Source: Agrococcus baldri (GTDB lineage: Bacteria > Actinomycetota > Actinomycetes > Actinomycetales > Microbacteriaceae). From it: a DNA stretch of 64,000 nt. The position numbers and the translations under genes were made by a program. Each line of letters opens with the position of its first letter. Position 1 is the first letter of the stretch. The notes beneath the pieces are model-generated. The model did not search any database, had not been told where the DNA came from, and saw only the letters and a program-made list of their open reading frames with translations. Location: contig BJUU01000004.1 in assembly GCA_007988785.1 (NCBI GenBank), forward strand, positions 1-64,000, read 5' to 3'. Below, piece after piece: positions 1-64,000 of the stretch.

Positions 1-771
1 CTCGAGCCGCTCGCCGACCCCGCCGGGCTGCCGGAACTGCCAGAGGGCCCGGGCGCCCTCGAGCTGCGCGACGTCGCCCTCGAGCCGGGCCTGCGCGGCG
101 TGAGCGCGCGCGCCGAGCCGGGGCAGACGGTGGCCGTGATCGGCGGCAACGGCGCCGGCAAGTCGACGCTCGGCAGCGTCGCCGCCCGGCTGGTCGACCC
201 GGAGTCCGGCACGGTGGCGCTCGACGGCACCGATCTGCGCGAGGCGCGGCTGCGCTCGGTGCGGCACGCGATCGGCGTGGTGGGCCCCGACCTGCCGCTC
301 ATGCGCGGCTCGCTCGAGCGCAACGTGCGCTACCGACACCCGCGCATCGACGAGGCCGAGGTGGCCGGCATCGCGGCCCTCACCGGGGTCGACGCGCTCG
401 CCGAGCGGCTCGAGCAGGGCTGGAGCACCGACGTGGGCGAATCCGGCCGGCAGCTCTCGGCCGGCCAGCGCACCCGCGTGGCGCTCGCCAGGGCGATGCT
501 GGGCGACCCGCGCATCCTCGTGCTCGACGAGGCGGATGCGCACCTCGACGCCCAGACCCGCGAGACGCTGCGCGCGGTGGTGCGGGGCCGCACCGGCACC
601 ACGCTCGTCATCACCCACGATGCCGAGATGGTCGCATCCGCCGACGTCGTCTGGCACCTGGATGCGGGCGAGCTCGTCGAGGTGGGCCCGCCGGCCGACC
701 TGCTGGCCGGCGACGGACCCACCGCGAGGCTGTTCGGGCGTCAGGACCAGCGGGCGGCGAGCCGCTCGTAG
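1..771 (+). CDS. ABC transporter ATP-binding domain, 5'-truncated
   Basis: The reading frame is open from base 1, so the start and any membrane domain lie outside the window. The visible part is a complete nucleotide-binding domain. It has a Walker A motif (GGNGAGKST) about 50 residues in, the signature LSAGQ, Walker B (ILVLDEAD) and an H-loop (ITHD). The D-loop region reads EADAHLDAQT. The arrangement fits the C-terminal half of a type I exporter half-transporter such as the CydC/MsbA group. This is inferred from domain order, because no membrane segment is visible. The substrate cannot be told. The last 31 bases overlap the end of the convergent SRPBCC gene. Confidence 0.85.
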   Translation, partial: LEPLADPAGLPELPEGPGALELRDVALEPGLRGVSARAEPGQTVAVIGGNGAGKSTLGSVAARLVDPESGTVALDGTDLREARLRSVRHAIGVVGPDLPLMRGSLERNVRYRHPRIDEAEVAGIAALTGVDALAERLEQGWSTDVGESGRQLSAGQRTRVALARAMLGDPRILVLDEADAHLDAQTRETLRAVVRGRTGTTLVITHDAEMVASADVVWHLDAGELVEVGPPADLLAGDGPTARLFGRQDQRAASRS

Positions 772-1217
772 CCGGCGTCCACGCCGACGTCCATGCCGCT
801 GGCGTAGGCGCCGTCGCGGGTCTCCTTCGAGTCGTAGACGGTGTCGGTGCGCAGCGTCGTGACGCCGTCGGCCTCGGTGAGCGTGACGGTGTTGGTGGCG
901 GGCGGGAGCTCCATGCCGCCCATCGCCGAGCCGCCCATGCGCTCGACGGTGACCAGGCGGTGCGGTGCCTCGACCTCGAGCACATCGGCCGAGATGGTGA
1001 GCGTGCCGTCGTCGTCGACCCACTCCCACTCGATCGAGCCGCCGGGGCGGATGTCCATCTCGCAGGTGCGGAACTCGGTCTCGGGGTTGGGGCCGAGCAG
1101 CCAGGTGCGCACGCTCTCGGGCTCGGTGTACGCCTTCCACACCTCTGCCGCCGGGGCGGCGAAGTCGCGCTCGTAGCGGATGGAGGTGTCGTCGGGCAGG
1201 CTGAATCGGGTCTTCAT
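741..1217 (-). CDS. SRPBCC (AHSA1-like) domain protein
   Basis: This encodes 158 residues of the START/Bet v1-like SRPBCC fold (activator of Hsp90 ATPase homologue 1 type). Typical features are the N-terminal RDFAAPAAEVWKAYTEPE stretch, the central GGSIEWEWVDDDG and the later VTLTEADGVTTL strand. Such proteins bind hydrophobic ligands in a cavity, and the ligand here is unknown. The ATG start overlaps the stop of the upstream ArsR gene in an ATGA, so the two are translationally coupled. ArsR plus SRPBCC is a very common actinobacterial pair in which the regulator controls both genes. The 3' end overlaps the convergent ABC gene. Confidence 0.88.
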   Translation of the reverse strand: MKTRFSLPDDTSIRYERDFAAPAAEVWKAYTEPESVRTWLLGPNPETEFRTCEMDIRPGGSIEWEWVDDDGTLTISADVLEVEAPHRLVTVERMGGSAMGGMELPPATNTVTLTEADGVTTLRTDTVYDSKETRDGAYASGMDVGVDAGYERLAARWS

Positions 1218-1588
1218 GATCTCTCCTTGGGGTTGTTGCCGGAGCCTTGCGGCCGGGTTCCCGACGTCAGGTGCGCCTCGAGGCGGTCGAGTCGGGCGTC
1301 GACCTGCACCTCGAACTGGGAGACGAAGACGGCAGCGCGGATGAGCGGCGCGAGCTCGATCATGCGGTGGATGCGCTGCGCGTCGCGCTCCGACCGCACC
1401 AGCCCTGCCTCCCCGAGCACCTTGAGGTGCTTCGAGACGGCTGGCTGGCTGAGTCCGGCGAGCGCGGTGAGCTCGGTGACGGTCGCGGGCCCCGACCGCA
1501 GCCGCAGCAGGATGCGGCGGCGCGTGCGGTCGGAGAGCGCGGCGAAGATGGCATCGAGCGTCTCGTCGTCGACGTTCGCTGCATCCAT
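1214..1588 (-). CDS. ArsR-family winged-helix transcriptional regulator
   Basis: This 124-residue protein has one winged helix-turn-helix across residues 8-85. The ALSDRTRRRILLRL segment leads into the recognition helix around SQPAVSKHLKVL, followed by the wing. No metal-binding Cys cluster of the ArsR/SmtB type is present, so a metal sensor is unlikely. It looks like the subgroup paired with SRPBCC proteins. It is the first gene of a two-gene operon and overlaps the next start by 4 bp. Autoregulation is probable, because a short inverted repeat lies just upstream. Confidence 0.9.
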   Translation of the reverse strand: MDAANVDDETLDAIFAALSDRTRRRILLRLRSGPATVTELTALAGLSQPAVSKHLKVLGEAGLVRSERDAQRIHRMIELAPLIRAAVFVSQFEVQVDARLDRLEAHLTSGTRPQGSGNNPKERS

Positions 1589-1615
1589 GTCGCACCCTCG
1601 CTTCCATCACCATTC

Positions 1616-1627
1616 GGTTCTATAACC
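1616..1627 (-). promoter_or_regulatory. Possible ArsR operator / -10 region
   Basis: The inverted repeat GGTTCTATAACC (4-bp arms) lies 28 bp before the arsR-like start. Read on the minus strand it contains TATAGA, a plausible -10 box. Overlap of an operator and a -10 would suit autorepression. The repeat is short, so the call is tentative. Confidence 0.3.
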
Positions 1628-1695
1628 ACTTAGCAATGTACGCGCGCGCCGGAGCACGTGTCAAGCCCTCGTCGAAGATCGGCGGATGCGCTGCG

Positions 1696-2880
1696 TCAGG
1701 CCGACGGCGCGGGCTCGCGTCGGCCGCCGGCCAGGTCGGCGGCCCAGCCGACGACGCGCTCGAAGGGGCCGCGCGCCCGGCCGCTCGCCAGCAGCGCGCC
1801 GATGCCGAGCGCGACGGCGAGCTGCAGGGCCCAGCCGCCCCATCCGCCCACGAGCCCCGGCGCGGCCTCGACGAGCCGGCCGCCCAGCAGCGTCAGCAGC
1901 ACCACGTGCACGATGTAGATCGTCAGCGGGGCGCCGCCCGCGGCCCGCAGCGGCTCGAGCACGCGCAGCCCGCGCGCCGGCAGCGACGCGGCGAGCAGGC
2001 TGAGCGCCGCGATCACGAGCAGCGCGATGCCGACGGTGCGTGCGATGTCGGCGGGCGTGCCGGTGTGCGGCGCGGCGAGCAGCTGCCACACCGGATCGGT
2101 GCCGCCGGCGCCGTAGCCGTTGGCGAGGAAGGTCTCGCGCACGACCGCGAGCGGCTGCCCCTCGAGCGCGGCGATCGCGCGCAGCCCGAGCTCGGTGCTC
2201 ACGAGCCCGGCCGCGACGAGCGCGGCACCGGCGCCGCCGATCGCGAGCAGCGCCGCGCGCGCCCGGCCGGCCGCGGTGGCGGCGAGAATCACGCGCGCGA
2301 CGAGCATGCCGATCGTCAGGTAGGCCGTCCAGGTGATCGCGGGGTAGACGCCCGAGACCAGCACGTTGTTGACGGTCGCGAGTGGCTGCGCGATGAGCTC
2401 GGCGACGGAGTGGCCGCCGGGCAGCGCGGGCCACTCGACGCGGGTCGTCGCGGCGATCGAGCCGACCGTCGCCGACAGCGCGACGGCGAGCAGCGCGAGC
2501 AGCCAGCTCGGCAGCAGCACGAGCACGGCGCCGGCCATGATGGCGACGCCGAAGGGGACGAGCACGACGTAGACGGCGGTCGCCAGCGGGATCACGAGGA
2601 AGCCCAGCACTACGACGGCGAGGCCGCGCGCGAGCGTCGAGCGCACCGCTCCCCCGCGGTCGCCCGCGGCGAGGCGGGCGCGGGCGGCGAGCACGACGCT
2701 CACGCCGCCGAGCACCGCAAAGAGCGTCGACGGCGGCCCCTCGATGAGCGCGACGACGGCGGCGGGCGGCTGCTGCTCGCTCTGGAAGAGCGTGTGGGCG
2801 GCCATCATCCCCGCGACGGCGACGAGCCGCGCGAGGTCGATGCCGACCAGTCGATCGCCGAGCCGTGCGGTGCCGCTCAC
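1696..2880 (-). CDS. Acyltransferase-like multi-pass membrane protein
   Basis: The protein has about 394 residues from the GTG at 2880 and about ten hydrophobic segments. The N-terminal motif GIDLARLVAVAGMMAAH and the C-terminal LTIYIVHVVLL match membrane proteins of the DUF418 / heparan-alpha-glucosaminide N-acetyltransferase-like group. These move acyl groups across or onto cell-envelope molecules, and the substrate here is unknown. An ATG further upstream would add 30 Arg/Ala-rich residues that run towards the repeat region, so the GTG directly before the conserved N-terminus is preferred. No partner gene is adjacent. It is transcribed away from the repeat pair at 2983-3112. Confidence 0.7.
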   Translation of the reverse strand: MSGTARLGDRLVGIDLARLVAVAGMMAAHTLFQSEQQPPAAVVALIEGPPSTLFAVLGGVSVVLAARARLAAGDRGGAVRSTLARGLAVVVLGFLVIPLATAVYVVLVPFGVAIMAGAVLVLLPSWLLALLAVALSATVGSIAATTRVEWPALPGGHSVAELIAQPLATVNNVLVSGVYPAITWTAYLTIGMLVARVILAATAAGRARAALLAIGGAGAALVAAGLVSTELGLRAIAALEGQPLAVVRETFLANGYGAGGTDPVWQLLAAPHTGTPADIARTVGIALLVIAALSLLAASLPARGLRVLEPLRAAGGAPLTIYIVHVVLLTLLGGRLVEAAPGLVGGWGGWALQLAVALGIGALLASGRARGPFERVVGWAADLAGGRREPAPSA

Positions 2881-2982
2881 GTCACCATCGTGCCGCAGGA
2901 GCGCCTCGCGACCCTGCGCATCCGCCCCACGCCGTCGTACCGCGGTCGCAACCCCGCGCATCCGCCCCACGCCGCCGTGCCG

Positions 2983-3112
2983 CCGAGCTTCCCCGAATGG
3001 TGCGCCTGCGCCTCACAACGCACCATCTCGGGAAGCTCGCCAGCGGGTGCATGCGCGAGCTTCCCCGAATGGTGCGGTTGCGGCGAGAAGCGCACCATCT
3101 CGGGAAGCTCGC
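2983..3112. repeat. Paired 58-nt palindromic element, locus 1
   Basis: Two 58-nt units (2983-3040 and 3055-3112) are separated by 14 nt, a 72-nt period. Each begins with CCGAGCTTCCCC or GCGAGCTTCCCC and ends with CGGGAAGCTCGC. The terminal arms can pair, and a second inverted repeat (ATGGTGCG / CGCACCAT) lies inside. Two other loci in the window carry the same pair in the opposite internal orientation. The pair fills most of the 298-bp gap between glpX and the acyltransferase-like gene. Imperfect CGCATCCGCCCCACGCCG repeats sit just before it. Confidence 0.85.
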
Positions 3113-3178
3113 GGATGGGGCTGCGTCGCGGAAGGGCGCCGGCGGCTCAGGCGCGGGCGTGCTCAGGCGCGAGGGGGC

Positions 3179-4192
3179 TCAGCTGCGCGCCCACTCCTTC
3201 TCGAGCCACTTCTCGGCGCGGTGCTCGGCGATCACGCGCCGGGCGGTGCCCGTCTTCGAGCGCAGCACGAGCGACTCGGTGCGGATGAGCGGCCCCTTGC
3301 GGCGCACGCCGTCGAGCAGCTGCCCGTCGGTGACGCCCGTGGCGACGAAGTAGGTGTTGTCGCTGGCGACCAGGTCGTTCAGCCCCAGCACGCGCGTCAG
3401 GTCGTGGCCGGCGGCGACCACCTTGCGGTGCTCCTCGTCGCTCTGCGGCGCCAGCCGCCCCTCCATGAAGCCGCCGAGCGCCTTGATCGCGCACGCGGTG
3501 ATGACGCCCTCCGGCGTGCCGCCGGCGCCCGCGCACATGTCGATGCGGCTCTCCCAGCGGGAGGCGTTGATGCCGCCGGCGACGTCGCCGTCGCGCATCA
3601 GCCGCGTGCCCGCGCCGGCCGAGCGGATCTCGTCGATGAGCTCGGCGTGCCGGGGGCGGTCGAGCACGGCGACGACGATGTCCTCGACGTCCTTGCCGGT
3701 CGCGCGCGCGTACTCGCGGATGTTGTCGCCGATCGACTGCTCGAGCGAGATGACGCCGTGCGCCTCGGGGCCGGCGACCAGCTTGTCCATGTAGAAGGCG
3801 TCGACCGGGTCGTACATCGTGCCGCGGTCGGCGACGGCGATGACGCTCAGCGCGTTCTGGCGGCCGGCGGCGGTGAGCGAGGTGCCGTCGATCGGGTCGA
3901 CGGCGATGTCGGCGCTCGGGCCGCGGCCGTTGCCGACGTGCTCGCCGTTGAAGAGCATCGGCGCCTCGTCCTTCTCGCCCTCGCCGATGACGATCACGCC
4001 GTCGAAGGCGACGGTGGCGAGGAAGGTGCGCATCGCGGCGACCGCAGCGCCGTCGGCGGCGTTCTTGTCGCCGCGGCCGATGTACGGCACCGCGCGGATC
4101 GCGGCGGCCTCGGTCGCGCGCACGAGCTCCATGGCGAGGTTGCGGTCGGGGTTGTCGAAGACCGGGGCCTTCTGCGAGTCGCTCTGCGGCAC
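3179..4192 (-). CDS. glpX: Fructose-1,6-bisphosphatase, class II
   Basis: This 337-residue protein hydrolyses fructose 1,6-bisphosphate to fructose 6-phosphate, the committed gluconeogenic step in actinobacteria. GlpX hallmarks are the metal-site motifs GEGEKDEAPML and VDPIDGTSLTAAGR, then the DRPRH and GAGGTPEGV stretches that close the sugar-phosphate site. The length is normal for the family. The GTG start at 4192 follows a GGAGG ribosome site, and a TAGGCT -10 lies about 35 bp upstream. Together with the class II aldolase at 17 kb it supplies the gluconeogenic hexose steps. It is the only GlpX-like protein in the window. Confidence 0.95.
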   Translation of the reverse strand: MPQSDSQKAPVFDNPDRNLAMELVRATEAAAIRAVPYIGRGDKNAADGAAVAAMRTFLATVAFDGVIVIGEGEKDEAPMLFNGEHVGNGRGPSADIAVDPIDGTSLTAAGRQNALSVIAVADRGTMYDPVDAFYMDKLVAGPEAHGVISLEQSIGDNIREYARATGKDVEDIVVAVLDRPRHAELIDEIRSAGAGTRLMRDGDVAGGINASRWESRIDMCAGAGGTPEGVITACAIKALGGFMEGRLAPQSDEEHRKVVAAGHDLTRVLGLNDLVASDNTYFVATGVTDGQLLDGVRRKGPLIRTESLVLRSKTGTARRVIAEHRAEKWLEKEWARS

Positions 4193-4294
4193 GGGGGTCC
4201 TCCATCGGATCGGGGCGTGCTTCGAGCCTAGTGAGCGGATGCGGCGCGTCCGTCACGCGCGCACGCGAAAGTCCCCCGGTTCCTTCACCCTGCG

Positions 4295-4888
4295 CTACTC
4301 CAGCTCTGCGATGACCTCGGCGATCGCGGCCAGGATGACGGCCGAGGAGGTGGCGCCGGGGTCGGGGTAGCCGAGATCCGGGCTCGAGGCGTCGAAGCGA
4401 TCCTCGATGGCGGCCGTCTCGACGGCCGCCTCCTCGGCGACGCCTGCGGCATGCGCCGCGGCATCCGCACCCGGCTCGCCGCGCTGCAGGTGCACGTGCG
4501 CGTCACCGAGCGCCGGCAGCAGCGTGTCGACGATCGACTTGTCGCCGATCGCTGCCTCGGTCGACGACTCCAGGGCGCGCAGCGCCGCGTCGATCACGGC
4601 CGTCGGCCCCTCGTCGAGCGCGGCGGCGGCAGCGGCCCCCATCGCGCCCCAGAGGGTGTTGGCGCCGCCCTCCTCGCCTGCCCATGCCTCGGCGGCAGCG
4701 GCGAGCGCCTGCCCCTCCGGCGCGGCGGCGGCCGCGGCGCGGGCGGCGGTGGCGCCGGCGAGCACGTGCGTGCCGTGGTTGCCGTCGTCGCCGATGGCGT
4801 CGAGCTCGTCGAGCTCCTCGCGGGCCTCGTCGAGCGCGACCACGATGCGGTCGAGTGCCGCGCGGACGATGGCGTCGTGCTGCTGCAT
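4295..4888 (-). CDS. DhaL-like (Dak2 domain) protein, orphan
   Basis: This 197-residue protein consists only of a DhaL/Dak2-type helical barrel. The metal- and nucleotide-binding signature is present but altered: GDDGNHGTHV replaces the usual GDGDHG. The distal GDKSIVDTLLPAL and YPDPGATS motifs are retained. DhaL normally supplies the nucleotide-binding half of dihydroxyacetone-type kinases, but no DhaK partner is adjacent. The nearest DhaK is the fused kinase at 14.5-16.2 kb. The gene sits just upstream of glpX on the same strand, with a 102-bp gap. A GGGAGG ribosome site precedes the ATG. It may act with an unlinked DhaK or have drifted in function. Confidence 0.75.
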   Translation of the reverse strand: MQQHDAIVRAALDRIVVALDEAREELDELDAIGDDGNHGTHVLAGATAARAAAAAAPEGQALAAAAEAWAGEEGGANTLWGAMGAAAAAALDEGPTAVIDAALRALESSTEAAIGDKSIVDTLLPALGDAHVHLQRGEPGADAAAHAAGVAEEAAVETAAIEDRFDASSPDLGYPDPGATSSAVILAAIAEVIAELE

Positions 4889-5014
4889 GGTGCCTCCCTC
4901 GGCGCGCGCCCGCAGGGGCCGGGCGCGTGCCAGAAGCGTACGCCGTGCGGCCGAACGGCACGTGCACGCCCGCATCGTGCCGCGCGGACCCTCGTGCGGC
5001 GGCCGACGGAGGAC

Positions 5015-5048
5015 GGCCGGATCGGGTGTCGCGGATCCCGATCCGGCC
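5015..5048 (-). terminator. Terminator of the tctCBA unit
   Basis: A perfect 12-bp stem (GGCCGGATCGGG and CCCGATCCGGCC) with a 10-nt loop lies 38 bp past the tctA stop codon. There is no U-tract, as is usual in high-GC actinobacteria. Confidence 0.7.
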
Positions 5049-5085
5049 TGAGCGCATCCTGGGTGGATGCGCCGCTGGTGCGGCG

Positions 5086-6585
5086 TCAGACGCCGGCGGT
5101 CTCCTTGACGCGCCTGCGGCGCAGCAGGCCGATGAGCTTCGGCACCACGACCATCGCGACGGCGAACAGCAGCACGCCGACGGCGATCGGGCTCGTGAAC
5201 ACGACGCCCAGGTCGCCCTGCCCGATCGCGCTCGTCTGCACGAGCGCCTTCTCGAACAGCGGCCCGAGCACGAGGCCGAGCACGAAGGGCGCCATCGGCA
5301 GGTCGAGCTCCTTCATGATGTAGCCCAGCACGCCGAAGATCAGCACGAGCCAGACGCTGAACATGTTGTTGCTCACCGCGTAGGCGCCCACGAGCGAGGT
5401 CAGCAGGATGATCGGGTACAGGTAGCCGTAGGGGATGCCGAGCATCTGCGCGAACACCGGCGCGAGCGGCAGGTTCAGCACCAGCAGCAGCACGTTGCCG
5501 ATGAAGAACGACACGAGCAGGCCCCAGACGAGCTCGGGCTGGCTCTCGAACAGCAGCGGACCGGGCTGCAGGCCGAAGATCGTGAACGCGCCGAGCAGCA
5601 CGGCCGTGGTCGCGCCACCAGGGATGCCGAGCGAGAGCGTCGGCACGAAGTTGGCATTGGCCGCGGCGTTGTTGGCGCTCTCGGGGCTCGCGACGCCCTC
5701 GATCGCGCCCTTGCCGAAGTTGGCCCGGTTCCTGCTGACGCGGCGCTCGATGCCGTACGACATGAACGACGCGAGCGTCGAGCCGGCGCCGGGCAGCACG
5801 CCGAAGGCGAAGCCGATGCCCGAGCCGCGCAGGATCGCGGGCATCGAGTCGGTGATGTCCTTGCGCTTGATCACCATGTCCTTGAAGCGCGCCTTGATCG
5901 GCTCGGCCGCGCCGACACGGATCTGGTAGAACACCTCGCCGAGCGCGAAGATGCCGATCATCACCTCGACGAAGGGGATGCCCGAGAGCAGGTTGACGTT
6001 GCCGAAGGTGAAGCGCTCGGTGCTGCCGGTGCCCGGGAAGATGCCGACGGTGGCGACCAGCAGGCCCGCGACCGCCATGAGCGCGCCGCGGATGAACGCG
6101 CCGCCCTGGAAGGTGACGACGATCACGAGGCCGAGGATCATGACGGCGAACATCTCGACGGGCTGGAACTCGAGCGCGATCGTCGCGAGCGGCGGCGCGA
6201 TCGCGATGAGCAGCGCGAGCGAGATGATGGCGGCGATGAACGAGCCGATGGCGCTGATGGCCAGCGCCGCGCCGGCTCTGCCCTTCTTGGCCATCTGGTA
6301 GCCGTCGATCGTGGTGACGACGCTGGCCGCCTCGCCGGGGGTCGAGATGAGCACGGAGGTGATCGTGCCGCCGTACTGCGCGCCGTAGTAGATGCCGGCC
6401 AGCATGATGAGCGCGGTGACGGGCTCCAGGGCGAAGGTGATCGGCAGCAGGATCGCGACGCCGGTGGTGGAGCCGAGGCCGGGCAGCAGGCCGATGACGG
6501 TGCCGAGCAGCACGCCGACGAAGCACCAGACGACGTTCTCGAGCGTCAGCGCGGTCTGGAAGCCGAGCAGCAGGTTGTCGAGCAT
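5086..6585 (-). CDS. tctA: Tripartite tricarboxylate transporter, large membrane subunit
   Basis: This 499-residue integral membrane protein has roughly 11-12 hydrophobic segments. TctA hallmarks are the duplicated proline/glycine loops GLLPGLGSTTG near residue 35 and GVLPGAGSTLA in the second half, plus GIPGGATTA. It forms the ion-coupled channel of a TTT uptake system for carboxylates, together with TctB and the binding protein TctC. The gene order tctC-tctB-tctA is intact and tightly coupled (the tctB stop and tctA start overlap in TGATG). Linkage to the PdxA-like dehydrogenase suggests that the substrate is a sugar acid rather than citrate. Confidence 0.93.
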   Translation of the reverse strand: MLDNLLLGFQTALTLENVVWCFVGVLLGTVIGLLPGLGSTTGVAILLPITFALEPVTALIMLAGIYYGAQYGGTITSVLISTPGEAASVVTTIDGYQMAKKGRAGAALAISAIGSFIAAIISLALLIAIAPPLATIALEFQPVEMFAVMILGLVIVVTFQGGAFIRGALMAVAGLLVATVGIFPGTGSTERFTFGNVNLLSGIPFVEVMIGIFALGEVFYQIRVGAAEPIKARFKDMVIKRKDITDSMPAILRGSGIGFAFGVLPGAGSTLASFMSYGIERRVSRNRANFGKGAIEGVASPESANNAAANANFVPTLSLGIPGGATTAVLLGAFTIFGLQPGPLLFESQPELVWGLLVSFFIGNVLLLVLNLPLAPVFAQMLGIPYGYLYPIILLTSLVGAYAVSNNMFSVWLVLIFGVLGYIMKELDLPMAPFVLGLVLGPLFEKALVQTSAIGQGDLGVVFTSPIAVGVLLFAVAMVVVPKLIGLLRRRRVKETAGV

Positions 6586-7139
6586 CAGATGAATCCGATC
6601 AGGCCGGTCGGCAGCGGCACGCGCAGCAGGAGGCCGAAGATGATGTGGAAGGCGCCGACCGCGATGACCGTGATGATGACGGAGGACACCACCGGGCGGC
6701 GCTCGACAGCGATCGCCACGGCGAGCATGAGCAGGCCGAGCGAGAGCAGCAGGCCGAGCAGCGGCACGAGCAGCAGGGCGACCAGCAGCATGCCGCCGAC
6801 GATCGCGAGCATGCGGTTGCGCTGCCGCTGGCTGCGGCCGAGCGCATCGATGTCGGGCGACTCCTCGACGTGGTCGATCGCCGCGGCGTCGACCTCGGAG
6901 CCGAGCGTGCCGAGCTCGTCGACCGCGCGCCGCTCCTCGCGCTGCAGCAGCGCCATCACGGCGTCCGCGCCGGCGAGCAGCGCCATGATGACGCCGAGGG
7001 CGACGGGCAGGAAGCCCGCGCCGACCTGGCCGTTGTCCTGGGTGACGCCGTAGCCCCATCCTCCGATGGCGGCAGCGATGCCCAGGAGAGCCAGGGCCGC
7101 GCTGAACGCGACCCTGGCGATCCGGGGAGTGAGGGTCAC
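6585..7139 (-). CDS. tctB: Tripartite tricarboxylate transporter, small membrane subunit
   Basis: The 184-residue protein has four hydrophobic segments, the standard TctB topology. A charged cytoplasmic loop (about residues 65-110) separates the first and second pair. The GTG at 7139 overlaps the tctC stop in GTGA and places the first membrane helix near residue 10. Longer upstream frames are only the shadow of tctC. It is the accessory membrane subunit of the TTT carrier. Confidence 0.88.
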   Translation of the reverse strand: MTLTPRIARVAFSAALALLGIAAAIGGWGYGVTQDNGQVGAGFLPVALGVIMALLAGADAVMALLQREERRAVDELGTLGSEVDAAAIDHVEESPDIDALGRSQRQRNRMLAIVGGMLLVALLLVPLLGLLLSLGLLMLAVAIAVERRPVVSSVIITVIAVGAFHIIFGLLLRVPLPTGLIGFI

Positions 7140-8107
7140 GGTGCGAGCGCCGCTTCGAGGTCGGCAGAGTTCTGCGCGAGGTACTCGACGAACTCGTCGC
7201 CGTAGACGGCGTTCGGCTGCATGAGGTTCTCCTCGATGTAGGTCGTGTACTCCTCCGAGGCGACGTACTGCTCGGCGGCGTCGATCCAGTACTGGCGAGC
7301 CTCGTCGCTGATGCCGCCCGGGGCGATGAAGCCGCGCCACTGGGCGAACGAGACGTCGATGCCCTCCTCGATGGCGGTGGGGACGTCGGCGATCTGCTCG
7401 TACTCGTAGCGCTCCTCCGAGAGCGAGCAGAGGGCGCGCAGGTCACCGGACTCGAGCTGGCCGAGCACCTCGCCCGGGTTGAGCGAGCCGACCTGCACGG
7501 TGCCGCCGAGGAGGCCGGCGATGACCTCGCTGCCGCTCTCGAAGGGCACGCGGTCGAACTCGACGCCCTGATCCTGCTCGATGAGCGTGAAGACGATCTC
7601 GTCGAGGCTGATGGCGCCGGAGACGGCGGCGACGACGCCCTCGCCGCCCGCGGCATCCACCACGTCGGTGCACGTCTGGAACGGGCTGTCGGCGGGCACG
7701 ACGACGAGCGTGTAGTCGTCGCCGAGCTTCATGATGGGCGTGAACGAGGTGTGGTCGTAGTCGACGTCGGTGGTGAGCGGCAGCGAGAGCAGCGTGGTCT
7801 CCGCCGCGAGCAGCTGGCTGCCGTTGCCCTCCTGCGCGAACAGGTGCGAGTAGCCGACGGCGCCGGAGCCGCCCTCGCGGTTCTCGACCGTGATCGTGGT
7901 GCCGGTGGCGGCCTCGAGGCCGCTCGCGATGGCCCGGCCGGATGCGTCGGAGCCGCCGCCGGCCGAGAACGGCACGGTCATGCGCACGTCGCTGGGCTCG
8001 AAGGCGCCCTCCTCGCCCGCGGGTGCGCCGCCGCCGGCGCTCGAGCAGCCCGCGAGGGCGGCGATGGCGACGGCGCCGATGGCCGCCGTGGTGATGCGTG
8101 ACTTCAT
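7136..8107 (-). CDS. tctC: Tripartite tricarboxylate transporter substrate-binding lipoprotein
   Basis: This 323-residue protein of the Bug/TctC family captures a carboxylate outside the membrane. A signal peptide ends in the lipobox LAGC with Cys21, so it is anchored as a lipoprotein. The N-terminal VPFSAGGGSDASGR loop and the following strand are the usual carboxylate-binding region. The start has an AAGGA ribosome site 8 bp upstream. It is the third gene of the unit that begins with the isomerase at 10133, and it lies 47 bp after the PdxA-like gene. Sequence alone does not show the ligand. Confidence 0.9.
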   Translation of the reverse strand: MKSRITTAAIGAVAIAALAGCSSAGGGAPAGEEGAFEPSDVRMTVPFSAGGGSDASGRAIASGLEAATGTTITVENREGGSGAVGYSHLFAQEGNGSQLLAAETTLLSLPLTTDVDYDHTSFTPIMKLGDDYTLVVVPADSPFQTCTDVVDAAGGEGVVAAVSGAISLDEIVFTLIEQDQGVEFDRVPFESGSEVIAGLLGGTVQVGSLNPGEVLGQLESGDLRALCSLSEERYEYEQIADVPTAIEEGIDVSFAQWRGFIAPGGISDEARQYWIDAAEQYVASEEYTTYIEENLMQPNAVYGDEFVEYLAQNSADLEAALAP

Positions 8108-8154
8108 TGTCGTGTTCCTTGCTGTCAGGTGGTGGGGATGGGGATGGGGATGCG

Positions 8155-9159
8155 TCAGTCGTCGCCGCGGGCGGCGCGCGCCTGCGCGCCGACGCCGACG
8201 GCGGTGGCGAAGGCGTGCTCGTAGGCGCCGGTGTTCGCGACGCGCTCGCCGACCACGTCGAAGGCGGTGCCGTGAGCCGGGGTGCACACGGCGACGCTCA
8301 GGCCGCCGGCCATGGTGACGCCGCGGTCGAAGCCGATGAGCTTCACGGCGATCTGGCCCTGGTCGTGGTACATCGTCAGCACGCCGTCGAACTGGCCGTC
8401 GCGGGCCTTGAGGAAGATGGTGTCGCTCGGGAACGGGCCGGATGCGTCGACGCCGCGGCGCTGCAGCTCGGCGATGGCGGGCGCGATGATGTCGATCTCC
8501 TCGCGGCCGAACTTGCCCGACTCCCCCGCGTGCGGGTTGAGGGCGCAGACGCCGATGCGCGGCTGCTCGATGCCGCGCGCCTGCAGCACGCCCTTGAGCA
8601 GCTCGCCGCGCTCGACGACCAGGTCGTGGTGGATGAGGCTCGCGACCTCGGCGATCGAGCAGTGGCTCGTGACGCGCGCGGTGACCAGCTCGGGGAGGAT
8701 GTTGAGCTCGGTGGCGCTCGTGCCGTCGGCGAGCACGGTCTCGAACCACGACATCTCGTCGTTCTCGGCCATGCCGGCCAGGTGCAGCGACGACTTGTTG
8801 AGCGGCGCGAAGACGATCGCGTCGACCTCGCCGGCCTTCGACAGCTCGAGCGCGCGGCGCAGGCTCGCCATCGCCCACAGGCCACCCTCGCGGGTCGCCT
8901 CGCGGCGCACGAAGCCCCCCTCGGGGCGCTCGCCGTCGTTGTCGATCAGCTGCGGCACCCCGGTGCCGGCCTCGCGCGTCCAGGCGAACTCGACGCCCGC
9001 GTCCGCCATCGCGTCGACGAGCTCCTGCTCGTCGCCGATCAGCAGGATCTCGGCGGCGTCGGTGGTCGCCGGGTCGGCGAGCTGGCGGGCGACGAGCTCG
9101 GGGCCGACGCCGGCGGGGTCGCCGAAGGTGAGGGCGATGCGGGGGCGGGGTGCGGTCAT
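8155..9159 (-). CDS. PdxA-family NAD-dependent oxidative decarboxylase (PdxA2-like)
   Basis: This 334-residue protein of the PdxA family oxidises and decarboxylates 3-hydroxy acids with NAD. The N-terminal GDPAGVGPE motif is present. The three metal-binding histidines fall at His166, His210 and His265, matching E. coli PdxA almost position for position, with NPHAGE and YHDQG around the last two. Context argues against vitamin B6 synthesis, because it sits between a carboxylate transporter and sugar-isomerase genes. The known PdxA2 role uses 4-phospho-threonate or -erythronate made by a DUF1537 kinase, but no such kinase is in this window. A non-phosphorylated sugar acid is therefore possible, as in the TphB branch of the family. 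Confidence 0.85.
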   Translation of the reverse strand: MTAPRPRIALTFGDPAGVGPELVARQLADPATTDAAEILLIGDEQELVDAMADAGVEFAWTREAGTGVPQLIDNDGERPEGGFVRREATREGGLWAMASLRRALELSKAGEVDAIVFAPLNKSSLHLAGMAENDEMSWFETVLADGTSATELNILPELVTARVTSHCSIAEVASLIHHDLVVERGELLKGVLQARGIEQPRIGVCALNPHAGESGKFGREEIDIIAPAIAELQRRGVDASGPFPSDTIFLKARDGQFDGVLTMYHDQGQIAVKLIGFDRGVTMAGGLSVAVCTPAHGTAFDVVGERVANTGAYEHAFATAVGVGAQARAARGDD

Positions 9160-9176
9160 GTCTGGTCCCTTTCGAC

Positions 9177-10133
9177 TCAGAGCGCGGGTGCGGGGTCGGT
9201 GGCGCGCTCGTCGGCGGCGAGCACGTCGCGGATGTAGCGCTGGTTGGTGGCGCAGACGCCGAGGCTGTCGCCGCCGTAGTGCTCGGTGAGGATGATGCCG
9301 TCGAAGCCGAGCGCGACGGCGTCCTGCAGCATCTGGCGGTAGTTGATGAGGCCCGTCTCCATGGTCGACGGGGTGCTCGAGAACCACGAGCCGTCGCCGG
9401 CCTCGTCGCGGGCGTAGTTCTTGACGTGCCAGTAGTTCGCGTGCGGCAGCGTCTTCGCGTGCATCTCGCGCCAGTCCTCGATCGGGCGGTGCAGGCGGAT
9501 GAGGTTGCCGATGTCGGGGTTGAGGCCCACGGCGTCGACCCCGATCTCCTCGACGAGGCGCACGGCCGAGTCGGCGGTGCCGAGATAGGTGTCCTCGTAC
9601 ATCTCGAGCGACATGCGCAGCCCGACGTCCTGGGCGTGCCGGCCGAGCTCGCGCAGGCGCGTCACCGCCGCATCCCATCGCTCCCGCTCGTCGGGGTCGA
9701 GGGTGCCCTGCGCGGTCCAGAACCACAGCGCGCGGCGCTGCGCCTCGGTGAACGGCTGATGCAGGCCGGTGGAGAAGACGCTCATGCCCATCTCGGCGAC
9801 GGCGTCGATCGTGCGGTGCGCGTAGTCGAGGTTGCGCTCCCAGCTGCCGGGCTCGATCACGCTCTGGCGCTGCACGTGCACCGAGGGCAGGGCGAGGCCG
9901 CGGGCCGCGGCGATCGCGACGAGCTCTGCACGGGCGGATGCGTCGAGGTCGGCGGGGCGGATGTGGCTGTCGGCGAGCTCGGCCAGGGAGAAGCCGACGG
10001 ATGCGACGCGCGCCAGCGCGGCGTCCCATGCCTCGGGGCCGGCGTCGTGGAGGCTCGTGCCGTCGGGCAGCACGCTCGGCACGCCGTGCAGGCAGGCCGC
10101 GATCGGCCACTCGGCTGCGGTGTACGCACGCAT
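9177..10133 (-). CDS. Xylose-isomerase-like TIM-barrel sugar isomerase/epimerase
   Basis: The 318-residue protein belongs to the AP-endonuclease-2 / xylose isomerase-like barrel family. Acidic and histidine residues in the usual metal positions are visible: SLEMYEDTY (about residue 175), GLNPDIGN, WHVKNYARDE and ILTEHYGGDS. It is expected to isomerise, epimerise or decarboxylate a small sugar or sugar acid. It is the first gene of the minus-strand isomerase-pdxA2-tctCBA unit, 17 bp ahead of the pdxA-like gene. The ATG at 10133 is preferred over GTG 10139 because a GGAG lies 5 nt before it. The promoter region carries TCCTATAGGA. Confidence 0.8.
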   Translation of the reverse strand: MRAYTAAEWPIAACLHGVPSVLPDGTSLHDAGPEAWDAALARVASVGFSLAELADSHIRPADLDASARAELVAIAAARGLALPSVHVQRQSVIEPGSWERNLDYAHRTIDAVAEMGMSVFSTGLHQPFTEAQRRALWFWTAQGTLDPDERERWDAAVTRLRELGRHAQDVGLRMSLEMYEDTYLGTADSAVRLVEEIGVDAVGLNPDIGNLIRLHRPIEDWREMHAKTLPHANYWHVKNYARDEAGDGSWFSSTPSTMETGLINYRQMLQDAVALGFDGIILTEHYGGDSLGVCATNQRYIRDVLAADERATDPAPAL

Positions 10134-10164
10134 GTCCACTCCATCGTGATCGGGGGCCCGGCGC

Positions 10165-10217
10165 TTGACATTCGAACCCGTCGAGAGAATCCTATAGGAA
10201 ATATCCCATCGGGGCGC
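10165..10217. promoter_or_regulatory. Divergent promoter with TCCTATAGGA operator
   Basis: The 115-bp region between the isomerase and MFS genes holds the perfect palindrome TCCTATAGGA at 10190-10199. On the minus strand it contains a TAGGAT -10 with a weak TTGCGC -35 (spacer 19). On the plus strand a TTGACA lies at 10165, upstream of the palindrome. The same palindrome overlaps the dhaK promoter, so the GntR protein encoded at 12.5-13.3 kb is the likely binder (inference). Confidence 0.6.
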
Positions 10218-10248
10218 AAGTCTCGATCGCACGGACAAAGGAGTCGCC

Positions 10249-11600
10249 ATGGCGCAGCCCGACGTCGATCCCACCCGGGCCTCCGAGCCGGAAGCCCCCG
10301 CCACGCGCGCGAGCGGGCGCCGCACCTGGGTGCGCTGGCAGATCTTCGGCATCCTCTGGATCCTCGTGCTGCTGAACTTCGTCGACCGCGCGACGCTCTC
10401 GATCGCGATGCCGATGATCTCCGAGGAGTTCGACCTCACGCCCGAGATCAAGGGCGTCATCCTCGGCTCCTTCTTCTGGACCTACCTGTTGTTCCAGATC
10501 CCCGGCGGCTGGCTGCTCGACCGCTTCGGCCCGCGCCACATCGTGGGCGGCGCCGGCGCCCTCTGGGGCGCCTTCCAGCTGCTCGGCGGCCTCGTGCCGG
10601 GCGCCACGCTGCTCACCGCCACCCGGCTCGGCCTCGGCGCGACCGAGGCGCCGGTCTTCCCGGCCGGCGCGAAGCTCAACGCCAACTGGCTGCCGCGCAA
10701 GGAGCGCGCCCGCGGCGCGACCTTCGTCGACGCGGCCGGCCCCTTCGGCTCGGCGGTCGGCGGCCTCATGGTCACCGCGCTCATCGCCGCGACCGGCGGC
10801 TGGCGCTGGGCCTTCATCATCACGGGCGCGGTCACGATCGTCGTCGCCGTCCTCTACTGGATGTACCTGCGCGACGAGCCGACGAAGCACCCGCGCGTCA
10901 ACGCGGCAGAGCTCGAGCACATCCGCAGCGGCGACGACCGCGGCCCGAGACCCGCACCGATGGCGGCCCGCTCCCCCGCATCCGCGACTACGCGACCTCG
11001 CGCTCGTTCTGGGGCATGATGTTCGGCCGGCTCGGCTGGGCGACCATCTGGTGGGGCATCATCTCCTGGACCCCCTCCTACCTCGACGAGGCGCTCGGCT
11101 TCGACCTCGCCGCGCTCGGCTGGGGCACCTTCCTGGTCTACGGCGCCGGCGTCGTCGGCCAGCTGGTCGCCGGCTTCTGGTCCGACCGCTGGCGCTCGAG
11201 CAGCCCGCGCCACAACGTCGTCATGCGCACGATCCTGGCCGTCTCGGGCGTCGGCACGGCGGTCGCGATCTTCCTCATCCCGCCGGTCACCGACGGCGCC
11301 GTCGCGCTCGCGCTGCTGAGCGCCGCCGTGTTCTTCATCAACTTCGGCGGCCTCTACTGGTCGATCCCGGCGCTGCTCGCTCCCAAGGAGCAGGTCGGCA
11401 CGGTCGGCGGCGTCATGAACGTGGCCTCCTCCGGCGGCGGCGCGATCGCGCCCATCGCGATGGGCTTCGCGATCGGCGCGGCGGGCGGCGCCTACGGCGG
11501 CGCCTTCACCTTCCTGGGCGTGTGCGCGATCGTCTACCTCGTGGGCTCGCTCATCATCGACTTCGAGCGGCCGCTCGCCCGTCGGAAGGCGGCGGCGTGA
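10249..11600 (+). pseudogene. MFS sugar-acid permease (ACS type), frameshifted
   Basis: Two halves of one 12-helix major facilitator protein lie in different frames. Bases 10249 to about 10945 encode helices 1-6 (motifs NFVDRATLS and GGWLLDRFGPR). Bases from about 10947 to 11600 encode helices 7-12 (SWTPSYL, GFWSDRW). Restoring one C in the CCC run at 10944-10946 joins them smoothly into GPETRTDGGPLPRIRDY. The proteins resemble the anion:cation symporter group that imports hexonates and tartrate-like acids. Either the gene is dead or one base was lost in sequencing or assembly. The rest is undamaged, which favours a recent event or an error. The end overlaps the next gene in GTGA. Confidence 0.85.
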
Positions 11601-12526
11601 CGCGCTACGCCGGCCCGCTCGTCGACGCCCACCACCACTACTGGGAGCCCGGCGAGGGTCGCCAGCCGTGGCTGCGGCCGGATGCCGCGATCCCCTTCCG
11701 CTACGGCGACTACGCCTCGATCAAGCGCGACTACCTGCCGCCGGACCTGGCGCGCGACGCCGCGAGCGCCGGGCTGCGGCTGGTGGGCAGCGTGACGATG
11801 GAGACCGAGTGGGATGAGACGGATCCGCTGGGCGAGATCGACCACATCGAGGGCGTGCGGGCGCGCTTCGGGCAGCCGAGCGCCGCGATCGGCCGGGTCG
11901 CGCTCGACGCCGACGACGCGCCCGCGCTGCTCGAGCGGATGGCCGCGCGCCCGATCGTGCGCGGCATCCGCCACAAGCCGGGGCAGGCGCCGACGCCCGA
12001 GCGGGCGGCTGCGCAGCCGACGCTGCTGAGCGACCCGCGCTGGCGGCAGCGCTACGCATCGCTCGAGCGCCTCGGCCTCGACTTCGAGCTGCAGACGGCC
12101 TGGTGGCACCTCGACGAGGCGATCGAGCTGGTGCGCGCGCACCCCGGTGTGCGGCTGACGGTCAACCACACGGCGCTCCCCTCCGACCGCTCGCGCGAGG
12201 GGCTCGAGGGCTGGGCGGCCGCGATCGGCCGCATCGCGCAGCTGCCGCAGGTGTGGATGAAGCTCTCGGGCATCGGCCTCGAGGGCGTGCCGTGGACGCC
12301 GGAGGGCAACAGGGAGATCGCGCTGCGCACGCTCGACGCGTTCGGGCCTGGCCGCGTCATGATCGCGAGCAACTTCCCCGTCGACTCGCTGACCGGCAGC
12401 TATCGGGAGATCATGGGCGGCTTCGCCGAGATCTTCGGCGGGCTGGCGCCGGCCGAGCAGCTCGCGCTCTTCGCCGGCAACGCGATCGAGCGGTACCGGC
12501 TCGACCCGGCGATCCTCGACCGCTGA
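11597..12526 (+). CDS. Amidohydrolase-2 family lactonase-like protein
   Basis: The 309-residue TIM-barrel hydrolase is of the amidohydrolase_2 family. VDAHHHYW near residue 10 gives the first metal ligands, followed by GIRHKPGQ, the HTALPSDR strand and the terminal SNFPVDS aspartate motif. Close family members include L-fuconolactonase and related sugar lactonases. Next to an acid-sugar permease, opening of an aldonolactone is the likely job (inference). The GTG start at 11597 overlaps the MFS stop, so it would be co-translated with the permease. It ends at a strong hairpin shared with the convergent GntR gene. Confidence 0.8.
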   Translation: MTRYAGPLVDAHHHYWEPGEGRQPWLRPDAAIPFRYGDYASIKRDYLPPDLARDAASAGLRLVGSVTMETEWDETDPLGEIDHIEGVRARFGQPSAAIGRVALDADDAPALLERMAARPIVRGIRHKPGQAPTPERAAAQPTLLSDPRWRQRYASLERLGLDFELQTAWWHLDEAIELVRAHPGVRLTVNHTALPSDRSREGLEGWAAAIGRIAQLPQVWMKLSGIGLEGVPWTPEGNREIALRTLDAFGPGRVMIASNFPVDSLTGSYREIMGGFAEIFGGLAPAEQLALFAGNAIERYRLDPAILDR

Positions 12527-12527
12527 T

Positions 12528-12553
12528 CCGGGCCGGCGGGCCGGCCGGCCCGG
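12528..12553. terminator. Bidirectional terminator between lactonase and gntR genes
   Basis: A perfect 10-bp GC stem (CCGGGCCGGC and GCCGGCCCGG) with a 6-nt loop fills the gap between two convergent stop codons. Confidence 0.7.
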
Positions 12554-13279
12554 TCAGGCGGTCTCGGTCTCGGTCTCGTCGTGCATCGAGCGGCTGCGCA
12601 CGCCCTCGATGTGGGCGCGCATGGCGTCGATGGCCGTCGCGGTGTCGCCCCGCTCGATGGCCTCGAGCACGGCCGCGTGCTCGCTGTGGGCCTCCTCGAC
12701 ATCGGTCGCGCCGCGGATGACCGCCTGGCGCAGCCGGTGCGTGAGCGCCCCGAGGTCGTCGTGCATGGCCAGCAGGTAGCGGTTCGCGGTGCTCTCGACG
12801 ATCGCGCGGTGGAAGGCGGCGTCGGCGGCGAAGTACTCCTGGGTCACGCGCACGTCGCTCTCGCCCTCGGCGAGCGACTCGGCGACCTGCTGCGCCCACG
12901 CGTGGTGCAGCTCGTGCGCCTCGCGCAGCCGCGGCAGCAGCGTCTCGGCGTGCGGCGCGGCGAGCCGGGTCGCCTCGAGCTCGATCATGAGCCGCGCGTC
13001 GAACAGCTCTGCCAGCTGCTGCGCGTCGAGCGGCGGCGCCACCCGGTAGCCCTTCAGCGCCTCGCGCGTGACGAGGCCGGTGCGCTCGAGCTGCACCATC
13101 GCCTCGCGCACGGGCGTGGGCGAGACGTCGAGCTGCTTCGCGAGCGTGTCGATCGAGAGCCGCGAGCCGGGCTCGACGTGCCCCTCGAGCAGCATGGCCA
13201 GGATGCGGTCGTAGACGCGGTCGCGCAGGCCCCTGCGCTCGAGCTCGCTCACGCCGCGCAGCGGCAGCCCCGCGCTCAC
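12554..13279 (-). CDS. GntR-family (FadR/FCD type) transcriptional regulator
   Basis: This 241-residue protein has an N-terminal winged helix (DRVYDRILAMLLEGHVEPGSRL, then the recognition helix around VSPTPVREAMVQLERTGLV). The all-helical FCD ligand domain is marked by FDARLMIELEATRLAA, FHRAIVESTANRYL and EHAAVLEAIERGD. FCD domains often bind a metal plus a small carboxylate or sugar acid, and these repressors are usually released by a pathway intermediate. The GTG start overlaps the TPI-like stop, making it the last gene of the dhaK operon. It is the natural candidate to bind the TCCTATAGGA sites at 10190 and 16293. Confidence 0.9.
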   Translation of the reverse strand: MSAGLPLRGVSELERRGLRDRVYDRILAMLLEGHVEPGSRLSIDTLAKQLDVSPTPVREAMVQLERTGLVTREALKGYRVAPPLDAQQLAELFDARLMIELEATRLAAPHAETLLPRLREAHELHHAWAQQVAESLAEGESDVRVTQEYFAADAAFHRAIVESTANRYLLAMHDDLGALTHRLRQAVIRGATDVEEAHSEHAAVLEAIERGDTATAIDAMRAHIEGVRSRSMHDETETETA

Positions 13280-14034
13280 CGCTGCTCCTGCAGCGCGAGC
13301 GCCTCGTCGAGGATGGCCCCGAAGGCCGCCGGCTCGTGCGCGAATCGGCCCAGGAACATGCCGTCGACCGAGTCGGCGATGCGCGGCAGCAGGCCCGGCC
13401 CGGCGCTGCCGCCGTAGATGACCTGCGCGTCGAGGGCGCCGCCCCTCAGGTGCGCGCGCAGGGCGCTGCCGACGGCGCGGATGTGCGCGTCGTCCGCGGG
13501 CGCGGGCGCGCCGATCGCCCAGACGGGCTCGTAGGCGACGACCAGCCTGCCGGTGAGGCCGCGCTCGAGCGCGAGGGCGAGGGATGCGTCGAGCTGGGCG
13601 ACGCAGGCGGCCGCGGCCGCGCTCGGCTCGCCCTCGATCTCCTCGCCGATGCACAGCACGGGGGCGATGCCGTGTCGCAGCGCCGCCGCCACCTTGCGGG
13701 CGACGGTCTCGTCGGTCTCGCCGAACATGCGGCGGCGCTCCGCGTGGCCGATCTCGGCGAGCGCGACGCCGTGCTCGGCGAGCTCTGCCGCCGAGACCTC
13801 GCCGGTGTAGGCGCCGGCATCCTCCCAGTGCAGATCCTGTGCGCCCACGAGCATCCCCGCAGCCGTCGCCACCGGGATCACCTCGGGGATCGACGGGAAG
13901 CTCGGGATCACGAACGGCTCGACCAGGCCCTGCCGCACGGCGGGGTGCTCGGTGCAGATCGCGGCGACCGCGCGTGTCCACTCGAGCGTGCGGGCGCGCC
14001 CGAAGTACATCTTCAGGCTCGAGCCGATCAGCAT
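13276..14034 (-). CDS. Triose-phosphate-isomerase-like tetrulose-phosphate isomerase
   Basis: This 252-residue TIM barrel has the TPI general base Glu in AYEPVWAIG, the His in EIGHAERRR and the phosphate loop YGGSAGPG. The first active-site motif reads GSSLKMYFGR, with Ser where ordinary TPI has Asn. Its place between DhaK and RpiB homologues matches LerI/EryH-type isomerases, which convert L-erythrulose 1-phosphate to D-erythrulose 4-phosphate, rather than the glycolytic enzyme. The ATG at 14034 is preferred, because the longer frame runs into the rpiB-like gene. It lies 8 bp after that gene, and its stop overlaps the gntR start. Confidence 0.85.
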   Translation of the reverse strand: MLIGSSLKMYFGRARTLEWTRAVAAICTEHPAVRQGLVEPFVIPSFPSIPEVIPVATAAGMLVGAQDLHWEDAGAYTGEVSAAELAEHGVALAEIGHAERRRMFGETDETVARKVAAALRHGIAPVLCIGEEIEGEPSAAAAACVAQLDASLALALERGLTGRLVVAYEPVWAIGAPAPADDAHIRAVGSALRAHLRGGALDAQVIYGGSAGPGLLPRIADSVDGMFLGRFAHEPAAFGAILDEALALQEQR

Positions 14035-14042
14035 GCGCGCGC

Positions 14043-14498
14043 TCAGCCCTCGTAGGCGCAGATGTCGTCGACGTTCGCCTGCGAGTGGCTCGCCGGGTCG
14101 AACGTGTAGGTCAGCCACTCCTTCGCGAGCCGGCGGGCGAGCTCGATGCCCACCACGCGCTGGCCCATGCACAGCACCTGCGCGTCGTTCGAGAGCACCG
14201 AGCGCTCGACCGAGAACGAGTCGTGCGCGGTGACGGCGCGGATGCCGGAGACCTTGTTGGCGGCGATCGCGACGCCCAGGCCGGTGCCGCAGAGCAGCAG
14301 CGCGCGGTCGGCCTCGCCGCGGGCGATGCGCTCGGCGGCCTCGATGGCGACCTTCGGGTACGAGGTGGCGCCCTCGGCGTCGTCGACGCCCACGTCGGTG
14401 ACGGATGCGACGAGCTCGTTGCCCTCCATGTCGCGCTTGAGGATCTCCTTGTAGTCGTAGCCGGCCTTGTCGCTGCCGATGATGAGGCGGATCGCCAT
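14043..14498 (-). CDS. RpiB/LacAB-family sugar-phosphate isomerase (EryI-like)
   Basis: The 151-residue protein belongs to the RpiB family of aldose-ketose isomerases. The catalytic Cys loop [13 protein letters not shown] and the [11 protein letters not shown] segment are conserved. The N-terminal motif is [10 protein letters not shown], with Lys replacing the His of ordinary RpiB (SDHAG), which hints at a different substrate. In the erythritol/threitol pathways an RpiB homologue (EryI) turns D-erythrulose 4-phosphate into D-erythrose 4-phosphate. The neighbouring kinase and TPI homologue make this the best guess. It starts 2 bp after the dhaK stop with a GGAGCAG ribosome site. Confidence 0.87.
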
Positions 14499-14500
14499 GG

Positions 14501-16240
14501 TCACTGCTCCTTGCTCGTGCCCGTGCTCTGAGCGAGCACGCGGTGGACGGTCTGGGTGATGAGCGCGAAGGAGATCGCGCCCGGGTCGGGGGTGCCGATC
14601 GACTTGTCGCCGTGCGAGCGCGCCCGGCCCAGGGTGGCGGCGAGCTCGGCCGTCGACTGCGCGGCCGATTCGCAGTATCCGGCCGCCGCGCCCCAGGCGG
14701 CCCGCAGTCCCTCGCCCGCGACGACGCGGCGCGCGAGGTCGTCGGCGAACGGCGCGATGGCGTCGACCATCGTCTTGTCGCCCACCTTGGCCTTGCCGAA
14801 GGCCATCACGGCGTCCTTCGCCTGCTCGACGCCCTCGGCGACCGCCTCGGCGGTGACGGCCTCGGCGTCGCCCAGGCGCGCGCCCAGCGCGCGCAGCATC
14901 TCGCCCCAGAGCGCCCCGCTCGTGCCGCCCGCCCGGTCGCTCCACGCATCCGCCGCCCGCGTCAGGGTGGTCTGCGCGCCCGCGCCGGCCTCGGCCGCGG
15001 CCCTCGCCGCATCGGCGCCCGCGCGCGAGCCGCGCTGCATGCCGATGCCGTGATCGCCGTCGCCGGCGATGGAGTCCATGCGGCCGAGCTCGTCGGCGGC
15101 GGCGTCGATCGCGGCGGCGACGGCGGCGAGCGAGGCGTCGATGAGCGCGGCCGTGGCGCGCGAGGCCTCGGTGGACTCGGGCACGGATGCGTCGGCCGCG
15201 TCTGCGACGACGGCCGCCGCCGCGCGCTGCGGGGCGACCGAGCCCTTCTTGAAGCCGGGGGTGTCTGCCGGTGCCGCCCAGAGCGTCTCGAGCTCGTCGT
15301 CGAGCCACAGCAGGGTGAGCGAGACGCCCGACATGTCGAAGCTCGTGCACAGCTCGCCCACCTCGGGCTCGACGATCGTGATGCCGCGCTCGATGAGCAG
15401 CTGCGCGATGCGGCGGTAGACGACGAACATCTCCTCGTACTTGAGGTTGCCGAGGCCGTTGAGCAGCGGCACGACGCGCGCGCCCTCGGGGCTCACGCCC
15501 TCGGGCAGCTCCTCGAGCAGCCTCCCGACGAACAGCTCGGCGAGCTCGTCGGCGGTGGGCACGTCGACCTCGTCGATGCCGGGCTCGCCGTGGATGCCGA
15601 GGCCGACGGCCATCTTGCCCGCGGGCACCGTGAACAGCGGCTCGCTCGCCCCCGGCAGCGTGCAGCCGGTGAAGGCGACGCCGAACGAGCGCGTGCGGGC
15701 GTTGGCGTGCTTCGCGATGCGCTCGACGCCGTCGAGGTCGTAGCCGGCCGCGGCGGCGGCGCCGGCTGCCTTGAACACGGCGAGGTCGCCGGCGATGCCG
15801 CGGCGCTTGTGCAGCTCGTCCTTCGGCGCGCTCCAGATGTCGTCGGTGACGGTGACGGTGCGCACGTCGTGGCCCTCGGCGCGCAGGCGCTCCTGCGCCT
15901 GGTCGAAGTGCAGCACGTCGCCGGCGTAGTTGCCGTAGCTCAGCAGCACGCCGCGGCCCTGATCGGCGGCCTTCGCGATCGCGTGGACCTGCTGCGCGGA
16001 GGGCGAGGCGAACAGGTTGCCCATCGCCGCGCCGTGCGCGATGCCGGGGCCGACCAGGCCGCCGAAGGCCGGGTAGTGCCCGCTGCCGCCGCCGATCACG
16101 AGCGCCACGGTGGCCTCGTCCGCCTGGGTGGATCGGACGACGCCGCCGGGCGCGGCCTGCACCCAGCGACCGGCAGCAGCGACGAAGCCCTCGATCATCT
16201 CGTCCGCGAAGGCACTCGGGTCATTGAACAGTCGCGTCAT
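14501..16240 (-). CDS. Fused DhaK-DhaL ketose kinase (erythrulose/dihydroxyacetone kinase family)
   Basis: A single 579-residue chain combines a DhaK domain (about 1-330) with a DhaL domain (about 365-575), as in ATP-dependent kinases. DhaK has the GGGSGHYPA loop at about 50 and His217 in GIHGEPG, the residue that bonds the ketose covalently. DhaL has GDGDHG with Asp394 and Asp396, and GDKTMVDAI later. Followed by TPI-like and RpiB-like isomerases, it most likely phosphorylates a tetrulose (erythrulose) rather than dihydroxyacetone (inference from LerK/DerK context). First gene of the dhaK-rpiB-tpi-gntR operon. Confidence 0.9.
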
Positions 16241-16290
16241 CGCGCTCTCCTCGTCGGGGATCTCCCGCGCGGAGCGCAGGCGGCCACAAA

Positions 16291-16320
16291 AATCCTATAG
16301 GAAGTTGGGTCGACTGTCAC
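16291..16320 (-). promoter_or_regulatory. dhaK promoter with TCCTATAGGA operator
   Basis: On the minus strand a GTGACA -35 (16315-16320) and a TAGGAT -10 (16292-16297) are spaced by exactly 17 nt, 51 bp before the dhaK start. The perfect palindrome TCCTATAGGA at 16293-16302 covers the -10. A protein bound there would block polymerase directly. Confidence 0.75.
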
Positions 16321-16337
16321 GCGCACGCCAGGCGTCG

Positions 16338-16715
16338 TCAGTGCACCAGCTCGATGCGGCACGTTGCCCCGGGCGCCGCAGCGAGGCGCGCATCCGTCGT
16401 CAGCAGCGGCGCCCCCACTCGCTCCGCCAGCGCGACGTAGGTCGCGTCATACGCCGTGAGGTTCTGGCGCAGCTCCCAGATTCGAGCGTGGAGGCCGAGC
16501 GCCGGGAACCGCGAGATCACGAGGCGCCCGAGAGCAGCGACGGCAATCTCGCCCTCGGCCACCGAAAGCGCGTCGCTCCGCACGAGGCGACGCAGCACCT
16601 GCAGCACCTCGCTGTCGAGCAGGTGCGGCGCCACGAGCACGTCCTCCCCGAGCTGCATCGGATCGAGGTGACCGATGAGCACGTCGACGACGACTCCGGC
16701 GTCGACGACCTTCAC
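16338..16715 (-). CDS. vapC: VapC-type PIN-domain ribonuclease toxin
   Basis: The 125-residue PIN-domain protein is of VapC size. Acidic metal-site residues are visible as Asp5 (VVDAGVVVD), a Glu in LLDSEVLQVL, the Asp in LTAYDATYVALAE and the Asp in LLTTDARLAA. VapC toxins cleave specific RNAs when released from VapB. The start overlaps the vapB stop in ATGA, on the normal antitoxin-then-toxin order. It ends 22 bp from the dhaK promoter. Confidence 0.9.
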   Translation of the reverse strand: MKVVDAGVVVDVLIGHLDPMQLGEDVLVAPHLLDSEVLQVLRRLVRSDALSVAEGEIAVAALGRLVISRFPALGLHARIWELRQNLTAYDATYVALAERVGAPLLTTDARLAAAPGATCRIELVH

Positions 16716-16954
16716 TCCTCGCGACCCTCGTGCAGTGCGGCCAAGATCGTGTCCGTGTCGACCTTCGTCTCGATCTGCGCCTGCACCTCGCGGATCACCG
16801 CCAGGTTGTGCTGCACCTCGAAGTCGACCCTGGCGACTCGCTCGAGCTCGCGCTGCACGAACTTCGTCAGTGAGAGCCCGCGTGACTCGGCGGCGGCGGT
16901 CAGCGCTGCGTGCACGTCATCCGGCACATCTCGAATCTGGATCACCCTGGCCAT
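16712..16954 (-). CDS. vapB: VapB-type antitoxin, ribbon-helix-helix
   Basis: This 80-residue antitoxin has an N-terminal ribbon-helix-helix of the FitA/VapB kind (MARVIQIRDVPDDVHAAL, then the ESRGLSLTKFVQRELE helix). The C-terminal acidic tail would wrap the toxin. The ATG at 16954 is 7 nt after a TAGACT -10, so the message is probably leaderless. An upstream in-frame start would run through the operator and is rejected. A perfect inverted repeat upstream is the likely operator of the complex. Confidence 0.88.
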   Translation of the reverse strand: MARVIQIRDVPDDVHAALTAAAESRGLSLTKFVQRELERVARVDFEVQHNLAVIREVQAQIETKVDTDTILAALHEGREE

Positions 16955-16961
16955 GCGACGC

Positions 16962-16996
16962 AGTCTATCGGCGATGGGTGCACTCTGCACCCATCG
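16962..16996 (-). promoter_or_regulatory. vapBC leaderless promoter and operator
   Basis: TAGACT (rc of 16962-16967) lies 7 nt before the vapB ATG. Directly upstream is a perfect 11-bp inverted repeat, CGATGGGTGCA at 16972-16982 and TGCACCCATCG at 16986-16996, with a 3-nt centre. It covers the spacer and -35 region, as expected for autorepression by VapBC. Confidence 0.75.
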
Positions 16997-17119
16997 GTCC
17001 AGAGCCACCGATCACCCGGGCGACCCACCGCATCCGCACGCCCCTCGATCTAGACTGGGCCTGATCCCGCGCGGCCTGCGCCAGGCGGCCCGCGCCCCAG
17101 ACGAGTCAGGAGCTGTGCC

Positions 17120-18160
17120 ATGCCCGTCGCAACGCCAGAAGAGTACGCAGAGATGCTCGACAAGGCGAAGAAGAACGCCTTCGCCTACCCCGCCATCAAC
17201 GTCTCGTCGTCGTCGACGATCAACGCCGTGCTGCAGGGTTTGACCGAGGCCGGCTCGGACGGCATCATCCAGGTCACCACCGGCGGTGCCGACTTCTTCG
17301 CCGGCCAGAGCGTCAAGAACCGCGCGGGCGGCGCGATCGCCTTCGCGCGCTTCGTCACCGAGGTCGCCAAGGCCTACCCCATCAAGGTCGCGCTGCACAC
17401 CGACCACTGCCCGAAGGACGCCCTCGACGGCTTCGTCTTCCCGCTGCTGGAGGCGAGCGAGGAGGAGGTCAGGGCCGGCCGCGCGCCGCTGTTCCAGTCG
17501 CACATGTGGGACGGCTCGGCGGTGCCGCTGGAGGAGAACCTCGAGATCGCGAAGCAGATCCTGCCCCGCACGCACGCGCTGAACCAGGTGCTCGAGGTCG
17601 AGATCGGCGTCGTCGGCGGCGAGGAGGACGGCGTCAGCCACGAGATCAACGACCAGCTCTACACGACGCTCGACGACGCGATCGCGACCGTCGAGGCGCT
17701 CGGGCTGGGCGAGCAGGGCCGCTACATGGCGGCGCTCACGTTCGGCAACGTGCACGGCGTCTACAAGCCCGGCAACGTCCAGCTGCGCCCCGAGCTGCTC
17801 GGGCAGATCCAGGCGGGCATCGCCGAGAAGTACGGCGCGGGCCGCCCCGAGAGCGGCCCCAAGCCGCTCGACCTGGTCTTCCACGGCGGCTCGGGCTCCT
17901 CGGACGAGGAGATCGCGGAGGCGGTGCGCAACGGCGTCATCAAGATGAACATCGACACCGACACGCAGTACGCCTACACGCGTTCGGTCGCCTCGAGCAT
18001 GTTCTCGAATTACGACGGCGTGCTGAAGATCGACGGCGAGGTCGGCAACAAGAAGGTGTACGACCCGCGCTCGTGGGGCAAGGCCGCCGAGACGGCGATG
18101 GCCGCGCGCGTCGCCTCGTCGACGCAGCAGCTCGGCTCGGCCGGCTGGTCGGGCAAGTAG
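17120..18160 (+). CDS. fba: Fructose-bisphosphate aldolase, class II
   Basis: The 346-residue zinc aldolase cleaves or forms fructose 1,6-bisphosphate. Family signatures include YPAINVSSSSTINAVLQG at the N-terminus, the zinc-binding LHTDHCPKD, the second metal motif EVEIGVVGGEEDGV and the phosphate-site stretch VFHGGSGSSDEEI leading to VIKMNIDTDTQYA. The length matches the long class IIa form common in actinobacteria. An AGGAG lies 9 nt before the ATG, and a TAGACT -10 sits at 17051-17056, giving a leader of roughly 55 nt. It is monocistronic and ends at a clear hairpin. Confidence 0.96.
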   Translation: MPVATPEEYAEMLDKAKKNAFAYPAINVSSSSTINAVLQGLTEAGSDGIIQVTTGGADFFAGQSVKNRAGGAIAFARFVTEVAKAYPIKVALHTDHCPKDALDGFVFPLLEASEEEVRAGRAPLFQSHMWDGSAVPLEENLEIAKQILPRTHALNQVLEVEIGVVGGEEDGVSHEINDQLYTTLDDAIATVEALGLGEQGRYMAALTFGNVHGVYKPGNVQLRPELLGQIQAGIAEKYGAGRPESGPKPLDLVFHGGSGSSDEEIAEAVRNGVIKMNIDTDTQYAYTRSVASSMFSNYDGVLKIDGEVGNKKVYDPRSWGKAAETAMAARVASSTQQLGSAGWSGK

Positions 18161-18172
18161 CCCAGACGCCAG

Positions 18173-18201
18173 AACGGGCACCTCTGCGCGAGGTGCCCGT
18201 T
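18173..18201. terminator. Terminator between fba and the acidic-protein gene
   Basis: A perfect 12-bp stem, AACGGGCACCTC and GAGGTGCCCGTT, with a 5-nt loop lies between convergent genes and can serve both. Confidence 0.85.
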
Positions 18202-18212
18202 CGTCGTCTGCG

Positions 18213-18539
18213 CTACTCCCAGTCGCCGGAGTCGATGATGCTGTCGGTGCCCTCGGGGATGGTCGTGTCGTCGACGCCGTTGTCGTCGGTGTCGATGCCG
18301 GCCTGCGTGCCGCCGTGCTCGTCGGGGATGTCGGCGGGGTCGTCGCCCTCCCACTCCTCGTCGTGCCCCTCGGAGCCCTCCGGTGCGTCGTCGGCGTCGA
18401 TCTCGTCGAGCTCGTCGGTCGCGAGCACGCGGTCATCGGTGGCGGGCTCGCCCATCGACTCGTCGAAGTCCTCGCCGTCGGCCATCTGATCGGCCCACTG
18501 GTCGTCCTGCGGCTGCTCCTGCGGCTGTGCGTCGGTCAT
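18213..18539 (-). CDS. Small acidic DUF5709-like protein
   Basis: This 108-residue, very acidic protein is rich in Asp, Glu and Gly. A GEPATDDRVLATDELDEID stretch precedes a DTDDNGVDDTTIPEGT tail, which resembles the actinobacterial DUF5709 group. No membrane segment, signal or Cys is present. The low-complexity composition suggests a disordered protein. The ATG is 6 nt after TACGAT, consistent with a leaderless message. It sits between fba and ispH with no clear operon partner. Function is unknown. Confidence 0.75.
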   Translation of the reverse strand: MTDAQPQEQPQDDQWADQMADGEDFDESMGEPATDDRVLATDELDEIDADDAPEGSEGHDEEWEGDDPADIPDEHGGTQAGIDTDDNGVDDTTIPEGTDSIIDSGDWE

Positions 18540-18545
18540 GGCCCG

Positions 18546-18551
18546 ATCGTA
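18546..18551 (-). promoter_or_regulatory. -10 box of the acidic-protein gene (leaderless)
   Basis: TACGAT on the minus strand is followed by 6 nt and then the ATG, so transcription should begin at or next to the start codon. Confidence 0.5.
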
Positions 18552-18601
18552 TCGACGCCGCCTCTGCGCCGCCAGGGCACCGCCCGGCAGCCGCCCGAGC
18601 G

Positions 18602-19630
18602 TCAGCGCGTGCGGCTGGGGCGCAGCTCCTTGGGCAGCGAGAAGATGAGATCCTCCTCGGCCGTGCGCACCTCGGCGACGTCGACGTAGCCGGCGTCCTC
18701 GAGCTCCTGGAGCACCTCGCGCACGAGTCCCTCCGGCACGCTCGCGCCGCTCGAGACGCCGATCGTGCGCGCGCCCTCGAGCCACGCCTGCTGGATCTCG
18801 GTCGAGTAGTCGACCCGGTAGGCGGCCTTGGCGCCGTACTCGAGCGCCACCTCGACGAGCCGAACCGAGTTCGACGAGTTCGCGCTGCCGACGACGATGA
18901 CGACATCCGCATCCGCCGCCACCTTCTTGATCGCCACCTGGCGGTTCTGGGTGGCGTAGCAGATGTCGTCGCTCGGCGGGTCCTGCAGGTTGGGGAAGCG
19001 GGCGCGCAGCCGGCGCACGGTCTCCATCGTCTCGTCGACCGAGAGCGTGGTCTGGCTCAGCCACACGAGCTTGTCGGGGTTCTGCACCTCAACGGTGTCG
19101 GCCTCGTCCGGGTTGTTCACGATCGTGACCCGGTCGGGCGCGTGCCCGGCGGTGCCCTCGACCTCCTCGTGGCCCTCGTGGCCGACGAGCAGGATCTCGA
19201 AGTCGTCGCGCGAGAAGCGCATGGCCTCGCGGTGCACCTTGGTCACGAGCGGGCAGGTGGCGTCGATGGCGTCGAGGCCGCGGTCGGCGGCCGCCTGCAC
19301 CACGGCGGGGCTGACCCCGTGGGCGCTGAAGATGACGCGCGAGCCGCTCGGGATCTGGTCGACCTCGTCGACGAAGATGGCGCCCTCGGCCTCGAGCGAC
19401 GAGACGACGTGCTTGTTGTGCACGATCTCCTTGCGCACGTAGATCGGGCCCTCGTACTGCTCGAGCGCCTTCTCGACGGCGAGCACGGCGCGGTCGACGC
19501 CTGCGCAGTAGCCGCGCGGCGTGGCGAGCAGGATGCGCTTGCCGCCCTCGACCGGGTGATCCTGCAGGCGACCCCGGCGGAGCGCGGGACGGGGATCGTC
19601 CAGGGGCACTCGTCCGTTCGTGATCGTCAC
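18602..19630 (-). CDS. ispH: 4-hydroxy-3-methylbut-2-enyl diphosphate reductase
   Basis: This 342-residue iron-sulfur enzyme makes isopentenyl and dimethylallyl diphosphate in the last step of the MEP pathway. The three cluster cysteines are Cys42 (TPRGYCAGV), Cys126 ([11 protein letters not shown]) and Cys224 ([11 protein letters not shown]). The substrate-binding histidines in FSAHGVSP and VGHEGHEEV are present. The GTG at 19630 is 6 nt downstream of TAGACT, so the transcript appears leaderless and this start is well supported. It diverges from xseA, a common actinobacterial arrangement. Confidence 0.96.
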
Positions 19631-19636
19631 CGCCCC

Positions 19637-19642
19637 AGTCTA
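19637..19642 (-). promoter_or_regulatory. -10 box of ispH (leaderless)
   Basis: TAGACT on the minus strand is followed by GGGGCG and the GTG start codon, a 6-nt gap typical of leaderless actinobacterial transcripts. Confidence 0.65.
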
Positions 19643-19721
19643 CCGTTGGAGTCGCACGCCGAGCCCGGTGGTCGCCATCGGCGAACACCGGACGGGCACC
19701 GACGAGGGACCGAGGAGCAGG

Positions 19722-20945
19722 ATGGCCGAGCGCATCACGGGCACGCCCGACGAGCCGTGGAGCGTCGAGCGGCTCGGCGCCGAGCTGAAGGGCTACATCG
19801 GCAGGCTCGGGCACCTCTGGGTCGAGGGCGAGATCACGCAGTGGTCCGCCTCGCGCGGCAACGTGTTCGGCAAGCTCAAGGACGTCACCGCCGACGCCAC
19901 CGTCTCGTTCAACGTCTGGAGCTCGACCCTCAGCCGCATCGAGGGCGAGTTCAAGCAGGGTGATCGCGCCGTGCTGCTCGTGAAGCCCGACTACTGGCCG
20001 CGCGGCGGCACGCTCTCGATGGTCACCGCGCAGATCCGCCACGTCGGCCTCGGCGAGCTGCTCGCGCGGCTCGAGGCGCTGCGCCGGGCGCTCGCCGAGG
20101 AGGGCCTGTTCGAGCCCGGCCGCAAGCGCCCCATCCCCTTCCTGCCGAACCGCATCGGGCTCATCACCGGCCGCGACTCCGACGCCGAGAAGGATGTGCT
20201 GCGCAACGCGCAGCTGCGCTGGCCGGGCGTGGAGTTCCGCGTCGAGCACGCGGCCGTGCAGGGCGATCAGACGGTGCCGACCGTGCTGGCCGCACTCGAG
20301 CGGCTCGAGGCGGACCCCGAGGTCGACGTGATCGTGATCGCGCGCGGCGGCGGCGACTTCCAGAACCTGCTGGGCTTCAGCGACGAGCGGCTGCTGCGCG
20401 CCGTCGCCGCGGCGAGCACTCCGATCGTCTCGGCCATCGGCCACGAGAACGACCGGCCGCTGCTCGACGAGGTCGCCGACCTGCGCGCGTCGACGCCGAC
20501 GGATGCGGCCAAGCGCGTCGTGCCGGACGTCGCCGAGGAGCTCAGCCGCATCGCGCAGGCGCGGGCGCAGCTGCGCTCCAGGGTCACGCAGCACGTGGCG
20601 CGTGAGGCCGAGCGGCTCGAGGCCTTCCGCACCCGGCCCGCGCTCGCGCGGCCCGAGACGATCATCGAGTCGCTCGGCGACGACCTCGCCCGCCTGACCG
20701 CGCGCGCCGACGAGCTCACCGGCCGCGTCGTCGAGCTGGGCGGGCAGCGGCTCGACCACCTGCGGCAGACGCTGCGGGCGCTCAGCCCGCAGGCGACCCT
20801 CGACCGCGGCTACGCCGTGGTGCAGACGACGGCGGGCTCGGTCGCCCGCGACGCCGCGACGCTGTCGGCCGGCGACGCCCTGCTCGTCACGCTCGCAGCC
20901 GGCACCCTCGACGCCGAGGTGCGGAAGGCGCATCCGCAGTCCTGA
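19722..20945 (+). CDS. xseA: Exodeoxyribonuclease VII large subunit
   Basis: The 407-residue protein is the catalytic subunit of exonuclease VII, which degrades single-stranded DNA from both ends. The N-terminal OB fold (VEGEITQWSASRGNVFGKLKD), the catalytic-domain motifs GLITGRDSDAEKDV, IARGGGDFQNLLGF and SAIGHENDRPLLDEVADLRASTPTDAA, and the GYAVV C-terminus are all present. The ATG at 19722 follows a GAGGAG ribosome site, and the longer upstream frame overlaps the ispH promoter. Unusually, xseB is not adjacent: a transporter and a deacylase on the opposite strand separate them. Confidence 0.95.
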   Translation: MAERITGTPDEPWSVERLGAELKGYIGRLGHLWVEGEITQWSASRGNVFGKLKDVTADATVSFNVWSSTLSRIEGEFKQGDRAVLLVKPDYWPRGGTLSMVTAQIRHVGLGELLARLEALRRALAEEGLFEPGRKRPIPFLPNRIGLITGRDSDAEKDVLRNAQLRWPGVEFRVEHAAVQGDQTVPTVLAALERLEADPEVDVIVIARGGGDFQNLLGFSDERLLRAVAAASTPIVSAIGHENDRPLLDEVADLRASTPTDAAKRVVPDVAEELSRIAQARAQLRSRVTQHVAREAERLEAFRTRPALARPETIIESLGDDLARLTARADELTGRVVELGGQRLDHLRQTLRALSPQATLDRGYAVVQTTAGSVARDAATLSAGDALLVTLAAGTLDAEVRKAHPQS

Positions 20946-20980
20946 CTCCTGTCCGCTGCGAGGTCATCGTCGTGTGAGCG

Positions 20981-22264
20981 TCAGCGCAGCCGGTACCGGG
21001 TGCGCAGGAAGTACAGCCCGACGAGCGAGAGCACCGCGACCGCCATGTAGTAGAGGCTCGGCGTCTGCAGCGAGCCGGTGGCCTCGAGCAGCCAGGTGAG
21101 CACGAGCGGCGCGATGCCGCCCAGCAGCGTCACGCCCGCGTTGTACGTCACCGACAGGCCGGTGCCGCGCACCTCGGCCGGGAACAGGTTCGAGAGCAGG
21201 CCCGGCAGCGGCGCGAAGTAGCAGGCCATGATGATGCCCAGCAGCGCGATGACGAGCACGAGCACGCCGACGCTGCGCAGCGAGACCATGAGCTGGAACA
21301 GCGGGAAGGCGAGCACGAGCGCCGCCACCGCCGCCCAGGTCATGATGCGCGCCGGCCCCACGCGATCGGCGAGCCGGCCGACGTAGGGCGAGCCGACGAG
21401 CGTGATGATGCCGGAGACGACGCCGCCCAGGTAGGCGGCCACCGGCGGGATGTCGAGGTAGGTGATCGCGAAGGTCGGCATGTACAGGATCATGTAGACC
21501 GAGATGGTCGCGACGCCGATCGCGGCGGAGCCGGCCAGCAGCCGGCCCCAGTGGTCGCGGAACACCGCCAGCAGCGGCGATCGCTCGCGCTGCGTCTCGC
21601 CCAGCTCCTCCGGCTCGGCGAGGCGGGCGCGGATGTAGAGGCCGACCGGGCCGATGAGCAGGCCGACGAAGAACGGCACGCGCCAGCCCCATGCGTAGAG
21701 ATCCTCCTCGCTGAGGAAGGTGTAGAGCGCGAAGCCGAACGCCGAGGCCAGGAACATCGAGACGCCCTGCGCCGCCACCTGCCACGAGGCGTAGAACATC
21801 TTCCTGTGCGGCGCCGTCTCGATGAGGAAGGTCGTCGCGGTGCCGAACTCGCCGCCGGCGGAGAAGCCCTGGATGAGCCGCGAGAGCAGGATGATGAAGC
21901 CGCCCCAGACGCCGACCATCTCGTAGGTGGGCGCGACGGCCATCAGCAGCGTGCCGACCATCATCAGCAGCAGCGTGAGGGTGAGCGCGTTCTTGCGGCT
22001 GAAGCGGTCGGCGTAGCTGCCCAGGATCATGCCGCCGAGCGGGCGGATGAGGTAGGTGGTCGCGAAGGTCGCGAAGGTGTAGAGCAGCCCGTACTCGCCC
22101 GCGTCGGGGAAGAAGTTCTGCGTGATGACGACCGCGAAGGACGCGTAGACGATGATGTCGAACCACTCGAGGGCGGCGCCGATCGAGCTCGAGATGACGG
22201 CCTTGCGGGCGGCGGCCAGCCGCTCGGGCGTCGCCTCCCTCGTCGGCTGCGGTGCGGCGGTCAT
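20981..22264 (-). CDS. MFS transporter, metabolite:H+ symporter (MHS) type
   Basis: This 427-residue, 12-helix permease resembles the MHS group (ShiA/ProP/KgtP-like). The signature GAALEWFDIIVYA opens helix 1, and the loop GSYADRFSRKNAL is the MFS motif between helices 2 and 3. FSAGGEFGTATTFLIE is the helix-4/5 region. MHS proteins import organic acids or zwitterions with protons. The start overlaps the stop of the M20 deacylase gene in ATGA, so the two are coupled. The substrate is probably related to an N-acyl amino acid (inference). Confidence 0.85.
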   Translation of the reverse strand: MTAAPQPTREATPERLAAARKAVISSSIGAALEWFDIIVYASFAVVITQNFFPDAGEYGLLYTFATFATTYLIRPLGGMILGSYADRFSRKNALTLTLLLMMVGTLLMAVAPTYEMVGVWGGFIILLSRLIQGFSAGGEFGTATTFLIETAPHRKMFYASWQVAAQGVSMFLASAFGFALYTFLSEEDLYAWGWRVPFFVGLLIGPVGLYIRARLAEPEELGETQRERSPLLAVFRDHWGRLLAGSAAIGVATISVYMILYMPTFAITYLDIPPVAAYLGGVVSGIITLVGSPYVGRLADRVGPARIMTWAAVAALVLAFPLFQLMVSLRSVGVLVLVIALLGIIMACYFAPLPGLLSNLFPAEVRGTGLSVTYNAGVTLLGGIAPLVLTWLLEATGSLQTPSLYYMAVAVLSLVGLYFLRTRYRLR

Positions 22265-23451
22265 GCGGTCTCCTCGCTGTGGATGCTGAGCCCGGCGATG
22301 AGCCGGTCGACGAACGCCTCGCAGGCGGCGATCTGCTCGAGCTCGATGAACTCGTCGGGGCCGTGCGCCTGGGCGATGTCGCCCGGGCCGCACACGACGG
22401 TGGGGATGCCCGCGCCGGCGAAGATGCCGGCCTCGGTGCAGTACGTGACCTTGCGGTCGCTCGGCAGCCCGCCCCACCCGGCGGCGAGCGCGACGATGTC
22501 GGCGTCCGCGGGGGTGTCGACGCCGGGCGCGGAGGCGATCACGGCGAGCTCGACGCGGCAGGAGTCGTCCCGCTCGCGCATGCCGGCCTCGATGCGGCGG
22601 CACTCGGCCGCGAAGCGCTGCTCGAGCGCCTCGTGGTCGACGCTCGTCAGCCCGCGGAACTCGAAGTGCACGGTGCACTCCGCCGGCACGGTGTTGATGG
22701 CGATGCCGCCGTCGATGCGGTTGACGCTCACGGTCGTGTGCGGCACGAGGTAGCCGTCGTCGAAGGGGCCCTGCTCGCGCATCTCGGCCGCGATGCCCTC
22801 GACGAAGCGCACGAGCTCGGTGGCGGCGCCGATCGCGTTGACGCCGTGCGGGGCGAGCGAGGAGTGGATGGCGACCCCGCGCACGTGCGCCCGGAAGACG
22901 TTCATCGACTTGTGGCCGCGCACCACCTGCATGCCGCTCGGCTCCCCCACCACGCAGCCGCGCGGGCGGATGCCGCGGCGCACGATCTCGTCGACGAGCC
23001 CGACCGCACCCACGCATCCGACCTCCTCGTCGTACGAGAGGGCCAGGTGCACCGGCTCGGCCAGCCGGGCGGCGGCCAGCTGCGGCGCCTTCGCCAGCAG
23101 CACGCCGAGGAACGACTTCATGTCGGCGCTGCCACGGGCGTACAGCCTGCCGTCGCGCACCTCGGGCTCGAAGGGATCGCTGCTCCACCGCTGGCCGTCG
23201 ACGGGCACGACGTCGGTGTGCGCCGAGAGCACGATGCCGCCCTCGGTCGTGCCGTCGGCGGCCGGGAAGCTCGCGAGCACGTTCGCCTTCGCGCCGTCGG
23301 GGCTCGGCACCAGCTCCGGCTCGACGCCGACGGCGCGCAGCCGACCGGCCGCGTGCTCGACGAGCGCGAGGTTCGACTCGCGACTCGTGGTGTCGAAGCG
23401 GATGAGCGCGGCCACCTCTGCCATCGTGCGCTCGGCGGATGAGGCGCTCAC
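22261..23451 (-). CDS. M20 peptidase, ArgE-like N-acyl-amino-acid deacylase
   Basis: The 396-residue zinc hydrolase is of the ArgE/DapE M20 family. The metal and catalytic residues lie in [45 protein letters not shown] and the late [18 protein letters not shown] dimerisation domain occupies roughly 175-290. The GTG at 23451 has AGGAGCC at the right distance, so the longer frame from 23499 is not used here. It is close to acetylornithine deacetylases, but coupling to an MHS permease suggests catabolism of an imported N-acyl amino acid rather than arginine synthesis. Confidence 0.87.
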
Positions 23452-23538
23452 GGCGGCTCCTGACTCTCGGTGCGATGCGGCGACCCGCCATGGTTGCACA
23501 GCCCCCGATCCCGCTTCGATCGCGTCGGCCCCTGGCGG

Positions 23539-23544
23539 TAGGCT
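23539..23544 (+). promoter_or_regulatory. -10 box of xseB (leaderless)
   Basis: TAGGCT is followed by 7 nt (GGAGGGC) and the GTG. The same 7 nt also look like a ribosome site, so both modes are possible. Confidence 0.55.
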
Positions 23545-23551
23545 GGAGGGC

Positions 23552-23821
23552 GTGACCGACGCAGCCGACAGCCCCGTGAACAGCGATGTCGCCGAGCTCT
23601 CCTACGAGCAGGCGCGCGACGAGCTCGTGCGCGTCGTGACGGCGCTGGAATCCGGCGGCGCCTCGCTCGAGGAGTCGCTCGCGCTGTGGGAGCGCGGCAG
23701 CGCGCTCGCCGACCGCTGCGAGCAGTGGCTGCAGGGCGCCAAGGCGCGCCTGGACGCGGCGCGCTCCGCCTCCGGCGCGGCCGCCGACGCCGACCGCACC
23801 GACGGCGCCGATCGGGCATGA
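23552..23821 (+). CDS. xseB: Exodeoxyribonuclease VII small subunit
   Basis: The 89-residue partner of XseA has the conserved helical core [45 protein letters not shown], abbreviated in the family as Y-E-A-L-L-V-L-E-G-LE-S-LWERG. An acidic, Ala-rich tail follows. It begins at the GTG 23552, and the long frame before it is antisense to the deacylase gene. Its stop overlaps the start of the DUF4245 gene in ATGA. Confidence 0.9.
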
Positions 23822-24453
23822 GCCGCAAGCAGCCTCCCGTCGTCGCCGAGCTCGGCCGCCCCGAGACCCCCGACGAGGCCGCCGCGCGCAAGGCGGCGTC
23901 GTCTCGCCGGCACCGCGAGAACCGCACCTTCACCAACCTGCTCGCGGCGGTCGTCGTGTGCCTCGCGGTCGTGGTCGTGATGGTGCTCGTGGTGGTGCGG
24001 CCGCCGATGCCCGAGCGCGAGCCGATCGACGTCGCCGCCGCCGCCGAGCGCTCGCAGATCGTCACCGACGAGCCGCTCATCGTGCCGGGGCTGCCGGAGG
24101 GCTGGGCCTCCAACGCCGCCGAGATCCGCACGGGAGACGACGAGATCGTCACCTGGTACGCCGGCTACGTCACGCCCGCCGAGCAGTTCGTGTTCGTGCG
24201 CCAGGCGATCGACGCGAACCCGACGTGGCTCGTGACCGCGATCGAGAGCGCGAGGCCGACCGGCGAGCGCACGATCGACGGCATCACGTGGGTCGAGCAC
24301 GACCAGCGCGACGCCGAGGACCCCGGCAACCTCGCCTACGTGCTCACGACCGAGCACGACGCATCCACCGTCATCGTCGGCGGCACCGCTGACGACGCCG
24401 AGCTCCAGCAGTTCGCCGAGGCCGTGAGCGCCGAGCTCGCGGCCGGCGAGTAG
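23818..24453 (+). CDS. DUF4245 membrane-anchored protein
   Basis: This 211-residue protein has a charged cytoplasmic N-terminus, one strong membrane helix at about residues 40-60 ([20 protein letters not shown]) and an extracytoplasmic domain with [13 protein letters not shown] and WYAGYVTP motifs. These are typical of DUF4245, a family found next to xseB and glpX or fumC in many actinobacteria. Function is unknown. The ATG overlaps the xseB stop, and fumC follows 32 bp later, so all three are likely one operon. Confidence 0.85.
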
Positions 24454-24485
24454 ACACCGAGAACCCCGACGAAAGGGACAGCGCA

Positions 24486-25904
24486 GTGAACGACGTCGAC
24501 TACCGGATCGAGCACGACACGATGGGCGAGGTGCGCGTGCCCAAGGATGCGCTGTACGCGGCGCAGACGCAGCGCGCGGTCGAGAACTTCCCGATCTCGG
24601 GCACGGGGCTCGAGCCCGCGCAGATCGTCGCGCTCGCGCGCATCAAGCGCGCCGCGGCGCTCGCGAACAAGGAGCTCGGCACGGTCGAGGCGTCGATCGC
24701 CGACGCGATCGTCGCTGCCGCCGACGAGGTCATCGGCGGCGCGCACCACGACCAGTTCCCGATCGACACGTACCAGACCGGCTCCGGCACCTCGTCGAAC
24801 ATGAACATGAACGAGGTGCTCGCGACCCTCGCGACGAGGCACCTCGCCGCCGCCGGCGGTGACGGCGCCGTGCACCCGAACGACCACGTGAACGCCTCGC
24901 AGTCGTCGAACGACGTCTTCCCCACCTCCGTGCACATCGCCGTCACGGGCGCGCTCATCGAGCAGGCCGTCCCGGCGCTCGAGCACCTGGCAGCGGCGCT
25001 CGAGGAGAAGGCGGCGCTGTGGGCCGAGGCCGTCAAGCCCGGCCGCACGCACCTGATGGATGCCACGCCCGTCACGCTCGGCCAGGAGTTCGGCGGCTAC
25101 GCCGCGCAGATCCGCTACGGCATCGAGCGCATCCAGGCGGCGCTCCCCCGGGTGGCCGAGGTGCCGCAGGGCGGCACGGCCGTCGGCACCGGCATCAACA
25201 CGCCGCTCGGCTTCCCGGAGAAGGTCATCGCCGAGATCGCCGCCTCGAGCGGGCTGCCGATCACCGAGGCGCGCAACCACTTCGAGGCGCAGGCCAACCG
25301 CGACGGCCTCGTGGAGGCATCCGGGGCCCTGCGCACCATCGCGGTGTCGCTGACGAAGATCAACAACGACCTGCGCTGGATGGGCTCGGGCCCCAACACG
25401 GGCCTCGGCGAGCTGCGCATCCCCGACCTGCAGCCGGGCTCGTCGATCATGCCGGGCAAGGTCAACCCGGTGGTGCCGGAGGCCGTGCTGATGGTGTGCG
25501 CGCGCATCATCGGCAACGACGCGACCGTCGCGTGGGCCGGCGCCTCGGGCTCGTTCGAGCTCAACGTGCAGATCCCCGTCATGGGCACGGCGCTGCTCGA
25601 GTCGATCCGGCTGCTCTCGAACGCCTCGCGCGTGCTCGCCGACAAGACCGTCGCCGGGCTCGAGGCCGATCTCGAGCGCGCGGCGGCGCTCGCGGGCATG
25701 AGCCCCTCGATCGTCACGCCGCTCAACCGCCTGATCGGCTACGAGGCGGCCGCGAAGATCGCGAAGCACTCGGTCGCGCAGGGCATCACCGTGCGCGAGG
25801 CGGTCATCGACCTCGGCTACGTCGAGCGCGGCGAGCTCACCGAGGCCGACATGGACAAGGCGCTCGACCTGCTCTCGATGACGCACCCGGGCGTCGCCAA
25901 GTAG
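24486..25904 (+). CDS. fumC: Fumarate hydratase, class II
   Basis: The 472-residue iron-independent fumarase interconverts fumarate and malate in the citric acid cycle. Signature motifs are [25 protein letters not shown] and [16 protein letters not shown], then the family stamp [11 protein letters not shown] at about residue 320. The length fits FumC. The GTG start has AAAGGGA 7 nt upstream. A 53-bp terminator-like sequence follows the stop codon directly and is repeated after lpqB. Confidence 0.96.
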
Positions 25905-25952
25905 CGCGCTGGAGCTGAGGGCGGAGGTCCTTTCGGACCTCCGCCGCGACGC
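25900..25952 (+). repeat. 53-bp terminator-like repeat, copy after fumC
   Basis: The sequence begins at the TAG stop and contains the hairpin GGCGGAGGTCC-TTTC-GGACCTCCGCC (11-bp stem). An exact reverse-complement copy lies at 60705-60757, also abutting a TAG stop (lpqB). Both copies can end transcription of the upstream gene. Confidence 0.85.
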
Positions 25953-25982
25953 GAGCGCCGACGCCCGTCTCGGGCGTCGGGC

Positions 25983-26112
25983 TCGAGGCGCCACGAAGGG
26001 CGCGTTTCGACGCGGAACCGCACGCTTCGAGGAAGCTCGCCGAGCCACCGTTCGCCGAGCTTCCCCGAGCAGCGCGTCTCGACGCGGAACCGCACGCTTC
26101 AGGGAAGCTCGC
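25983..26112. repeat. Paired 58-nt palindromic element, locus 2
   Basis: Two units start at 25983 and 26055, again 72 nt apart. The right unit is complete (CCGAGCTTCCCC to AGGGAAGCTCGC). The left unit keeps its core and right arm but its left arm is degraded (GGCGCCACGAAG in place of the TTCCCC block). The pair lies between convergent fumC and the M20 hydrolase. A GACGCCCG/CGGGCGTC hairpin precedes it. Confidence 0.8.
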
Positions 26113-26120
26113 CGATTCGC

Positions 26121-27716
26121 TTACCAGCGGCGGCTGTCGTCCGCGCCGGCGTAGTCGGGCCACGGCAGCTCGATGGGCGCCTCGAAGTCGGCAGGCAGCA
26201 GCGCCGGCATCGGCTCGGCCGCGACGCGCTCGTCGAACTCCGCCTTCGCCGCGGCGAGCAGCTCGGGCCGCGTCAGCAGGTCGAGGAAGGTGCCGGCGAC
26301 CGTCTTGCCGGCCGTCACGATCGTCGGCGCGATGGTCGCGGGGATGCCGCCGAGCGCGTTCATCACCCACGCCGGGTACGGCCCCTGCCCCTCGACCGGC
26401 TGCAGCGCCGGCCGTGAGACGTAGAAGCGCACGAGCGGAGCGTAGTGGCTCATCTCGACGTAGTCGTCGCTCGTCCAGTTGCGCTGCCAGGCGGGCATGT
26501 GCTCGCGCAGCGCCCGCTCGGCCTCCTGCGGCGTGATGAGCTGCTCGGTCTGCGCGAGGAAGGGCTTCTCGGCCGGCTCGAGGCCCAGCGAGCGCTGCAT
26601 CTCCTGCGCCACCGCGATCGCGTCGTCGCCGTACGACGGCGCCCCCACCTGCTCGAGGTTGTCGTAGAGCACCTCGGCCATCGCGTGGTTCGTGCGCCCG
26701 GGGCGGCTGCGCGCCACCCAGCGCTCCTCGAGCTCGCAGTGGCCCATCATCGACGCGGCCTGCGCGTTGCGGTCGAGCACCGCGAGGATGCGCTCGGCCA
26801 TCTGGATGTCGGGCGTGCGCCACGAGAACTGGATGCGCGCGACGCGCTGCGGCAGGTTGTCGGCCGTCGCCTGCCCGTCGCTGAGGATGGCGTCGGAGAA
26901 GCTCCAGCCGCCGGTGGCGGGCAGCATCGAGTCGAGCATCGTGCGCGAGGCCGTGTACATCTGCATGAGCGACACGTTCGCGCCCGGGGCCCGCGCCGCC
27001 GAGTGCGAGGCGGGGATGGGCGAGCCGGGGTCGAGCACACCGTGGTCGGCGCTCGAGACCTGCCAGGTCTCCGGGTGGTCGCAGACGAACGTGTAGACCT
27101 TCGAGTAGTAGGCGCCGCACTGCGTGTCCCAGCGGGCCGTGTTGCACAGCGGCAGCATGTAGAAGGGGTGGAAGGAGACGATCGCGTCGGCGTCGTCGTA
27201 GTAGCCGCGCAGCCCGTGCACGACCTTCGAGCCGTGCATCTTCTCGGCCGGCTCGCCCGTGTAGTGCAGGGTGCCGGCGATGCCGTGCTGCTGCATCGCG
27301 TGCTTGGTCGCGAGCACGCCCGCGAGCGTCGAGATGCCGAGCGCCGAGTGCGGGTCGGTGTGGCCGGGCGCGAAGCGCGTGAGCCCCTCGCGCGGCGACT
27401 CGCTCGTGGTCGCGGCCTGGCTGTTGCCCGGCACTGCGTCGTACTCGGCGTAGGTCAGCAGGGTGGGGGCCGACCCATCCGCCGGCCCGTTCGACCAGCG
27501 CGCGCTGAAGGCGGTGGGCATGCCCGCCGAGCCGTCCTCCACCTCGAAGCCCTGCTCGCGCAGCAGCTCGACGTACCAGCGCTGCGAGCGGTACTCGCGC
27601 CAGGCGGGCTCGGCGAGCTCCCAGATGTGGCTGTGCCACTCGGTCAGCTGCGCCAGGTGCTCGTCGATCCAGGCCCGGGCGGTGGCCTTCGCGTCGTCGG
27701 TGAGCTGCATCGTCAT
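26121..27716 (-). CDS. M20 amidohydrolase, AbgB-like
   Basis: The roughly 530-residue M20-family hydrolase resembles the AbgB p-aminobenzoyl-glutamate hydrolase group. Metal-site motifs are LLTYAEYDAVPGNSQAA, PGHTDPHSALG, YTGEPAEKMHGSKVVHGLRG, VSFHPFY and a late GRTNHAMAEVLYDN. Such enzymes cleave an amide bond of a modified amino acid. Three in-frame starts exist (27719, 27716, 27710), and 27716 is favoured because AAGGAA lies 7 nt before it. It is the last gene of the five-gene minus-strand operon. The partner substrate is unknown. Confidence 0.82.
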   Translation of the reverse strand: MTMQLTDDAKATARAWIDEHLAQLTEWHSHIWELAEPAWREYRSQRWYVELLREQGFEVEDGSAGMPTAFSARWSNGPADGSAPTLLTYAEYDAVPGNSQAATTSESPREGLTRFAPGHTDPHSALGISTLAGVLATKHAMQQHGIAGTLHYTGEPAEKMHGSKVVHGLRGYYDDADAIVSFHPFYMLPLCNTARWDTQCGAYYSKVYTFVCDHPETWQVSSADHGVLDPGSPIPASHSAARAPGANVSLMQMYTASRTMLDSMLPATGGWSFSDAILSDGQATADNLPQRVARIQFSWRTPDIQMAERILAVLDRNAQAASMMGHCELEERWVARSRPGRTNHAMAEVLYDNLEQVGAPSYGDDAIAVAQEMQRSLGLEPAEKPFLAQTEQLITPQEAERALREHMPAWQRNWTSDDYVEMSHYAPLVRFYVSRPALQPVEGQGPYPAWVMNALGGIPATIAPTIVTAGKTVAGTFLDLLTRPELLAAAKAEFDERVAAEPMPALLPADFEAPIELPWPDYAGADDSRRW

Positions 27717-27759
27717 CACTGCTTCCTTGCTGGGGTGGTCGGGCGGATGGCGGGGCCCG

Positions 27760-28734
27760 TCAGGCGGGCACCGGCGAGTCTGCGCGGCCCGTCTCGAGCA
27801 GCGAGACGGCGTTCTGCGCCTGGATGCGCACGTACTCGGACTCGGTGCGAGCGGAGAAGTACGCGACGTGGGGCGTGAGCACCACGTCGTCGCGGCCGAG
27901 CAGCGGGTGCCCGGCGGGCGGTGGCTCGACGGCGAGCACGTCGAGGGCAGCGCCCGAGAGCCGCCCGGTGTCGAGCGCGGCGACGAGCGCCGCCTCGTCG
28001 ACGAGTGCGCCGCGGGAGACGTTCACGAGCACCGCGCCATCCGGCATGGCGGCGAGGAAGGCCGCATCGACCATCCGCTCGGTCTCGGCGGTGAGCGGCA
28101 GGTGCAGCGAGAGCACGTGGGAGCGCTCGCGGACCTCTGCCAGCTCGGCCCGCCGGATGCCCAGCTGCTCGAGCTGCGCACGCGTCTGCTCGGTCTCGGG
28201 CAGCAGCGGGTCGCAGCCGACGATGCCCCCGAACAGCGGGCCGGCGATCCGGGCGAGCTCGCGCCCGATCTTGCCGAGGCCGACGATGCCCAGGGTCGTC
28301 TCGCTCAGCCGCCGCGGCGGGCGCGGCGCGCGGCCGCTCCAGTCGCGGGGGTTCGCCGAGCCCGTGTAGAAGCGCAGCTGCCGCACCGCGTGGAGCAGCA
28401 GCGCGAGCGCGTGCGTCGCGACCTCCTCGGTCGCCGCCCCCGGCACGTTCGTCACGACCACGCCGCGCTCGGCGGCCGCCTCCAGGTCGACCATGTCGAC
28501 GCCCATCGACATGGTCGCCACGAGCCGCAGCCGCGGCATCGCCTCGAGCATCGCCCGGGTGATCGGCGCATACCCGTTCAGCAGCACGTCGGCATCCCGG
28601 GCGCCCTCGACGATCGCCGCCGCGTCGCGCGTGCCGAGGATGCGCACCTCGAAGCCGGCGTGCTCGAGCAGCGCGACGCCGAGCGACACGTCCGTGTCGT
28701 CGACGTCGGTGTACACGGCGATGGGCGCGGTCAT
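27760..28734 (-). CDS. D-2-hydroxyacid dehydrogenase (NAD-dependent)
   Basis: This 324-residue protein of the D-isomer-specific 2-hydroxyacid dehydrogenase family reduces 2-oxo acids or oxidises D-2-hydroxy acids. The NAD fold has GIVGLGKIGRELA near residue 145. The catalytic Arg is in VNVSRGALVDE, and the catalytic His in VVLTPHVAYFS. The ATG at 28734 is the first in the conserved frame. It sits between the thiamine enzyme and the M20 hydrolase in the operon, so it could handle a 2-oxo acid made or used by them. Confidence 0.88.
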   Translation of the reverse strand: MTAPIAVYTDVDDTDVSLGVALLEHAGFEVRILGTRDAAAIVEGARDADVLLNGYAPITRAMLEAMPRLRLVATMSMGVDMVDLEAAAERGVVVTNVPGAATEEVATHALALLLHAVRQLRFYTGSANPRDWSGRAPRPPRRLSETTLGIVGLGKIGRELARIAGPLFGGIVGCDPLLPETEQTRAQLEQLGIRRAELAEVRERSHVLSLHLPLTAETERMVDAAFLAAMPDGAVLVNVSRGALVDEAALVAALDTGRLSGAALDVLAVEPPPAGHPLLGRDDVVLTPHVAYFSARTESEYVRIQAQNAVSLLETGRADSPVPA

Positions 28735-28768
28735 CCTGGGGTCCTCTCGGTGCGTCGACGGAGCGGGC

Positions 28769-30418
28769 TCAGCCGCGGAAGCGCGTCTGGTCGACGTGGA
28801 TGAGCTGGAGCCCGCCGGCGGCGATCGCCGCCGGGATGGCCTCGGCCAGCCCCGCGGCATCCGCGACCCGGCGGCCCGAGCCGCCGAACGCATCCGCGAG
28901 CGCCGCCCAGTCGGGCTGCACGAGGTCGACGCCGACCGGCGCGATGCCCGCGTCGGCCTCGTTCTGCTTGATCTCGGCGTAGCCGCCGTTGTCGACCACG
29001 ACGACGGTGACGTCGAGGCGCTGTTCGACCGCGGTCATGAGCTCCTGCAGCGAGAACATCAGCGCGCCGTCGCCGACCACCGCGACGACGGGGCGCTCCG
29101 GCGAGGCGATGCGCGCGCCGAGCGCGGCGGGCAGGCCGTAGCCGAGCGTCGCGTAGGTCGCCATGTAGAGGGCGGTGTTCGGCTCGGATGCGCGCAGCAC
29201 GTTGAGCAGGCCCCAGTAGCCGATCTGGGAGGAGTCGGTCGTGACGATCGCGTCGGCCGGCAGCGCGCCGGCGATCAGCTCGGCGAGCGCGGTGTTCGCG
29301 GGCGAGAGCGCTGCGCACTCGGTGCGCACGCGCTCGAGCGTCGCGGCGACCGCGGCCGCCGCCCCCTCGCGCGGCTCGCCGTCGCCGAGCTCGGCGAGCA
29401 GCGCGCTGAGCGCCGCCCGCGCGTCGCCGGCGATGCCGACCGCTGCCGGCTGGTTGCGGTCGAGCTGCGAGGCGAGCACGTCGACGCGGATGACGCTGCC
29501 GCGGGCCTCGAGGCGATCGACCCACAGCTCTGCGTCGCCGAGCTTCGAGCCGACGACGAGCAGCACGTCGGCGTCGCGGGCCCGCTCGCGCGCGGCGGCG
29601 AGCCGCAGGTTCGAGCCGAGCGAGAGCGGGTGGTGCTCGTCGAGCACCCCCTTGGCGTTGAGCGTCGTGACGACCGGCGCCCCGAGCCGCTCGGCGAGCG
29701 CCCGCAGCTCGGCACCGGCCGCGCGCGAGCCGCCGCCGGCGAGGATCACGGGGTCGGCCGCCTGCCGCAGCAGCTCGGCGGCCCGCGCGACGAGGCCGGC
29801 GTCCGGCGCCGGCGCGGGGGCGTGCTCGCGCGGGGCGAGCGCGTCGCCGTCGAGCGCGGTCTGCTCCTCGAGCAGGTCGAGCGGGATCTCGAGGTAGACC
29901 GGTCGCGGCCTGCCGGTGGCGAAGAGCGCGAAAGCGTCGTGGATCGCCTCGACCGCCTCCTCGGCGCTCTGCACCCGGCGGCCCCACTCGACGATCGCGC
30001 TCGCGGCGCCCAGCTGATCCTTCGTCTCGTGCAGCGTGCCCGCGTCGGCGAACGCCGGTGCACCCGCCGGCCCGCGCGCCGGGCCGGGCGCGATGAGGAT
30101 CATCGGCCGCGACTCGCAGAAGGCCGTGCCGGCGGCCGAGAGCGCGTTCAGCAGGCCGGGGCCGCTCGTGGTGATGACGACGCCCGGCAGTCCCGTGCGC
30201 AGCGACCAGCCGTCGGCGGCGTAGCCGGCGCCCTGCTCGTGCCTCGTGGTGACGGGCCGGATGCCGAGCGGCCCGAGCGGCCGGTAGAGCTCGAGGTTGT
30301 GGGTGCCGGGGATGCCGAACACCGTGTCGACGCCGTAGCCGTGCAGCGTCTCGATGACGACCCATCCGGTGGTGCGACGCACGGTGGTCTCCACCGGCGT
30401 CTCCGTCGTCGTCCCCAT
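28769..30418 (-). CDS. Thiamine-diphosphate-dependent enzyme, acetolactate-synthase-like
   Basis: The 549-residue protein has the three-domain layout of acetolactate synthase / benzoylformate decarboxylase enzymes. The N-terminal Pyr domain has the catalytic Glu in TRHEQGAGYAADGW. A central helical linker domain follows, then the C-terminal PP domain with the cofactor motif GDGALMFSLQE and NGGYAEIKQNE. ETLHGYGVDTVFGIPG is the standard opening. No regulatory ilvN-like gene is nearby, so a catabolic 2-oxo acid decarboxylase or carboligase is more likely than branched-chain synthesis. Its ATG overlaps the amidohydrolase stop in TGATG. Confidence 0.88.
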   Translation of the reverse strand: MGTTTETPVETTVRRTTGWVVIETLHGYGVDTVFGIPGTHNLELYRPLGPLGIRPVTTRHEQGAGYAADGWSLRTGLPGVVITTSGPGLLNALSAAGTAFCESRPMILIAPGPARGPAGAPAFADAGTLHETKDQLGAASAIVEWGRRVQSAEEAVEAIHDAFALFATGRPRPVYLEIPLDLLEEQTALDGDALAPREHAPAPAPDAGLVARAAELLRQAADPVILAGGGSRAAGAELRALAERLGAPVVTTLNAKGVLDEHHPLSLGSNLRLAAARERARDADVLLVVGSKLGDAELWVDRLEARGSVIRVDVLASQLDRNQPAAVGIAGDARAALSALLAELGDGEPREGAAAAVAATLERVRTECAALSPANTALAELIAGALPADAIVTTDSSQIGYWGLLNVLRASEPNTALYMATYATLGYGLPAALGARIASPERPVVAVVGDGALMFSLQELMTAVEQRLDVTVVVVDNGGYAEIKQNEADAGIAPVGVDLVQPDWAALADAFGGSGRRVADAAGLAEAIPAAIAAGGLQLIHVDQTRFRG

Positions 30419-32085
30419 CAGGATGCCTCCGCATCGAATCGTCGGGTGCCGTCGACCCAGGTCTCGAGCACGCGGATGGCCGCGATCTCCTCGGCCGGCG
30501 CCGCGAGCGGGTCGGCCGAGAGGATGGCGAAGTCGGCGCGCTTGCCGACGGTGAGCGAGCCGAGCTCGGCCTCGCGCCCGAGCGAGATCGCGCCCTCGAG
30601 GGTGTGGGCGCGCAGCGCCGTCGCCGCGTCGATGCGCAGCGCGTCGGGGCCGAGCTTCGTGCCGCGCCGGGTGACGCGGGTCACGGCAGCCTGCATCGCC
30701 TCGAGCGGCAGCGGCTCGGCCACCGGCGCATCCGACGAGATCGTCACCGGCACCCCGGCCGCCACGAGCTCGCCCAGCGGGTTGAAGCGCTCACCGGGCG
30801 TGCCGATGGCCTGCTCGACGCCCTCGCCCCAGTTGTAGTGGTGCTGCGGCTGGTTCACCGGGCGGATGCCGAGGGCGGCCATGCGGGCGATGTCGCCCCG
30901 GGTGGGGAGGCCGCAGTGCTCGATGCGGTGGCGCGCGTCGGCGTCGGGGTGCTCGGCGAGCGCCGCCTCGAGCGCGTCGACGACCATGGTGATCGCGGTG
31001 GGCGACTGCGCGTGCGTGGCCGTCTGCAGCCCCGCGGCGTGCGCCCTGCGCACGAGCCCGGCGTACTCGGCGGGCTCGTGGTACAGCTGCCCGGTGCGGC
31101 AGGGGTCGCCGACGTAGCCCTCGGGGAAGTACGCCGTCCAGCCGCCGAGCGTGCCGTCGGCGTAGAGCTTGATGCCGGTGGCCGCGAGGAAGGCGTTGCC
31201 GAAGGGGCCGGTGATGCCGAGCTCGATGACCTGCTCGAGCAGGTGCGAGAGGAAGTACATCGAGACCCGCATCGACAGCGCGCCCCGATCGGCCATCGCG
31301 AGCCAGGCCGCGAGCTCGCGCTGCGAGACCTGCGCGTCGCCGATCGTGGTGACGCCGCCGGCGAGGAAGGCGCGCTGGGCGATGTCGAGCTGCCGCTGGT
31401 GCTCGGCCGGCTCGTCGCCGAGGTGGAAGTTCGGCCCGTGATGGCCGACCTTCACGCCGTGCACGCCGGTGAGCACGTTGCAGGCGGCATCCGAGAGCTC
31501 CCCGGTGAGCTCGCCGTCGGCGTCGCGGAAGAACTCGCCGCCCTCCGGGTTCGGGGTGTCGCGCGTGATGCCGAAGCGCTCGAGCGTGAACGAGTTGACG
31601 ACGCCGCCGTGGCCGGAGGCGTTCATCACGTAGACCTCGCGGTCGTCGGCGACCCGGTCGAGCTCGTGCCGCGTCGGGTGGCGGCGCTCGGCGAGGTTGC
31701 GCTGCTCGTAGCCGTAGCCCCGCACCGGCACGCCGGGCGGCAGCCGCTTCGCGCCCTCGCGCATCGCCTCGACCAGCTCGTCGATCGAGCCGGCCCTGGC
31801 GGGCGAGACGTCGGTCCAGGTCAGCAGCTGCCCGTGCATGAGCGGATGCGCGTGCGCGTCGACGAAGCCCGGCACGACGGTCGCGCCCGGCCGGTCGACG
31901 CGCACGGCGTCGAGACCGGCGGCGGCCCGCTCCACCTCTGCCACCGTGCCGACCGCCAGGATCCTGCCGCCGGCGACGAGCATGGCCTCGGCCTCGGGCC
32001 GCTCGTCGTCGACGGTGAGGATGCGGTCGGCGGTGACGATCGTCGGCGCCGAGTCGCGGTCGTCGTAGGTGGCGAGGCGGCGCAC
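30418..32085 (-). CDS. YtcJ-type metal-dependent amidohydrolase
   Basis: This 555-residue amidohydrolase_3 protein has the first metal motif VDAHAHPLMHG near residue 75. The barrel follows with YEQRNLAERRHPTR, ATHAQSPTAI, HRIEHCGL and SSDAPVAEPLP, and the beta-sandwich residues flank the barrel. These are the usual YtcJ features. The family cleaves varied amides and cyclic imides, and the substrate is unknown. The start is 1 bp from the MHS permease stop, and its stop overlaps the next start, so the operon is tightly coupled. Confidence 0.88.
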   Translation of the reverse strand: MRRLATYDDRDSAPTIVTADRILTVDDERPEAEAMLVAGGRILAVGTVAEVERAAAGLDAVRVDRPGATVVPGFVDAHAHPLMHGQLLTWTDVSPARAGSIDELVEAMREGAKRLPPGVPVRGYGYEQRNLAERRHPTRHELDRVADDREVYVMNASGHGGVVNSFTLERFGITRDTPNPEGGEFFRDADGELTGELSDAACNVLTGVHGVKVGHHGPNFHLGDEPAEHQRQLDIAQRAFLAGGVTTIGDAQVSQRELAAWLAMADRGALSMRVSMYFLSHLLEQVIELGITGPFGNAFLAATGIKLYADGTLGGWTAYFPEGYVGDPCRTGQLYHEPAEYAGLVRRAHAAGLQTATHAQSPTAITMVVDALEAALAEHPDADARHRIEHCGLPTRGDIARMAALGIRPVNQPQHHYNWGEGVEQAIGTPGERFNPLGELVAAGVPVTISSDAPVAEPLPLEAMQAAVTRVTRRGTKLGPDALRIDAATALRAHTLEGAISLGREAELGSLTVGKRADFAILSADPLAAPAEEIAAIRVLETWVDGTRRFDAEAS

Positions 32086-32086
32086 G

Positions 32087-33436
32087 TCAGTCGGCCTTGT
32101 CGGTGCGGATGGCGGTGGTGTCGAGGCGCGGCTCGAGCGACTGCGTCACCGCGGCCTCGTCCGAGTGCTGCGGTGCCAGCCAGGTCGACACCCAGGCGAC
32201 CAGGCCCAGGAAGGCGAACAGGCCGACGACGGCCCAGATGTTGCCCGTGAGGGCGAACAGGCCGGTGGCGGCGATGGGCGTGAGCCCGCCGAAGACCGCG
32301 GCGCCCGTGCCGTACGAGAGCGACATCGAGGTGTAGCGCGACTGCGGGCGGAACATCTGCGCCATCAGCGCCGACAGGGGCGCCCAGGTGGCGCTCATGG
32401 TGAGGCGGATGGCCGACACCAGCACGTAGATCATCGTCACGTCGTGGTTGTCGATGGCGAGGATGAGCGGCAGCACGATCACCACCGACAGGCCCACGCC
32501 GAGGTACATCATCAGCTTGCGGCCCCACTTGTCGCCCAGCGCCGCCAGCGGCAGGGTGACGAGCGCCTCGACGAACGACGCGACCGTCATCGCGCCGAGG
32601 ATGATCGAGGGGTCGAGACCGACCTGCTCGGAGACGGCGTAGCTCTGCACGTAGGTGGTGGCGAAGTAGTAGCCGCCGGACGGGATGGCGACCAGGCCGA
32701 AGCCCAGCAGCATCGGGTACCAGTTGTTCTTGAGCGCGAACACGATGGGCGTCGACTGCTGGCGCTCCTGCACCTTCGCCTCGAACACCGGCGTCTCCTC
32801 GACCCGGTAGCGCACCCAGAAGCCCACGGCGATCAGCACGACGCTGGCCAGGAACGGCACGCGCCAGCCCCAGGTCAGGAGCACGTCGTCGCCCATGGCC
32901 GAGAGGATCCAGAAGGCGCCGGTCGCCAGCAGGGCGCCGAGCGGGTTGCCGAGCTGCGTGAAGCCGCCGTAGAAGGTCTTCCACTTCTCGGGCGCGCTCT
33001 CGACCGCCATCAGGCTCGCGCCGCCCCACTCGCCGCCGACGGCGAGGCCCTGGCAGACGCGCAGCACGATCAGCAGGATCGCCGCGGTCACGCCGATCGT
33101 GCTGTAGTCGGGCACCAGGCCGACCAGCACCGTCGCGACGCCCATCAGCAGCAGCGTGATGGTGAGCGCCGGCTTGCGGCCGATGCGGTCGCCGATGTGC
33201 CCGAAGATGATGCCGCCCAGCGGGCGCACGAAGAACGCCACCGCGAAGGTCGCGAACGAGGCGAGCGTGCCGATGGCCGGCTCCGCCTCGGGGAAGAACA
33301 CGTGCGGGAAGACGATCGCCGCCGCGGTCGCGTAGACGTAGAAGTCGTACCACTCGATCGTGGTGCCGACGAGGGCGGCGGTGCCCGACTTGAGTGCCCT
33401 GCGGTGCGGGCTGACGGGCGCAGTGGTGGCAGTCAT
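32087..33436 (-). CDS. MFS transporter, MHS (metabolite:H+ symporter) type
   Basis: This 449-residue, 12-helix permease has the MHS opening GTTIEWYDFYVYATA, the GHIGDRIGRKPALT loop, the GLAVGGEWGGASLMAVE segment and VEALVTLPLAALGDKWGRK in the second half. It probably imports an organic acid or amino-acid derivative that the operon degrades. It is the first gene of the minus-strand operon and diverges from the Lrp/AsnC regulator across 239 bp. It is clearly different from the MHS protein at 21-22 kb. Confidence 0.88.
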   Translation of the reverse strand: MTATTAPVSPHRRALKSGTAALVGTTIEWYDFYVYATAAAIVFPHVFFPEAEPAIGTLASFATFAVAFFVRPLGGIIFGHIGDRIGRKPALTITLLLMGVATVLVGLVPDYSTIGVTAAILLIVLRVCQGLAVGGEWGGASLMAVESAPEKWKTFYGGFTQLGNPLGALLATGAFWILSAMGDDVLLTWGWRVPFLASVVLIAVGFWVRYRVEETPVFEAKVQERQQSTPIVFALKNNWYPMLLGFGLVAIPSGGYYFATTYVQSYAVSEQVGLDPSIILGAMTVASFVEALVTLPLAALGDKWGRKLMMYLGVGLSVVIVLPLILAIDNHDVTMIYVLVSAIRLTMSATWAPLSALMAQMFRPQSRYTSMSLSYGTGAAVFGGLTPIAATGLFALTGNIWAVVGLFAFLGLVAWVSTWLAPQHSDEAAVTQSLEPRLDTTAIRTDKAD

Positions 33437-33675
33437 TGGGGAGCTCCCTTGCTCGGATGCATCGGGGCGGCGCAGACCCCGGATGCGTTGACGATAGACC
33501 AGCGGCGACCCCGCCGCGACCCCAGATGCACGGCACGATCAGCCCCCTGCCGACGATTCGGATGCTGTACCCCGCAGTCGGGCCGCGAACAGAGCGCGTA
33601 GGCTCACGTGCACCGATGATCTGCCGACCACCCCGGGCAGATCCGCGAACTTCGTCCGCCGCCCCGAGGAGCCGC
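33437..33675. promoter_or_regulatory. Divergent promoter region, MHS operon and Lrp-type regulator
   Basis: The 239 bp between two divergent starts carries a plus-strand TAGGCT -10 at 33599-33604. An in-frame ATG at 33616, near the expected start of transcription, could give a 20-residue longer regulator. The SD-preceded ATG at 33676 is preferred. No clear palindrome was found. Confidence 0.4.
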
Positions 33676-34614
33676 ATGACCACGCCAGCACCCCGCCCCA
33701 CGCTCGAGCGCGACCACGCAGCGCTCGATGCCGCGATCACGCGCGCTCTGCAGGGCGACGGCCGGGCCAGCATCAGCGAGCTCGCCGCGGTCGTCGGCGC
33801 CTCGCGCGACCTCGTCTCGCAGCGGCTGCGCGTGCTGCTCGAGCGCGACGGGCTGCGCATCGTCGCCGCGCTCGACCCGGGTGTCGCCGGCCACCACGTG
33901 CTGGTGCACACCATGATCGCCGTCGACGGCCGTGCCGCTCCCGTCGCGCAGCAGATCGCCGAGCGCCCCGACTCGGTGTTCGTCTCGATGACGAGCGGCG
34001 CGCTGCCGCTCGTGGTCGAGTCGCGCCACGCGAGCATCGAGGCGCTGCACGCCTCGCTCGACGACGTCCGCCGCATCCCGAGCGTGCGGCGCCTGCGGGT
34101 GTCGACCTACGCGGAGGTGCTCAAGGGCTTCTTCGTCTCGAACCGTCGCGAGACGGTGAGCCTCGACGCGCTCGACCGGGAACTCATCGCCTCGCTGCAG
34201 CGCGACGGCCGCGCGAGCTACCGGGCGCTCGGCGACGCCGTGCACCTCGCGCCGTCCTCGGCGCGCGCCCGGGTGCACCGCCTGATCGACGCCGGCGTCA
34301 TCCGCATCTCGGCGCTGCAGTCGGGCGGCCCCTCGCGCACGCGCTTCGCGATCGGCATCGGCATCACCGCGGTGGGCGAGGCGGGCGCCATCGCCGACTA
34401 CCTGCTCGCCTCCCCCGCGATCGACTTCGCCGCCAGGGCGCACGGCGTGTTCGACTTCATCGCCACCGTGTCGGGCGCCGCATCCGCCCCGCTGCTCGCC
34501 GTGATCGAGGAGCTGCGCGCGATCGAGCAGGTGAGCGCGCTCGAGTCCTGGACGCACTACGACGTCATCAAGGAGGACTACGCCCGCACGGTCGGGCGGA
34601 TGCTCGCCGGCTGA
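33676..34614 (+). CDS. Lrp/AsnC-family regulator with two HTH domains
   Basis: The 312-residue protein carries two AsnC-type helix-turn-helix domains. The first is near residues 15-60 ([31 protein letters not shown]). The second is near 170-215 ([34 protein letters not shown]), preceded by a partial ligand-domain-like segment and followed by a RAM-like domain. Ordinary Lrp proteins have about 150 residues and one HTH, so this is the fused double form known in actinobacteria. A GAGGAG site precedes the ATG. It probably controls the divergent operon and the agmatinase/aminotransferase pair. Confidence 0.88.
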
Positions 34615-34685
34615 TCGGGCCGGCACCGGCGCGCACCGCCGCCTGCAGTAGCGTGCTGGCTGAGCGACGACACCAGGAGGCGACC

Positions 34686-35645
34686 ATGACAGAGCAGGCC
34701 GGCGCAGCACCGATCGGACCCGTCGACGCGAGCCGCGTGCCGCGCTTCGCGGGCATCGCGACCTTCGCGAAGCTGCCGCGCATCGACGAGGTCGAGCGTG
34801 CCGACATCGCCGTCGTCGGGGTGCCCTTCGACAGCGGCGTGAGCTTCCGCCCCGGCGCCCGCTTCGGCCCCTCGCACGTGCGCGAGATCAGCCGGCTGCT
34901 GCGCCCCTACAACCCCGCGCAGCAGGTGGCGCCCTTCGAGGCCCAGCAGGTCGTCGACGCGGGCGACATGGCCGTCAACCCCTTCTCGATCGACGAGGCC
35001 GTCGCCGACATCGAGGCGCAGGCCCGCGCGCTGACGCGGGACGGCACGCGCCTCGTCACGATCGGCGGCGACCACACGATCGCGCTGCCGCTGCTGCGCG
35101 CCGCGCACGCGATCCACGGGCCGGTCGCAGTGGTGCACTTCGACGCCCACCTCGACACCTGGGACACCTACTTCGGCGCCCCCGTCACGCACGGCACGCC
35201 CTTCCGGCGCGCGAGCGAGGAGGGGCTGATCGACCTGACCGCGAGCGCCCACCTGGGCATCCGCGGCCCCCTCTACGCCCAGGCCGACCTCGACGACGAC
35301 GCGCGCCTGGGATTCGTGCCCATCACCGCATCCGCCATCGAGGTCGACGGCGTCGAGCGCGCCATCGAGCGGCTGCTCGAGCGGCTCGGCGACGCCAAGG
35401 TCTACATCTCGATCGACATCGACGTGCTCGACCCCGCGCATGCGCCCGGCACCGGCACGCCGGAGGCGGGCGGGCTCACGAGCCGCGAGCTGCTGCGCAT
35501 CCTGCGCGCGATGGCGCACCTCGAGATCGTCGGCGCCGACGTGGTCGAGGTTGCCCCCGCCTACGACCACGCCCAGATGACGGCGGTCGCTGCCAGCCAC
35601 GCGCTGTACGAGCTGATCTCGGCGATGGCACCGCGCGAGCCGTGA
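34686..35645 (+). CDS. speB: Agmatinase/ureohydrolase family protein
   Basis: The 319-residue binuclear manganese ureohydrolase has all metal motifs: [21 protein letters not shown] and [22 protein letters not shown]. The family cleaves urea from a guanidino group. Agmatinase is the default name, but guanidinobutyrase and guanidinopropionase share these motifs, so the substrate is uncertain. AGGAGG lies 6 nt before the ATG, and TAGCGT is a possible -10 about 30 nt upstream. The next gene starts inside its stop codon (GTGA). Confidence 0.85.
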
Positions 35646-36850
35646 CGCACCCCTTCCTCACCGAGCGCTCGCGGGGTTTCCTGCCGTCGCCGGTGCGCGA
35701 CGTGTGGGAGGCGTCGATGCAGCCGGGCATGATCTCGCTCGCCGGCGGCAACCCCGACCTCTCGCTCGGCGACCTCGACTGGGTCGCCGAGCACGCGGCG
35801 CGGCTGGTGCGCGAGCAGGGCCCGACGGTGCTGCAGTACGGCTCCGGCACGGGCACGACCGCGCTGCGCGAGGCCATCGTGCGGCTGATGGCGGCGGAGG
35901 ACGTGGCCGCGGATCCCGCCGCCATCCAGGTCACCGCCGGCTCGCAGCTGGCCCTCGACCTGGTGACGAAGGTGCTGTGCGAGCAGGGCGACACGGTGCT
36001 CGTGGAGGATCCGACCTACGTCGGCGCGCTCGGCACCTTCGGCGGCGCGGGGCTGCGCGTCGAGCACGTGGCGATGGACGCCGAGGGCCTCGTGCCCGCG
36101 GCGCTCGAGGAACGCATCCGCCACCTCGTCGCCGAGGGGCGCAGGCCCCGCATGCTCTACACGATCCCCAACTTCCAGAACCCGAGCGGCGCCACGCTCA
36201 GCGAGCGGCGGCGGCCGCAGATCGTCGAGCTCTGCCGCGCCGCCGGCATCCCGATCGTCGAGGACAACCCCTACGGCATGCTGACGACGACCCCGCACGC
36301 GCACGTGGCGCTGCACGAGCTCGACCCCGAGCACGTGATCTACCTCGGCACCTTCTCGAAGGTGCTCTCCCCCGGGCTGCGCGTCGGCTGGGCGGCGGCG
36401 CCGGGCTGGCTGCGGCGGCCGCTGCAGCTGGCCGCCGAGGCGACCGTCATCTGCGCCTCGCCGCTCGCGCAGGAGCTCGCGGCGCACTTCGTGCTCGAGC
36501 GGCCGTTCGAGGCCGAGATCGCCCGCGCCGCGGCCGTCTACGCCGAGCGCGCCGAAGCGATGCGGGCCGCCCTCGCGCCGGTGCTGCCGGCCGGGGCGAC
36601 GCTCTCGCGGCCGCAGGGCGGCTTCTTCTCGTGGCTCGCGCTGCCGGAGGGATGGAGCGCCGATGCGCTGCTCGACGCCGCGATCGACGAGCGGGTGGTG
36701 TTCGTGCCGGGCGCGGCCTTCCGCGCGCCGGGCGAGGGCGGCGGCGAGCTGCGCCTGGCCTACTCGTTCGAGTCGCCCGAGCGGCTCGCCGAGGGCGCTC
36801 GCAGGCTCGGCCGCGCGCTCGCGCGCGTGTCGGCGGCTCGCCCCGCCTGA
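35642..36850 (+). CDS. PLP-dependent aminotransferase, class I/II (2-aminoadipate/MocR type)
   Basis: This 402-residue fold-type I aminotransferase resembles the LysN/ARO8 and MocR catalytic domain group. Features are [13 protein letters not shown] at the N-terminus, the TPIPNF-like [15 protein letters not shown] stretch, EDNPYGML and the PLP lysine in [17 protein letters not shown]. No N-terminal GntR helix-turn-helix is present, so it is an enzyme and not a MocR regulator. Translation is coupled to the ureohydrolase through GTGA, suggesting that it transaminates the amine released by that enzyme (inference). Confidence 0.88.
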
Positions 36851-36914
36851 CCCGGCGGCCCCGCCCGGCGCCCGCCCCTCGCGAGCGCCCCGCGAACGCC
36901 CCCGCGAGCGCCCC

Positions 36915-37044
36915 GCGAGCTTCCCCGAAGCGCGCGTTTCGACGCTGAACCGCACCTCCTGGGGAAGCTCGCCGACCCGCCGTTCCGCGAGCTTCCCCGA
37001 AGCGCGCGTTTCGACGCTGAACGGCACGGTTCGGGGAAGCTCGC
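36915..37044. repeat. Paired 58-nt palindromic element, locus 3
   Basis: Two complete units (36915-36972 and 36987-37044) are spaced at the same 72-nt period. Both begin GCGAGCTTCCCC and end GGGGAAGCTCGC (12-bp perfect arms) with cores that differ by a few bases. The 14-nt spacer resembles that of locus 2. The pair lies between the aminotransferase and the prolyl oligopeptidase genes. Confidence 0.9.
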
Positions 37045-37120
37045 CGATCCGCCGGGCGGCTGTCGCTGCCGGCGTCGCGCCGGAGGCCGAGCGGGCCCCG
37101 GCTCTCGGCTCCGGCGCGCA

Positions 37121-37126
37121 TAGGGT
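37121..37126 (+). promoter_or_regulatory. -10 box of the prolyl oligopeptidase gene (leaderless)
   Basis: TAGGGT is followed by GGGCGG and the ATG, so transcription should start at or beside the start codon. Confidence 0.5.
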
Positions 37127-37132
37127 GGGCGG

Positions 37133-39268
37133 ATGCGGTATCCCGAGGTTCCCAGAGACGACACGGTCGAGACGATCCACGGGGAGGCCGTCGCCGATCC
37201 CTACCGCTGGCTGGAGGACGGCGACTCGGCGCGGACGCGCGCGTTCATCGAGGCGCAGAACGCGTTCGCCGAGCCCTTCCTCGCGGCGCTGCCGGCCCGC
37301 GCGGCCTTCCGCGAGCGGCTGACGGCCCTGCTCGAGGCGCCCACCCGCGGGTGCCCCTGGGTGCGCGGCGGCCGCGTCTTCGCCTGGCACTCCGACGGCC
37401 AGAACCAGCCGCTGCTCGTCACCGCCGACACGATCGACGGGCTCGACGGTACGGGCGACGCCGCGCCGCGCGTGCTGCTCGACCCCAACGCGCTCTCGGC
37501 CGACGGCACCGTCGCGGTGACCATGGCGAGCGTCTCGGCCGACGGCGCGCTGCTCGCCTACGGCACGGCCGACGGCGGCTCCGACTGGCGCACCATCCGC
37601 ATCCGCGACGTGGCCACCGGTGACGACCTCGCCGACGAGATCCCCTGGACGAAGTGGAACCACGCTGTCTGGCTGCCCGACGTCGGCGGCCGCCCGGCGT
37701 TCAGCTACTGGGCGTACGACGCGCCCGGCGGCGACGCGCTCACCGACGAGATGGGCGCCGGCAGGCTGATGCGGCACGTGGTCGGAACGCCCGTCGCCGA
37801 CGACGCCGTGCTCGTCTCCCGCCCCGAGCAGCCGCGCCTGTTCGCCCGCCACTGGCCGCGCGACGACGACTGGTTCGTGCTCTCGACCGACACCGGCTCG
37901 TCGAGCGGCAACGACCTCGCCGTGCGGCGGCACGACGAAGGGGCGGATGCGCTGCGGCAGCTGGTCACGGGCCACGAGCAGGAGTGGAGTGCGATCGGCA
38001 TCCACGACGGCAGCCTCTACGCCGTCACCGACGACGCTGCCGCCCGCTACCGGCTCGCGGCCTTCGACCTCGCGACCGGCGCCGAGCGCACCGTCGTGCC
38101 CGAGCACCCGCAGGACGTGCTGCTCGACGCCGCGCTCACCGCATCCGGCCTCGTGCTCGAGTACTCGCACGACGCCAGCCATCGCATGCAGCTCGCGAGC
38201 TTCGAGGGCGAGCTCGGCGACGCCGTGCCGCTGGGCGACGGCGTCTCGATCACCGCCTCGGAGGCGAGCGCGCGGTCGAGCACCGTGCTCGTCGCGACGC
38301 AGAGCTTCGTCGATCGCGGCACCCGGCACGTGGTCGAGGTCGAGGGCGGCCGCCTGCTCGCGCACCGCACGCTGCCGACGCCCGGGCCGGGCGCGCCCGC
38401 TGCCGCGACCCATCGCATCCGCACCGCCTCGAGCGACGGCGAGATCGTGCCGGCGTTCCTCGTGCGGCCCGCCGACGACCCCGGTGACGGCCCGCGGCCG
38501 ACCCTCATGTGGGGCTACGGCGGCTTCAACATCCCCATGAACCCGGGCTTCCGGGCGGTGCTCGCGGCCTGGGTGGCGGCGGGCGGCGTGCTCGTGGTGC
38601 CGAACCTGCGCGGCGGTGGCGAGTTCGGCTCCGAGTGGCACAAGGGCGGCACGAAGGAGCGCAAGCAGCAGGTCTTCGACGACCTGTTCGCGATCGCCGA
38701 GCACCTGATCGCCACCGGTGTGACGAGCCCTGCGCAGCTCGCCCTGCACGGCCGCTCGAACGGCGGGCTGCTGGCCGGCGCGGCGCTCACGCAGCGTCCC
38801 GAGCTGTGGGCGGCGGTGCTGCCGGGCGTCGGCGTGCTCGACATGCTGCGCTACCACCGCTTCACGATCGGCTGGGCGTGGGCGAGCGACTACGGCGACC
38901 CGGACGAGGCCGAGGCATTCTCGTACCTGCGGGCGTACTCGCCGCTGCACAGCGTGCGGCAGGGCGTGGCCTACCCTCCCACGCTCATCACCACCGGCGA
39001 CCACGACGACCGCGTCGTGCCGGCGCACTCGTTCAAGTTCGCCGCCGAGCTGCAGCGGGCGCAGTCGGCGGCCGGGCCGGGCGGCGGGGCGGATGCGCCG
39101 GTGCTGCTCTCGGTCGACACGCGCGCCGGGCACGGCATGGGCAAGCCGAAGGATGCCGCGGCGCTCGAGTTCGCCGACCAGCTCGCCTTCGCGGCGCACC
39201 ACACCGGGCTGGTCGTGGCGGCCGCGCCGGAGGCGGTCGACGAGCTGGCCGCGGAGGTGGGCGCGTGA
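37133..39268 (+). CDS. Prolyl oligopeptidase family serine peptidase (S9)
   Basis: This 711-residue cytosolic-type peptidase has an N-terminal DPYRWLED signature, a seven-bladed propeller (about 75-430) and a C-terminal alpha/beta hydrolase domain. The nucleophile is Ser542 in LHGRSNGGLL, with the Asp in TTGDHDDRVVP and the His in DTRAGHGMGKP. WGYGGFNIP and the FGSEWHKGGTKERKQ helix are family landmarks. There is no signal peptide. It hydrolyses proline-containing peptides, probably for nutrient turnover. The TPR gene begins inside its stop. Confidence 0.92.
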   Translation: MRYPEVPRDDTVETIHGEAVADPYRWLEDGDSARTRAFIEAQNAFAEPFLAALPARAAFRERLTALLEAPTRGCPWVRGGRVFAWHSDGQNQPLLVTADTIDGLDGTGDAAPRVLLDPNALSADGTVAVTMASVSADGALLAYGTADGGSDWRTIRIRDVATGDDLADEIPWTKWNHAVWLPDVGGRPAFSYWAYDAPGGDALTDEMGAGRLMRHVVGTPVADDAVLVSRPEQPRLFARHWPRDDDWFVLSTDTGSSSGNDLAVRRHDEGADALRQLVTGHEQEWSAIGIHDGSLYAVTDDAAARYRLAAFDLATGAERTVVPEHPQDVLLDAALTASGLVLEYSHDASHRMQLASFEGELGDAVPLGDGVSITASEASARSSTVLVATQSFVDRGTRHVVEVEGGRLLAHRTLPTPGPGAPAAATHRIRTASSDGEIVPAFLVRPADDPGDGPRPTLMWGYGGFNIPMNPGFRAVLAAWVAAGGVLVVPNLRGGGEFGSEWHKGGTKERKQQVFDDLFAIAEHLIATGVTSPAQLALHGRSNGGLLAGAALTQRPELWAAVLPGVGVLDMLRYHRFTIGWAWASDYGDPDEAEAFSYLRAYSPLHSVRQGVAYPPTLITTGDHDDRVVPAHSFKFAAELQRAQSAAGPGGGADAPVLLSVDTRAGHGMGKPKDAAALEFADQLAFAAHHTGLVVAAAPEAVDELAAEVGA

Positions 39269-39768
39269 GCGCGACCTCGGCCTGGGAGGAGCGGGTGGCC
39301 GCGCTCTGGGCGCGCTTCGACGAGCTGCCGCGCGACGAGGCGGTCGCGGCGATGCGTGCGCTGGCGGATGCGCACCCGGGCACCGACGGACGGGCCGCGT
39401 TCGAGCTCGCCGGCATGCTCGACTCGCACGGCTACGAGCAGGAGGCGGAGCGCGAGTACGAGCGGGCGCTCGCGCTCGGGCTCGAGCCCGAGCAGCACGC
39501 GCAGCTGGCCGTGCAGTACGGCTCGACGCTGCGCAACACCGGCCGCCTCGACGACGCCATCGCGGTGCTCGAGGCCGCGCCGGCGCATCCCTCGACCGGC
39601 GCCGCACCGCGGGTGTTCCTCGCGCTCGCGCTGCACTCGGCAGGGCGGCACGACGAGGCGATGCGCGTCGTCGTGGAGGCGATCGAGCCGACGCTCCCCC
39701 GCTACAACCGCTCGGTGCGCGGCTATGCGGCCGCGCTCACCGACGCACCCGCCGACCCGGCGGCCTGA
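39265..39768 (+). CDS. Tetratricopeptide-repeat protein
   Basis: The 167-residue soluble protein is built of TPR-like helical pairs. Clear repeats are YEQEAEREYERALALGLEPEQ, QYGSTLRNTGRLDDAIAVLEAAP and ALALHSAGRHDEAMRVVVEAI, matching the W-LG-Y-A-F-A-P pattern. The GTG start overlaps the oligopeptidase stop (GTGA). TPR proteins of this size usually bind another protein, and the partner is unknown. Confidence 0.82.
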   Translation: MSATSAWEERVAALWARFDELPRDEAVAAMRALADAHPGTDGRAAFELAGMLDSHGYEQEAEREYERALALGLEPEQHAQLAVQYGSTLRNTGRLDDAIAVLEAAPAHPSTGAAPRVFLALALHSAGRHDEAMRVVVEAIEPTLPRYNRSVRGYAAALTDAPADPAA

Positions 39769-39811
39769 GCCGCCCGCGCCCTCGCGCCCGGCAGCGCGCC
39801 GGGGCCGCGGG

Positions 39812-40879
39812 TCAGGCGACGGAGACCGCCGCGAGCGCGGCCGCCACGTCGCGATGCACGTCGAGCAGGGGCGCGGTGCGCTCGGCCGGCCCGCGGCCGA
39901 AGCCGCACTCGGTGGCCACGCCGAAGCCCGCGGCACCCGCGAGCTCGGGCACGGCCGCCCGCGCGGCCGCGGCACGGCGCAGCGCCCCGGCGACGCCGTC
40001 CTCGTGGTGCACGAGCCCCAGGAACACCTGGTTGCGGCCCCAGCCGATGCCGGCGAGCGGCGCGAAGTAGGCCTCGTCGTCGCGCTCGATCGGCACCGGC
40101 AGGTGGATCCAGTCGACCGGCCGCGACGCGGCACCCAGCACGCCGCGGATCACGGCGGCGAGCGTGCCGGCGTCCTCGGGCTGCACGAAGTGCGCCTCCT
40201 CCACGTCGCCGTAGCAGAGGTGGTAGCCGAGCTCGACGCCCTGCGGCACCCAGCCGCCCACCTCGGTGAGCCGGTCGACGACGCCCTGCAGCGCATCCGC
40301 ACCCCACCACGGCTCGATCGCGAACGCGGGCCTGCGGTCGCGCTCGAGGATGGCGAACTCGACCGCCGCATCCCACTGGATCGCGAGCCGCTCGTGCGGG
40401 ACGGCCGCGAGGATGGCGGCGAGCTCGGCCCGCAGCGCCTCGCGGTAGACCGGCTCGAAGGCCGCGCGGCTGTCGGCCTCGATGAAGGCGCCGACGATCG
40501 CCACGGGCGTCGGCAGCGACACCTGGAAGCGCGTGCCCGCGGCGATGACGCCCCGCTCCTGCAACGCGGCGAAGCGCTCGTACGAGTCGATCGCGGCGGC
40601 CGCGTAGCCGAGCTCCGGCAGCACCACCTCGCCCGTGACCCGGAACGGGCGCACGTCGAAGGTGTCGCGGATGCGGTGGCCCGGCTCCCCGACGCGCTCG
40701 AGGCCGGGCGTCGCGTCGAAGCGGATGGTCTGGAACTGGATCCAGTAGAAGCGCTCGCCGACCTCGCCGTCGGGGATGCGCGGCACGGTGTCGAGCCGAT
40801 CGGCGACGATGCGGAACACCGACTCGGCGTCCGGCTGGTTGATGCTGCCGACGAGGTGGGTCGGGACTGCTGCGCTCAT
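39812..40879 (-). CDS. MetE/UROD-superfamily-like protein, uncharacterised
   Basis: This 355-residue protein looks like a single TIM barrel of the cobalamin-independent methionine synthase (MetE) C-terminal type. The opening LVGSINQPDAESVFRIV and IPDGEVGERFYWIQFQ, the PTPVAIVGAF strand, a Cys/His motif ELGYHLCYGDVEEAHF, then HLPVP and the late Cys in GVATECGFGR all fit the zinc-ligand pattern of that superfamily. It lacks the N-terminal half of MetE and has no methionine gene beside it. The exact reaction is unknown. A methyl or alkyl transfer to a thiol is a reasonable idea (inference). Confidence 0.6.
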   Translation of the reverse strand: MSAAVPTHLVGSINQPDAESVFRIVADRLDTVPRIPDGEVGERFYWIQFQTIRFDATPGLERVGEPGHRIRDTFDVRPFRVTGEVVLPELGYAAAAIDSYERFAALQERGVIAAGTRFQVSLPTPVAIVGAFIEADSRAAFEPVYREALRAELAAILAAVPHERLAIQWDAAVEFAILERDRRPAFAIEPWWGADALQGVVDRLTEVGGWVPQGVELGYHLCYGDVEEAHFVQPEDAGTLAAVIRGVLGAASRPVDWIHLPVPIERDDEAYFAPLAGIGWGRNQVFLGLVHHEDGVAGALRRAAAARAAVPELAGAAGFGVATECGFGRGPAERTAPLLDVHRDVAAALAAVSVA

Positions 40880-40936
40880 GCCCCCATCATGCGGCCGATG
40901 GGCGCGTCGCGCTCGACTGTGACGCAGGATGACGCA

Positions 40937-40964
40937 GCGCCCGGCCTCCTGGGAGACCGGGCGC
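40937..40964 (-). terminator. Terminator after the ybdD-like gene
   Basis: An 8-bp GC stem (GCGCCCGG and CCGGGCGC) with a 12-nt loop lies 19 bp past the stop codon. Confidence 0.65.
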
Positions 40965-40982
40965 CGCCTGGGGTGCGCCGCC

Positions 40983-41177
40983 TCAGCAGCAGCGGCCCTC
41001 GGGGTTGGCGTTCTGGCGCGCGTACTCGTCGCGCCAGAACTGCCGCTCCGTCATCGGCTCGCGATCCGGGTGCACGCGGCGCTCGTGGTCGAGGTACGCC
41101 TGGTACTTCGACTCGCCGGTGACGCCCCTCGCCCACCAGAGGAAGCCGCCCCAGGCCCGCTTGACCACGTCGGCCAT
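40983..41177 (-). CDS. YbdD/YjiX family small protein, CstA partner
   Basis: The 64-residue protein matches the YbdD/YjiX family: FLWWARGVTGESKYQAYLDH, then PMTERQFWRDEYARQNANP, and the terminal GRCC. These small proteins are needed for transport by CstA/BtsT-type permeases. The start overlaps the cstA stop in TGATG, so the pair is coupled. Two terminal cysteines are a normal feature of the family. Confidence 0.92.
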   Translation of the reverse strand: MADVVKRAWGGFLWWARGVTGESKYQAYLDHERRVHPDREPMTERQFWRDEYARQNANPEGRCC

Positions 41178-43408
41178 CAGTGGCCGCCGACGTGCTTGTG
41201 CTCGTCGGGCACGGCGTCCCAGCGCTGCTGCAGCTCGCGCTCCTCCGCCGTCGGCAGGAAGCCGGCCGGGGCGAACATGCGCGACTCGACGCGAGCGTCC
41301 TCGTGGTCGACCACCTCGGTGGAGCGCAGCGCCTTGATGACGTGCGCGATCGAGAAGCCGATCACCACGAGCGTCAGCACCACGAAGATCACCGACAGCG
41401 AGCCCTGCACGAAGGTGTTGCGCACCACCGCCTCCATCGCGGGCACGCCCTCGGCGGTGCCGAAGGAGGTCTCGCCCGCCTCGAGCGCACCGCGGAAGGC
41501 GAAGTGGTTCGCCCAGTAGCCCACCTGCGGCACCGGCGAGAACACCTTGAACGCCGAGGCGGTGACGGTGATGACGGTGACGAACGCGAGCGGCAGCGCC
41601 ACGATCCACAGCAGCTTGAACGAGCGCCGCTTCGCCACGATGGCGAGCACGATCGCGAGCGCGATCGCCGCCAGCAGCTGGTTGGCGATGCCGAACAGCG
41701 GGAAGAGCGTGTTGATGCCGCCGAGCGGGTCGGTGACGCCCATCAGCAGCACCGCGCCCCACGCGGCGACCATGATCGCCGTGCAGATCCAGGCGCCCAG
41801 GTTCCAGGACGTGTCCTTGAACTTCGGGATGACGTTGCCGAGCGAGTCCTGCAGCATGAAGCGCGCCACACGGGTGCCGGCGTCGACCGCGGTGAGGATG
41901 AACAGCGCCTCGAACATGATCGCGAAGTGGTACCAGAAGGCCATCATGCTGGGCCCGCCGATCCACGAATGCATGATCTGGGCGAGGCCGAGGGCGAGCG
42001 TCGGCGCGCCGCCGGTGCGGGAGACGACCGACTCCTCGCCGACCGCCGCTGCGGTCTGCGAGAGCTGCTCTGGCGTCACGCTGACACCGGTGAGCCCGAG
42101 GGACTGCACGAACGCGGCCGCGCCCTCGACGGTGCCCTGCGTGTTGGCGGCGGCCGAGTTCATGGCGTAGTAGATGCCCTGGTCGATCGAGATCGCGGCG
42201 ACGAGCGCCATGATCGCCACGAACGACTCCATCAGCATGCCGCCGTAGCCGAGCATGCGGGTCTGCTTCTCCTTCTCCACCATCTTCGGCGTGGTGCCGG
42301 AGGCGATGAGCGCGTGGAAGCCGGAGAGGGCGCCGCAGGCGATGGTCACGAACAGGAACGGGAAGAGCGAGCCGGGCCACACGGGGCCGGTGTCGCCGGA
42401 GGCGAACTCGGTGAACGCCGGCACCGAGATCTCCGGGCGCACGACGATGATCGCGACCGCGAGGCCGGCGATGACGCCGATCTTCATGAAGGTCGAGAGG
42501 TAGTCGCGCGGCGTCAGCAGGATCCACACCGGCAGCACCGCGGCGACGAAGCCGTAGATGACGATGCCCCAGGCGATCGTGACGCGGTCGAGCGTGAAGA
42601 GCTCCTGGCCCCATGCGGTCTCGGCGACCATGCCGCCGCCGATGATCGCCGCCATCAGCAGCGCGAAGCCGATCACCGAGATCTCGAGCACCTTGCCGGG
42701 GCGGATCCAGCGCAGGTACGCGCCCATGAACAGCGCGATCGGGATGGTCATGGCGACCGAGAAGACGCCCCACGGGCTCTCGCCGAGCGCGTTCACGACC
42801 ACGAGCGCGAGGATCGCCGTGATGATCACCATGATGAGCAGCGTCGCGACGATGGCGGCGGCGCCGCCGATCCGGCCGAACTCGTCCTTCGCCATCTGGC
42901 CGAGCGAGCGGCCGCCGCGGCGCATCGAGAAGAACAGCACGAGGTAGTCCTGCACCGCGCCGGCGAGCACGACGCCGACGATGATCCAGATCGTGCCGGG
43001 CAGGTAGCCCATCTGGGCCGCCAGCACGGGGCCGACGAGCGGGCCGGCGCCGGCGATGGCGGCGAAGTGGTGCCCGAAGAGCACGCGGCGGTCGGTGGCG
43101 ACGTAGTCGCGGCCGTTCGCGAGGTACTCGGCGGGCGTCGCGCGGGTGTCGTCGGGCTTGACGAGCTTGCGCTCGATGTACTTGGAGTAGAAGCGGTAGA
43201 AGATCAGGTAGGTCGCGACCGAGGCGAACACGAACCAGATCGCGTTGACGGTCTCGCCGCGCACCAGGGCGAGCATCACCCACGCCGTGCCGCCGAGCAG
43301 CGCGATGGCCGCCCAGATGATGATCTTCAGCGGTGTCCACCGCTTGCTGGATGTCTCCTCGGCTGCCGCGGGCGGCAGCTCGGGCTTCGATGTGGCGACG
43401 TCGGCCAT
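41177..43408 (-). CDS. cstA: CstA/BtsT-family peptide or pyruvate permease
   Basis: This 743-residue permease has about 16-18 membrane helices. The family regions FGHHFAAIAGAGPLVGPVLAAQMGYLPG and SMRRGGRSLGQMAKDE are present, and FHALIASGTTPKM and FGIANQLLAAIALAI mark the second half. CstA/BtsT proteins import peptides under carbon starvation, or pyruvate with protons. It is followed directly by its small partner. A promoter with CTGACG and TAGGAT (17-nt spacer) lies 49 bp upstream. Its -10 shares TCCTATA with the sugar-cluster operators, but the palindrome is not complete. Confidence 0.93.
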   Translation of the reverse strand: MADVATSKPELPPAAAEETSSKRWTPLKIIIWAAIALLGGTAWVMLALVRGETVNAIWFVFASVATYLIFYRFYSKYIERKLVKPDDTRATPAEYLANGRDYVATDRRVLFGHHFAAIAGAGPLVGPVLAAQMGYLPGTIWIIVGVVLAGAVQDYLVLFFSMRRGGRSLGQMAKDEFGRIGGAAAIVATLLIMVIITAILALVVVNALGESPWGVFSVAMTIPIALFMGAYLRWIRPGKVLEISVIGFALLMAAIIGGGMVAETAWGQELFTLDRVTIAWGIVIYGFVAAVLPVWILLTPRDYLSTFMKIGVIAGLAVAIIVVRPEISVPAFTEFASGDTGPVWPGSLFPFLFVTIACGALSGFHALIASGTTPKMVEKEKQTRMLGYGGMLMESFVAIMALVAAISIDQGIYYAMNSAAANTQGTVEGAAAFVQSLGLTGVSVTPEQLSQTAAAVGEESVVSRTGGAPTLALGLAQIMHSWIGGPSMMAFWYHFAIMFEALFILTAVDAGTRVARFMLQDSLGNVIPKFKDTSWNLGAWICTAIMVAAWGAVLLMGVTDPLGGINTLFPLFGIANQLLAAIALAIVLAIVAKRRSFKLLWIVALPLAFVTVITVTASAFKVFSPVPQVGYWANHFAFRGALEAGETSFGTAEGVPAMEAVVRNTFVQGSLSVIFVVLTLVVIGFSIAHVIKALRSTEVVDHEDARVESRMFAPAGFLPTAEERELQQRWDAVPDEHKHVGGH

Positions 43409-43456
43409 CGTGTGGTCCTGTCTGGGTGTAACGGCGTTAGGGGGTTACCCAGAGAA

Positions 43457-43485
43457 ATCCTATACGGGCCACAGGCGAGCGTCAG
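43457..43485 (-). promoter_or_regulatory. cstA promoter
   Basis: On the minus strand a CTGACG -35 (43480-43485) and a TAGGAT -10 (43457-43462) are 17 nt apart. The -35 overlaps the stop of the upstream nucleotidyltransferase gene. Confidence 0.6.
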
Positions 43486-44333
43486 ACCCCGGATCCGCCG
43501 CCCCGCTCGGCGACCGCCGCCGACACCCGCTCGAGCAGCCGCCGGGCGCGCTCCACCGCCGCCACGAGCGCGGGGCCGGATGCGTCCCCGAGCGCGAGCG
43601 CGTCGGTCACGTCGGTCGCGAACCCGGCGGGTGCGTGCGGCAGCCGCGCCGCGGCGGCCACCAGGCCCTTCTCGTTCGTCGACCACCGCAGGTCGCGGCC
43701 GTGGATCGCGTGCGCGGCGATCAGCGCGGCGTGCGCGAGGCACAGCGCGACGTAGGCGGCGTCGGCGCGGGTCGCCGCCTTCGCGGCCGCGTCGATCGTG
43801 AAGCCCGCCTCCCAGAGGCGGCCGGCGAGCGCCGATCCGAGCGCCGGCGGCATCGCCTGCATGCGCCCGCGACGCTCCTCGAGCGCGCCGCTCGGATCCG
43901 CGAGCATCCGGCCGAGGGCCAGCTCGCCGCAGTAGGCGACGTCGAGGAAGCCGTGCGGATGCCCCGGCTGGGCGTGGAAGGCCAGCTCACCGCGCTGCGC
44001 GCGCTGCCACTGCGCCTCGACGCGGTCGAGGTCGCGGCGGATCCAGTCGACGCGGGTGCCGTCGACCACGAGCCAGGCGCCGCCGTCGACCCAGGGGCCC
44101 CACGCGCCCGACGGCGTCCAGCGCGCGGGCGGCGCCGACGCATCCGACCACTCCTGGGCCAGCCCCGCGATCGCCGCCTCGTCGACGGCGCCGCGCAGGT
44201 AGACGCCGAGATCGGCATCGGAGCCCTGCGTCGCCGCGCCACGGGCGCGAGAGCCGCCCAGCACCACGCCCTCGACGCCGCCGATGCTGCTGAGGTCGCT
44301 CGCCATGGCGAACAGGGTGGCGTCGTCGAGCAC
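43482..44333 (-). CDS. Nucleotidyltransferase-domain protein
   Basis: The 283-residue protein has an N-terminal polymerase-beta-type nucleotidyltransferase fold. GGSRARGAATQGSDADLGVYL carries the GS and DxD residues, and a third acid lies in VDGTRVDWI. An all-helical C-terminal half follows. The arrangement recalls aminoglycoside nucleotidyltransferases and related streptomycin 3''-adenylyltransferase-like proteins, but the target is unknown. The GTG at 44333 is 10 bp past the tetR stop, so the genes may be co-transcribed. Confidence 0.78.
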   Translation of the reverse strand: MLDDATLFAMASDLSSIGGVEGVVLGGSRARGAATQGSDADLGVYLRGAVDEAAIAGLAQEWSDASAPPARWTPSGAWGPWVDGGAWLVVDGTRVDWIRRDLDRVEAQWQRAQRGELAFHAQPGHPHGFLDVAYCGELALGRMLADPSGALEERRGRMQAMPPALGSALAGRLWEAGFTIDAAAKAATRADAAYVALCLAHAALIAAHAIHGRDLRWSTNEKGLVAAAARLPHAPAGFATDVTDALALGDASGPALVAAVERARRLLERVSAAVAERGGGSGV

Positions 44334-44343
44334 GATCGGGAGC

Positions 44344-45108
44344 CTACTGGGCGGCCACGAGCGCCTCGACGCCGTCGATCAGCAGCGCGAGCCCGAAGTC
44401 GAACGAGCGCTTCGCGTCGCCGAGCCCGTAGTCCTCGCCCGCCGCCTGGCCGACACGGCCGGAGACCGGATAGCGCGAGCCGTCCATCACCTCGTCGAGC
44501 ACGGCGGCGGTCTCGCCCCACCACTCGAGATCGGTCTCGGCCAGCGCCAGGCGCTCCCGCTCTGCCACCCAGGCCTGCGCCGAGCCGCCGACGAAGGCAT
44601 GGATCGTGGTGACGACCTGATCCATGGCGATGTCATCGAGGCCGAAGCCGTCGATGCCGGCGAGCTGCCACTCGTAGCGGTCGCTCGAACCCGGCCCGAG
44701 CCAGGGGCGCGGCAGCCGCGCGTCGACGAGCCAGGGGTGCCGGCGGTACTCGGCCATGAGCTCCTCGGCGATCGCGGTGATGCGCTCGCGCAGCGAGCCG
44801 GTCGGCGCGGGCCGCTGCGACTCCCCCGCGACCTCGTCGATCATGAGCCCGAGCAGCTCGGAGCGCCCCGGCACATAGCCGTAGAGCGTCATCGCGCCGA
44901 CGCCCACGCGCTCTGCGACGCTGCGCATGGTGACCGCGTCGACGCCCTGCTCGTCGGCGATGGCGATGGCCGAGGCCACGATCGCGTCGATCGAGACCTT
45001 GGGCCGCGGCCCCCGCTTGGGCGCGCCCTCCTCGATCGAGGCGCGCCACAGCAGCCGCAGCGTGCGCCTGGGCTCGGCGTTCGGGTCGGCCTGCGATGCG
45101 TCCGTCAT
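44344..45108 (-). CDS. TetR-family transcriptional regulator
   Basis: The 254-residue repressor has an N-terminal extension of about 35 residues, then the TetR helix-turn-helix (IVASAIAIADEQGVDAVTMRSVAERVGVGAMTLYGYV). The large C-terminal ligand domain is of the TetR_C type seen next to drug exporters. The ATG at 45108 is 7 nt after TAGTGT, so it is probably leaderless. A perfect 10-bp inverted repeat lies immediately upstream. It diverges from the DrrAB-type exporter and most likely represses both itself and the exporter until a toxic ligand binds. Confidence 0.9.
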   Translation of the reverse strand: MTDASQADPNAEPRRTLRLLWRASIEEGAPKRGPRPKVSIDAIVASAIAIADEQGVDAVTMRSVAERVGVGAMTLYGYVPGRSELLGLMIDEVAGESQRPAPTGSLRERITAIAEELMAEYRRHPWLVDARLPRPWLGPGSSDRYEWQLAGIDGFGLDDIAMDQVVTTIHAFVGGSAQAWVAERERLALAETDLEWWGETAAVLDEVMDGSRYPVSGRVGQAAGEDYGLGDAKRSFDFGLALLIDGVEALVAAQ

Positions 45109-45115
45109 GCCCACA

Positions 45116-45121
45116 ACACTA
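45116..45121 (-). promoter_or_regulatory. -10 box of the tetR gene (leaderless)
   Basis: TAGTGT on the minus strand, then 7 nt, then the ATG. The operator begins 4 bp upstream. Confidence 0.55.
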
Positions 45122-45124
45122 TCG

Positions 45125-45173
45125 GATCTCCGTATGGCGTACGGAGATCGTGCTACACTCCGTACATCGTACG
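45125..45173. promoter_or_regulatory. TetR operators between tetR and the ABC exporter
   Basis: Operator 1 (45125-45149) is a perfect palindrome with 10-bp arms GATCTCCGTA and TACGGAGATC around a 5-nt centre. A related, weaker site (CTCCGTAC-ATC-GTACGAAG) lies at 45159-45173. The TACACT at 45154-45159 between them is the likely -10 of the exporter. Confidence 0.8.
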
Positions 45174-45186
45174 AAGAAAGGTTGCG

Positions 45187-46131
45187 ATGACCACTCCATC
45201 CGCCATCCGCGCCACCGGCCTGCGCAAGCAGTACGGCGGCACCGCCGCGCTCGACGGCTTCGACCTCACCGTGCCGCCCGGCGCCATCCACGGCCTGCTG
45301 GGCCCCAACGGCGCTGGCAAGAGCACCGCCGTCGGCATCCTCACCACGCTGCGCCGCGCCGACGCGGGCGAGGCGTCGATCGCGGGCTTCGACGTGCGCA
45401 GGCAGGGCGCCGAGGTGCGGCGCCGCATCGGCCTCGTCGGGCAGGCGCACGCCGTCGACGAGATCCTGGGCGGCCGGCAGAACCTGGTGATGTTCGCCAG
45501 GCTCGCGGGCCTCGCCCCGGCTGCAGCGAGGGCCAGGGCCGACGAGCTGCTCGAGCGCTTCGGCCTGCTCGAGGCCGCCGGGAAGCCCGCCTCGCAGTAC
45601 TCCGGCGGCATGCGGCGACGGCTCGACATCGCCATCGCCCTGCTGCTCTCCCCCGCCGTGCTCTTCCTCGACGAGCCCACCACCGGGCTCGACCCGCGCG
45701 GGCGCGCGGAGGTGTGGGATGCGGTGCGCGAGATCGCCGACCGCGGCACGGCCGTGCTGCTCACCACCCAGTACCTCGACGAGGCCGACCGCATGGCCGC
45801 GCGCATCTCGGTGCTGCGGCGCGGCACCGTCGTCGCCGAGGGCACGCCGGGCGAGCTCAAGCGCTCGATCGGCGGCGACCGGGTCGAGGTGACGCCGAGC
45901 GACCCGGCGATGTTCGACGCCGCCGCCGCTGCCGTGCGCACCGCGATCGGCGCCGAGGCGACGGTCGACCGCGAGCTCGGCGTCGTGACGGCGCCGGCGC
46001 TCGACGGCCCCGCCGCGACGATCGCGGTGCTGCGCGCCCTCGACGAGGCCGGCATCGAGATCGCCGACCTCGAGCTGCGGCGCCCCACCCTCGACGACGT
46101 CTTCCTCACCCTCACCAAGGAGGCAGCATGA
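45187..46131 (+). CDS. ABC exporter ATP-binding protein, DrrA-like
   Basis: This 314-residue protein has a nucleotide-binding domain with LLGPNGAGKSTAVGIL (Walker A), YSGGMRRRLDIA (signature) and VLFLDEPTTGLDPRGR (Walker B). The C-terminal extension with LRRPTLDDVFLTLT is characteristic of daunorubicin-type DrrA ATPases. It drives export of a drug or lipid with the next gene. The ATG has AAAGG 6 nt upstream and is 27 bp past the -10. The TetR operators control it. Its stop overlaps the permease start in ATGA. Confidence 0.93.
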   Translation: MTTPSAIRATGLRKQYGGTAALDGFDLTVPPGAIHGLLGPNGAGKSTAVGILTTLRRADAGEASIAGFDVRRQGAEVRRRIGLVGQAHAVDEILGGRQNLVMFARLAGLAPAAARARADELLERFGLLEAAGKPASQYSGGMRRRLDIAIALLLSPAVLFLDEPTTGLDPRGRAEVWDAVREIADRGTAVLLTTQYLDEADRMAARISVLRRGTVVAEGTPGELKRSIGGDRVEVTPSDPAMFDAAAAAVRTAIGAEATVDRELGVVTAPALDGPAATIAVLRALDEAGIEIADLELRRPTLDDVFLTLTKEAA

Positions 46132-46907
46132 CCACCCTCACCCACGCGGGCATCCTCACCCGCCGCGAGCTCGCCCACTGGGCAAGGCAGCCGATGGCGC
46201 CCGTGCTCAACCTGGCCTTCTCGCTCATGCTGCTGGCCATGTTCGGGCTGCTCTTCGGCGGCGCCATCGAGGTGCCGGGCGGCGACGACTACATCGGCTT
46301 CCTGCTGCCTGGCCTGCTGGCGATGGTCATGATGTTCGGCATCCAGGGCACGATGCTCGGCATGGCCGAGGATGCCAAGCGCGGCATCTCCGACCGGTTC
46401 CGCTCGCTGCCGATGCGCGGCTCGGCCGTCGCGATGGGCCGCAGCGGCGCCGACATGCTGAGCTCGGCCCTCGAGCTGGTGGTGCTCGTCGGCGGCGGCC
46501 TGCTGATGGGCTGGCGCATCGACGCGAGCCCGCTCGAGGCGGCCGCGGGCGTCGCCCTGCTGCTGTGGCTGCGCTACGCGCTCGTGTGGCTCGGCATCTT
46601 CCTCGGCCTCACGTTCCGCGGCGAGAGCGCGACGATGGCCGTGCAGGTGCTCGTCTGGCCCATCGGCTTCGCCTCCAACGCGCTCGTCGCGCCCGAGACC
46701 ATGCCGCCCTGGCTGGGCGCCATCACCGAGTGGAACCCCATCTCGGCGACCGCCACCGCCGTGCGGCAGCTCTTCGGCAACCCCACCGGCATCACGGGCG
46801 GCTGGCTCGCCGATGCCTCGATCTGGCTCGCGATCGGCTGGCCGGCGCTCATCATCGCCGTCTTCCTGCCGCTCTCCGCGCGCGCCTACCGCAGGCTCGG
46901 GGACTGA
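46128..46907 (+). CDS. ABC-2 type exporter permease, DrrB-like
   Basis: This 259-residue permease has six hydrophobic segments. The ABC-2 pattern is visible in the LTRRELAHWARQP opening, MMFGIQGTMLGMAEDAKRGISDRFRSLPM and PPWLGAITEWNPISATATAVRQLFGN. It pairs with the upstream ATPase as one exporter. A strong hairpin follows 34 bp later. Confidence 0.92.
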   Translation: MTTLTHAGILTRRELAHWARQPMAPVLNLAFSLMLLAMFGLLFGGAIEVPGGDDYIGFLLPGLLAMVMMFGIQGTMLGMAEDAKRGISDRFRSLPMRGSAVAMGRSGADMLSSALELVVLVGGGLLMGWRIDASPLEAAAGVALLLWLRYALVWLGIFLGLTFRGESATMAVQVLVWPIGFASNALVAPETMPPWLGAITEWNPISATATAVRQLFGNPTGITGGWLADASIWLAIGWPALIIAVFLPLSARAYRRLGD

Positions 46908-46940
46908 GCCGCACGGACCGGGTCGGCGCGCACGACCGAG

Positions 46941-46982
46941 CCCCGCGCATCCGCCGCGTCTGAGACGAGCGGATGCGCGGGG
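46941..46982. terminator. Terminator between the exporter and metI
   Basis: A perfect 14-bp stem, CCCCGCGCATCCGC and GCGGATGCGCGGGG, with a 14-nt loop lies between convergent genes. Confidence 0.85.
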
Positions 46983-47004
46983 CGCGGTCGGTGCCGCGGC
47001 TGCC

Positions 47005-47664
47005 TCAGCGGCGCATGATGCGGCGGGCGAGCGCGTTGCCGAGCGCCTGGATCAGCTGCACGACGATCACGACCACGATGAGCGCCGACCAGGTGACGAC
47101 CTCGTCGAACTGCCGGTAGCCGTAGGTGACCGCCCAGTTGCCGAGCCCCTCGCCGCCGACGAGGCCCGCGACGGCCGACATGTCGACGATCGCGATCACC
47201 GCGAACGTGAAGCCGAGCACGAGCGGCCCGAGCGTCTCGGGGATGATCACGGTGCGGATGATGCGCCACGGGCTCGCCCCGGTCGCCCGCGCCGCCTCGA
47301 CGACGCCGGCGGGCAGCGCCACGAGGTTCTGCTCGACGATGCGGGCGATGCCGAAGGTCGCCGCGATCGCGATCGCGAAGACCGCGTACTCGGTGCCGAT
47401 GCCCTTGCCCACCACGACGCGGCCGATGGGCTGCAGCGCCGCGAGCAGGATGATGAACGGGATGGGCCGGAAGGTGTTGACGAGCACGTTCAGCACCCAC
47501 CAGAGGGCGCCCTGCTGCAGGATGCCGCCGCGCCGCGTGACGTACAGCGCGGTGCCGATGACGAGGCCGCCGACGCCGCCCAGCACGAGCGAGAGCGCCA
47601 CCATCCACAGCATGATCCCGGTCTGCTCGAGCAGGTCGGGCAGGATCCCTGCGATCTCGCTCAT
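47005..47664 (-). CDS. metI: Methionine ABC transporter permease
   Basis: The 219-residue protein has five membrane segments, as in MetI. The cytoplasmic coupling loop ARIVEQNLVALPAGVVEAARATGASPWRIIRTVIIPE contains the EAA motif, and NTFRPIPFIILL is a family landmark. It forms the channel for methionine uptake with MetN and MetQ. The start overlaps the metN stop. It is the last gene of the metQ-metN-metI unit. Confidence 0.94.
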   Translation of the reverse strand: MSEIAGILPDLLEQTGIMLWMVALSLVLGGVGGLVIGTALYVTRRGGILQQGALWWVLNVLVNTFRPIPFIILLAALQPIGRVVVGKGIGTEYAVFAIAIAATFGIARIVEQNLVALPAGVVEAARATGASPWRIIRTVIIPETLGPLVLGFTFAVIAIVDMSAVAGLVGGEGLGNWAVTYGYRQFDEVVTWSALIVVVIVVQLIQALGNALARRIMRR

Positions 47665-48692
47665 CGCTGCTCCTCCACGGTCACGCCCTCGCCGATGCCG
47701 TCCAGGGCCCTGTCCACCGCATCCGCCTCGCCGCGCACGGCGATCGTCAGCAGCCCGTAGACCCGCCCCTGGATGTCGTCGACGCCGCCGTGCACGAGGT
47801 TGAAGTCGACCCCGGCCGCCGCGAGCGCCGAGAACACGCGCGCCTCGCTCACGCCCTCGTCGGTGAACGAGATGGTGAAGAGGCGGCCGTCGTGCTTCGC
47901 GCGCAGCCTGGCGAGGTCGTCGCCCTCGGGCAGCGCCCGCACGACGGTCTGCACGAAGCGCCTCGCGACGGCGGTCTGCGGCCGGGTGAAGACGTCGTAC
48001 GTGGTGCCGGTCTCGACCACCCGCCCCGCCTCCATGACGGCGACGCGATCGGCGATGCGGGTGACGACCTCCATCTCGTGGGTGATCACGACGATGGTGA
48101 CGCCGAGCTCGCGGTTCACGCGCGCGAGCAGGTCGAGCACCTCGCCCGTGGTCTCGGGATCGAGGGCGGATGTGGCTTCGTCGGCGAGCAGGATCTGCGG
48201 GCTGGCAGCCAGTGCGCGCGCGATGCCGACGCGCTGCTGCTGCCCGCCGGAGAGCTGCTCGGGGTAGGCGTCGGCGCGGCCTGCGAGGCCGACGAAGTCG
48301 AGCAGCTCGGCGACCCGCCGCCTGCGCTCCGCCCTGGCGACGCCGGTGACCTCGAGCGGGTAGGCGACGTTGCCGGCGACCGTGCGGCTCGTGAGCAGGT
48401 TGAAGCGCTGGAAGATCATGCCGATGCCGGTCTGCTGCTCGCGCAGGCGCCTGCCGCGCAGCTCGCTGATCGGCACCTCGCCGATGGCGATCGAGCCGCT
48501 CGTGACGGGCTCGAGCTGGTTGATGAGCCGCACGAGCGTCGACTTGCCGGCGCCGGAGTAGCCGATGATGCCGAAGACCTCGCCCCGCTCGATCGCGAGC
48601 GAGACGTCGTCCACCGCGACGATCTCCTCGCCGCCGCGCTTCGCGGGCGGGAACCGCTTGCTGACCCGGTCGAGCACGATGTGCTGCGCCAT
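47661..48692 (-). CDS. metN: Methionine ABC transporter ATP-binding protein
   Basis: The 343-residue ATPase has GYSGAGKSTLVRLIN (Walker A), LSGGQQQRVGIARAL (signature), ILLADEATSALDPETT (Walker B) and ITHEMEVV (H-loop). A C-terminal NIL (methionine-binding regulatory) domain at about 265-340 (FTISFTDEGVSEARVFSALAAAGVDFNLVHGG) lets internal methionine inhibit transport. The length is typical for MetN with NIL. It is separated from metQ by 193 bp containing a hairpin element, so the units may be transcribed at different levels. Confidence 0.95.
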   Translation of the reverse strand: MAQHIVLDRVSKRFPPAKRGGEEIVAVDDVSLAIERGEVFGIIGYSGAGKSTLVRLINQLEPVTSGSIAIGEVPISELRGRRLREQQTGIGMIFQRFNLLTSRTVAGNVAYPLEVTGVARAERRRRVAELLDFVGLAGRADAYPEQLSGGQQQRVGIARALAASPQILLADEATSALDPETTGEVLDLLARVNRELGVTIVVITHEMEVVTRIADRVAVMEAGRVVETGTTYDVFTRPQTAVARRFVQTVVRALPEGDDLARLRAKHDGRLFTISFTDEGVSEARVFSALAAAGVDFNLVHGGVDDIQGRVYGLLTIAVRGEADAVDRALDGIGEGVTVEEQR

Positions 48693-48776
48693 GTCGCCTC
48701 CTCTGTCGCTGTGCCTGCGGCGCTCGTCCTGCACCTGCCGCCTGCGCGCCCCGCGCATGCGCCCCCGCACATCGAT

Positions 48777-48836
48777 GGCGAGTGTGCACTTCCGGCGGTG
48801 GCAGCGGCGCTGCTGCGCAGGAAGTGCACACTCGCC
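48777..48836. repeat. 60-nt palindrome between metN and metQ
   Basis: Perfect 17-bp arms (GGCGAGTGTGCACTTCC and GGAAGTGCACACTCGCC) enclose a 26-nt loop that can itself fold (GCAGCG/CGCTGC). The GCGAG...CTTCC and GGAAG...CTCGC ends echo the 58-nt element at other loci. It lies inside the met operon and may act as a processing or attenuation hairpin. Confidence 0.75.
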
Positions 48837-48885
48837 CGACGTGCGCAGGGCGGGCTGCTGGCTGGCGGGCCTGCGGGCCTGCGGG

Positions 48886-49812
48886 CTACTGGGCCTGCAG
48901 GGCCTCCTGCACGGTCGCGAGCGATGCCTGCAGCTCGTCCTTCGGGGTCTGCACGAACACGCCGGTGCCGCCCGAGGACTCGAGGGCGCCCGCCTGCACC
49001 TCCTCGTTCGTCTGGAAGATCTCGACCAGGCGGTTCAGCACCTCGTCGTCGGCGTTCTCGGCCGTGGTGGCGAAGATGTTGATGTAGGGCTGCGCGGCGG
49101 GGTCGCTCGGGTCGTCGGTCGCGATCGCGCTCGCGGGGTCGATGCCCGCGTCGTTCAGGAAGTCGTTGTTGATGATCGCGGCCGCGACATCCGGCAGCGA
49201 GGTGGCGGTGATCGCGGCGTCGACGGCGCTGACCGCCACGCGCGACTCGCCCTCGATCACGTCGTCGACGGTCGAGTAGGGGCTGCCGCCGCCCTCGAGC
49301 GCGATGAGGCCGGCCGACTGCAGCACGAGCAGGCCGCGCGCCTGGTTCGTGTCGTCGTTCGGCACGATCACCTCTGCGCCGTCGGGGATCTCCTCCGCAG
49401 AGCCGTACTGCTGCGAGTAGAGCCCGATCGGGTAGGTCGCCGTCGAGCCGATCGGCTGGAGGTCGTCGCCGGCCTGCACGTTGTAGTTGGCGAGGTAGAT
49501 GATGTGCTGGAACTGCGTGATGTCGAGCTCGCCCTCGCTCGTGGCGGGGTTCGGCTGGTTGTAGTCGGTGAAGTCGACGATCTCGAGCTGGATGCCCTCG
49601 GCCTCGACGGCCTCCTCGTAGGTCGCCCAGTACGGCTCGGCCGCGCCGACGACGCCCAGCTGCACGGGGTTCTCGGCCGAGCCGAGCTCCTCGTCGCCGG
49701 CACCGGCGGCCGCGCTGCAGCCGACGAGGGCGACGGCCATGCCGAGCGCGCCGGCGATGGCGAGCGGGCGGCCCGCGGGGCGGGCAGAGCGGGATGCGGT
49801 GCGGATGGACAT
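48886..49812 (-). CDS. metQ: Methionine-binding lipoprotein
   Basis: This 308-residue NlpA/MetQ-family lipoprotein has a signal peptide with the lipobox LVGC and Cys32. The family pattern VQLGVVGAAEPYWATYEEAVEAEGIQLEIVDFTDYNQPNPATSEGELDITQFQHIIYL covers the ligand region (residues 50-105). It delivers methionine to MetNI. GAAGGAG lies 7 nt before the ATG. First gene of the met unit. No S-box-like riboswitch was recognised in the 82 bp upstream. Confidence 0.93.
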   Translation of the reverse strand: MSIRTASRSARPAGRPLAIAGALGMAVALVGCSAAAGAGDEELGSAENPVQLGVVGAAEPYWATYEEAVEAEGIQLEIVDFTDYNQPNPATSEGELDITQFQHIIYLANYNVQAGDDLQPIGSTATYPIGLYSQQYGSAEEIPDGAEVIVPNDDTNQARGLLVLQSAGLIALEGGGSPYSTVDDVIEGESRVAVSAVDAAITATSLPDVAAAIINNDFLNDAGIDPASAIATDDPSDPAAQPYINIFATTAENADDEVLNRLVEIFQTNEEVQAGALESSGGTGVFVQTPKDELQASLATVQEALQAQ

Positions 49813-49894
49813 GGGTGGCTCCTTCGAGTGTGCCGGGATGCCACCACGCTAGGAATCAGCCGCCCCTCGCCTCCAATCGCGCTGTCACGGAAGG

Positions 49895-50518
49895 TCACAT
49901 GACGCGCAGCGCCGCCGCGACCACCACGAGCGCGTGCCCGACGAGCAGCCAGGGCCCGAACGCCACCGTGCGCCGCCCGGCCACGAGCGCGACCAGGCCG
50001 GCGATGCCGCCCACGACGACGGATGCGGCGAGCCCGGCGAGCGGAGCCGCCCACCCGAGGGTCGCGGTCGCGAGCGCGAGCGCCGTGCCGAGCTTCACGT
50101 CGCCCATGCCCATGCCGCCCGTGATCGCCATGAGCAGCAGGATGGCGCCGCAGCCGAGCGCCGCGAGCACCGCGAGATCGCCGGCGAGCGCTCGCACGAG
50201 GCAGCCGAGCAGGGCGACGAGCAGCAGCGGCAGCGTGAGCGCGTTGGGCAGGCGCCGCTCGGTGAGGTCGATGCGGGCGAGCGCGGGGCTCGCTGCGGCA
50301 GCTGCGGCGACGGCCACGATCGCGACGGCGTCCCAGCCGTGCAGGACGAGCAGCGCGGCCGCCGCCGAGGCGAGCGGCAGCCCGAGCAGGTCGACGGGGC
50401 GCAGCGCCAGCGGCGGTCGCGGCCCGGCGAGCTCGCTCGCCGTCGACTCCGCCTCCGCCACTGTGCGCACGATCGGCACCGTAGTCGGCGTCGCGGCTGC
50501 GGCGCGGCCGTTCTCCAC
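49895..50518 (-). CDS. Prepilin peptidase-like aspartic protease (A24)
   Basis: This 207-residue membrane protein has about six hydrophobic segments. The two catalytic aspartates are in ARIDLTERRLPN and GMGMGDVKLG, the two A24 signatures. The N-terminal methylase region of larger prepilin peptidases is absent, giving the short form found in Gram-positive bacteria. No pilin or Flp/Tad gene is in the window, so its substrate lies elsewhere. It lies 60 bp downstream of the AlkZ-like gene on the same strand. Confidence 0.83.
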   Translation of the reverse strand: MENGRAAAATPTTVPIVRTVAEAESTASELAGPRPPLALRPVDLLGLPLASAAAALLVLHGWDAVAIVAVAAAAAASPALARIDLTERRLPNALTLPLLLVALLGCLVRALAGDLAVLAALGCGAILLLMAITGGMGMGDVKLGTALALATATLGWAAPLAGLAASVVVGGIAGLVALVAGRRTVAFGPWLLVGHALVVVAAALRVM

Positions 50519-50578
50519 AGGCGGCCCCGAACCGGGGGCAGGCGGCGCTGTCGGCGGGCGACGCCGGGTCGGCGCGGC

Positions 50579-51709
50579 TCAGCCGTGCGGCCAGCGCGCG
50601 AGCGCCAGCTCGACCTGCCGCCGCCTCGCCGGCGACAGCGGCTCGGCGAGCTCGAGCAGCGGCTCGCCTGCCGGCACGCCCTTCGCGACCGGGATGCGCC
50701 ACGACCCGACCGTCCTGCCGTCGATCAGGACCATCGGCCGGAACACCCCGTTGCTGCCGGGCAGGATCGCCGCCATGGCTGCGGGGCTCGCGGTGAACGC
50801 GCGGTCGCGGTAGCCCAGGAACCACTCGTCGAAGCCGGGCGCGAGCGTCACGCCTGAGGCTGCCGCCGGGAGCGCGGCGGGGTGCAGCAGCATCCGCTCG
50901 CCGGCGACCTCGGTCGCCGCCAGGCGGCCGTCGGCCACCGCGCGCTCGAGCTGTGCGCGCACCGCGACCTTGCCGGTGCCCAGCCACCACGCCGCGTCGT
51001 CGGGCGCGATCGGTCCGCGCGCGCCGACGAAGCGCACCAGCGCGTCCTCGAGCGCCGCCTGCGGGTCGTCGACGGCGGGCGCGGCTCCCCCGACGAGCAG
51101 CTGCTCGCGGTCGCCCGGGCCGGCCGCCGCGAACGGCCCGAACCGCACCAGCCCGTCGTAGGCGAGCAGCGCCAGCAGGTGGTAGCCGTTGCCGCCGCCG
51201 GTGCCGATGCCCGCCTCCTCCCATGCGGCCAGCAGCGCCGAGCGGCGCGCTGGCCCGGCGTCGAGGAGCGCGACGGCGACCTCGGCCGCCCGCGTCGCGA
51301 GCCGGAGGTCGATGCCGCGCTCGGTGCACATCCGCCACTCCCGCAGCCGCATGCGCTCGCCGGTCGCGGCGTGCAGCACCGCGAGATCCTGCGGCGTCGC
51401 CACGAAGAGCGTGCCGCGCATCGCCCACGAGCGCACGAGCTCGCCGCGATCGAAGGCGGCGCGCACGTCGGCGACCGTCGTCCCGGGGGCGGAGCGGATC
51501 GCGATCGCGCGCAGCACCTGCCGCAGATCCTGCCCCTGCATGGCGACGAAGCGGCGCACGACCTGCGCCGGCGCGAGCCCCGTGACGCCAGCCGCCGCGG
51601 CGGCGCCTGCCGGCGTGCCAGCGCCTGCGCGACCGCCTGCGCGGCCCGGCCCCGCCAGCCCCTGCGCGACCAGCCGCATCCGTCGTGCCTCGCTCCTGGT
51701 CAGCGCCAT
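50579..51709 (-). CDS. AlkZ-like winged-helix DNA-glycosylase family protein
   Basis: The 376-residue protein is of the HTH_42 (AlkZ/YcaQ) family. The FVAMQGQDLRQVL segment contains the QxQ-like catalytic motif region, and SWAMRGTLFVATPQDLAVLH and DEWFLGYRDR are typical. AlkZ enzymes remove interstrand crosslinks or alkylated bases, and actinobacteria encode several paralogues that protect antibiotic producers. The N-terminal Gly/Ala-rich stretch (residues 18-45) is low complexity. No biosynthetic cluster is nearby, so a general repair or resistance role is likely (inference). Confidence 0.8.
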   Translation of the reverse strand: MALTRSEARRMRLVAQGLAGPGRAGGRAGAGTPAGAAAAAGVTGLAPAQVVRRFVAMQGQDLRQVLRAIAIRSAPGTTVADVRAAFDRGELVRSWAMRGTLFVATPQDLAVLHAATGERMRLREWRMCTERGIDLRLATRAAEVAVALLDAGPARRSALLAAWEEAGIGTGGGNGYHLLALLAYDGLVRFGPFAAAGPGDREQLLVGGAAPAVDDPQAALEDALVRFVGARGPIAPDDAAWWLGTGKVAVRAQLERAVADGRLAATEVAGERMLLHPAALPAAASGVTLAPGFDEWFLGYRDRAFTASPAAMAAILPGSNGVFRPMVLIDGRTVGSWRIPVAKGVPAGEPLLELAEPLSPARRRQVELALARWPHG

Positions 51710-51742
51710 GCGCTCACGCTAGCGGCGCCCGGCCACACGGAA

Positions 51743-51802
51743 GGGACCCCGTGCGCCCTCCGGGACCCCGGAGACCGGGTCCCTGTCGGTGGACGGGGTC
51801 CC
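51743..51802. repeat. Short GGGACCCCG repeats before the phoH terminator
   Basis: GGGACCCCG occurs at 51743-51751 and 51762-51770. It is followed by an imperfect inverted copy (CCGGGTCCC, 51775-51783) and an exact one (CGGGGTCCC, 51794-51802). These can form alternative hairpins in the 138-bp gap between the AlkZ-like start and the phoH stop. Confidence 0.6.
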
Positions 51803-51811
51803 GGCGAGCAC

Positions 51812-51842
51812 GGCGGGGCGCGCGCGGCCGGCGCGCCCCGCC
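51812..51842 (-). terminator. phoH terminator
   Basis: An 11-bp stem (GGCGGGGCGCG and CGCGCCCCGCC) with a 9-nt loop starts 6 bp past the stop codon. Confidence 0.75.
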
Positions 51843-51847
51843 ACCGC

Positions 51848-53185
51848 TCAGCCCTCCAGCAGGCTCGTCACGAGCGCCGCGATGCGCGAGCGCTCCGAGC
51901 GCTGCAGCGTGATGTGGCCGAAGAGATCCTCGCCCTTCAGCGTCTCGATCACGCTCGCGACGCCGTCGTGCCGGCCGACGCGCAGGTTGTCGCGCTGCGC
52001 GACGTCGTGCGTGAGCACCACGCGCGAGTTCTGGCCGATGCGTGAGAGCACCGTGAGCAGCACGTTGCGCTCGAGCGACTGCGCCTCGTCGACGATCACG
52101 AACGCGTCGTGCAGCGAGCGGCCGCGGATGTGCGTCAGCGGCAGCACCTCGAGCAGGCCGCGGTCGGCGACCTCGTCGAGCACGTTGTCGCCCACGAGCG
52201 CCCCGAGGGTGTCGTAGATCGCCTGCCCCCAGGGGTTCATCTTCTCCTCCTTGTCGCCGGGCAGGTAGCCGAGCTCCTGGCCGCCGACGGCGTAGAGGGG
52301 GCGGAAGACGATGACCTTCTTGTGCAGGCGGCGCTCGAGCACGGCCTCGAGCCCGGCGGCGAGCGCGAGCGCCGACTTGCCGGTGCCGGCCGAGCCGCCG
52401 AGCGAGACGATGCCGACCTCGTTGTCGAGCAGCAGGTCGATCGCGAGCCGCTGCTCGGCAGAGCGGCCGTGCACGCCGAACACCTCGCGGTCGCCGCGCA
52501 CGAGCGAGATCTCGCCCTTGCGGGTCACCCGGCCGAGCGCAGATCCGCGCTCGGAGGAGATCACCAGGCCGGTGTTGATCGGCATCTCGGCGACGAGCGA
52601 GGTCTCGAGCCGCTCGTCCTCGTAGAGCGTGTTGATCTGCTCGCCCGAGAGCGCGATCTCGGCCGTGCCCGTCCAGCCGGAGTCGACGGCCTGCTCGGCG
52701 AGGTACTCCTCGGCGGCGAGGCCGATCGAGGCGGCCTTCACGCGCATCGGCATGTCCTTCGACACGACGCACACGTCGAGCCCGTCGCCCGCCAGGTTCG
52801 ACGCGACGGCGAGGATGCGCGAGTCGTTGTCGCCCAGCTGCAGGCCGCTGGGCAGCACGCCCTGGTTCGAGTGGTTGAGCTCGACGCGCAGGGAGCCGCC
52901 GCCCTCGGTCGGCACCGGGAAGTCGAGCCGCTCGTGGGTGGTGCGCAGGTCGTCGAGGTTGCGCAGCGCCTTGCGGGCGAAGTAGCCGATCTCGGGATCG
53001 TGCCGCTTCTTCTCGAGCTCGGCGATCACGATCACGGGGATCACGACCTGGTGCTCGGCGAAGCGGTGGATCGCCCCCGGGTCCGACAGCAGCACGCTCG
53101 TGTCGAGCACGTAGGTGCGCTGACGAGTCTCGAGGTCCGCGACCTCGAAGGCTCCGGCTGCGGGGGTGGTGGCGAGTTCAGGCAC
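51848..53185 (-). CDS. phoH: PhoH-family ATPase with PIN domain (PhoH2 type)
   Basis: The roughly 445-residue protein has an N-terminal PIN ribonuclease domain ([16 protein letters not shown] to about 150; acids in [19 protein letters not shown] and VSKDMPMR). A C-terminal PhoH ATPase domain has the P-loop [14 protein letters not shown] and Walker [11 protein letters not shown]. This fusion is the PhoH2 RNA helicase/RNase. The GTG at 53185 has AGGGAG 6 nt before it and is preferred over 53251. Actinobacterial PhoH2 is often linked to a small antitoxin-like gene (phoAT), but no such ORF is convincing upstream here. TAGATT is a possible -10. Confidence 0.92.
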
Positions 53186-53379
53186 GTGATGCTCCCTTCC
53201 GACCTGTGGTCGGATCACGCGGCCATCGCCTCCCGTGGTGCTCGCAGACACGATGGCCGCTCGCGCGCCGGGCGGATCTGCCCGACAGGGCCGAATCTAC
53301 GCTCGCGACCGCCCGTTCACGGGCGACGACACACGGATGCGCAGGCACTGTTCACCTGCAGGAAACCTTGAAGGTTCGG

Positions 53380-54156
53380 TCACCTGCCGTAGCGGCGCTC
53401 CCGCAGCCCGTAGGCGCGCACCGCCCGCAGGAAGTCGACCTCGCGCAGGTCTGGGCCGAGCGCCTCGACGAAGTAGAACTCGCTGTGGGCGCTCTGCCAC
53501 AGCATGAAGTCGCTCAGCCGCTGCTCGCCGGAGGTGCGGATCACGAGATCGGGGTCGGGCTGCCCCGCGGTGGAGAGGTGCTCGGCGATCAGCTCTGGCG
53601 TGAGCCGCTCGGCGAGCTCGGCGTGGCTGAGCTCGCCCGCGCTCGCGAGGATCCGCCGCACCGCCTCGACCAGCTCGTGCCTGCCGCCGTAGCCGACGGC
53701 GAGGTTCACATGGATCCCCTCCTGCTGCGCCGAGCGCTCGACGGCCGCCTCGAGCGCCGCGACGAGCGGCTCCGGCAGCCCTCGCGGGTCGCCGACGTGG
53801 CGGATGCGCCGGCCGGGCTGGCGCGAGAGGTCGTCGGCGAGCTCGGCGATGATCTCGCACAGCTCGCCGAGCTCCTCCGTGGCGCGGCCGGTGAGGTTGT
53901 CGCGCGAGAGCAGGTAGAGGGTGACGACCTCGACGCCGATCTCGGCGCACCAGTCGACGAACTCGCGCAGCTTCGCGGCGCCCGCGCGGTGCCCGTGCCC
54001 GACGGAGGCGAGGTTCTGCTCGCGCGCCCAGCGGCGGTTGCCGTCGATGATCATGGCGATGTGCCGCGGCACGCCCGCATGCTGCAGGTCACGGCGGAGC
54101 CGCCGCTCGTAGTAGCGGTAGACGAGCCGTGAGCCCGGGGCGCTGCGCAGTCGCAC
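53380..54156 (-). CDS. uppS: Isoprenyl (undecaprenyl-type) diphosphate synthase
   Basis: This 258-residue cis-prenyltransferase is of the UppS family. Catalytic Asp38 sits in IAMIIDGNRRWAREQ, with YLLSRDNLTGRATEE, NLAVGYGGRHELVEA and DLVIRTSGEQRLSDFMLWQSAHSEFYF further on. It builds the polyprenyl carrier for cell-wall precursors. Whether the product is C50 or shorter cannot be told from sequence alone. The GTG start at 54156 lies 6 nt after TAGATT, so the transcript is probably leaderless. It diverges from trhA. Confidence 0.92.
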   Translation of the reverse strand: MRLRSAPGSRLVYRYYERRLRRDLQHAGVPRHIAMIIDGNRRWAREQNLASVGHGHRAGAAKLREFVDWCAEIGVEVVTLYLLSRDNLTGRATEELGELCEIIAELADDLSRQPGRRIRHVGDPRGLPEPLVAALEAAVERSAQQEGIHVNLAVGYGGRHELVEAVRRILASAGELSHAELAERLTPELIAEHLSTAGQPDPDLVIRTSGEQRLSDFMLWQSAHSEFYFVEALGPDLREVDFLRAVRAYGLRERRYGR

Positions 54157-54162
54157 CTGCTG

Positions 54163-54168
54163 AATCTA
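54163..54168 (-). promoter_or_regulatory. -10 box of uppS (leaderless)
   Basis: TAGATT on the minus strand, then CAGCAG, then the GTG. Confidence 0.6.
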
Positions 54169-54226
54169 TCGGGCATGCGGGCGGATGCGCGGCGCGGGTA
54201 TGCGTGCAGCTGCACTGCGTACGCCA

Positions 54227-54232
54227 TACGCT
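54227..54232 (+). promoter_or_regulatory. -10 box of trhA (leaderless)
   Basis: TACGCT is followed by GTCACC and the ATG. No ribosome site is present. Confidence 0.5.
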
Positions 54233-54238
54233 GTCACC

Positions 54239-55006
54239 ATGGCAGCAGCACCGGATCAGCACGACGGGCCGTCCGATCCCGACGGCGAGCCCGAGGTCGT
54301 CGAGACGATCGCGGGGGCGCACCTGCCCTTCATCGAGGCGGCCGGCGAGGCCATCGCCGAGGCTTCCGTCGAGCGCAAGCCCTCCTGGCGCGGGTGGATC
54401 CACGCCGGCACGGCACCCCTCGCCCTCGTCGCCGGCATCGTGCTCGTGGTGCTCGCCGACGGGCCGGTGGCGACCTGGTCGACCGCGGTGTTCGCGCTCT
54501 CGGGGGTGCTGCTGTTCGGCATCTCCGCCGTCTACCACCGCTTCCCGTGGCAGGAGCGCACGCGCGTCGTGCTGAAGCGGCTCGACCACGCGAACATCTT
54601 CCTGCTCATCGCCGGCAGCTACACGCCGATCGCGCTGCTCACGCTCACCTCGCCCACCGACTGGATCCTGCTGTCGGTCATCTGGGGCGGCGCCCTGCTC
54701 GGCATCGCCTTCCGGGTGTTCTGGCTCACCGCGCCCCGCTGGCTGTACGTGCCGATCTACCTGGCGCTCGGCTGGGCGGCGGTCGCCTTCATGGGCGACA
54801 TCTGGGCGGCGAACGCCGTCACCGCGACGCTCGTGATCGCGGGCGGCCTCGCCTACACGGTGGGCGCGATCTTCTACGGCACCAAGAAGCCCAACCCGTT
54901 CCCGGGCCACTTCGGCTTCCACGAGCTGTTCCACGTCTGCACGGTCATCGCGTTCCTGTGCCACTGGACGGGCATCCTGCTCGTGGCGCTGCATCCGGCC
55001 GCCTGA
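54239..55006 (+). CDS. trhA: Hemolysin III / PAQR-family membrane protein
   Basis: The 255-residue, seven-helix protein is of the TrhA/hemolysin III family. The metal-binding His and Asp residues occur in FGISAVYHRFPW, RLDHANIFLLIAGSYTPIAL and GFHELFHVCTVIAFLCHW. In bacteria TrhA affects membrane fluidity and fatty-acid balance, and the haemolysin name is historical. An acidic cytoplasmic tail of about 55 residues comes first. The ATG follows a -10 box directly. Confidence 0.92.
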   Translation: MAAAPDQHDGPSDPDGEPEVVETIAGAHLPFIEAAGEAIAEASVERKPSWRGWIHAGTAPLALVAGIVLVVLADGPVATWSTAVFALSGVLLFGISAVYHRFPWQERTRVVLKRLDHANIFLLIAGSYTPIALLTLTSPTDWILLSVIWGGALLGIAFRVFWLTAPRWLYVPIYLALGWAAVAFMGDIWAANAVTATLVIAGGLAYTVGAIFYGTKKPNPFPGHFGFHELFHVCTVIAFLCHWTGILLVALHPAA

Positions 55007-55062
55007 CGCGGCCCCGACCTCCCAGCGTTCGCCCGGCGCGCCGCCCTAGCGTGGTGCTCACC

Positions 55063-56148
55063 ATGCGCCACGTCAGAACCGCCGTCGTCGTCCTCGCGGT
55101 CGCCGCCGTGCTCAGCACCTCCGGCTGCCTGCTGCCGCCGCCGGCCCGCACGCCCGCGCCGCAGCCGCCCACGAGCGGCACGCCGGTGCAGCCGCCGACG
55201 CAGTCGCCGCAGCCCTCGGGCGAGCCGCAGATCGACGTGGTGCCGGTCGAGCCCGACGAGCCGATCACGACGGCCGACGAGACCGACGCCGACACGGGCG
55301 AGCTCTACGCCGGCGAGGCGGGGCGCACACGCGACGGCTTCCTGCCCGACGCCGCCTTCGACATGGTGCTCGAGCCCACTCGCGGCACGCCCGTGCTGGC
55401 GCCCGGCATCGCGCTGCCGACGAGCGACGCGGGCGACGAGCTCTTCGCCGGCGAGCCGCACACGGCGGACGCCAACCTGCTGCTCACCACCGTCGGCCGG
55501 CTGATGCTCGAGACCGAGGAGAGCGAGTACACCTGCAGCGGCACCGTGATCAACAGCGCCTCCGGCCTCATCGTGCTCACGGCCGCGCACTGCGTCTGGG
55601 ACGACGACACGCGCGACTACTACGACCGCATCACCTTCTCCCCCGGCTACGAGGATGGCGAGGCGCCCTTCGGCACGTGGGAGGCAGAGGACCTCTGGGT
55701 GCCGGATCAGTACCTCGAGGCGAACACGCGCTGGCTCGACGGCGCGGACGACGACGGATGGATGGGCTTCGACTTCGGGCTGATCCGCTTCGCGCCGCAG
55801 GGCGGCCAGACCCTCGAGGATGCCGCCGGCGGCCAGGGCGTGAGCTTCACGGCCGAGACGAACGGCGTCGTCATCGCCGGTTATCCCGGCAACGACGACT
55901 TCGACGCCGAGGTGCTGCGCTACTGCGCCGACGACGTGCTGAACTACGGCGCGGGCGGCGACGCCAACTACGGCGCCGACTGCGTGATGGGCGACGGCGC
56001 CTCGGGCTCAGGCTGGGTCTCGAACCTCGACCCGGACAGCGGCGCCGGCACCATCACCGCGGTCTATTCGAACGGCGGCGAGAGCGGGGCGTACGGCCCT
56101 CCGCTGGGCGTCACGGCGTGGAACGGGCTGCAGGCGCTCGATCGGTAG
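55063..56148 (+). CDS. Trypsin-like serine peptidase, lipoprotein
   Basis: The 361-residue exported protein has a lipobox STSGC with Cys22, then a proline-rich linker (about 25-55) and an acidic stretch. The peptidase domain follows with His176 (LTAAHCV), Asp237 (GFDFGLIRF) and Ser314 (GDGASGSGW). The serine loop is GASGSG instead of the usual GDSGGP, which resembles glutamyl-endopeptidase-like proteins. Extra cysteines could form disulfides (YTCSG, RYCADD, DCVMG). The ATG is 10 nt past TAGCGT. Confidence 0.85.
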   Translation: MRHVRTAVVVLAVAAVLSTSGCLLPPPARTPAPQPPTSGTPVQPPTQSPQPSGEPQIDVVPVEPDEPITTADETDADTGELYAGEAGRTRDGFLPDAAFDMVLEPTRGTPVLAPGIALPTSDAGDELFAGEPHTADANLLLTTVGRLMLETEESEYTCSGTVINSASGLIVLTAAHCVWDDDTRDYYDRITFSPGYEDGEAPFGTWEAEDLWVPDQYLEANTRWLDGADDDGWMGFDFGLIRFAPQGGQTLEDAAGGQGVSFTAETNGVVIAGYPGNDDFDAEVLRYCADDVLNYGAGGDANYGADCVMGDGASGSGWVSNLDPDSGAGTITAVYSNGGESGAYGPPLGVTAWNGLQALDR

Positions 56149-56162
56149 GTCTCGCATCGCTG

Positions 56163-56244
56163 GTCGAGCAGCCGACCGCAGGTCGGCGCATCGAGACCAT
56201 GATCGGTCATCGTCTCGATGCGCGCCCTGCGGGCGCTGCTCGAC
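56163..56244. terminator. Complex cruciform between convergent protease and secA genes
   Basis: Nested perfect inverted repeats: GTCGAGCAGC (56163-56172) pairs with GCTGCTCGAC (56235-56244), and GCGCATCGAGAC (56186-56197) pairs with GTCTCGATGCGC (56212-56223). Each arm carries its own small side hairpin (CGACC/GGTCG and GCCC/GGGC). It can terminate both convergent transcripts. Confidence 0.75.
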
Positions 56245-56259
56245 GACCGGAATGGCGCC

Positions 56260-59070
<2,811 letters not shown>

Positions 59071-59143
59071 GGTGGGATGCCTTCCGTGTTCAGGGGATGA
59101 GAACGGTTCGGTAACCGACTGCCCATCCTAACAACGCAGGACC

Positions 59144-59177
59144 GAGCGGCGTCCCGGAGCGCTCCGGGACGCCGCTC
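59144..59177 (-). terminator. Perfect 17-bp palindrome after hpf
   Basis: GAGCGGCGTCCCGGAGC and GCTCCGGGACGCCGCTC meet with no loop bases, just past the hpf stop and before the secA promoter. Confidence 0.75.
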
Positions 59178-59185
59178 GGCGGTGG

Positions 59186-59860
59186 TCAGGAGGCGGCGCG
59201 CTCGGCGCCGGCCGCCGGCTCGGCGGCATCGTCGTCGAGCGTGATGACGCCGTACGACCAGCCCTTGCGGCGGTAGACCACGGCGCACTCGCCGGTGGCG
59301 TCGTCGACGAAGAGGTAGAAGGGGTGGCCGACGAGCTCCATCTGGTCGACGGCGTCGCGCACCCCCATGCGCTTGGCGGGGAAGCGCTTCTGCCGGATCA
59401 CCACCGGCGACCACTCGGTGTCGGGCTGCTCGGCCTCGATGGTGGGGATGGATCCGGTGCGGACGGCCTCGACCGTCTCAGGGTCTGCGGGGGTGATGTC
59501 GACCTGCTCGAAGCCGGTCGCGACGGCCTCGCGCAGCGGGGTGCGGCGGCGGCCGCCGTGGTCGGTGCGCTTGTCGTGCACGCGGCGCGCGCGCTCCATG
59601 ACTCGGTGATAGGCGGAGTCGAACGCCATGTACTTGTCGGGCCCGTCGGACTCGGCGCGGATGATCGAGCCCGGGCCGTGCACGGTGATCTCCACCCGGC
59701 CGCCGGCGACCGAGGTGTGCGGGACGGCGTGCCGGGTGAGCTTGACATCGAGAGCGGTCGCGCGGGGAAGCAGCTGCGTGACCTTCGCGAGCTTCTCCTC
59801 GGCGTACGCACGGAACCGGTCTGTGATGTCAGCGCCCTTGGCGCCGAATGTGATCTCCAT
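59186..59860 (-). CDS. hpf: Ribosome hibernation-promoting factor, long form
   Basis: This 224-residue protein joins an N-terminal HPF domain (MEITFGAKGADITDRFRAYAEEKLAKVTQL, RVEITVHGPGSIIRAE, to about 105) to a C-terminal HPF_C dimerisation domain (VVIRQKRFPAKRMGVRDAVDQMELVGHPFYLFVDDATGECAVVYRRKGWSYGVITL). Long HPF pairs two 70S ribosomes into inactive 100S dimers. GGGAGG lies 8 nt before the ATG, and TAGAGT is a -10 candidate about 60 bp upstream. Confidence 0.95.
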   Translation of the reverse strand: MEITFGAKGADITDRFRAYAEEKLAKVTQLLPRATALDVKLTRHAVPHTSVAGGRVEITVHGPGSIIRAESDGPDKYMAFDSAYHRVMERARRVHDKRTDHGGRRRTPLREAVATGFEQVDITPADPETVEAVRTGSIPTIEAEQPDTEWSPVVIRQKRFPAKRMGVRDAVDQMELVGHPFYLFVDDATGECAVVYRRKGWSYGVITLDDDAAEPAAGAERAAS

Positions 59861-59948
59861 CGTGGCCTCCCGTAAGGTTCGGCATCGGCGCCAGCGGCTG
59901 CTGCGCCGACTTGCGTGTCGGTCACTCTACCCCCGGCGACCCTGGGTT

Positions 59949-60611
59949 TCACCCAGACGCAGCAATGCGCCTCGGGGTCCTCGCGACGGCCGCGATCCCC
60001 ACCGGCTCGCAGCCCGCCGCGCGCAGCGCGCGCACCGCCTCGCGCACCGTCGCGCCGCTCGTGACGACGTCGTCGACCACCACCACCGGGCGCCCGGCGA
60101 GCGAGTCCCGCAGCCGCTTCGGCAGCACGAGCGTGCCCCTCGCGGCACGCTCGCGCTCCGCGACCGTGCGCTCCTTCTGCGACCCGCCGACGCCGGCTGA
60201 GCGGTCGCGCCGCAGCGCGCTGGGGCGCAGCCCGGCCCCGCGCGCGACGAGCGCGACCGGGTCGAAGCCGCGCCGACGCATCCCCTCGCCGCTCGAGGGC
60301 ACGAGCACCGGCTCCGCCGCCGGCAGCGTCGCGAGCGCGAGCGCGAGCCCCGCCCCGAGCGCCCGCGCCTCGGCGGCCGCGCCGTGCTCCTTGAGCGCGC
60401 CGACGAGCGCGCGCACCGGCCCGGCGTACTCGGCGGCGGCCACGAGCGGCAGGCCGTCGAGCAGCTCGCGCACCGGCCCGGCCGTCAGCAGCGCCCTGCA
60501 CGCCGGGCAGACCGCCACGTCGAGCGCTCCGCAGCCGCCGCACGCCACCGGCCACAGCACGCTCGCCGCCTCGCGCAGCGCCGCGCCGAGCCATCGCGAG
60601 CCCGTCTCCAT
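59949..60611 (-). CDS. ComF-family phosphoribosyltransferase
   Basis: This 220-residue protein has an N-terminal zinc-type Cys set (CGGCGALDVAVCPACRALL) and a C-terminal phosphoribosyltransferase fold with the PRPP motif VVVVDDVVTSGATVREA. These are ComF/GntX features. In competent bacteria ComF helps DNA uptake. Here its role is unproven, but it is always found near hpf and secA in this family. It lies 88 bp before hpf on the same strand. Confidence 0.9.
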   Translation of the reverse strand: METGSRWLGAALREAASVLWPVACGGCGALDVAVCPACRALLTAGPVRELLDGLPLVAAAEYAGPVRALVGALKEHGAAAEARALGAGLALALATLPAAEPVLVPSSGEGMRRRGFDPVALVARGAGLRPSALRRDRSAGVGGSQKERTVAERERAARGTLVLPKRLRDSLAGRPVVVVDDVVTSGATVREAVRALRAAGCEPVGIAAVARTPRRIAASG

Positions 60612-60704
60612 GCGGGGAGCATGACGGGCGGATGCGCGGGCCCGCTCGAGCGGGCAGGGTGCCTGTGGAGAGGGGCCCGGGGCCCGGGACGGGCCCCGGC
60701 GCTG

Positions 60705-60757
60705 GCGTCGCGGCGGAGGTCCGAAAGGACCTCCGCCCTCAGCTCCAGCGCGCTACT
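60705..60757 (-). repeat. 53-bp terminator-like repeat, copy after lpqB
   Basis: This is the exact reverse complement of 25900-25952. It abuts the TAG of lpqB in the same way the other copy abuts the fumC TAG. The central 11-bp hairpin (GGCGGAGGTCC/GGACCTCCGCC) can end the mtrB-lpqB transcript. Confidence 0.85.
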
Positions 60758-62401
60758 GCTGCGTGGCGATCAGCTGCACGGGGTCGAGGCCGTTCGCGGG
60801 GCTCCACACCCGGCCGCGCAGCGACAGCAGCGCGCCGTCGGCGCTCAGTGCCCGCAGGCTCGCGGTGCCCTCGCTGCCGCCCACGATCGCCTGCACCGCG
60901 GCGCCCGGCGAAGGGAGCTGCTCGGAGACGCCGCCGATCGCGAGCACGGCGATCTGCGCGGCGTCGTCGTCGGTGGCGAGCACCGCGACCTGCGTCGAGC
61001 TCACCCACGTGATGTCGGTGGCGGCGCCCTCGACGGCGGGCATCGGGTACGGCTCCCCCAGGCCGACCGGGCGGCCGTCGGCGTCGCGCGAGACGGCGAG
61101 CAGCCACACCTCGCTGCTGCCGCCCTCGGAGGTCACGATCGCGAGCCGGGTGCCGTCGCGCGAGAGCTCCATCGCCGCGATCTGGCTCGAGCCCGGCGGC
61201 AGCGCCAGCTCGGTGCGCTCGCCCGCGCGCCACGCCACCAGGCGCTGCGCGGCGCCGCGCTCCTGCAGCAGCACCCAGCCGCTGTCATCGACGGTCGGCA
61301 CCGGGCCGGCGTCGGTCGAGACCACCACGGGGTCGGCGTCCGGCGCGATCCAGGCGGCCGTCGTGCCGGTGTGGGCGACGCCGCCCGCGGCGCCCACCGT
61401 GTAGCTCGTCGCGCCGATGGCCGCGAGCGTCGGTCCGACGTCGTCGATCGTCGGCGTGCCGCCGCCCACCGAGCGCAGCGAGGAGCCCTCGAGCACGAGC
61501 GGCCGCTGGTCGACGTCGCCCTCGTCGACGGGCTCGGCATCCAGGCTCGAGGCGGTGAGGCCGTCGAGCCCCTCGACCTCCACGCGCACCTCGCGCACGC
61601 CCACGTCGCGCAGCGAGAGCGCGAGTTGCGAGGCGAGCGGCACGAGGCTGCCGGAGCCCAGCTGCTCGATCTGCGCGAAGCTGAGCGTGATGGCCATGGT
61701 GGTGCCGGTGATGCGCGGCGGGCCCACGAGCGAGGCCTCGGGCGCGCCGTTCGTGATCACGGCGGGTGCGAGCCATGCCGACGGCCCGTCCAGCAGCGCG
61801 TCGACGATGCGCTGCTGCAGCGTGCTCGCGGTGCGCTCGAACCAGCGCACCTCCGGCACCGAGCGGGTGCCGTCGGGCGTCAGCCAGTGCAGCGTGTGCG
61901 CGCGGAAGAGCTGGTCGAAGTAGAAGGCGGAGAGCACGATGCCGTCGGGCGCCTGCGCGATGCGCCACTCGCCGTCGACCCGCTCGAGCGCGAACTCGAG
62001 CATGCGGTCGTCGCCGGTGAGCTGCAGCGCCCCGCCCGCGTCGAGCTCCGAGAGCGAGGTCACCACCGCGCTCGCCGCGGTCTCCTCGCCCGAGAGCGAG
62101 ATCTCGGGCTGCGCGCCGGTGCGCACGAGCACGCGCGCCTCCGGGTCCCAGGCGTCGGCCGCGTCGGGCGCCAGGTACTCGCGGGCGATCGCGAAGTCGT
62201 CCGGTGGGCTGATCGAGGCGGTCAGGAAGCCGAGGATGATCTCCTCCTGCGTCGCTCCCGGCTGCGGCGGCGGCGGCAGGAAGAGCAGGTCGCTGCGCTG
62301 CTCGCTCGTGTCCACCTGCCCCTGCGTGACCGGTCCGGCGTCGGGGATGGCGACGCATCCGGCCAGCCCCAGCACCGCCAGGAGGGCGATCAGCATGCGC
62401 T

Positions 62402-62405
<4 letters not shown>
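60753..62405 (-). CDS. lpqB: LpqB-family lipoprotein
   Basis: This 550-residue protein has a signal peptide with lipobox LAGC and Cys17, a GerMN-type domain in the middle (about 180-300) and a C-terminal beta-propeller-like region. LpqB works with the MtrAB two-component system in actinobacteria, where it tunes MtrB signalling and cell-wall or division control. The ATG overlaps the mtrB stop in ATGA, so the two are coupled. Confidence 0.95.

Positions 62406-64000
<1,595 letters not shown>

What the first reader, a model, noticed from the sequence alone, without database searches (positions are those of the whole stretch)
2983..3112. A dispersed 58-nt palindromic element, found six times at three intergenic loci
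Seen: units at 2983, 3055, 25983, 26055, 36915 and 36987. Five keep GCGAGCTTCCC-type and GGGAAGCTCGC-type ends, while the unit at 25983 has a degraded left arm. The cores share GCG(C/T)TTC and AACCGCAC once locus 1 is turned over. Every copy is intergenic and no transposase is in the window. This looks like a REP/BIME-like element that I do not recognise as described for this group. It could be a mobile palindrome, an RNA structure or a nucleoid-protein site.
Basis: seen in the sequence. Interest (0 to 1): 0.8.

Follow-up and report, generated by a model that had tools for sequence, protein, structure and literature searches.

The report
Dispersed palindromes linked to a nuclease
Short mirror-image DNA repeats scattered between the genes of an Agrococcus bacterium are of the same family as repeats that bracket a nuclease-like gene, and similar gene-plus-repeat sets occur in related bacteria, which suggests an undescribed kind of mobile DNA that spreads without a known transposase.

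Summary
The six units are real: 58-nt imperfect palindromes in three intergenic pairs, each spaced exactly 72 bp. A model search finds 30 units at 18 sites in this Agrococcus genome. The REP/RAYT label fails on enzyme, tag and size. Instead, the same units bracket a ~325-aa gene on another contig: AbiEi-like N-terminus, C-terminus weakly like Vsr-fold nucleases. Its orthologue occurs in 6 of 24 Agrococcus genomes, bracketed in all six, and these six carry the most units. Paralogues are often bracketed by their own, different repeats: left/right flank similarity beats controls at 45 of 54 usable Agrococcus loci and 41 of 65 loci in 27 other Actinomycetota genomes. Two gene-bearing sites are empty or hold other palindromes in relatives. 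Of 90 extracted units, 88 are intergenic. Best reading: non-autonomous copies of a nuclease-linked mobile element that works like a REPtron with an unrelated enzyme. Mobility and enzyme action are inferred. Against it: G012 has about six units without the gene; G008's dispersed units differ from those beside its gene; a second palindrome family occurs where no cognate gene was found.

The parts
2983..3040 (.). palindromic unit 1a (outermost bases C..C, not paired)
   Evidence: (E 8.2e-17)
3055..3112 (.). palindromic unit 1b, 72 bp after 1a
   Evidence: (E 6.0e-18)
25983..26040 (.). palindromic unit 2a, left arm degraded
   Evidence: (E 2.2e-6)
26055..26112 (.). palindromic unit 2b, 72 bp after 2a; between convergent genes (24486-25904 +, 26121-27719 -)
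   Evidence: (E 8.2e-16)
36915..36972 (.). palindromic unit 3a, between an aminotransferase gene and a prolyl oligopeptidase gene
   Evidence: (E 1.5e-16)
36987..37044 (.). palindromic unit 3b, 72 bp after 3a; a unit pair also lies upstream of the orthologous peptidase gene in G005 and a single variant in G012
   Evidence: (E 3.8e-17)

Best explanation
The units are non-autonomous copies of a nuclease-linked mobile palindrome. The full element is [palindrome(s)]-[AbiEi-like/Vsr-like gene, about 325 aa]-[palindrome(s)], about 1.1-1.4 kb; in this genome it sits between purK and purE. Shown: palindromes bracket the gene in all six orthologues found; the six genomes with the gene are those with most units; two gene-bearing sites are short or hold other palindrome families in relatives; many other members of the protein family have matched repeats of their own on both sides; units lie behind genes. 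Inferred: the protein (perhaps as a dimer, since each unit is a 56-57 bp two-fold site) recognises its own palindrome, cuts or nicks DNA, and repair copies the palindrome into new intergenic places, where a hairpin behind a gene is tolerated or even useful. In G000 and G005 the copied unit is mostly a 72-bp-spaced pair.
For: Bracketing in 6 of 6 orthologues. Co-occurrence in 24 genomes: with the orthologue 59, 58, 40, 37, 23, 20 model hits (both strands counted); without it 12, 4, and 0-2 in the other 16. Paralogues: 45 of 54 usable Agrococcus loci score above 20, 38 of them with a palindrome in the shared segment; outside the genus 41 of 65 loci exceed all 3212 between-family pairings, the shared segment overlapping a palindrome in 32 of 41 versus 13.9 expected; ordinary window genes: 1 of 58 above 18.5, at 19.0. 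Sites: purK-purE 43-129 nt in 12 of 23 genomes; acs-ridA 5 nt in G017 and 1.1-1.4 kb with the gene in G008, G015, G019, G023. Location: 88 of 90 units intergenic, 42 convergent, 44 same-strand, 2 divergent, both at the nuclease's own 5' side. Domain: MTES_1575 in 24 and DUF559 in 14 of 27 members at E<=0.01; PDB profile hits 3hrl 9.7e-4 and PvuRts1I 1.3e-3.
Against: No movement was seen; no target-site duplication could be read, as filled and empty sites were too diverged. G012 (99% complete) has 12 hits, about 6 units, and no orthologue. In G008 the dispersed 57-nt singles do not resemble the 56-nt pairs beside its gene. Of seven unit pairs 0.9-1.7 kb apart that I opened, five enclose the gene and two (G019:C58, G008:C1:828771) enclose other genes. 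A second family (GGTCACGACACGCCG) has 4, 3, 3, 4 exact copies in G000, G003, G008, G019; a cognate gene was seen in G003 (reading frame split) and, with the repeat on one side, at a contig end in G019 (flank score 13, under threshold), not among the 5 members examined in G000 (a later profile counts 7) nor the 4 in G008. Nine of 54 Agrococcus and 24 of 65 other loci miss the flank threshold; some positives are short direct-repeat arrays. Domain matches of the orthologue group itself are weak or absent, and the structure model was unusable.
Confidence: 0.62

Rival explanations
1. The palindromes are transcription terminators or mRNA 3'-end stabilisers kept by selection; the nuclease gene is a passenger.
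For: Units lie behind genes and hardly ever between divergent genes (no baseline for intergenic regions was computed); five of six window units fold strongly; in G006, G007 and G013 a palindrome of another family stands directly behind the gene where G003, G017 and G020 have a plain terminator-like hairpin.
Against: TTTT within 10 nt at 0 of 180 sides; arms are specific per family; inner-stem covariation weak (0.635 vs 0.613 sd 0.014; 0.733 vs 0.715 sd 0.012); it does not explain why the same palindrome brackets the nuclease-like gene. It could be a later use of a mobile element.
Confidence: 0.15
2. MITE- or REP-like elements moved by an unidentified transposase in trans; the nuclease element is a hitch-hiker.
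For: Size, inverted ends, dispersal and patchy distribution; two of seven opened unit pairs enclose unrelated genes.
Against: No Y1_Tnp in the genome (no other transposase family was searched). Members of one protein family have matched repeats on both sides at many independent-looking loci, which a random passenger would not.
Confidence: 0.12
3. The palindromes are binding sites by which the AbiEi-like protein regulates itself or shapes the chromosome; dispersal is by ordinary duplication and gene conversion.
For: AbiEi-like N-terminus (PADLOC AbiEi model 6.3e-12); near-constant 72-bp spacing; units on the gene's 5' side.
Against: Dispersed units are not between divergent genes; brackets lie on the 3' side as well; gene-bearing sites are short in relatives.
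Confidence: 0.1

Closest known systems
REP/BIME and the RAYT (TnpA-REP) REPtron
   Same: Dispersed extragenic palindromes, single or in pairs, close to the 3' ends of genes and between convergent genes; a gene flanked by the same palindromes (passages of PMC3733652 and PMC8266576).
   Different: Unit 58 nt, no GTAG/CGTC tag, no Y1 match in this genome; the enzyme is AbiEi/Vsr-like; several palindrome families side by side, each with its own paralogue. PMC3733652 (passage) sees no obvious correlation between tyrosine transposase genes and REP/TIR families, whereas here gene and unit number go together in the genus.
EDxHD homing endonucleases such as I-Bth0305I
   Same: Insignificant profile match to 3r3p, mobile intron protein (E 0.62); that 3r3p is I-Bth0305I is recalled. 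I-Bth0305I is described as dimerising on a target of nearly 60 bp (PMC3943268, passages), near the 56-57 bp of the units.
   Different: No intron or intein seen; gene free-standing between palindromes; dispersed gene-less palindromes.
AbiEi antitoxin-like proteins; DUF559 and MTES_1575 (Vsr-fold) domains
   Same: AbiEi-like N-terminus and MTES_1575/DUF559 C-terminus; the MTES_1575 domain was described as a Vsr-family REase (PMC3710099, passages).
   Different: The passages seen treat it in large HEPN/R-M-like proteins and say nothing of flanking palindromes.

Membership tests
REP/RAYT system | Y1 (HUH) tyrosine transposase in the genome | tested here: not met
   PF01797: 0 matches in G000, control positive in 5 of 14 genomes; other genomes of the genus not searched
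REP/RAYT system | terminal GTAG or CGTC tag | tested here: not met
   ends of the intact window units are (G/C)CGAGCTTCCC...GGGAAGCTCGC
REP/RAYT system | palindrome of 20-40 bp (20-50 nt in another paper) | tested here: not met
   56-57 nt between arms inclusive, 58-59 with the outer base; definitions
REP/RAYT system | extragenic, 3' of genes | tested here: met
   88 of 90 intergenic, divergent only beside the nuclease gene
MITE of an insertion sequence | target-site duplication | tested here: inconclusive
   flanks of filled and empty sites too diverged
MITE of an insertion sequence | parent transposase with the same ends | tested here: inconclusive
   the gene between the units is nuclease-like; only Y1_Tnp was searched as a transposase
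homing endonuclease element (EDxHD) | EDxHD/Vsr-type catalytic domain | tested here: inconclusive
   MTES_1575 in 24 of 27; invariant E190, E232, H238, D248; 3r3p E 0.62
homing endonuclease element (EDxHD) | cleavage of the empty site | not testable with these tools
   needs biochemistry
intrinsic terminator | hairpin followed by U-tract | tested here: not met
   TTTT within 10 nt at 0 of 180 sides of 90 units

The most novel reading that the evidence does not exclude
A class of mobile elements, widespread in Actinomycetota, in which a Vsr-fold, AbiEi-headed nuclease and not a transposase spreads its own ~57-bp palindrome through intergenic DNA, each paralogue with its own palindrome family.
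Probability: 0.5. Interest if true: 0.9.

Novelty: categorically new. Interest (0 to 1): 0.8.

Why it matters
Members of this protein family, of unknown role, occur in 40 of 119 sampled Actinomycetota genomes at E<=1e-12, up to 14 per genome, and these genomes also carry unexplained intergenic palindromes. Linking the two gives the genes a testable function and would add a second, unrelated enzyme class to REP-like palindrome spread, which the papers seen tie to HUH transposases.

Tried and rejected
DNA uptake sequence: the exact 10-nt arm occurs 59 times in the genome (reversed control 30); by my count 46 of the 59 lie in the 30 units, so there is no large pool of single arms. Rfam: no family at gathering score in the window. 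RNA-structure selection: within genomes covariation is weak, so the both-sides-changed pairs of the cross-genome alignment (7 of 17 pairs) should not be read as strong evidence. Relatives in viral contigs: 57 stretches matched a pattern, none confirmed. Plasmids: 1 of 72,556 records holds a relative of one paralogue at E<=1e-15; its flanks were not analysed. Cross-locus controls: those in the genus (maximum 321.5) and the first at phylum level (maximum 232, 0 of 65 above it) were swamped by orthologous loci in related genomes; I then restricted the control to pairs from different taxonomic families, after seeing that result. The 65 loci were picked by me from a capped list: 27 of the 30 loci (L110 is this genome; L121 and L125 dropped, near contig ends) plus 38 of 40 further stretches (L119 a repeat, L328 a contig end); 30 of the 65 come from one family, f6, and may be partly orthologous. 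The 55 Agrococcus loci are 55 of the 84 matches, with one unusable; several are orthologous to each other. The threshold of 20 there is taken; G005's own gene, plainly bracketed, scores 20.0 and counts as a miss. Literature: ten searches of open-access papers listed no work on palindromes bracketing DUF559/AbiEi/Vsr-like genes; most subscription papers and preprints are outside that library. Four papers were seen as passages only (PMC3733652, PMC8266576, PMC3943268, PMC3710099), the rest as listings.

Full report
OBSERVATION. An exact arm pattern gives 14 matches at 12 places in the genome G000 and none with the reversed control pattern. A covariance model built from 21 units (12 from G000, 9 from named Agrococcus records) finds 30 places at E<=0.002 in G000, which I group into 18 sites, 11 of them tandem. 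The genus is Agrococcus by the pattern scan of named contigs: all 9 stretches found are Agrococcus.

DISTRIBUTION. In 24 Agrococcus genomes the model matches in 15 at E<=0.001. Hits, counted on both strands: 59 (G000), 58 (G005), 40 (G019), 37 (G008), 23 (G015), 20 (G023), 12 (G012), 4 (G016), 2 in each of G002, G009 and G010, 1 in each of G017, G018, G020 and G021, and 0 in nine. The tool scored the 150 best of several thousand first-look candidates per genome, so counts could be low. The model was trained on units of G000, G019, G023 and G012; G005, G008 and G015 are independent of it.

THE PARTNER GENE. I opened seven unit pairs 0.9-1.7 kb apart: five enclose a ~325-aa gene of one family (G000, G005, G015, G019:C69, G023), two enclose other genes (G019:C58 and G008:C1:828771). 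In G000 the gene lies at C13:48900-49871 between purK and purE, with two units on each side. PurE is supported by Pfam AIRC; the names purK, acs, ridA and fumC are my reading of the sequences and come from no call. A profile of the five proteins finds the orthologue (508 bits or more; next best 106) in exactly six of 24 genomes: G000, G005, G008, G015, G019 and G023, the six with most units. If genomes were exchangeable such a separation would have a chance of 1 in 134,596 (my arithmetic); they are related, so this is only indicative. All six are bracketed: two units on each side in G000 and G008, three and two in G005 counting degraded ones, one and one in the rest. In G015 and G019 the 3' unit overlaps the end of the reading frame.

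PROTEIN. The G000 protein's N-terminus matches AbiEi_4 at 2.7e-5, just under Pfam's cut-off, and a PADLOC AbiEi model at 6.3e-12 (that model matches 9 of 27 members). Of 27 aligned paralogues 24 match MTES_1575 and 14 DUF559 at E<=0.01; among the five orthologues scanned MTES_1575 is weak in two (0.0037, 0.025) and absent in three. Invariant columns include E190, E232, H238 and D248. Against the PDB the profile finds an endonuclease-like protein 3hrl (9.7e-4), PvuRts1I (1.3e-3) and, insignificantly, the mobile intron protein 3r3p (0.62). The MTES_1575 domain was described as a Vsr-family REase (PMC3710099, passages).

GENERALITY. Each Agrococcus genome has 2-5 family members at E<=1e-10 (84 in all). 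Many have a matched palindrome of their own sequence family on each side. Comparing the left with the right flank at 55 of the 84 loci, one unusable: 45 of 54 score above 20, 38 of these with a palindrome in the shared segment. Outside the genus, 41 of 65 loci from 27 genomes exceed all 3212 left/right pairings between different taxonomic families (maximum 20.0); 32 of the 41 shared segments overlap a palindrome on the left side versus 13.9 expected for random segments. Of these, 22 of 30 are from one family of large genomes (f6) and 19 of 35 from the rest. Among 58 ordinary genes of the window one exceeds 18.5, at 19.0. Of 119 sampled genomes of the phylum 40 have a member. For one non-Agrococcus element (G031) the exact palindrome occurs at both brackets and once elsewhere, and in none of seven other genomes.

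SITES. purK-purE, 23 genomes: in 12 the gap is 43-129 nt from the end of the purK match; G000 and G005 hold this element; G003, G018 and G023 hold other family members with other palindromes; G016, and G019 at a contig end, show palindrome pieces and no such gene in the stretch seen; G013 has another neighbour. acs-ridA, 21 genomes shown: 5 nt in G017, 38 in G014; this element in G008, G015, G019 and G023; other palindromes in G006, G007, G013, G009, G010 and others. The region before the peptidase gene, window locus 3: pairs in G000 and G005, a variant single in G012, other palindromes in several, only a plain terminator-like hairpin in G003, G017 and G020 (neighbours differ in some genomes). 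So the same few sites are filled by different palindrome families.

UNITS. From loci chosen among the model hits, 90 units fit an arm pattern (degraded ones are left out): 88 are intergenic; the two coding ones are the nuclease ends; 42 lie between convergent and 44 between same-strand genes, 2 between divergent genes, both beside the nuclease gene. No baseline for intergenic regions was computed. Spacing of neighbouring units is 72 in 15 of 16. For 26 pairs of orthologous sites the unit cores are no more alike (mean 0.71) than units within a genome (0.74, 0.75), so units are genome-specific, through turnover, conversion or saturation. Units beside the gene are most like the dispersed units of their own genome in G000, G005, G019 and G023, some by only 0.01, tie in G015, and not in G008. 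One unit is shared almost unchanged between G015 and G009 (0.97), so some copies are simply inherited.

MECHANISM. Shown: association, bracketing, short versus filled sites, location. Inferred: recognition of the palindrome, cutting, and copying by repair. I-Bth0305I, an EDxHD homing endonuclease, is described as dimerising on a target of nearly 60 bp (PMC3943268, passages); a 56-57 bp two-fold unit would suit such a dimer. This is a lead, not a test.

STATUS. It works like a REPtron but fails three defining tests of REP/RAYT (enzyme, tag, size). I call it categorically new in kind as far as ten open-access searches show, with mobility unproven.

Noticed in passing
window 25900-25982 and 60675-60757: An 83-nt double-hairpin stretch occurs twice in opposite orientation (93% complementary), the first copy directly beside unit pair 2.
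   Followed up: no
window 48777-48836 and 46933-46990: Two further strong intergenic palindromes of 60 and 58 nt with other arms; the first (GAGTGTGCACTTCC) resembles the GTGTGCAGTTC arms beside the G000:C12 family member.
   Followed up: no
L101, L103, L200, L349, L335, L338: These paralogues are flanked by arrays of short direct repeats of about 20 nt (such as CCTGAGTGGCGCCTCCCGCA) rather than one long palindrome.
   Followed up: no
L265, L266 (G010, G009 acs-ridA site): Long palindromes of the type TCGAGTAGGCCCGC...GCGGCGCTACTCGA fill the convergent site in tandem, without the gene in the 216- and 193-nt gaps.
   Followed up: no
L061 and L062 (nuclease 3' end): The last codons of the gene are written inside the palindrome in G015 and G019.
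   Followed up: partly
L204 (G003 purK-purE): The family member here has its reading frame split; three exact palindromes of its family lie elsewhere in the genome.
   Followed up: partly
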